A stretch of DNA of 23,516 nt from a virus: the IMG/VR virus record IMGVR_UViG_3300046011_003271, positions 1 through 23,516 of that record, one strand, 5' to 3'. A program made the position numbers and the translations under genes. This document shows, piece by piece, positions 1 through 23,516 of the stretch. Each line of letters begins with the position of its first letter. The stretch's first letter is position 1. Below the pieces are notes generated by a model. That model made no database searches and had not been told where the DNA came from. It saw only the letters and a program-made list of their open reading frames with translations.

Positions 1-65
1 AGAAAAATAAAAGAGCCTTCATTATAGTGTTGTCAATACCATCATCAACCTTTATTTATCAGAAA

Positions 66-81
66 TGTGAACTACTTCACA
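66..81. promoter_or_regulatory. CRP/Vfr-type operator candidate
   Basis: The sequence TGTGA-ACTACT-TCACA is an exact match to the ten conserved bases of the CRP half-sites with the correct 6-nt spacer. It is preceded by AAA, as in the extended consensus. It also reads as a 6-bp inverted repeat (TGTGAA/TTCACA) with a 4-nt gap. It lies about 230 bp upstream of the promoter candidate at 287-314, so if bound it may control another promoter or act at a distance. A chance match or a plain RNA hairpin is possible. Confidence 0.4.
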
Positions 82-286
82 AAATACTAGCATCATCCTT
101 ATCATCATCAAGCTAATAGCACCCACCGGGGCGGAAGCCTTTTTAGTCCTGACGCCGCTCCCCCTCCTATTGATCCAGCAAAATTTTCCTAAACTTTTTC
201 ATGAGCATCTCTAGCTTTGCTATTAGCATTAGCCCTATCAATGATGTTACTGGTATTAGGGATTCCCACTTGGCTGCCGCACTCCC

Positions 287-314
287 CTGGCAGGAGCTAT
301 TCCTTATATATAAT
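287..314 (+). promoter_or_regulatory. Sigma70-like promoter candidate for the late operon
   Basis: A perfect -10 box TATAAT (309-314) is preceded, with a 16-nt spacer, by CTGGCA (287-292), which matches the -35 consensus at four of six positions. It points toward the packaging genes starting at 360 and would give a leader of roughly 40 nt. The -35 is imperfect and the surrounding bases are AT-rich, so the call is tentative. Confidence 0.35.
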
Positions 315-359
315 AGCAACAAGCTTTAAAAAAATAATTAGTCAGAAAGGACACCCACC

Positions 360-953
360 ATGAGCCAAGCCACAATTCCAACCCAAACCCCTGAATTTGA
401 AGGCGTCCAAGGCCGAATTTGCAAATTACTCGGTCAAGGAATTGAAGCCCATAGAGTAGCTTCAGCCATAGGATGCGACCCCAGTTACATCAGCCAACTC
501 CTATCTGATGATACTTTCAAAGCTCAAGTGCAAGAATATAAGCTGGCTAACCTGACTGAAGCAACAGCAAGAGATAAGCGTTATGACGCTATTGAGGATA
601 AGTTACTAGGCAAGATTGAAAGTGATATTGACAACAACCCGCTAGCATTTAAAACTACTACTGAGAAAGTCAGGAACTTGGTAGCTATTAATGGCCTCAA
701 AAGAAGGGGCGCTAACGGTGATAACAATATTACAACTGTTAATCAGACTGTGGTACAATTAATGTTACCAACCCAGCTAATGCAAAGATATGTTAAAGAT
801 ATTAATAACCAAATAGTGCAAGCTGGTGATAAGAACCTACTAACTATGCAATCCTCTCAATTGGAGGTAATAAGTAATGAACACTCAGATGACCCAACAC
901 AGAAACTCAACCACTCAAGTCACAGACCAAGTAAGATTGCCTATTATGAATAG
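360..953 (+). CDS. Putative terminase small subunit (HTH DNA-binding protein)
   Basis: This 197-aa protein lies directly upstream of the large terminase, where phage small terminases usually sit. Residues about 28-48 (GIEAHRVASAIGCDPSYISQ) have the pattern of a helix-turn-helix: a short helix, a Gly-Cys turn, and a recognition helix 'PSYISQLL'. This is the DNA-recognition fold of small terminases, which bind the packaging site and stimulate the motor. The middle (60-115) is charged and helical, consistent with an oligomerisation segment. The tail from about 170 is polar and is overlapped in another frame by the next gene. Start: ATG at 360 with AGAAAGGA at 344-351. The role rests on position and the HTH, not on clear family recognition; another small DNA-binding regulator is possible. 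Confidence 0.6.
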   Translation: MSQATIPTQTPEFEGVQGRICKLLGQGIEAHRVASAIGCDPSYISQLLSDDTFKAQVQEYKLANLTEATARDKRYDAIEDKLLGKIESDIDNNPLAFKTTTEKVRNLVAINGLKRRGANGDNNITTVNQTVVQLMLPTQLMQRYVKDINNQIVQAGDKNLLTMQSSQLEVISNEHSDDPTQKLNHSSHRPSKIAYYE

Positions 954-1047
954 CCGCAAATCGACTGGCCATCCTGCTCAGAAAGCTATGAATAGTGCAG
1001 CATTGGCTATGTTGATGGCTATGAGAGAGCAATATGCGCCAATCTAG
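877..1047 (+). CDS. Small protein of unknown function (56 aa) overlapping the small terminase gene
   Basis: An ATG at 877 is preceded by a strong Shine-Dalgarno sequence (GGAGGT, 863-868) inside the 3' end of the small terminase candidate gene. The frame runs to TAG at 1045-1047 and encodes 56 residues, overlapping the upstream gene by 77 nt in another frame. The N-terminal half is rich in Gln, Thr, Ser and Arg; the C-terminal half (about 37-52) is a Met/Ala-rich helix. The next small gene starts inside its end (1034), suggesting translational coupling. I do not recognise the family. The good RBS and the way the frame fills an otherwise empty gap argue that it is real. It might be a second component of the packaging module. 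Confidence 0.55.
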   Translation: MNTQMTQHRNSTTQVTDQVRLPIMNSRKSTGHPAQKAMNSAALAMLMAMREQYAPI

Positions 1048-1213
1048 CAGTGATAAGAGCAATGATAATAGTCAGAAGCCAGCGGCAGCATCTCACCTCA
1101 TTGCTACGGTCAACGTAACGAGAGATGCTATCAGCTCTGTATCAAGACCCATAAGAGCCATTGCTGAGATTGCCACCTTGGTTACTAATAGGCTTATCGG
1201 AAACAGGAAATAG
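1034..1213 (+). CDS. Small protein of unknown function (59 aa) upstream of the large terminase
   Basis: The frame starts at ATG 1034, 14 nt before the stop of the preceding small gene, with a purine-rich AGAGAG about six bases upstream. It ends at TAG 1211-1213, ahead of the terminase start at 1226; the TAGGAA overlapping its stop is the terminase Shine-Dalgarno. The 59-aa product has a polar Ser/Asn-rich N-terminus (1-20) followed by a long amphipathic, basic helix with regularly spaced Ile, Val and Arg (about 22-58). No family is recognised. Start overlap, spacing and length support a real gene; function is unknown. Confidence 0.5.
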   Translation: MRQSSSDKSNDNSQKPAAASHLIATVNVTRDAISSVSRPIRAIAEIATLVTNRLIGNRK

Positions 1214-1225
1214 GAACCAAATCAA

Positions 1226-2725
1226 ATGAGCAGCCAACTCCCATCCCTTTACCAAGAGGTAGGTCAGACAGCTCTTGACCACCAGCAAGCATATGAACTA
1301 GCCAGACAAGACCTTGACTTCTTTGCTATGCTTGCACTCCCTCTGGTAACAGAATACTCTTATCCTGAAACCTATCATATTATATGGCAGCTATTACAGG
1401 ATTACAGCCAGAGACATAGAGATTTCAGTAAGATAGCAGTAGGTTTTCCTCGTGGTTTTGCTAAGACCTCTTTAGTAAAACTAGCAATCCTATGGATGAT
1501 TATCTTTACCAATAAGACTCATATTGCTGTCATCTGCTCCACCGCTACGCATGCTCAGAACATTATCAGTGACATTGCTGATATGCTTGATGAGAATAAT
1601 ATTACTGCCCTTTTTGGTGACTGGCGTGTTGGTATTGAGAAGGATACACAAGAGCAGAAGCGCTTTGGTTTTAAGGGAAGAAATATTGTACTTACTGCTA
1701 TTGGTCAAGGTGGCTCTGTTCGCGGTCTTAACATTAAGCACCAACGTCCTGATGTTATGGTATTCGATGACATTCAGACAAGAGAGGATGCTGATAGCGA
1801 ATTGGTAAGCTCCAGTATTCAACAGTGGATGTTAGGAACTGCTATGAAAGCTGCTAGCCACAAAGGCTGTCTATATATCTTCTTAGCTAATATGTATCCC
1901 ACCCCTCATAGTATCCTGCGTAATCTCAAACATAATACTGAGTGGATTAAATTCATTGTTGGTGGCATCCTTGCTGACGGAACTAGCCTATGGGAAGACT
2001 TGAAACCTCTTAAGCAGTTATTAGATGAATACCGTAATGATGCTAATTCAGGTCATCCTGAAATCTTCTATGCTGAAGTGCTTAATGACGAGACAGCTAA
2101 TGCTAATAACAACATTGATATCAGCAAGATTCCTACGTATCCTTTTGGAGAGGATGAGATAAGTGCTGGCAACTTCATTATTATTGACCCATCTAATGAT
2201 AAGGTTAATTCTGATAGCGTAACAATTAGCGTGAATTGCATCATTGCTGGTAAGCCTGTTGTGCGAGTTCTTGATGAGGGTCGTTATTCTCCAGAAGAAA
2301 CTATTATGCGTGCTCTCAGACTTGCTATGCAGTGGGGATGCAGCCTTATCTGTATTGAGGCTAATGCTTATCAATACTCTCTTAAGTTTTGGATGGATAA
2401 GTATAGAGTAAGACTTGGCCTGTATGAACTAGCAGTAGAACCTATCTATTCCGGCAGCCGCAGTAAGAATAGCAGAATACTGGATATGTTTAAATCCCTG
2501 ACCACAGGAGAGATACTAATACATCCAGATGCTTGGCCACTAGCTAGTAGGCAGATAATAGATTTCAATGCTCTTAAGACCAATAATGTGGATGGTATTC
2601 TTGACTGTATTACCTATATCCCCAAAGTTCTTACTGAATTCAGTCATAAGATTACCATTCATAGCATGATGGCTTCTGGTGACAGCAATGAAGTGTGGGA
2701 ATTGGAGGAAACTTGTGAATTTTAA
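1226..2725 (+). CDS. terL: Terminase large subunit (ATPase/nuclease packaging motor)
   Basis: The 499-aa protein is the motor that translocates and cuts phage DNA at the portal. The N-terminal ATPase carries a Walker A motif at 75-82 (PRGFAKTS) and a Walker B motif at 178-182 (MVFDD), with following acidic residues. The C-terminal half has the RNase H-like nuclease pattern: a beta strand ending in D321 (FIIIDPSND), an acidic E378 after a hydrophobic strand (LICIEAN), and D460 near the end (DGILDC). These fit the three-acid nuclease centre of TerL proteins. Length is normal. Start: ATG at 1226 with TAGGAA upstream. It sits between the small terminase region and the portal gene, the usual arrangement. 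Confidence 0.92.
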   Translation: MSSQLPSLYQEVGQTALDHQQAYELARQDLDFFAMLALPLVTEYSYPETYHIIWQLLQDYSQRHRDFSKIAVGFPRGFAKTSLVKLAILWMIIFTNKTHIAVICSTATHAQNIISDIADMLDENNITALFGDWRVGIEKDTQEQKRFGFKGRNIVLTAIGQGGSVRGLNIKHQRPDVMVFDDIQTREDADSELVSSSIQQWMLGTAMKAASHKGCLYIFLANMYPTPHSILRNLKHNTEWIKFIVGGILADGTSLWEDLKPLKQLLDEYRNDANSGHPEIFYAEVLNDETANANNNIDISKIPTYPFGEDEISAGNFIIIDPSNDKVNSDSVTISVNCIIAGKPVVRVLDEGRYSPEETIMRALRLAMQWGCSLICIEANAYQYSLKFWMDKYRVRLGLYELAVEPIYSGSRSKNSRILDMFKSLTTGEILIHPDAWPLASRQIIDFNALKTNNVDGILDCITYIPKVLTEFSHKITIHSMMASGDSNEVWELEETCEF

Positions 2726-2739
2726 CTTGGAGATAATAA

Positions 2740-2994
2740 GTGTCAGACCCAATACTAAATAGAAGAGGTTACATAGAAGTCAGTGCGGAGGCTGCCAAAG
2801 CTAGTCCCAGTATTCTGCTAAGGCTTCAACAGCAAATGGCTATTACTGATATTAGTATCAACTATGCTACTGACATGTTCAAATGCTATGGCTGCTCACC
2901 GCTATTCGATGAGATAGAAGGCCATCAACTTGCTCCATGCTATGAGTGGAAGCTTGGCCCCAATAATACAGTAACTTATACTAGGAGAAGCTAA
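2740..2994 (+). CDS. Small protein of unknown function between terminase and portal
   Basis: The 84-aa protein starts at GTG 2740, supported by TTGGAG at 2727-2732, 14 nt after the terminase stop. Its TAA overlaps the portal ATG by one base (2994), so it is coupled to portal translation. Two short helical stretches are followed by a segment with three Cys (CYGC at about 49-52 and one near 67) and a beta-like C-terminus ending in basic residues. The Cys spacing does not make a full zinc site by itself. I do not recognise the family; a small head-assembly or packaging accessory protein is one guess. Confidence 0.7.
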   Translation: MSDPILNRRGYIEVSAEAAKASPSILLRLQQQMAITDISINYATDMFKCYGCSPLFDEIEGHQLAPCYEWKLGPNNTVTYTRRS

Positions 2995-5042
2995 TGGCCT
3001 CAAGCCAGACAATACTAAAAATATCAAAGGAATCGCAAGCAGCTCTGGTATCCTATATGTGGAATATTAGGACTAGGTGGACTTATTTTTATACCATTAG
3101 GCAGGTACTTGAGTCTGCTGATAGAGAATATTATCGGGAGAATAACAGAGGAGAAGAGCATCAGCGTGCCCGCCTTGCTAATAACTTAGGTGATGCTAGC
3201 CGCTTCCAGGATGTTACGGTGCCAATAGTAGCTGATCAAGTAGACTCTTGGACAGCATTTATGACTGAAGTATTCTGCTCACAGACTCCTATATTCCCAG
3301 TAGTAGCACCACCTAAGTATGCTGATGCTGCCTTACAGATGAATGCGCTATTAGATAAGCAAGCGCGCAAAGGTCGTTGGAAATCTGAGCTGATAAAGTT
3401 CTTCCGTGACTGCGGCAAATATGGTCTTGGTGCCTGTGAGGTATCATGGACTAAAGCTAATACCGCTCTCATCGAAACTGATCTCAAATTCAGTAGCAAG
3501 GAAGGTAAGCCTAGGAATATCATTTGGGAAGGTAATAGCATTAAGCGCCTCGACCTCTATAATACATTTTGGGATACCACAGTATTGCCACAAGATGTAG
3601 CCACTAAAGGTGAGTATGCAGGCTACCATGAGCTAGTATCCAGGAATCGCATTAAGCAGATAATAGCGGAACTTGGTGAGGATGCCATTATCCCTAATAT
3701 CAATGCTGCCCTTAATTCTGGCACTATGCTTACTGAATACTATGTGCCACAAGTGAATCCAGAAGCTCTTACTGCTGTGCAGTCACTAACACAAGGTATG
3801 GATTGGTTCTCTTGGGCAGGACTGCAGAATAATAGCGGGATAGCTTATAAGGGCCTATATATCATTACCACCTTGTATGCCCGTATCCTTCCTGCTGATT
3901 TCGGTATTCAGGCGCCACAACCTAATACTCCTCAAGTATGGAAATTCCTAATAGTCAATTTTAGCACTATCATTTATATTGAGCGCCAAACTAATGCTCA
4001 TGAGATGATACCAGTGCTATTTGCTTGCCCCAATGATGATGGCATTAAGTATCAAACTAAGTCATTAGCAGCAAATATGAAGCCATTCCAACAGGTGGCA
4101 TCTGCTCTTATGAACTCAGTAATGGCTTCAAGACGTAGAGCTATTAGTGATAAAGGCTTATTCAATCCTCTTTATGTGGATGAAAAGAATATTAATAGTA
4201 AGAATCCTACTGCTAAGATTCCTATTAAGCCTGCTGCCTATCAAGGTGTGCCTCTTAATGAAATCTACTGGCCAATACCATTTAGTGATGACCAAGCCAG
4301 TATCAGCTTGCAAGAGACTCAGTTAATAGGACAGATGGCGGACCAACTTGCAGGCCAGAATAAAGCGCAAAGAGGTCAGTTCCAGAAAGGTAACAAGACT
4401 CTTAGTGAATACCAGGATGTAATGTCTAATGCTGATAGCAAGCCTAAGTCAGCAGCTATTGTGCTTGAAGATCAGTTCTTCACCCCAGCTAAGCACATTC
4501 TTGGTATCAATATCATGCAATACCAAGGTAATGAATCCCTCTATTATGCTGATACTGATAACGAGGTGATTGTTGACCCGCTAATGCTGAGACAAGCTGT
4601 GTGGGAATTCAAGATTACTGATGGTGCTATCCCAGCTAATACTGAGATGCATGCGGATGTGTGGCAGACAGCGTTGCAAATCATAGGCAGTAGCCAGCAA
4701 TTGCAATCAGGTTATAATGTAGCTGGTCTTTTCTCCTATATGATTAAGTTGCAAGGTGCTGACATTAAGGAATTCGAGAAACCTAAAGAGCAACTTATGT
4801 TCGAGCAAGCTCAAATGCAATGGCAAGCAACAGTAGCCCAGATAGTGAAAGCTAATCCGCAAGCCTCTGCACAGCAATTTCCTCCTCAACCAGTACCTGC
4901 TGACTATGGTCTTAATCCTGATGGCACTGTTGCTGACAAGTCTGGTGAGCAAGAGGAGAAGCAAGAGAGTCTGATACAGCAGATTATGGAAGCTGGTATG
5001 CCAGGAGGTGAGCAGCCACAAGAGCAGCAGGAGCCAATGTGA
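2994..5042 (+). CDS. Portal (head-tail connector) protein
   Basis: At 682 aa this has the size of podovirus portals and sits directly after the terminase. Portals form the dodecameric ring at one vertex through which DNA enters and leaves. Sequence features that fit: an alpha-helical N-terminus with many aromatic and basic residues (about 15-60), a wing of mixed alpha/beta sequence with 'GLGACEVSW' (about 142-150), a long helical region with many small residues (about 360-380), and a Gln/Glu/Pro-rich helical C-terminal barrel (about 595-682). Start: ATG 2994 with AGGAGA at 2983-2988. The last codon (ATG) directly precedes TGA, and the downstream gene starts by overlapping this stop. The call rests on length, order and composition together. 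Confidence 0.82.
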   Translation: MASSQTILKISKESQAALVSYMWNIRTRWTYFYTIRQVLESADREYYRENNRGEEHQRARLANNLGDASRFQDVTVPIVADQVDSWTAFMTEVFCSQTPIFPVVAPPKYADAALQMNALLDKQARKGRWKSELIKFFRDCGKYGLGACEVSWTKANTALIETDLKFSSKEGKPRNIIWEGNSIKRLDLYNTFWDTTVLPQDVATKGEYAGYHELVSRNRIKQIIAELGEDAIIPNINAALNSGTMLTEYYVPQVNPEALTAVQSLTQGMDWFSWAGLQNNSGIAYKGLYIITTLYARILPADFGIQAPQPNTPQVWKFLIVNFSTIIYIERQTNAHEMIPVLFACPNDDGIKYQTKSLAANMKPFQQVASALMNSVMASRRRAISDKGLFNPLYVDEKNINSKNPTAKIPIKPAAYQGVPLNEIYWPIPFSDDQASISLQETQLIGQMADQLAGQNKAQRGQFQKGNKTLSEYQDVMSNADSKPKSAAIVLEDQFFTPAKHILGINIMQYQGNESLYYADTDNEVIVDPLMLRQAVWEFKITDGAIPANTEMHADVWQTALQIIGSSQQLQSGYNVAGLFSYMIKLQGADIKEFEKPKEQLMFEQAQMQWQATVAQIVKANPQASAQQFPPQPVPADYGLNPDGTVADKSGEQEEKQESLIQQIMEAGMPGGEQPQEQQEPM

Positions 5043-5242
5043 AAAAGCAAAGTAGTAGTGCCAAGCATAATGCTGATAAAGCCTATAACCTTGGATACAA
5101 AGCTGCTACTAACGGGGAGCCAATAACCTCTAATCCTTTTGTGACTGAGAGAGTTATTGGCTTACATAAGTGGTGGGAGAAAGGTTGGCATGAAGCTGAT
5201 AGCGGTTATGTTGATGAGACATTAGAATCAGGGCCAGACTGA
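5039..5242 (+). CDS. RMF/CrpP-like small protein
   Basis: The 67-aa product has the pattern of the ribosome modulation factor/CrpP family: a lysine-rich N-terminus, then an A-x3-GY-x-A-x2-NG segment (about 15-26), an NPF segment (about 32-34), and a closing W-x2-GW-x2-A segment (about 46-53). Cellular RMF drives 100S ribosome dimer formation in stationary phase; small phage and plasmid relatives are of uncertain role. Translation starts at GTG 5039, overlapping the portal stop codon, with AGGAG at 5029-5033, so it is coupled to portal synthesis. I see the motif spacing; any effect on ribosomes is inference. Confidence 0.6.
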   Translation: MKKQSSSAKHNADKAYNLGYKAATNGEPITSNPFVTERVIGLHKWWEKGWHEADSGYVDETLESGPD

Positions 5243-5253
5243 GTGGGAGCGAA

Positions 5254-5425
5254 AAAACCCGACCTTGACCCGAAACGCCAAAGCCGGCCTAGGCACCGAT
5301 GTCAATGGCAGCCCGGAGAAAAACTAATAATGCGAGCGTAGCGAAGCATGGTTTTTCGAGGACTGAGCGTAGCGTCCATTGATAGCGGATGCCGGCAGGC
5401 GTTATAGTATTTCGGGTCGGGTTTT
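5254..5425 (+). repeat. Giant imperfect hairpin element (about 172 nt)
   Basis: A non-coding stretch folds almost end to end on itself. Paired arms, outside to inside: 5254-5264 AAAACCCGACC with 5415-5425; alternatively or nested 5269-5275 CCCGAAA with 5410-5416; 5283-5288 GCCGGC with 5391-5396; 5302-5308 TCAATGG with 5376-5382; 5318-5324 GAAAAAC with 5351-5357; 5330-5333 ATGC with 5346-5349. The segments occur in the same nested order on both sides, separated by unpaired bulges. G+C by hand count is about 54% against about 43% in a nearby coding line. It lies after the RMF-like gene and before the zinc-ribbon gene. It may be a structured RNA, an RNase III processing site, or a MITE-like insertion with inverted ends. 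It encodes no credible protein. Confidence 0.7.
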
Positions 5426-5469
5426 GAATGAAGGCTGGCAATAAAATAATAGTAACAGAGTGAGCAATA

Positions 5470-5637
5470 ATGATACTATATAGCGTAGAGACATTAACCC
5501 ACTTCAGGTGCACTGTGTGTAATAAGTGGTGGACTATAGGTGATTGGAAACCATTACATAACATGACTTGTCCTCATTGTGGTTTTATTCACACTCAATT
5601 TAATAAAGCGAGTAAGATTGATGCAGATACAGATTAA
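5470..5637 (+). CDS. Small zinc-ribbon protein
   Basis: A 55-aa frame from ATG 5470 to TAA 5635-5637 carries two Cys pairs, C14-x2-C17 and C34-x2-C37 (the latter in CPHCG), separated by 16 residues containing a Trp pair. This is a classic zinc-ribbon arrangement. Such mini-proteins are frequent in phages and may bind nucleic acid or protein. A weak purine-rich stretch (GAGTGAG, 5458-5464) lies upstream. Its end overlaps the next gene by 17 nt. The four Cys are the main evidence that the frame is real; its partner is unknown. Confidence 0.65.
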   Translation: MILYSVETLTHFRCTVCNKWWTIGDWKPLHNMTCPHCGFIHTQFNKASKIDADTD

Positions 5638-5893
5638 TAGTTTTACCCAATTCTTGTTATCAGATGAAGAGCAGCAAGCAGGCTACCATCTGACAGCAGA
5701 ACAGCGTGCAGTAATACAGAATGATATTGCTGAGTGCGCAATGAAACGAGCTAATATTATACATGATTTAGCCAATCCTGGTAAGAGCCTCTTAGAAGAT
5801 GCTGCTATCAAGGGCCAGCTAACCATGTTACAATATATGCTTCAAAGAGCCGATGCAGTAGCATCAATACTAACAACTGAGGAACAACTATGA
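5621..5893 (+). CDS. Helical protein of unknown function (90 aa)
   Basis: I place the start at ATG 5621 (90 aa): the frame is open upstream to 5579, but that part overlaps the zinc-ribbon gene and has no better signal. The protein has a short N-terminal beta-like stretch (IQINSFTQFLL), then predicted helices: TAEQRAVIQNDIAECAMKRA (25-44) and a longer one from about 57 to 84. It ends at TGA, overlapping the next ATG as ATGA (5890-5893), which indicates coupled translation. The family is not recognised with confidence; small helical proteins of this kind are common in phage morphogenesis clusters. Confidence 0.65.
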   Translation: MQIQINSFTQFLLSDEEQQAGYHLTAEQRAVIQNDIAECAMKRANIIHDLANPGKSLLEDAAIKGQLTMLQYMLQRADAVASILTTEEQL

Positions 5894-6243
5894 CAGACCA
5901 AGCGATTGAAAAAGAAATTATCGAAAAAGGCTTAACAGCTCCGCGTGTAACGCCTGCTGATATTGAAGCGAATATAGCAAGTGAATATTACTTTACTGCA
6001 AGCGATGGTGTGAGCGTTGAAGCAAGCAAGTCACCAACGTTCTGCTATGAAACGCACCTTAATTTACTGACTTTCTGCGTGCTGGTTCTCCGTAATGGCT
6101 TCACTGTGACTGGCGAGTCAGCCTGCGCAAGTCCTGAAAACTTTGATGCAGAAATTGGCAGAAAGATTGCCAGACAAAACGCTATTACTAAAGTATGGCC
6201 ACTTATGGGTTATGTTCTGAAAGAAAAACTTAATAACAACTGA
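5890..6243 (+). CDS. Gp49 family protein
   Basis: The 117-aa protein matches the phage Gp49 family as I know it: an N-terminal 'GLTAPRVTPADIEANIASEY' block (14-33), a central 'LTFCVLVLRNGFTVTGESAC' block (about 60-79), and a C-terminal 'FDAEIGRKIARQNA' then 'WPLMGYVLKEKL' run (about 85-114). The family is widespread in proteobacterial tailed phages and its biochemical function is not established. The start overlaps the previous stop. It lies between the small-gene cluster and the scaffold gene. Family assignment is strong; role unknown. Confidence 0.85.
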   Translation: MTDQAIEKEIIEKGLTAPRVTPADIEANIASEYYFTASDGVSVEASKSPTFCYETHLNLLTFCVLVLRNGFTVTGESACASPENFDAEIGRKIARQNAITKVWPLMGYVLKEKLNNN

Positions 6244-6262
6244 GGAATAAGGAATCATAGCC

Positions 6263-6979
6263 ATGTCATTTTTAGATAAAATCTTTCCATCATCAACACA
6301 ACAACAAGCGGCCACACAACCAGCTCCTGCTGTTGCTGCTCCTGTTGAGAATCCAGCTCCTGCTGCGCCAGCCGCACAACCTGACCCATTTGAAACCTTA
6401 TGGCAGAATGATGACAAACAAGGTAGCCAAGGTGGTATCAATTTCAACTTAGATCCTGCGCAGTTAGCAGAGATTGCTGGTAAGATTGATTACTCACAAG
6501 CTGTTACTCCTGAAATCCGCCAACGTCTTGCTATGGGTGGTGAGGACGCAGTTACCGCTACTATGGAAGCCCTTAATGCTGTTAACAGAATGAGCTACCA
6601 ACAAAATGCAGTAGCCACCACTAAGCTTATTGAAGCTGCTGTTAAGAGTACTGAAGCAAGTATGGATGAAAAGATTCAACGTACCATTAAATCCATGGGT
6701 CTGGCGGAGAATGTTACTGCCACTAACCCAGCACTATCAAACCCAGCTTTTGCCCCAATAGTAAAAGCAGCCCAATCACAAATCATTGCTAAGTTCCCTA
6801 ATGCTTCGCAAGCTGATCTCAATAAGATGCTTAACCAGTACTTAGAAAAAGCTGGTGAGGCATTTAATCCTGGTATGGTGAAGAAAGCTAATGCTCCCGC
6901 AGGCTATTCTAATACTATTGCTAATACCCAACAAGAACAGGACTGGGCCGCTTGGCTTAGCACTGAGTTTCCATCTTAA
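6263..6979 (+). CDS. Capsid scaffolding protein
   Basis: The 238-aa protein precedes the major capsid gene, the standard scaffold position. It starts with a low-complexity Ala/Pro/Gln-rich stretch (about 12-42), followed by acidic and helical sequence. Residues 75-145 are strongly helical ('PEIRQRLAMGGEDAVTATME', then more helices), and 150-210 contain an 'NPAFAPIVKAAQSQIIAKFP' helix block, as in scaffolds that coil together and then leave the prohead. Start: ATG 6263 with AAGGAA at 6249-6254. No protease motif is seen, so maturation by internal cleavage is not indicated. The call rests on position, composition and size. Confidence 0.75.
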   Translation: MSFLDKIFPSSTQQQAATQPAPAVAAPVENPAPAAPAAQPDPFETLWQNDDKQGSQGGINFNLDPAQLAEIAGKIDYSQAVTPEIRQRLAMGGEDAVTATMEALNAVNRMSYQQNAVATTKLIEAAVKSTEASMDEKIQRTIKSMGLAENVTATNPALSNPAFAPIVKAAQSQIIAKFPNASQADLNKMLNQYLEKAGEAFNPGMVKKANAPAGYSNTIANTQQEQDWAAWLSTEFPS

Positions 6980-7010
6980 CTCTTATTAATAACTTATCGA
7001 GGTAAATATT

Positions 7011-8471
7011 ATGGCTAACTATGGCCCTTTTAATCCTGGCTTTTCAGGCTCTCCACAATTGTCTAACTCTGGCGGCGGCGCTTTTGACATTGGCGGTTAT
7101 CCTACCGCTACCCCTGCTATTAACTCTGATTTGGTCAAAAAGTCATTTGCCACTATGGTGCAGTATCTGCTGCCTAAAGGTGATGCAACTCTTTTCGGCT
7201 TATCAGCTCGCTTGAAAGAAGAAACTGCTACCCAGATCGAGCATGGTTTCTACAGCAAAGTATTGGTATTTCCTTTATTCCAAGCTGCTGTCAACACAGC
7301 TATTACTAACGTAGCTACTACTGTTGTTGCTGTTGACGCTGCTTCTGCTGCATTGGCTATTCCTAATAGCTTGTATAAATTCATTGGTTACTACAATACT
7401 AGCACCAACGTATTCTCCTCGGTTGATACCACATTGGCTGGCGAGATTATTCAAGTAACAGCTGTATCTGGCACTAACATCACTGTTGCCCGTAACATCG
7501 GTGACTCTGCTGGTACTGGTATTGCCGGTCAAGGTACTGCCTACACTGCTACCGCTAACTTGGCACCAGTATTCGTGCATATCGGTAATGCTTTTGCTGA
7601 TGCTAGCACCAGACCTAACTCAGTTCTGACTAAAGAAATTCGTGTTGTCAACTACACACAGATTTTCCGTAATGCTTGGGCTGTCTCTGGTACTGTTGCT
7701 GCTATCCAAAACCTGGTAGGTGATACTAACATTGCTAAATCTCGCAATGAGTGTGCTCAATACCATGCTAAAGATATTGAAGCATCCATGATCTTTGGTA
7801 AGGGTGCTATCGTTTCTGGTATCACTAGCGGTTCTGCTAACTACCAAGGCCGCACCATGAATGGCTTGATTGCTCAAATCAAGGATTCACAAGCTGCATC
7901 ACTGTTCTTACCAGGACAAGATTCTACTGCTAACATTAAGACTGCCAATAGCTCCATTTCTGGCACTCCTACTGCTGGCGCTCTTAGCATGGGTGACTTG
8001 GAAGACTGGGCTAATGCTCAATTCGATATGTCTTATGACCCAGGTTCTGCTCTGGAACGTGTTGTATTCGTAGGTCGTACTGCTCATACTGTTCTTAACA
8101 GATTGGCACGTGCTAATGCTACATACTTCATGGAAAACGGTAAAACTGAGTGGGGCTTGCGTTTCAGCCGCTTGCATCTGACTCGTGGTGACTTAATTGT
8201 TATCGAGCATCCATTGCTTAATACCAACTTCTTCTGGCAAACTCTGGCTATTACTGTTGATATCTCAGCTATCAGTATCGCTTACATGATTGGCCGTAAG
8301 ACTAAATCTGAAGAATACAACCAAGCTGGTACTGCTGTTGATAATGCTATTGACGCTGTGGGTGGTTCGTTGTTGTCTGAATTGACAATTATGAACAAGA
8401 ACCCAGCAGGTTGTGGTGTTATGACTAACATTAGACAAGCTGTCGGCCCTGCCGGTACTGTTGTAGCCTAG
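7011..8471 (+). CDS. Major capsid protein (HK97-fold, DUF5309/SU10-like)
   Basis: This 486-aa protein follows the scaffold and has a strong Shine-Dalgarno (GAGGTAA, 6999-7005). Features fit a HK97-fold shell protein of the DUF5309/SU10 MCP type: an N-terminal arm, a beta-rich Val/Thr/Ala stretch at about 92-190 that could be an inserted domain, a 'NYTQIFRNAWAVSGT' segment near 213-227, 'AKDIEASMIFGKGAI' near 252-266, 'GRTMNGLIAQI' near 280-290, and a P-domain-like helix 'LEDWANAQFDMSYDPGSALE' near 330-349. The codon use is rich in preferred-looking GCT, ACT and GGT, as expected for an abundant protein. The exact family name is from memory of these motifs; the capsid call itself is firm. Confidence 0.85.
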   Translation: MANYGPFNPGFSGSPQLSNSGGGAFDIGGYPTATPAINSDLVKKSFATMVQYLLPKGDATLFGLSARLKEETATQIEHGFYSKVLVFPLFQAAVNTAITNVATTVVAVDAASAALAIPNSLYKFIGYYNTSTNVFSSVDTTLAGEIIQVTAVSGTNITVARNIGDSAGTGIAGQGTAYTATANLAPVFVHIGNAFADASTRPNSVLTKEIRVVNYTQIFRNAWAVSGTVAAIQNLVGDTNIAKSRNECAQYHAKDIEASMIFGKGAIVSGITSGSANYQGRTMNGLIAQIKDSQAASLFLPGQDSTANIKTANSSISGTPTAGALSMGDLEDWANAQFDMSYDPGSALERVVFVGRTAHTVLNRLARANATYFMENGKTEWGLRFSRLHLTRGDLIVIEHPLLNTNFFWQTLAITVDISAISIAYMIGRKTKSEEYNQAGTAVDNAIDAVGGSLLSELTIMNKNPAGCGVMTNIRQAVGPAGTVVA

Positions 8472-8545
8472 TAGTATAACAGCAGCTAGTTAGTAAGGAT
8501 TCATAGCCAAGGATGGCTCTATTATAAATGATTGAGGAAAATAAC

Positions 8546-9004
8546 ATGGCATCAAAAGTATATGATTTTGGTAACAGAGGTGTAGTAATGTCTCTTGACT
8601 TAGGACTTGAACTCGGAACTGTTAGTTTCAAAGACGGCATCTCCATAGTTCATGATGAAGCTAAGCAAGAAGCTCTTGAGAAGTGGCTTAAAGCTACCAG
8701 CGAAGGCCAATACTCTATTCGCGAATATGACCCAACAACTGAAGCGGCTCCTGTTGTGCATACGATTGTAGGCTCTAATCAAGCCAATAACTTGGTACAA
8801 GGCATTATGACCAGCATGGGTACTAAGCCTAATGCAGCAGTAGCTGAACTGGATAGTCAATTAGCGCAAGCTTTGGTAACTGGCACTGTTAATGAGCTGG
8901 TAGCTGAGAACCCTGCTGTTATGGAAGGTGCTGGTTTTATTGAGAATAGTGCTCCATCTGCTCCAGCAGCTCCCACTAAGCCACAACTAGGTGCTAAGAA
9001 ATAA
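8546..9004 (+). CDS. Head protein of unknown function
   Basis: The 152-aa gene follows the capsid gene. I choose ATG 8546 because GAGGAAAA (8533-8540) precedes it at good spacing; an upstream in-frame ATG at 8528 has no such signal. The N-terminus is beta-like ('KVYDFGNRGVVMSLDLGLEL'), residues about 40-75 are mixed, and the C-terminus from about 95 is Ala-rich with an Ala/Pro segment (about 134-146). Position suggests a head decoration, completion or neck protein. No family is recognised. Confidence 0.65.
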   Translation: MASKVYDFGNRGVVMSLDLGLELGTVSFKDGISIVHDEAKQEALEKWLKATSEGQYSIREYDPTTEAAPVVHTIVGSNQANNLVQGIMTSMGTKPNAAVAELDSQLAQALVTGTVNELVAENPAVMEGAGFIENSAPSAPAAPTKPQLGAKK

Positions 9005-9016
9005 GGAGCAAGGCTA

Positions 9017-9649
9017 ATGACAACATTTGCGGAATTACAGGATAGTGTTATTACTGTCACTAAGCGTCCTGACTTGGTTAATGAAACTATTCTGGCGCTT
9101 AAAAGAGCTATCATTAAAGAACACTCAGCAATGGATTATCCAAGGGATTTAGCTAAGAAGCTACAAGCTCTGACTCAACCTAACCCTAACAATTATCGTT
9201 ATGAGTTGTCATTAGCTTCTCTTGGTATGCATCCATCAGCTAGAAAGATAATGGAGATTGAGGAAGCATTAGCTAGTCAACCTGCCAGTATCCAATCTAG
9301 CTCAGGCTATTACGGTAAGCTAGTATTCAAAGAGCGGGCACCTGATAACTTATTCGATGGTTATAATCAAGAGTACCAATCCTATTGGTACCGCTTTGGC
9401 AGTAACCTTAATATAGTAGCTCCTAGGCAGGTGGATAATGTTCTTATCACGTATTATGCTGTACCTAGCACTAGCGTGTTGGCTAACTATTCTGATTGGA
9501 TGGCTGACCTTTACGATTACGTGCTATATACTCATGCTGCTGCTGAGATATTTAGAATCATTGGTAAGTCTGAGGAGTATAAAATGCAGCTAGCTATGAC
9601 TCAAGAGAACAGGCTTGACATTATCAGAAATGAAATAGGAGCAATCTAA
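9017..9649 (+). CDS. Head-tail adaptor protein
   Basis: The 210-aa protein lies after the capsid genes and before the tail genes, where the ring that extends the portal is usually encoded. Its pattern fits adaptor/tail-tubular-A proteins: an N-terminal helix bundle, a central beta-like segment ('NLNIVAPRQVDNVLITYYAV', about 130-149), then a long C-terminal helical run after 'DWMADLYDYVLYTHAAAEIF' (about 160-179). Start: ATG 9017 with AAGGAG 9003-9008 overlapping the upstream stop. It ends at TAA sharing one base with the next ATG. Confidence 0.65.
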   Translation: MTTFAELQDSVITVTKRPDLVNETILALKRAIIKEHSAMDYPRDLAKKLQALTQPNPNNYRYELSLASLGMHPSARKIMEIEEALASQPASIQSSSGYYGKLVFKERAPDNLFDGYNQEYQSYWYRFGSNLNIVAPRQVDNVLITYYAVPSTSVLANYSDWMADLYDYVLYTHAAAEIFRIIGKSEEYKMQLAMTQENRLDIIRNEIGAI

Positions 9650-10116
9650 TGGCATACATTGTTGATGCAGCTAATGCTAGTGCCCCTCTTGCTAGCGATT
9701 ATTCTGGCCCATATACCGCTGAGGAGATAAGAGCTATTAAAGCTTACTATCTTGCTCAATTCAGTAACATTACTACCCAGCTTAATGCTCTTAACTTGGC
9801 TGCTGTAGGCTACCTTAAGAATTCAGGCGATACTAGTCTTGGGCAACTTAAGGTTCCACTGGTTCCAAGTGACCCTGAATCAGCTACTGCTAAGCAGTAT
9901 GTTGATAACTTAGTTGCTACTATTCTTGGCTCCATATCAGGAGCTGTAGTCAATCAGGTAATGTTCTTAGGTATCAGGCAAGATTCAGAATATAATCTAG
10001 TAGCTGATTACGGTACTGGTACTTGGGATACCGAGGATTACGAATCATGGACATTTGCACCAAATAATACTAGCCTAGCAATTAATAATGCTGGCGAATT
10101 GATATTAACTTACTAG
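9649..10116 (+). CDS. Tail fibre-like protein
   Basis: This 155-aa protein contains a segment (about 54-84) of the type found in trimeric tail fibres: 'YLKNSGDTSLGQLKVPLVPS' followed by 'ATAKQYVDNLV'. The upstream third is helical and the C-terminus (about 108-155) is beta-rich with repeated Tyr, Thr and Trp ('GTGTWDTEDYESWTF'). Such small proteins join fibre or adhesin to the tail or form its tip. Translation is coupled to the adaptor gene (ATG overlaps its TAA, AGGAG 9637-9641). The downstream gene repeats a similar 'GAGQVLTAATSGKPAW' fibre motif. Confidence 0.65.
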   Translation: MAYIVDAANASAPLASDYSGPYTAEEIRAIKAYYLAQFSNITTQLNALNLAAVGYLKNSGDTSLGQLKVPLVPSDPESATAKQYVDNLVATILGSISGAVVNQVMFLGIRQDSEYNLVADYGTGTWDTEDYESWTFAPNNTSLAINNAGELILTY

Positions 10117-10125
10117 GAGATATGA

Positions 10126-12114
10126 ATGACAACACTTAATTTAGGGCAGCTTGCTATAGTGTGGAAAGGGGCCTATAGTGGCGCCACCACTTATACCAAG
10201 AACCAAGCTGTAAGCTATAATGGTAATAGCTATGTATGTAAGGTAGCTTCCGTTATTGGTCAGATACCAACTAATGCTACCTATTGGGATATTATGAGTC
10301 AAGGTAGTAATGTGCTTACCACTACCGGTGACTTGCTATTCCAGGATACCTCAGGCGCTGCAAGGCTGCCAATAGGAGGTGCTGGTCAAGTGCTTACTGC
10401 TGCCACTTCAGGTAAGCCCGCTTGGGCTAATAACCCAGGATACAAAGGGCCAGAAGTCGCCGCTAGTGATATTCCGCTAGTAGCAGCTTCAGCTACATAC
10501 CCGTGGCTTATTGATTCTGGTACTAGCTACTTCGCTAATAATGGATTGCCTAATCCTGCTTGTGGGCCAGTTAAGCGCAGCCAAGCAAGATACCTTGGCT
10601 CAACTTTCCATGTGTGGCTTAATGAGAACCATGAAGTTGTAGTAAGAGGTAATGATGTAGCATTTAGATTTGCTGGCACTAATAACCTTGGTGATACCTT
10701 TGGCACCAGAGTTCTTAATAACTTCTCTGCCTTAAATGGTGTTATGGCATCAGGAGATTATTTTGTTCAGGTTTATGTTGCTGGTAATACCTTGCTTGCA
10801 CTTACTAAGCTTGGCTATGTATTTGCTATTGGTAGTGGCGCCCAAGGCTTGCTAGGTACTGGCAATACTACTGACCAATATGCTTGGATTAAGATTCCAT
10901 ACTTAGGGCCTGCTAGTACTTATAACAGCTTACCTAATACTATTGTGGGCCTACATGTCGGTCAGCAATGTGGTATTACCCCTAATCCTACATATGCTAA
11001 TACACTACAAGGTAAGACTGTTCATGCTATTGATGTGAACGGACGTGTGTTTGCTTGGGGTATTAATAACTTTGGGCAGCTTGGTATTAGTAGCAATACT
11101 GCCATCATTAGTACTCCAACACTCATTGCTGGTAACTCAGGCTTCCTAACTGCTGACCCGCTTAAGAAAGCTGTACAAATTAGCGGTTCTGGACTTCACA
11201 CCCTTATTGTTGACAGTTCAGGTCAAGGTTATGCTTGTGGCGATAATAGTAACGGTGCTTTAGGTATAGGAACTACTACTAATAACTCAGCTAATCATTC
11301 ATTTGTAGCTATCGCAGCTCTCACCAGTATTTATCAGGTTGAAGCGCATCAAGCTATGGTGACTACAACTACGCAAACAGGATGTAGCTCTTTTGCTATT
11401 AAGACAGATGGAACTTTGCTTGCTTGTGGTCAGAACACCTATGGCACTATAGGTAATGGTGGCACTACTCAACAGACAAGTTACCAAACTATAGCTGGCT
11501 CATATAGTAGTATTTATTTTACCTGGCTGTCAGTAGCAGCTCTTGGTGGAACCCCTGCGGCCCCTAATGGTACTATATATAATTGGGGCTACAATGCCAA
11601 TGGTCAGTGTGGCAATGGTACTGTTACAACTCCAGTTAATGCTCCAGCACAGCCGAGTGCTACTGCACAGAATACTAACAGCTCTGTAACTACTATTGAT
11701 GGCTCTGTTAACACTACACCTGCTGCATATCCTAGAACTGGTATCAAGTACGTGCTACCTTTTCAAGCTATGGTTAGCACAGGCGGCGGTTGGCTAATAG
11801 TTGATGCTAATGATGGCTTATGGATTCACGGTAACTGTGAAGGTATTAACATTGTTAGTGCTACTTCAGCATCAGCTACATCTAATCAGCTAGCTCAAAA
11901 GATTCCAGCTCCATGGAATACTGCTGATGGTTGGGGAGGTTCTCAAATTAATGCTATAGTCGATATGGCAAATAACGGTAATACTGACGCTATCAATGGC
12001 TCTGTAGTAATTGCATCCAGTGACGGTAGACAGTGGGCACTAGGTGGAGGTCAAGGTAGAAAATACCATGATGATGGATTCTTCAGTGCTCAATTCAGAC
12101 AAGTAACAGCTTAA
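10126..12114 (+). CDS. Tail protein with CBM-like and RCC1 beta-propeller domains
   Basis: At 662 aa, three parts are visible. Residues 12-57 have the aromatic/Gly spacing of a carbohydrate-binding module (family 5/12-like): W13, Y23, 'VSYNGNSYVC', W54. Residues 66-100 carry a fibre-like segment ('TTTGDLLFQDTSGAARLPIG', then GQVLTAA). From about 165 to the end, RCC1-like blades repeat: 171-187, 229-248 (VFAIGSGAQGLLGTG), 306-325 (VFAWGINNFGQLG), 366-385 (GYACGDNSNGALGIG), 429-447 (LLACGQNTYGTIGNG), 483-500 (IYNWGYNANGQCGNG), 563-573, and 634-645. This suggests a seven-bladed propeller. In a virion protein it is most likely receptor or surface binding. Start: ATG 10126 with AGGAGA 10115-10120. 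Confidence 0.8.
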   Translation: MTTLNLGQLAIVWKGAYSGATTYTKNQAVSYNGNSYVCKVASVIGQIPTNATYWDIMSQGSNVLTTTGDLLFQDTSGAARLPIGGAGQVLTAATSGKPAWANNPGYKGPEVAASDIPLVAASATYPWLIDSGTSYFANNGLPNPACGPVKRSQARYLGSTFHVWLNENHEVVVRGNDVAFRFAGTNNLGDTFGTRVLNNFSALNGVMASGDYFVQVYVAGNTLLALTKLGYVFAIGSGAQGLLGTGNTTDQYAWIKIPYLGPASTYNSLPNTIVGLHVGQQCGITPNPTYANTLQGKTVHAIDVNGRVFAWGINNFGQLGISSNTAIISTPTLIAGNSGFLTADPLKKAVQISGSGLHTLIVDSSGQGYACGDNSNGALGIGTTTNNSANHSFVAIAALTSIYQVEAHQAMVTTTTQTGCSSFAIKTDGTLLACGQNTYGTIGNGGTTQQTSYQTIAGSYSSIYFTWLSVAALGGTPAAPNGTIYNWGYNANGQCGNGTVTTPVNAPAQPSATAQNTNSSVTTIDGSVNTTPAAYPRTGIKYVLPFQAMVSTGGGWLIVDANDGLWIHGNCEGINIVSATSASATSNQLAQKIPAPWNTADGWGGSQINAIVDMANNGNTDAINGSVVIASSDGRQWALGGGQGRKYHDDGFFSAQFRQVTA

Positions 12115-12137
12115 ACAGCTTAACAGGGCTTATAACT

Positions 12138-13760
12138 ATGACTCAGGTATACTATAGAGCAAACCTTAATGATGAAGAATTTCCTCTTATCAGCAAGTTT
12201 CAAGGTAAGACTGTTATTCAGCCAGCTATAGACCAGAATTATCAGCAAAGTCTTTTTGATAAAGGCGCTAATGATAAGGGCATACCTGAGGCATACTATA
12301 TGCACAATGTAATGCCATCAATTCATGGTTATAAGTCAGTATCTTATGTTGATGCTATAGCTGGAGTTGATGGTGTTCTTACATTTGATAAAGTATTTCA
12401 GGTTAAGGACTTTGATGGTAACAGAGGACTTATAGCAATATGCTTGGAAGGTAAGACATACATGCTATCCAGTATTACCAGGGCGTGGAAGGAAGTGACA
12501 CCACCAGGTCAACCAGCATCAGGTCAGGTTACAACTGCTAATGTTACTGGCACTACATTCATATGCTATGCTAACTGGGGCATATTCAGTGTTGATCTTA
12601 TTAACCAAGAGCTTGACCCTGCTAATATACAATGGGATAGCCCACTAACCAATGCATCAATTACTGGTATTTCTGCTAGTAATAACTATATGCTAGCTCA
12701 TGATGGTAGTACATTGTATTGGTCATCTGCTCTTGATGTGCTTGATTTCAAAGCTAGTCAGATTACAGGTGCCGGTTCAGGTACCCCGACTGCTGCTATT
12801 GGTAATATCATATTCTTGTCCCCAGTCGGTGTTGGCTTTGCTGTATATTGTCAAGGTAACATTGTTGTGGCCAGCTTCTCCGGTAACGTGCAATATCCTT
12901 GGTTATTCAAGGAGGCCCCCAATGGCAGTGGTATTGCTGATATAACTTCAGTAACAAGCACTGGTGAGGATAATAGCAACTATGCTTGGACAACAGCCGG
13001 ACTGCTAAAGGTAACTCTTGGAGGCTGTACAACACTCCATCCTGCAGCTAGTGACTTTATCGGCGGTAGGGTCTATGAGGACTTTGACACAGCCACTAAT
13101 ACTTTCAGCTTGGAATACCTAGCTAGTAACCTTAAGGTGCGACTTGCTTTCGTGGCTTCAAGGTTCCTATGTATTAGCTATGGCCCAACTCTATATCGTT
13201 ATACTCTTGTATATGATGTAGCTCTTAAGAGATGGGGTAAGCTTAAGCAAGATCACGTGCAGCTATTTGAAGTCAGTTATGAAGTGTTATTCAGTATTCC
13301 AACCTATTATGATATCGGGCTAGTATCATATCAATCTTATGCTACCGATACCTATAATAGTATGAGTGTCAATAAGAACATAGCACCATCAGCAAGACAC
13401 TCTTTAGCAGTAATGGCAGCTAATGGCGCTGTTAAGATGGCTATTGTGGAATACGGAGATTACAATTCTGATGCTGTTTTGTTGCTTGGTAAGTATCAGA
13501 TATTCAGGGCTAATACTGTAGCTATCCAAGGGTTCACTATTGAGAGTATTGATTCTGATAACGCCAATTTTAAAGTTAAGGTGCTTACTAGCATAGATGG
13601 TAAGAACCCTTATCTTACTTATGACCCCCATGAGGAGGTAGCTGATGGTATCAGACAGTATGATTGCTTATCAATAGGTCAGAATCATAGCTTGCTTATT
13701 AAAGGGGCATTTCATATTACAGCATTAGTGCTAGTATTCAGTAAGAATGGTAACAGGTAG
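12138..13760 (+). CDS. Nozzle-like tail protein (tail tubular protein B/gp10-like)
   Basis: The 540-aa protein is beta-strand rich throughout and has the hallmarks of short-tail nozzle proteins: an N-terminal segment followed by repeated 'YMLAHDGSTLYWSSALDVLDF' type text (about 188-208), where a small molecule-like 'YWS' precedes 'DVLDF'. Blocks 'VAIGSLN..', 'GNIVVASFSG', and 'YTLVYDVALKRWGKLK' (about 354-369) resemble beta-propeller nozzle repeats of the T7 gp12 and P22 gp10 kind, which close the tail end of the channel. A weak AGGG lies ten bases upstream of ATG 12138. Recognition is by pattern and position; a structural fold search would be decisive. Confidence 0.65.
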   Translation: MTQVYYRANLNDEEFPLISKFQGKTVIQPAIDQNYQQSLFDKGANDKGIPEAYYMHNVMPSIHGYKSVSYVDAIAGVDGVLTFDKVFQVKDFDGNRGLIAICLEGKTYMLSSITRAWKEVTPPGQPASGQVTTANVTGTTFICYANWGIFSVDLINQELDPANIQWDSPLTNASITGISASNNYMLAHDGSTLYWSSALDVLDFKASQITGAGSGTPTAAIGNIIFLSPVGVGFAVYCQGNIVVASFSGNVQYPWLFKEAPNGSGIADITSVTSTGEDNSNYAWTTAGLLKVTLGGCTTLHPAASDFIGGRVYEDFDTATNTFSLEYLASNLKVRLAFVASRFLCISYGPTLYRYTLVYDVALKRWGKLKQDHVQLFEVSYEVLFSIPTYYDIGLVSYQSYATDTYNSMSVNKNIAPSARHSLAVMAANGAVKMAIVEYGDYNSDAVLLLGKYQIFRANTVAIQGFTIESIDSDNANFKVKVLTSIDGKNPYLTYDPHEEVADGIRQYDCLSIGQNHSLLIKGAFHITALVLVFSKNGNR

Positions 13761-13776
13761 GAAATAGGAGCAAGTA

Positions 13777-14235
13777 ATGGCTGATAACTTTATTACACCA
13801 AGTAATACTATTGATATGAGGCTGCCTATCAGTCCTAATACTACTGATCCTGAAATGTTCAGGGAGCTTAGTATTATCTATACTGCTCTTAGGCAGCTTC
13901 AAACTGGTACTGATAAGTATCTTGATATTCCGCCTAATATCCAAGATTCTCCATATATTCTTACTTATACTGATAGGGGGCAATGCATTGAAACAACAGC
14001 AGATGTCACAGTTCCTAATGAAACTACGATCGGTTACAAGTTTCCCCTTGGAGCTACTATTAGTGTTGTCAATATTAGCTCAGCTAGCATTAGCCTCATT
14101 GCTGATTCTGGCGTCACACTCGTGTTAGCAGGTACTACTAGCGTTGGCGACAAGACTATTAGTAACTGGGGTTGTGCCACCATAAGACGTATTGGTTCTA
14201 ATACCTGGATTGTACTTGGTGCTGGAGTATCGTAA
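13777..14235 (+). CDS. Small beta-rich tail protein
   Basis: The 152-aa protein begins with a helical N-terminus (about 20-45, 'DPEMFRELSIIYTALRQLQT') and then a beta-rich C-terminal domain from about 85, 'KFPLGATISVVNISSASISL' through 'ADSGVTLVLAG' to 'IRRIGSNTWIVLGAGV'. This last part resembles C-terminal fibre or spike chaperone-type beta domains of tail proteins. Start: ATG 13777 with AGGAG at 13766-13770. It ends sharing a base with the adhesin gene, so the two are coupled. Confidence 0.6.
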   Translation: MADNFITPSNTIDMRLPISPNTTDPEMFRELSIIYTALRQLQTGTDKYLDIPPNIQDSPYILTYTDRGQCIETTADVTVPNETTIGYKFPLGATISVVNISSASISLIADSGVTLVLAGTTSVGDKTISNWGCATIRRIGSNTWIVLGAGVS

Positions 14236-14975
14236 TGGCTGGCATCTTGCATATGATGAATGCCCCAATAGGCGGTAGCTCAGGTCTTGCCATACTTACT
14301 GATACAGCTAATGTCAATGTGGCCAATATGCTTACTGCTAATGGTTGGGATGGCATTAGTGTTGTGCACCCTGTAGTCAGTATTGGCGCTGGCGCTAGGG
14401 TATTCAGTGCCATTGCTGGAGTGCCAGCTTTGGATACTGGTACGCTGCCTACTGGCTCAACTGTAACTCTTATTAATAATGGAGCGATACTTGGTAGAGG
14501 TGGTGATGGAGGTGCTGGCGGTGATCTTGTTCCTGGAGGCGGTGCTGGCCCTGCTACCGGTAAGCCAGGAGGTTCTGGTTCTATAGCTCTTAAAGTGAGA
14601 GTTCCTACTACTATTACTAATAATGGCGCAATAGCTGGAGGTGGTGGAGGAGGTGGCGGTGGCGCTATGGGGCCAGGAGGTGGTGGTGGCGCTGGAGCTG
14701 GACTCGCTAACGGTGGTAGGGGAGGTACTAGCTCTAATTCTAGCCCTGGACTTGCTGGCGCTAATAGCACACTAGAAGCTCCAGGTGCTGGCGGTTACAT
14801 GTGGACACAAGGAGGTAATGGAGGATTCTACGGAAGTGCTGGTGGTGGTGGTGCTTCATCTGTTACTGGCTCTTATAGCGGAGGGCTTGGAGGAGCCGCA
14901 GGGCCAGCAGTAGATGGTGACTCTTTAGTAACATGGTCAGTACTAGGAACCATATATGGTACTAGGATAGGATAA
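14235..14975 (+). CDS. Glycine-rich tail adhesin (polyglycine-II-like)
   Basis: The 246-aa protein has long glycine-rich blocks, about 86-116 and 134-168 (including a run of nine Gly at 135-143), and 192-224, separated by short beta strands. Two blocks begin with the same NNGAI motif (81-85 and 129-133). This architecture is that of receptor-binding adhesins such as the gp38 type, where packed polyglycine-II helices display variable loops. The C-terminus (225-246) is a compact beta stretch. It starts at ATG 14235 overlapping the previous TAA. A role in host recognition is inference from architecture and from the neighbouring fibre and propeller proteins. Confidence 0.7.
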   Translation: MAGILHMMNAPIGGSSGLAILTDTANVNVANMLTANGWDGISVVHPVVSIGAGARVFSAIAGVPALDTGTLPTGSTVTLINNGAILGRGGDGGAGGDLVPGGGAGPATGKPGGSGSIALKVRVPTTITNNGAIAGGGGGGGGGAMGPGGGGGAGAGLANGGRGGTSSNSSPGLAGANSTLEAPGAGGYMWTQGGNGGFYGSAGGGGASSVTGSYSGGLGGAAGPAVDGDSLVTWSVLGTIYGTRIG

Positions 14976-15005
14976 TAACTTAATCATAATCGTGAGGAAT
15001 TCATA

Positions 15006-16109
15006 ATGGCATTACCAACTAATTCAGGTAGCAGCATCCTGTCTGCTATTCCATCCCTTGTTCAACTATTCGTAGGCTCTGGTAAGCAGACAGGCACCAA
15101 GACTACCACTTCTGCTAAGTCAGCCAGCTCTGCGTCCACTAATGCTCTTACCAGCATCTTAGGTCAGGCTGCTCCTAATACTAATGCTGCCGTGCAAAAT
15201 GCTATTGACTTGATGTTCAGACAAGGTATGCCAAGTATTGGCTCTGCTGAAAGAGGCTCTGGCATATATAATAGTAGTGCTACTAAAGAGAATGTCAATC
15301 AGCTTGGTGCTACTGCTGCCGCTAAAGCTGCTGAGTTAGACTTGAATCAACAGAATAAAGCTACTGACCAGAAGATTGCAGCAGCAGGTACACTTGGTCA
15401 GCTTACCGCTACTGACACTATGACTCAAACTGGTACTGAGCAAACTGGGGCTGCTATTGACCCAATGATGGCCGCCCTTGGTATTGGCGGTTTGATGCTA
15501 GGCAGTAAGCTTATGAAAGGATTTGGAAGTGATAGCACTAGCGCTCCTGCTGCTAGTAACATTGACTTCACACCTACAGTTAAGACTCCTGATCTTGGTA
15601 GCATCTTTGATATTAACTTCGAGTCTGCTGCTGGTAGTATGGCTGAAGGTCTTAAGTCAGCTACCTTTGACCCAGTGTCAGGAGAGCAAAGAACAGGTGG
15701 AGGTTCTGAGTTCCTAGGTGTGCTGCAAGATGTTGCTAGTAACTCTCTGCTATCAGGTATTGGTGGCCTCTTTGGTGGCAGCTCAGGAGGCTCTGGAGAT
15801 TCTGGCTCTAGTATGGGCACTGTTATCTGCACTCGTATGCACGAATTAGGATATATGGATGATGATACTTATCTGGCTGATTCGATATACGGTGCTATTA
15901 TTAAAGAGTTTAATCCTGAGCTGTTTGCGTGGTACCATTCTTGGGCTATACCTTTTGTTGCTAACTGGTTACATGGTCACACTCTGGCTAGTAAGCTTAT
16001 GATTCAAGTAATGCGCCCAGTAGTGGCAGTATGGTCAGCTTATATGAAACATCAAGTAATAGTGGCAGCTAAAAAGGTAGCAAAGGTAGGTGCTCAATGG
16101 CAAGTTTAA
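15006..16109 (+). CDS. Internal virion / DNA ejection protein 1
   Basis: The 367-aa protein has an Ala/Ser/Thr/Gln-rich helical body (30-150), a short hydrophobic glycine-rich stretch (155-172, 'MAALGIGGLMLGSKLM'), a second glycine/serine loop (250-270) and a more conserved C-terminus (271-350) with 'CTRMHELGYMDDDTYLADSI' and 'WYHSWAIPFVANW'. This composition and C-terminal motif occur in podovirus ejection proteins, which form a channel across the cell envelope. Start: ATG 15006 with GAGGA 14994-14998. It overlaps the next gene by 13 nt. It is the first of three successive genes of this type. Confidence 0.7.
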   Translation: MALPTNSGSSILSAIPSLVQLFVGSGKQTGTKTTTSAKSASSASTNALTSILGQAAPNTNAAVQNAIDLMFRQGMPSIGSAERGSGIYNSSATKENVNQLGATAAAKAAELDLNQQNKATDQKIAAAGTLGQLTATDTMTQTGTEQTGAAIDPMMAALGIGGLMLGSKLMKGFGSDSTSAPAASNIDFTPTVKTPDLGSIFDINFESAAGSMAEGLKSATFDPVSGEQRTGGGSEFLGVLQDVASNSLLSGIGGLFGGSSGGSGDSGSSMGTVICTRMHELGYMDDDTYLADSIYGAIIKEFNPELFAWYHSWAIPFVANWLHGHTLASKLMIQVMRPVVAVWSAYMKHQVIVAAKKVAKVGAQWQV

Positions 16110-18025
16110 TTGATGCTTTGATGGAAGCCCAAGCTGGTATGAATCAGCAATTTGGGCAATATGCTATGCAGACTCAGGAAGCTACTAAAGCTATTAGTGA
16201 CAGCGCTTCCACATCAGCACAACTTAAAACTGAGGTTGAAGCTCAGAAACTTAAGGATGATAATGCTGCTATCAATGTCGGTAAGGTTCTTGCTAAAGCT
16301 CTTGGTGCTGACCCTAATGCTGCCAATTACAGGATGGAGCGTCTTAGTGCTACCAAAGCACAGGCTACTGATGAAGCCCTTGCAGCTACACAAGAGTATG
16401 AGCAGCTTAGTCAGGTAGGATTCTTAGATAATCCTCTTGAGTGGCTACTTGCTCAATTCCAAAAGGATTCAGTAGCAGAGAAAGCTAATGCTGCTACCCA
16501 GACTTCATTACTGGCTACCCAAGAAATCAATGATATCAATCAGCAGATTCAACAAGGAGTAATGACTAGTAAGATAGTATCTGAAACTGTTAATGAGGAT
16601 ATTACCGCTAAGAAGTTGGAACTAGCAAGTGCTGCTAATAAGCAAGCTGCTGAGGAGTTGAAGCTTAAAGGTATTAATGCTAACGTGGATGCACTTAAAG
16701 CTGTTATGTCTGGCAATCAAGCTATGATATCAGCAGCTGCGCATCAAGACTCAGTAATACTTCAGCATCAAAGTATGGCTCAAGCAGAGCGGCACTTCCA
16801 AGCTAATCAAGCTATGGCTGAGAAACGTTATAATCTTGATGTAGCTCAGTTCAATGCAGCTCAAGAGCAACGCTCTATTGCTAACGACTTCAAGCAGCAA
16901 AGCATGGATTTCGCCCAAACCAAGTGGGATGCTAAACAAGAGCAAGATGCTAATAAGCTAATACTTGATTTGGAAGATAGGGCTGCTAAAGCTGATAAGG
17001 CTGGTAATAAGGATGAAGCTAAGAAGCTAAGAGATGAGCTTACCACTACTAAGAAGCAATTTGAACTTGATAAGGCTCTTGCAGTTCAAGAAGGTAAGAA
17101 AGATTTGGTTGCTCGCTATAAGCAAGTAGTTGCATCTATTGGTGCTGAGAACTTAATTGCCATTCCTGATAACATCTATGATGCAGAGAAAGTTATCATA
17201 GAGGGCAGCAAACTAGCTAAGAATCCCCAAGATGCTTACGGTATTGCTTGGAAAGCTGTTAGGGATTCTATGGCATCAGTAGTTCAACAGGCTAAAGTAG
17301 CCCCTGATAAGCATCCAGTAGTAGCATTTGGATTCACTCCATTAGAAGCTGTTACCAATATGCAGGTACTTAATCCTAAGTTGGAGCCAGCACAAGCTAG
17401 AACTGCTAAGGCAGTACAAGATAAGATTCAACAGGAGATTCAAGCTATTAAGAAAGAGGATGCTAATATTAGCATGAAAGAGCTTAAAGTAGAAGCTGAC
17501 TCCAGAGTGGTAAAGCACTTCACTGAGGCCATGATGAATCCTGAATCCAGTGATCTGACCAAACTGCCTAAACCTGCTGAACTTGCTAACTTTGCTACTG
17601 CTAAGAAGGGTGGCAAGTTCTTTAGTAAATATCTAGCGCCTAAGATAGCAGAAGGTAACCTTGATACTAGCTTTGAAGAAATAAGCTCTCTTGCTGAAAA
17701 AGCACTGACTTCTAAAGATGTTAACATGAATGAGCTAGCTAAGGAGCTATCAGGACTTTATTCAGAGGCTATTACTTATAACAATGCTAAACAGGGCTAT
17801 AGCCGCTTTGGTATTCCTATGATGAATAGCTATATGATTAGAGGTATTGGTGAGCGCGAGCTTGATATGACTAATCCTACTGATGTTAAGACAGCTCTTA
17901 TCTACCAGATAACAAGATCTGGCCCTATAGGTAGTGTTCTGCATGGCATTGCCCCAGGCGCTACTGACTGGTTTGCTAGCAAGCTGGTAGAGAGTCGCAA
18001 CCCAGAAGATGCTACTAGAAGATAA
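16097..18025 (+). CDS. Internal virion / DNA ejection protein 2
   Basis: The 642-aa protein is almost wholly helical and rich in Ala, Lys, Gln and Glu. Residues about 20-330 are long heptad-like helices ('EATKAISDSASTSAQLKTEV', 'AEERHFQANQAMAEKRYNL'-type), consistent with coiled coils. It has no signal peptide or membrane segment. As in T7 gp15-like proteins, such a mid-size helical ejection protein sits between the small and giant internal proteins. Start: ATG 16097, inside the end of the previous gene, with AGGTAGG just upstream. The three genes end to end make one functional unit. Confidence 0.65.
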   Translation: MASLIDALMEAQAGMNQQFGQYAMQTQEATKAISDSASTSAQLKTEVEAQKLKDDNAAINVGKVLAKALGADPNAANYRMERLSATKAQATDEALAATQEYEQLSQVGFLDNPLEWLLAQFQKDSVAEKANAATQTSLLATQEINDINQQIQQGVMTSKIVSETVNEDITAKKLELASAANKQAAEELKLKGINANVDALKAVMSGNQAMISAAAHQDSVILQHQSMAQAERHFQANQAMAEKRYNLDVAQFNAAQEQRSIANDFKQQSMDFAQTKWDAKQEQDANKLILDLEDRAAKADKAGNKDEAKKLRDELTTTKKQFELDKALAVQEGKKDLVARYKQVVASIGAENLIAIPDNIYDAEKVIIEGSKLAKNPQDAYGIAWKAVRDSMASVVQQAKVAPDKHPVVAFGFTPLEAVTNMQVLNPKLEPAQARTAKAVQDKIQQEIQAIKKEDANISMKELKVEADSRVVKHFTEAMMNPESSDLTKLPKPAELANFATAKKGGKFFSKYLAPKIAEGNLDTSFEEISSLAEKALTSKDVNMNELAKELSGLYSEAITYNNAKQGYSRFGIPMMNSYMIRGIGERELDMTNPTDVKTALIYQITRSGPIGSVLHGIAPGATDWFASKLVESRNPEDATRR

Positions 18026-18034
18026 GGAACCTTT

Positions 18035-21000
18035 ATGGAAACTATTGATAATAACCTAGAGAGTCAAGCCAGTCAGGTTGCTAGTATCCCAGGACAGCCA
18101 GAGTATGACTTCCTAAAAGCTGCTGGTAACCATGCTCTTGCTAGTGGGGATATGACAGCACTTGAAGCTGTAGGCGCTGGTGTCAGGACTGGTACTGGTA
18201 TATGGGCTGGTGCTACTGCTGGCTCAGCTTTCGGCCCAGTCGGTACCGTTATTGGTGCTGCTATTGGTGGCATTACTGGCTATGACTGGAAAACTACAGC
18301 AGCCACAACTGTCAGTGCAGCCAATCAGCTCTATAATAGCACAGTCAGTATTGCTAACTTCTTGCCTGGAGTGGAAATGCAGGAGGCTTCAGCACATGAC
18401 TGGATGCAATCTCTTGATAATGACTTGGCACAATATTATACCTTGCATAAGGAAGGTATTGATACCGCTGGCTTCATAGCATCCTCCATCCCTGCTGGCC
18501 TTGGTGCTCTTAAAGTATATAACTATGGGGCAAAAGCTCTTGATACTTTTGCTAAAACAGGTAAGATTGGTATTGGTATGAGTGAGGCTACTGGCCTTCT
18601 TACCGGTAAGCAAGACCTGCTATATAAGAAAGCATTGGAATCCATGGCTGGTAATAGTAATGTATTCAGTGCTCTTAATGCTAACTTCATTAAGGCTGCT
18701 GCTGTTGGTGCTGGAGAGCAAGCTATTCAGGGCCTAGTATTTGAAGCTGGCGTGCAGACAATGCTTAATGCCAGCCCAATACTGGATGAGCAGGATGCTG
18801 GCGATATTGCTCATAACCTTTATACTGGCGCTTGGGTATCAGGTCTGGTAGGCGGCCTTGGTAGTGCTGTAGTGCGTGGTGTTGGCATTGCTAAGGAGCT
18901 ATCAGTTATTGATAAGAAGCTTATGGGTGCTCAATGGCAAGATGGTATCTCAGTCGGTAGCAAGAAGTTTGAAGAGCTTGCTGTCAGTTTTGAGAATCAA
19001 GCTAAGCTGGACACTACTCCAATCGGTGACGATGCTGCCCTCAATGCTCTTAAGGCTCAGAAGCAGGCTAGAACTAATAATGCTATTGATGACAATAGAA
19101 GGCAGATTTGGAGAGAGCTTGTTGCTGGTGAAGACGATGTAGCTACTAATCAGATTCATGAAGTCACCAACATGCTATGGCTTAAGAATGGTCAGAAGAT
19201 GGATGCTATTGCTCAGCACCTTAATGGTTTGGTAGGAGTGGCCCGCAAAGGCGTCATTACTAAAGCTGAGAAGGTAGTTGAGGAAGTCAAGACTGCTATC
19301 AATGCTGGCAAGCAAATTGCTGATGACCAGTATGCTGTCATTGACCGTTATAGCAGTAAGCTATTAAATACTTGGGGTGAGAGGATGGGTCAGCTTGACT
19401 CTGAACCTCGCCTATTTAATAGCTTGTGGGATAAGCTCGGCAATGGTCAGAAAGTAGTACTTAAAGATAAAGCTGTCATTGCTGGCGATTCCAAATATGT
19501 CATTAACCCTAATAAGGTATGGGATGCTAGAACCGTTACTGATGTGGCTGAGGCTAATGCTCGCACTTTGTGGGCGCATAAAACTGGTATCATGCTTAAG
19601 CCAACTCAGATACTAGGAGAGTATGACATTCCAATGCTGGAGAAAGCTTATAAGGAAATGCGTGATGCCATGTTGCCAAGCATTAGAGTCATATCAGAAT
19701 CAGGTAAGGAGCAAGTTGTTACTAGCGCTGATGATATGCTCAAGCTGCTAACTGACTCCAAGAAAGTTGTTATTGAGAAGCATTTGCAGGAGGGTACTCT
19801 GTCAGAGGATGCTATATCCAATATTGCTAATGTCAGGCAAGGGGCTATCAGAGGAACTGAGGTAAATACTGCTAACCCTGAGCGTGACATATTTGCACTC
19901 CAGTCTTATGAACGTGATTACCAAGAGCTTCATGGTATCAGTAAGCTTAAAGGAGCTGGTCAGGATATTCTAATGCAGCCTAATCAGCTTAAACTGGTAT
20001 ATGATACTGAGGCAATACTTGGTGATTCTGCTAATGCAATACCATTTATGGCTAATATCAGAGCACAGCAGAAGATATATGAGCAAGCAGCGGATACAGC
20101 AGTAGCTTCAGTACTTGGTGAGTCAGTATTCAAGCAGCTCATTAAAGTGCCAACTCAGATGATGAGAGAGGTAACAAGAGCTGGCGCTGGCGGCGGTATG
20201 CTCAAGTCTGCTGATTCTAATTATCTGACAGCAGGTTCAGTATTTGAGCGTATTGGTACTGTCTTTCATCGCACGCTGCAGGAAACCAAAAATGCTGTCA
20301 ATGCTAGTCTGCATCCTGTAGCCTATAAGCTTTATGGCAATCAGAAAGCTACAATGGATTATGTTACTGTAATGCATCAAATTGGCAATACTGGCGAGCG
20401 CTATAAGCTGCATCCTACTGAAATGAAGCTAGTACATGAAAGCTATGATGAAGTGCTTGCTGGCACTAAGGCTCTTAATGGCGATGTGAAACTTGAGATT
20501 CCTATCCAAACTGAGGAAGCTTATAATCTTATCAGAGCGCATAGGGATTTGAATAAGGTAAGACTTAGTAAGTTTGAGCAAATAAGAGCACTTGGTAATA
20601 GTGGCAAAATCTATGATGGTGATATTATCTATGCCCCGCCTGTCAATCTTAAGGATTACCCATATTATGCTTTCGTATCAGATAGCCATCAACTGACTGG
20701 TACTGGCGCTACTAAGATGATATGGGCTACTGACCCTGAGAAGCTGGAAGCTAAACTTGCACTGATACCTGAGGAATTCCAAGCTGGTATTGTAAGAAAG
20801 CCTGCTGCTGTTACAGGTAAGGAGGTAGATAGATGGAAGAAAGCTATTGGCGATTACGAGAGAGGGGATTCTCTTACTGATAACTATTTCGATAGTGCTC
20901 TTGGTAGATCAGGGGCAGCATCAGAATATCTGCCACCAACTAAGGATTCTCTCATTGTAGATCATCTGATGGACTGGCACTATAGGCAGGAGCGTAATCT

Positions 21001-23008
21001 TCTTGATGAGACATTTGGTGCTTTCTATAGCAAGGAATTTGATGAACTCCAGAAGCTGGCAGAGAGATGGTCAGATAAGAATCTTAGCAGACTTGGATTC
21101 CAAAAACCAGGAGAGCTTGCTAAGGAGCAAAGCAATAATCCTTACCTGAGCTATATCCGTACTGCTCTTGACATGCCTAATACTGATAAGATTCCAATGA
21201 AGCTTACTCAAGACTGGGCTGATAAGCAAGTCAGTAAGCTATGGAATGAGGCTAAGCATAGTCTTGGCAGTGCTGTTAAGCAAGATGACTTGGATGCTAT
21301 TAATAAAGCATTTCAAGATGCGGGTATCAATACTGTTAATTACGATGCTGTAGCTTATGCACTTGCTAACCATGAGGTTCCTAGGGGCGCTCTTGGTACC
21401 TTTGTCAGAAGGGCTAATAGCATTGTTGCGGGCATAGGTCTTGGCCTTGATGCTCTTAATGCTATCAATAATAGGGTTGGCTCCCTTGTCATGCTTGCAC
21501 CTGAGACTCAGTTCTTACTGGATAAGATTAAGGCTGGCAATACTGATGCGGTTGGAGCGCTAGCTCAGCTTGGCAATGTCACCATTCCTGGCACACAGCA
21601 TAGCTATCTCAGTACTCACAAGCTTATTGCTAATGCTCTTAAGGATAGCTTCAAACCTGAAATGCGCGCTTGGGCTGCTGAGAGAGGATTCAGTACTAGA
21701 CATGTGAATGATGTATCAGATATTGTGGATACTCTTGCACTTACTGGTAAGGAATACCAACTTGATTTGGAAGGTAAGATTACTCTTGCTTTCGACAAGA
21801 CTCAGAGATTCCTTAAACGAGGTTCTGAGCTGACAGGTAATGCTTATGCTGAGGAGATGACTAGACTGACAGCGGCTCTTGTGGCTAAGCAGATTACTGA
21901 TATTGCTGTCAGTCAAGGCATCATCACAGAGAGGCTTGCCGAATCTGCTATTCAGACATTTGTCAATAGAACTAATGGTATCTATCTTGCTAGCCAGCGA
22001 CCAATGATGTTTAATGGCCCCATCGGTCAAGCTGTAGGATTATACCAAACTTATACTATTACAATGATGAATAACTTCTTTCGCTATGTCAGTAATGGTA
22101 GTGCTAAGAGTGCAGCTTTGATGATGACAGCTCAGGGTAGCATATATGGCATGTCAGGGCTGCCAGCATTTCAAGCTATCAATACTCATATTGTAGGTGG
22201 CGCTGCTGGTAATGGCGACCATACTGACATGTTTGCTAAAGCTTATGCTAGTATGGACAAGGATGTAGCTGATTGGTTCATGTATGGTGCGCTATCCAAT
22301 GTTGGTGGACTCATTCATCCAGGCTTGAAAACTAATATGTATACTAGGGGTGATGTCAATCCAAGGAATATAACAGTGGTGCCACTTAATCCTGCTGATA
22401 TTCCTGCTGTCAGTATTGGTGCTCGCTTCATTAGTAACTTTGTAGATACAGTGGATAAGATTGCTGGAGGCGGTTCTGTAACTACTAGCTTGCTGCAAGG
22501 CTTAGAGCATAACGGAATCAGCAGACCTCTTACTGGCTTGGCGCAAGTCCTAGAAGCTTTCGGCCCTACTGGTAAGAGTTATGCAACCAGCAGACAAGGT
22601 TCACTGATTGCTGCTAATGACCTTATGAGTATGGTGAATCTGACAAGGCTGGCAGGCGCTAAGCCAATGGATGAAGCTCTTGCTCTTGATGCCAGTTATC
22701 GTAGTACTGTCTATAAGGCTAAACATGATGACCAGATGAAAGCATTGGGGTCAACTATTAAGAGTAAGGTAACTGGTAATCAGGAGCTTACTGAGGATGA
22801 CTTGCATAGCTTCCAACAAGAGTATATCAAACTAGGTGGTAAGCAGAATGGATGGAATAGATACTTTGCTAGATTACAAAAGGATGCTAATGTTAGCGTA
22901 AGTAATAGGATAAGCAAGCTGATGAAATCACAGGATTCCATTCACATGCAGAATATGATGGGTGGGATACAGCTTAATGATTTCACTCAACCTGAGAGTG
23001 AAGAATAG
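18035..23008 (+). CDS. Giant internal virion / ejection protein 3 (1657 aa)
   Basis: This is by far the longest gene here. It corresponds in position and size to the T7 gp16 type and other giant podovirus ejection proteins. Residues 49-83 form a glycine-zipper-like hydrophobic segment ('GAGVRTGTGIWAGATAGSAF' and 'GTVIGAAIGGITGY'), a plausible membrane-inserting region. The middle is helical and charged. Toward the C-terminus, 'YLASQRPMMFNGPIGQAVGL' followed by 'YQTYTITMMNNFFRY' is a block I recall from large podovirus virion proteins. I find no lysozyme or transglycosylase motif, unlike T7 gp16. Start: ATG 18035 with AAGGA at 18024-18028. It is the last plus-strand gene, followed by a terminator. 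Confidence 0.75.
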   Translation: METIDNNLESQASQVASIPGQPEYDFLKAAGNHALASGDMTALEAVGAGVRTGTGIWAGATAGSAFGPVGTVIGAAIGGITGYDWKTTAATTVSAANQLYNSTVSIANFLPGVEMQEASAHDWMQSLDNDLAQYYTLHKEGIDTAGFIASSIPAGLGALKVYNYGAKALDTFAKTGKIGIGMSEATGLLTGKQDLLYKKALESMAGNSNVFSALNANFIKAAAVGAGEQAIQGLVFEAGVQTMLNASPILDEQDAGDIAHNLYTGAWVSGLVGGLGSAVVRGVGIAKELSVIDKKLMGAQWQDGISVGSKKFEELAVSFENQAKLDTTPIGDDAALNALKAQKQARTNNAIDDNRRQIWRELVAGEDDVATNQIHEVTNMLWLKNGQKMDAIAQHLNGLVGVARKGVITKAEKVVEEVKTAINAGKQIADDQYAVIDRYSSKLLNTWGERMGQLDSEPRLFNSLWDKLGNGQKVVLKDKAVIAGDSKYVINPNKVWDARTVTDVAEANARTLWAHKTGIMLKPTQILGEYDIPMLEKAYKEMRDAMLPSIRVISESGKEQVVTSADDMLKLLTDSKKVVIEKHLQEGTLSEDAISNIANVRQGAIRGTEVNTANPERDIFALQSYERDYQELHGISKLKGAGQDILMQPNQLKLVYDTEAILGDSANAIPFMANIRAQQKIYEQAADTAVASVLGESVFKQLIKVPTQMMREVTRAGAGGGMLKSADSNYLTAGSVFERIGTVFHRTLQETKNAVNASLHPVAYKLYGNQKATMDYVTVMHQIGNTGERYKLHPTEMKLVHESYDEVLAGTKALNGDVKLEIPIQTEEAYNLIRAHRDLNKVRLSKFEQIRALGNSGKIYDGDIIYAPPVNLKDYPYYAFVSDSHQLTGTGATKMIWATDPEKLEAKLALIPEEFQAGIVRKPAAVTGKEVDRWKKAIGDYERGDSLTDNYFDSALGRSGAASEYLPPTKDSLIVDHLMDWHYRQERNLLDETFGAFYSKEFDELQKLAERWSDKNLSRLGFQKPGELAKEQSNNPYLSYIRTALDMPNTDKIPMKLTQDWADKQVSKLWNEAKHSLGSAVKQDDLDAINKAFQDAGINTVNYDAVAYALANHEVPRGALGTFVRRANSIVAGIGLGLDALNAINNRVGSLVMLAPETQFLLDKIKAGNTDAVGALAQLGNVTIPGTQHSYLSTHKLIANALKDSFKPEMRAWAAERGFSTRHVNDVSDIVDTLALTGKEYQLDLEGKITLAFDKTQRFLKRGSELTGNAYAEEMTRLTAALVAKQITDIAVSQGIITERLAESAIQTFVNRTNGIYLASQRPMMFNGPIGQAVGLYQTYTITMMNNFFRYVSNGSAKSAALMMTAQGSIYGMSGLPAFQAINTHIVGGAAGNGDHTDMFAKAYASMDKDVADWFMYGALSNVGGLIHPGLKTNMYTRGDVNPRNITVVPLNPADIPAVSIGARFISNFVDTVDKIAGGGSVTTSLLQGLEHNGISRPLTGLAQVLEAFGPTGKSYATSRQGSLIAANDLMSMVNLTRLAGAKPMDEALALDASYRSTVYKAKHDDQMKALGSTIKSKVTGNQELTEDDLHSFQQEYIKLGGKQNGWNRYFARLQKDANVSVSNRISKLMKSQDSIHMQNMMGGIQLNDFTQPESEE

Positions 23009-23050
23009 TAGCTGATACTAGATTGCTCTGAATGACAAGGATGTTGCACT

Positions 23051-23086
23051 GTCCTAGCTGGTATCAGTACTGGCTAGGACTTTTTT
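23051..23086 (+). terminator. Intrinsic terminator of the late operon
   Basis: GTCCTAGC (23051-23058) pairs with GCTAGGAC (23073-23080), extended inward by five pairs including two G-U wobbles, around a 4-nt loop TCAG (23064-23067). Six T follow at once (23081-23086). The stem is strong and the T run is on the plus-strand side only, so it ends the late transcript. It lies 42 nt after the giant ejection-protein gene and before the convergent minus-strand genes. Confidence 0.9.
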
Positions 23087-23104
23087 ATGCTTGCTAAGAT
23101 GCTA

Positions 23105-23335
23105 TTAGTTAATAAATCTAGCTATTCTTTGCTCCAAGATAGCTAGATACTTGGTCATAATAGCCTGTTGTTGAAATAGTAATTCCTTATCGATATCTTG
23201 CAACACATGAAACTGATGCGTTGACGTAAAGAATGTAAGTTTTGTATGCCTATCATTCAGTTCTTTGTATTCTTCTACTACCCGCTGCTCATGAGGTTGT
23301 AGCAATTCAAAGCCTAATATTTTTAATTCTGCCAT
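23105..23335 (-). CDS. Acb2/Tad1 hairpin-domain family protein (putative anti-CBASS sponge)
   Basis: The minus-strand product is 76 aa. I start it at the ATG at 23335, because TTGGAG (23347-23342) lies six bases upstream; an in-frame TTG at 23347 is part of that signal. Residues 16-76 match the small helical-hairpin family that includes the phage anti-CBASS protein Acb2: 'EQRVVEEYKELNDRHTKL' (16-33), a linker with Phe and Leu, 'LLFQQQAIMTKYLAILEQRI' (54-73) and a final ARF. Known members are hexamers that sequester cyclic oligonucleotides made by CBASS cyclases. I infer family from this pattern and from memory; binding residues were not mapped. It runs opposite to the late operon, like an early or accessory gene. 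Confidence 0.6.
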   Translation of the reverse strand: MAELKILGFELLQPHEQRVVEEYKELNDRHTKLTFFTSTHQFHVLQDIDKELLFQQQAIMTKYLAILEQRIARFIN

Positions 23336-23358
23336 AATATTCTCCAAGTTAATATTAA

Positions 23359-23514
23359 TTAATGCTTACTGCTAGTCACAATCTCAACCTCCTTGTTACC
23401 TTCCTTCATATCAATGATATGCTGCACTAGCCCTTGCGCTGTCGGGATGGTATTAACACTGACAGCCATATTCTCCCTCTTATTGACAAGTGCCCTGGTA
23501 GCTTGCTCAGCCAT
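23359..23514 (-). CDS. Small minus-strand protein, start uncertain (up to 51 aa visible)
   Basis: Reading from the right edge on the minus strand, an open frame begins at ATG 23514 and ends at TAA 23359-23361, giving 51 aa. An internal ATG at 23469 has AGAGGGAG just upstream (about 23480-23473) and could be the true start, giving 36 aa beginning MAVSVNTIP. Because the window ends two bases upstream, a longer gene cannot be excluded. The protein is polar and charged, with an 'HIIDMKEGNKEVEIV' stretch. No family is recognised. It lies 23 nt upstream of the Acb2-like gene on the same strand, so the two probably share a transcript. Confidence 0.5.
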   Translation of the reverse strand: MAEQATRALVNKRENMAVSVNTIPTAQGLVQHIIDMKEGNKEVEIVTSSKH

Positions 23515-23516
23515 TT

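Follow-up and report, generated by a model that had tools for sequence, protein, structure and literature searches.

Giant intergenic hairpins of podoviruses: a structurally conserved family with a tip that recurs in single-stranded DNA phages and plasmids

The hairpin and its neighbourhood

What does a giant hairpin do in the gap between two genes of a podovirus, and is it a peculiarity of one genome? The question is raised by the window, that is, the whole stretch of 23 516 nucleotides analyzed here (IMG/VR record IMGVR_UViG_3300046011_003271), in which positions 5254–5425 of the plus strand form a giant imperfect hairpin. A preliminary description, made from the sequence alone, had proposed a nested hairpin at this site, and its arms are indeed present, including 5254–5264/5415–5425 (11 of 11 positions complementary), 5267–5275/5410–5418 (9 of 9) and 5296–5308/5376–5388; helices with a mean pairing probability of at least 0.6 can be traced from the base at 5254/5425 up to the tip at 5338–5340 (within 5336–5342). 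In the outer stem, 5254–5260 on the 5′ arm pairs with 5419–5425 on the 3′ arm (mean pair probability 0.80), the 11-nucleotide pairing being an alternative register. The predicted RNA fold of 5243–5470 has an energy of −77.1 kcal/mol compared with −61.9 ± 4.4 kcal/mol for dinucleotide shuffles (z −3.45), none of the 200 shuffles being as good; the antisense strand of the same segment reaches −66.3 (z −2.96). The hairpin is thus confirmed as real, and the claims on its composition and coding capacity hold as well: the G+C content, put at about 54%, is 53.5% in the hairpin compared with 42.9% in the whole window, and the longest sense ORF across the hairpin encodes only 32 aa, consistent with a non-coding element, with a 91-aa ORF overlapping it on the antisense strand. 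Both copies of the motif GAGCGNAGCG in the 23.5-kb window, where 0.04 are expected, fall within the hairpin. A search of Rfam, at gathering and relaxed thresholds, yielded no match to the hairpin or its family above the curated cut-off, and BLASTN with the window hairpin against phages and plasmids gave no match.

The element is intergenic, as originally described, but it is not directly flanked by portal and capsid genes: the upstream neighbour (5039–5242) encodes a homolog of ribosome modulation factor (Pfam PF04957, E 1e-9), and the downstream one (5470–5637, plus strand) is a 55-aa ORF for a CxxC..CPxC zinc-ribbon protein. The phage-encoded ribosome modulation factor homolog sits in the head-gene operon; the contigs L002 and L003 have one too. 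The hairpin is identical in two IMG/VR contigs (L004 and L039) and is missing, jointly with the zinc-ribbon gene, from L002 and L003 (98.7% identical to the window across the portal stretch and about 85% identical, respectively), so that the two are gained or lost together as a segment of about 395 nucleotides, the ends of which do not match those of the hairpin. Absence from close relatives had been named in advance as evidence against the element, and L002 and L003 indeed lack it, but divergent podoviruses hold giant hairpins of the same plan; because the wider search places the element in a structurally conserved family, it is not noise.

At the end of the late operon, the window has a canonical intrinsic terminator (23051–23080, a 13-pair stem and TTTTTT) at a convergent junction; in other genomes, this junction is a slot that holds giant hairpins. 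The 956-aa gene at the convergent junction of the genome G020 matches phrog_16165, as does the giant virion protein of the window.

A structurally conserved family in podoviruses

A motif scan of IMG/VR, from which chance and coding matches were removed by stem complementarity (pattern matches in L064, L145, L174, L175 and L284 were dropped as coding or chance), returned hairpins of one plan. In all, about 30 elements were found, a single genome having one to four; they occupy seven or more intergenic slots: TerS/TerL, TerL/portal, before the portal, portal/next gene, after the capsid, in the early region and at the convergent end of the late and early operons. Nearly all members lie in the podovirus family of the window, and in one genome, G041, a related portal was not found; more distant relatives have other giant hairpins in other gaps, likewise with GAGCGNAGCG. 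The covariance model R1 detects four copies each in G020 and G045 and two each in G042 and G041. The same four slots are kept in G020 and G045, and the copies within a genome are 63–78% alike, no more than the copies of G020 are to those of G045, so that nothing points to a recent burst.

The members share a series of ordered blocks, namely, YTGACCG, after 40 nt AGGNNCC, then GUCAA NNN, an apical GAGCGNAGCG, NNN UUGA and, after another 15–19 nt, TAAGCT. The blocks GUCAA and UUGA, and GAGCGNAGCG in the case of a few members added late, served to find the family, whereas YTGACCG and UAAGCU played no part in the search; most copies that have YTGACCG have it 39–41 nt upstream of GUCAA. The three bases after GUCAA are variable and complementary to the three bases before UUGA. 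In 24 sequences, the window being excluded, the resulting 7-pair P4 helix has 88% paired cells and a covariation of 0.439 compared with 0.142 after shuffling (0 of 500 shuffles as high), with a sharp drop when the columns are slid by one. The preliminary description had proposed a test for compensatory substitutions in relatives, and in P4 such covarying pairs are found across the family. The structural conservation of this previously unlisted hairpin family is, accordingly, well shown.

Many relatives have no recognisable copy, the cultured relatives Tiera and EBPR podovirus 3 gave no match, and neither a search of 299 Pseudomonadota genomes with model R1 (run without a positive control) nor an exact-pattern search of genome contigs found any. 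L034 has a possible second, divergent hairpin with GAAGCGAAGCGAG at 3200–3465, between the small and large terminase genes; the giant hairpin in the portal/next-gene slot of L224 (8676–8930; also in L227 and L245) contains no GAGCGNAGCG and is perhaps a degenerate or an unrelated element; and a weak model match (E 0.0013) with GTCAAGGGC..GAGCGAAGCGTCCCTTGAT is found at 401–491 of L282, a 107-kb contig of another kind. In L008, a gap (450–760) has a nearly perfect inverted repeat of 24 bp as well as a second hairpin that is very strong; their sequences are unrelated to the family. The portal gene of G043 (L097, 25091–27115) has one in-frame TAG, possibly a case of recoding or a sequencing error.

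Model R1 does not find the window hairpin itself, model R2, built without the window, gives 5277–5416 as the best match in the window with an E-value of 0.066 (0.53 for the next one), and a two-block membership score is not significant (33 of 200 nulls). A five-block score trained without the window is 35.7 at the hairpin, compared with a mean of 23.7 and a maximum of 32.7 in simulated windows (0 of 150 as high), a maximum of 29.6 in ten relatives or other phages that lack the element and 22.1 at the next-best locus of the window, although this test is not fully blind because the apical motif entered the score after being seen in the window. With the window excluded from the model, the hairpin has the ordered blocks and the P4 pairing of the GUCAA..GAGCGNAGCG..UUGA family. 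These are, all on the plus strand, TTGACC (5265–5270, the counterpart of YTGACCG, here 36 nt before GTCAA), AGGCACC (5291–5297, the counterpart of AGGNNCC, which in the family is just 5′ of GTCAA), the P4 strands TGTCAATGG (5300–5308) and CCATTGATA (5376–5384), which pair with a probability of 0.96, and the apical GCGAGCGTAGCGAAGC (5332–5347). Next to the 3′ strand of P4, the block CTGAGCGTAGCGTCC (5363–5377; CTGAG..CGNAGCG) is common to the window, L034, L035 and L053. The window hairpin is a divergent member of the family.

The tip in other replicons and the promoter-like hexamers

Microviridae and plasmids also carry the 31-nt tip, GTCAAGGCCGAAGAGCGNAGCGTGCCTTGAC, and an inovirus has a related one. 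BLASTN with the L201 element retrieves three records only at E ≤ 0.01, all of them Microviridae; the 31-nt consensus tip has four matches with E < 0.01 in the phage collection, again all in Microviridae; and every match with E < 0.05 to the L201 element, to the tip query and to a microvirus query in this collection comes from a single-stranded (ss) DNA phage, either a member of the Microviridae or an inovirus. The Microviridae that carry the tip are KP087951, MW202568, MG945841 and ON840024, and the related form is found in the microvirus PQ006566 and the inovirus PQ006165. Among the plasmids, 82 records match the tip, the better ones being unannotated at the site, with hosts that are mostly Rhizobiales but also include Methylobacterium, Nocardia and Rhodococcus. 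Four of the seven plasmid sites inspected are located beside rep or relaxase genes: the tip lies 190 nt after rep in pYS1, between parA and mobC-traA in two rhizobial plasmids and between the gene for the type IV secretion system coupling protein and mobQ in one plasmid. The arms that flank the tip differ among the ssDNA phages and plasmids, and most are again long and self-complementary. Passage through ssDNA is a feature of the Microviridae and the inovirus among the carriers, and the distribution of the tip suggests a signal that starts RNA or DNA synthesis on ssDNA. Two observations count against such a reading, namely, that rep and relaxase genes are lacking for about 2 kb around the other three plasmid sites, and that in MW202568 and PQ006566, the motif is on the strand opposite to the genes, not on the presumed virion strand.

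On the 3′ arm, promoter-like hexamers are found. The pair is perfect in the microvirus PQ006566 (TTGACA-17-TATAAT, 12 of 12), reads TTTACA-15-TATACT in the inovirus PQ006165 and, in the window (5379–5408), consists of TTGATA (5379–5384) and TATAGT (5403–5408) separated by 18 nt (10 of 12). All 25 podovirus elements have a −10-like hexamer with A2 and T6 at 15–19 nt after the hexamer in the TTGA position, the spacing having been searched over five values, and TTGA-N15-19-TAnnnT is present in nearly all of them. TAAGCT or a near form is absent in four (the window, L034, L035 and L210), with A2 and T6 kept; the TAAGCT copies are homologous, and therefore, the 25 elements are not independent events. 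Counting against an ssDNA promoter are the prevalence of TAAGCT, which agrees with the −10 consensus in only three of the six positions (most podovirus copies score 6–8 of 12 for the pair), and several plasmid and Microviridae sites in which no good −35/−10 pair is found where expected. The apical region, in turn, resembles CS-6 of plasmid single-strand origins, TAGCGA/T (PMC10378824): the window has TAGCGA at 5339–5344 and TAGCGT at 5370–5375, and the family form is NAGCG(T/A), with a variable first base.

In all 25 elements, the fold of the motif strand is better than that of the complementary strand, with RNA as well as with DNA parameters. When corrected for composition (RNA parameters), the difference favours the motif strand in 23 of 25, with a mean z of −1.5, and is nil (−0.1) for the window. 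This preference fits a function of the motif strand, either as RNA or as ssDNA.

Possible functions of the hairpin

The preliminary description left several functions open, among which the replication signal fares best, specifically as a hairpin that acts as a promoter or primes synthesis on ssDNA, given the recurrence of the tip in ssDNA phages and plasmids and the promoter-like hexamers on the 3′ arm; the mechanism is one that we infer. In Frpo and ssi elements, ssDNA forms a secondary structure with −35 and −10 sequences that imitates a double-stranded promoter and is recognised by the host RNA polymerase (PMC11541004). In the reading favoured here, which has a probability of about one half, the element would act on single-stranded or extruded DNA as a promoter or a priming site, in the manner of Frpo, ssi and sso; the grounds are the Frpo-like architecture, the CS-6-like tip, the relatives in replicons that pass through ssDNA and a neighbouring rep or relaxase gene at four of the seven plasmid sites. 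When single-stranded or extruded, the motif strand would form a long duplex with imperfections, and the 3′ arm of this duplex would present the −35-like hexamer (TTGA..) near the conserved, CS-6-like NAGCG(T/A) tip and the −10-like hexamer (TAnnnT) 15–19 nt beyond the first hexamer, where the stem is poorly paired. The host RNA polymerase could load at these hexamers and make RNA with the 5′ arm and the 5′ flank as template, and the product could be either a primer for the complementary strand or an early transcript. Recognition by RNA polymerase and priming are presumed, and so are long single-stranded intermediates in the podoviruses that carry the element, which are double-stranded (ds) DNA phages, a fact that counts against an ssDNA promoter.

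A close parallel is with Frpo/ssi of conjugative plasmids (Masai and Arai 1997; PMC11541004), which are likewise long imperfect hairpins of one DNA strand and strand-specific, with −35/−10 sequences in the stem where the present family has promoter-like hexamers, the element studied here being also close to oriT-type genes in some plasmids. It differs in the mostly TAAGCT −10, the distinct conserved tip, the presence in dsDNA podoviruses and the multiple intergenic slots, and the likeness to Frpo/sso is one of architecture and a hexamer. The ssoA-type single-strand origins (PMC10378824) share the hairpin with an apical TAGCGA/T and a position after rep as in pYS1, but in the present family, the hexamer is variable at its first position (NAGCG) and a promoter-like pair is on the 3′ arm. 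If the ssDNA promoter reading holds, the element is a further form of the known ssDNA promoter hairpins.

A cis-acting structured RNA in the polycistronic late mRNAs, where it would mark an intergenic boundary that protects or processes the mRNA (an RNase III site or an exonuclease barrier) and sets the stoichiometry of head-gene products, is the main rival; it appears less likely but accounts for several observations. The late-operon elements (TerS/TerL, TerL/portal, portal/next gene and after the capsid) are all on the sense strand, which a DNA-level site would not need, many of them end shortly before the ribosome-binding site of the next gene, the sense strand outfolds the antisense one and the helices covary. 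Evidence against this option, which the preliminary description had raised, comes from the remaining slots: in an early slot common to G020 and G045, the element lies antisense to the adjacent genes, and the convergent copies in these two genomes are beyond the operon terminator. A structured RNA also leaves unexplained the promoter-like hexamers and is hard to reconcile with a tip common to plasmids and ssDNA phages, partly beside rep or relaxase genes.

It is improbable that the hairpins are non-autonomous mobile palindromes (MITE- or REP-like) in which selection acts on the hairpin ends only. Mobility would agree with the change of slots between genomes, with the presence or absence of the hairpin and the zinc-ribbon gene in phages about 98.7% identical in the portal region, and with the occurrence in unrelated replicons and in G041; the mismatch between the ends of the window indel and those of the hairpin and the four slots kept between G020 and G045 are contrary to it. 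A linked Y1 transposase, the hallmark of REP/RAYT systems, was not found, whereas control genomes gave matches, and 11 contigs contained neither a Y1 transposase nor a reverse transcriptase; a recent MITE burst, one of the initial suggestions, is unlikely because of this and because the copies within a genome are only about 63–78% alike. REP/BIME sequences are dispersed extragenic palindromes too, but the present elements are about 200 nt long, occur in one to four copies and have no RAYT gene that could be found.

It is quite improbable that the elements are normal internal sigma70 promoters of dsDNA that have a stable arm upstream, or cassettes that combine a promoter and a terminator in the manner of the T4 PeSLs. 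The near-universal hexamer pair and the 10 of 12 site of the window are what such promoters predict, but sites of this quality arise by chance elsewhere in 9 kb, the convergent and early copies would drive antisense RNA, and conserved P3/P4 pairing would not be needed. A cassette with a terminator would require a U-run after the stem, which most elements lack (the longest T-run is at most 4 in 23 of 25, and 4 in the window). The PeSLs of T4-type phages (Arbiol 2010 and Comeau 2014, as cited in PMC4503421) are described as intergenic, with several per genome, and as combining a promoter with a stem-loop and being tied to gene gain and loss; they differ from the present elements, in which the promoter-like pair is inside a hairpin arm, the terminator U-run is usually missing, the size is much larger and the structure is conserved. 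A role in head packaging, as an RNA or as a hairpin at the packaging site, is hardly credible: many copies are indeed located among terminase, portal and capsid genes, and phi29 pRNA, too, is structured, about 170 nt long and from a podovirus, but copies are found in early and convergent regions and in plasmids as well, recognisable copies are missing in many relatives and the terminase matches a TerL family, and the dedicated phi29-type pRNA initially mentioned is unlikely because there are up to four slots per genome, on both strands, and non-phage replicons are involved too. The promoters of N4-type virion polymerases are hairpins with similar tips; this reading was set aside, the 1657-aa virion protein having neither a PDB match nor an informative family.

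More broadly, but more tentatively than the function of the podovirus element itself, one hairpin family with a tip of about 31 nt and a promoter on the 3′ arm may start RNA or DNA synthesis on ssDNA in ssDNA phages, rolling-circle or conjugative plasmids and dsDNA podoviruses. Were this the case, these podoviruses would have either a single-stranded stage or extruded-hairpin promoters in their head-gene operons, and a shared hairpin signal, read by the host and overlooked by annotation pipelines, would connect dsDNA podoviruses to ssDNA phages and transferable plasmids. With the family as a model, ssDNA promoters could then be searched for outside enterobacteria, and the replication or expression of these podophages through ssDNA would become testable. 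If the element acts as RNA instead, it would represent a widespread family of structured podovirus RNAs that is absent from Rfam.

Follow-up and report, generated by a model that had tools for sequence, protein, structure and literature searches.

A stand-alone crAss001_48 hairpin gene that occupies the acb2 locus in a phage clade is a candidate counter-defence gene outside the Acb2 family

Acb2 proteins of the Acb2/Tad1 hairpin family, which sequester CBASS cyclic nucleotides as hexamers, are among the closest described systems to the gene studied here. In T4 Acb2 (Vs.4), the cGAMP pocket is formed by Y8, H11, K23, R79 and F82 from two monomers of the hexamer, and the hexamer face consists of the small residues A66, A73 and A77 (PMC10097602). 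In the PaMx33/35/41 group of Pseudomonas phages, where Acb2 was discovered, ORF24 has been identified as Acb2, and a lengthened gp24 is reported to restore anti-CBASS activity in PaMx41 (review PMC12043709). We found a short form of ORF24 at the equivalent place in PaMx41, in agreement with that review. In PaMx35, ORF24 comes directly beyond the giant late gene but is encoded on the other strand, and the gene that faces it is ORF23. We analyzed a 23,516-nt stretch of viral DNA (hereafter, the window; IMG/VR record IMGVR_UViG_3300046011_003271) from a distant relative of PaP2, PaMx33, PaMx35 and PaMx41 (portal ~30% identical, E=5e-61). Terminase, portal, major capsid protein (MCP), the C terminus of the giant gene, polymerase and primase are all homologous between this phage and PaMx35, and their order is kept. 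Directly behind the portal gene, the window also encodes a 67-aa homologue of ribosome modulation factor (RMF) (5039-5242, plus strand; PF04957 E=1.1e-09), i.e., a phage-borne protein of the RMF/CrpP fold. A 662-aa probable tail/receptor protein (10126-12114, plus strand) contains beta-propeller repeats of the RCC1 type (E=2e-24) and a weakly matching CBM_5_12 carbohydrate-binding module.

At the place that corresponds to ORF24, the minus strand of the window carries an ATG-initiated ORF of 76 aa (23105-23335), which translates without internal stops and is thus a real ORF. The bases preceding its ATG, CTTGGAGAATATT (23336-23348, minus strand), form a Shine-Dalgarno region with GGAG ~6 nt upstream of the start codon, which bears out an earlier note that credited the gene with a clean ribosome binding site. 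The same protein is found at 99-100% identity on two IMG/VR contigs. The motif pieces that the note had singled out (QRVVEEYKEL, KL and MTKYLAILEQRIARF) are all present, with one correction: the element written there as Q-x-M is actually Q-x-x-x-M (Q56 and M60). A locally built family HMM gave the protein 87.7 bits, a score to which the protein itself contributed as one of the building sequences, while 2,000 shuffles reached at most 12.2 bits. Together with the independent Pfam model PF21825 (E=3.7e-18), this comparison places the motif far beyond chance.

PF21825 (crAss001_48) matches the protein at 65.6 bits over model positions 2-61 of 61, where membership required a gathering score of 24.8 bits and coverage of most of the model. 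PHROGs likewise assign the protein to the crAss001_48 family (PHROG 774/3934/32732), which includes T4 DenB.1 and crAss001 gp48. Searching with tblastn matched 590 phage records, none at more than 60% identity, from T4 and other T-even phages, Klebsiella N4-like phages, and phages of Vibrio, Streptococcus, Pseudomonas and others. Six residues (R18, E22, Q56, M60, L67 and R70) are invariant in all 53 aligned sequences, this protein included; position 15 is His, Tyr or Phe in all 53, and 50 of them have Phe at position 74. The 12 sequences of alignment A1 diverged too much to serve for scanning contigs, and the narrower pattern [ML][QKR]PH[EQ]QRV was used instead; because loci were collected by this pattern, the conservation of P14-V19 is inflated and partly built in. 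R18, which lies inside that stretch, is also kept in T4, Streptococcus and Bacteroides members that were found without the pattern.

AlphaFold2 (AF2) modeling with 48 homologues predicted, with high confidence, a two-helix hairpin (pLDDT 90.2) with helices at residues 14-36 and 47-72. In a viral fold search, family members led the matches, among them crAss001 A0A385DTI1 (TM 0.96 on its own length), although a fold this small limits the best E-values to about 1e-3. Foldseek against the PDB returned no match at E≤0.001, and the weak, non-significant matches that fall short of this threshold include helical hairpins of nucleic-acid-binding proteins; as modeled, the fold is generic. Single-sequence and profile searches found no meaningful homologue among solved structures, and neither PADLOC nor NCBIfam matched the protein. 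With a full-length match above the gathering score, every invariant residue and the same predicted hairpin, the 76-aa protein is a member of the crAss001_48 family. Its domain is identical in kind to that of its relatives, from which it differs by an extra N-terminal leader of ~12 residues and by standing alone rather than being fused. Our literature search found no paper naming crAss001_48 or giving a function for denB.1, and no binding or genetic data on any member. As a sequence, then, the protein is ordinary, since it belongs to a known and widespread yet uncharacterized family.

The earlier note had read the motif as the signature text of Acb2 and the gene as a candidate member of that family. 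The motif is a genuine signature, but of PF21825: PF24729 (Acb2_Tad1_hairpin; gathering score 27 bits) did not match the protein even at E≤10, while the control, T4 Vs.4, scored 71.4 bits. T4 carries one protein of each kind, and the two are reciprocally exclusive, with Vs.4 matching only PF24729 and DenB.1 only PF21825. Profile-profile comparison (hhalign) against Acb2 subfamilies gave probabilities of 4-21% with helix 1 aligned at most, whereas two true Acb2 subfamilies matched each other at 98%. The best of these alignments, to PaMx-type Acb2 over helix 1 only (21%, pairwise E=0.001), scored above 60 column shuffles, so a very remote relatedness to Acb2 is conceivable. The note had also expected a fold like that of Acb2, yet the solved Acb2 structures 7UQ2, 8H2X and 8H2J are absent from the top 50 PDB matches of the predicted hairpin. 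This negative has power, because a control search from an AF2 model of T4 Acb2 recovered Vs.4 (7UQ2) and Pseudomonas Acb2 structures at ranks 1-7. Furthermore, the invariant pattern L53-Q56-M60-Y63-L67-R70 has no counterpart to the A66/A73/A77 face of the Vs.4 hexamer.

The two proteins do share a size class, a two-helix hairpin, a place among the early genes and an equivalent genomic position in PaMx35, and each has an aromatic residue or His plus an Arg at the open end of its hairpin. They differ in their invariant core; sequence and profile searches did not match them to each other, and the fold search did not do so significantly. We therefore rule out Acb2 family membership on the basis of Pfam, reciprocal exclusivity in T4, profile-profile comparison and the controlled fold search, and consider it highly improbable that this is a true Acb2 sequestering CBASS cyclic nucleotides as a hexamer. 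By the note's own yardsticks, an HMM match and an Acb2-like fold, these results refute membership, but not the idea that the protein works like Acb2.

The last late gene, a giant gene for a protein of 1657 aa (18035-23008, plus strand), has a C-terminal region homologous to PaMx35 ORF23 and is followed by a strong intrinsic terminator with a 13-bp stem and a T6 tail (23051-23080, plus strand), which lies between the converging operons. Upstream of the hairpin gene is the 3' end of a 138-aa early gene (23359-23514, minus strand; a 51-aa ORF as cut by the contig end), a conserved neighbour family in the clade. Members of this family are 80-140 aa long, occur in 53 of 80 clade loci (in L003 at 9561-9977) and usually sit close to the end of the early operon; one of them, P0007, matches nothing in Pfam or PHROGs. 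L003, a near-complete 44.7-kb relative whose copy of the hairpin protein is 99% identical, extends the gene order beyond the end of the window. Its early operon runs polymerase, primase (both named by homology to PaMx35), GDSL-type protein, dUTPase, DUF6378, a 201-aa protein, the 138-aa protein and, as its last gene, the hairpin gene. The placement of the gene opposite the late operon had thus been described correctly but incompletely, since it is not a stand-alone gene but closes an opposed replication/nucleotide operon. Between the polymerase and primase genes, L003 also has an ORF (4114-4620, plus strand) that looks, from sequence alone, like an HNH homing endonuclease. Local HMMs detected no crAss001_48 gene in PaMx35 and no Acb2 in the window or in L003. 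Elsewhere in the wider polymerase clade, L231 has a true Acb2 (6277-6573, plus strand; PF24729 E=6.8e-18), which lies upstream of the polymerase and not at the convergent junction.

A place at the end of an operon that also encodes polymerase, primase, dUTPase and DUF6378 would likewise suit a protein of early phage development, with a housekeeping or host-takeover function in nucleotide or nucleic-acid metabolism unrelated to defence. In T4, denB.1 is flanked by rIIB and by denB, which encodes an endonuclease for host DNA, and the weak fold matches to hairpins of nucleic-acid-binding proteins point the same way. Other observations argue against it. In L171, a ~99% identical phage in which the gene is dispensable, the flanks match L170 at 99.9% and 99.1%, and the 138-aa gene continues directly to the terminator, i.e., the hairpin gene is cleanly absent. 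The gene is also missing from nearly all other clade members, and relatives of its protein are fused to Tad2-like domains. We regard the housekeeping role as possible, though not probable.

Across 34 clade loci, the pocket that separates the giant gene from the 138-aa family gene measures from -40 to 4187 bp and varies in content. It holds a fusion of Phage_gp49_66 (PF13876; Gp49_66) and crAss001_48 in L192 and a Gp49_66 gene in L236, and in other clade members ordinary genes (kinase-like or hypothetical) that have no known tie to defence. The hairpin gene is thus an accessory gene with a cassette-like distribution, and it occupies the acb2 locus in a clade syntenic with PaMx35. Of the claim that it is an accessory counter-defence gene, the accessory part stands, backed by the L171 absence and joined by the acb2 locus and the Tad2-like fusions of relatives; the Acb2 identity attached to it does not.

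The domains joined to crAss001_48 in other phages bear on its function. Pfam identified six proteins in which crAss001_48 is fused to a domain like the anti-defence domain Tad2 (Tad2-like, PF11195), in both domain orders: in Vibrio phage 1.205.O, Bacteroides phages BS162P1 and BS-TP1, and metagenomic loci L405, L385 and L392. These fusions are a small minority of crAss001_48 proteins, and the 76-aa protein itself has no PF11195 match, this domain being present only in its fused relatives. The two domains also alternate behind a third, the GYLVEY domain: of 80 loci, 64 have Tad2 after it and 15 have crAss001_48, with both present in 3. Tad2 thus shares an architecture with the hairpin, yet it is an unrelated domain, and fusion does not imply that its ligand transfers. 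The GYLVEY...SWSP domain (L252 367-600; residues 1-78 of P0006), an N-terminal partner of Tad2-like domains, has no Pfam match, and no PDB match identified it as a Tad1 beta-domain; it may itself be part of anti-defence machinery.

Gp49_66 is another repeated partner, matched in 9 of the 28 proteins of alignment A6, a count that is not a frequency because these proteins were hand-picked, mostly for length. It too is an unrelated domain, of unknown function. The window has a separate Gp49_66 gene (5890-6243, plus strand), whose domain is the one fused to crAss001_48 in L192. Elsewhere in phages, Gp49_66 is found fused to crAss001_48, fused to GYLVEY and together with Tad2-like domains, a modular network of accessory proteins. 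Acb2 was fused to neither Gp49_66 nor GYLVEY in 80 loci each. PF21825 and PF24729 occurred together in only 1 of 43 virus records carrying PF21825 (T4), which gives no signal of co-occurrence. Klebsiella phage ZX1 had tblastn matches to both types of protein, and among 200 Burkholderiales genomes each family was found in four, all different.

Because the hairpin occurs in combination with many unrelated N-terminal domains, in differing orders, as expected of an oligomerization or adaptor module, it could contribute to counter-defence by another mechanism, either by serving Tad2-like, Gp49_66 and other accessory domains in that capacity or by binding a host defence protein, in both cases with no nucleotide binding. 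Its cassette-like presence and absence would suit such a role. A pure oligomerization module should rarely stand alone, however, and most crAss001_48 members do (64 of 89 unique proteins are ≤100 aa); in addition, the invariant charged and polar residues R18, E22, Q56 and R70 exceed what a coiled coil needs. We regard this mechanism, too, as possible, though not probable.

We favour the hypothesis that the hairpin is an accessory counter-defence protein that sequesters a nucleotide-type signal. Some of the Vs.4 contacts lie where helix 1 begins and helix 2 ends, i.e., at the same end of its hairpin, and crAss001_48 has an aromatic residue or His where its helix 1 begins and Arg and Phe where its helix 2 ends, positions that come together at one end of an antiparallel hairpin. 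This likeness is an analogy of placement drawn from sequence and predicted secondary structure rather than an alignment. Under this hypothesis, the gene would be gained and lost as an early cassette in the pocket between the last conserved gene of the early operon and the late-operon terminator, and its stand-alone product would act early in infection. The hairpin would oligomerize, and its open end, comprising His/Tyr/Phe15 and Arg18 (helix 1 start), Arg70 and Phe74 (helix 2 end), and the invariant Glu22 and Gln56, would bind a nucleotide-type defence signal and so sequester it, in the manner of Acb2, an unrelated hairpin.

We give this proposal as a whole a probability of roughly 0.35. For it we count the PF21825 match, the hairpin prediction, the PaMx35 locus, the L171 absence, the company of Tad2-like and Gp49_66 domains, and the invariant residues; against it, the lack of any family function in the literature, the lack of co-occurrence with PF24729, the ordinary genes in the pocket, the small number of Tad2 fusions, the absence of a PADLOC match and the generic fold. 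Its parts differ in strength. That this is an accessory counter-defence gene is the most likely reading, and one we are slightly more inclined to accept than to doubt; sequestration of a nucleotide-type signal is the leading mechanism by analogy, although a tentative one. More speculative, and in our estimate unlikely, is that the crAss001_48 hairpin represents a new class of defence-signal sponge that is Acb2-like by convergence, takes the place of Acb2 at its locus and, by pairing with Tad2 and Gp49_66, captures a broader range of signals.

The Acb2 label of the 76-aa protein is wrong, and the crAss001_48 gene is, on sequence grounds, a reasonable counter-defence candidate. Should it not be anti-defence, it would be an ordinary hypothetical phage gene. 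The family is of moderate interest as an uncharacterized one that includes a T4 protein: PF21825 occurs in T4 and in hundreds of further phage records, and our searches found no function for it. That it changes places with Tad2 in modular proteins and sits at the acb2 locus in phages related to those that yielded Acb2 provides a concrete, testable lead on a possible further anti-defence family.
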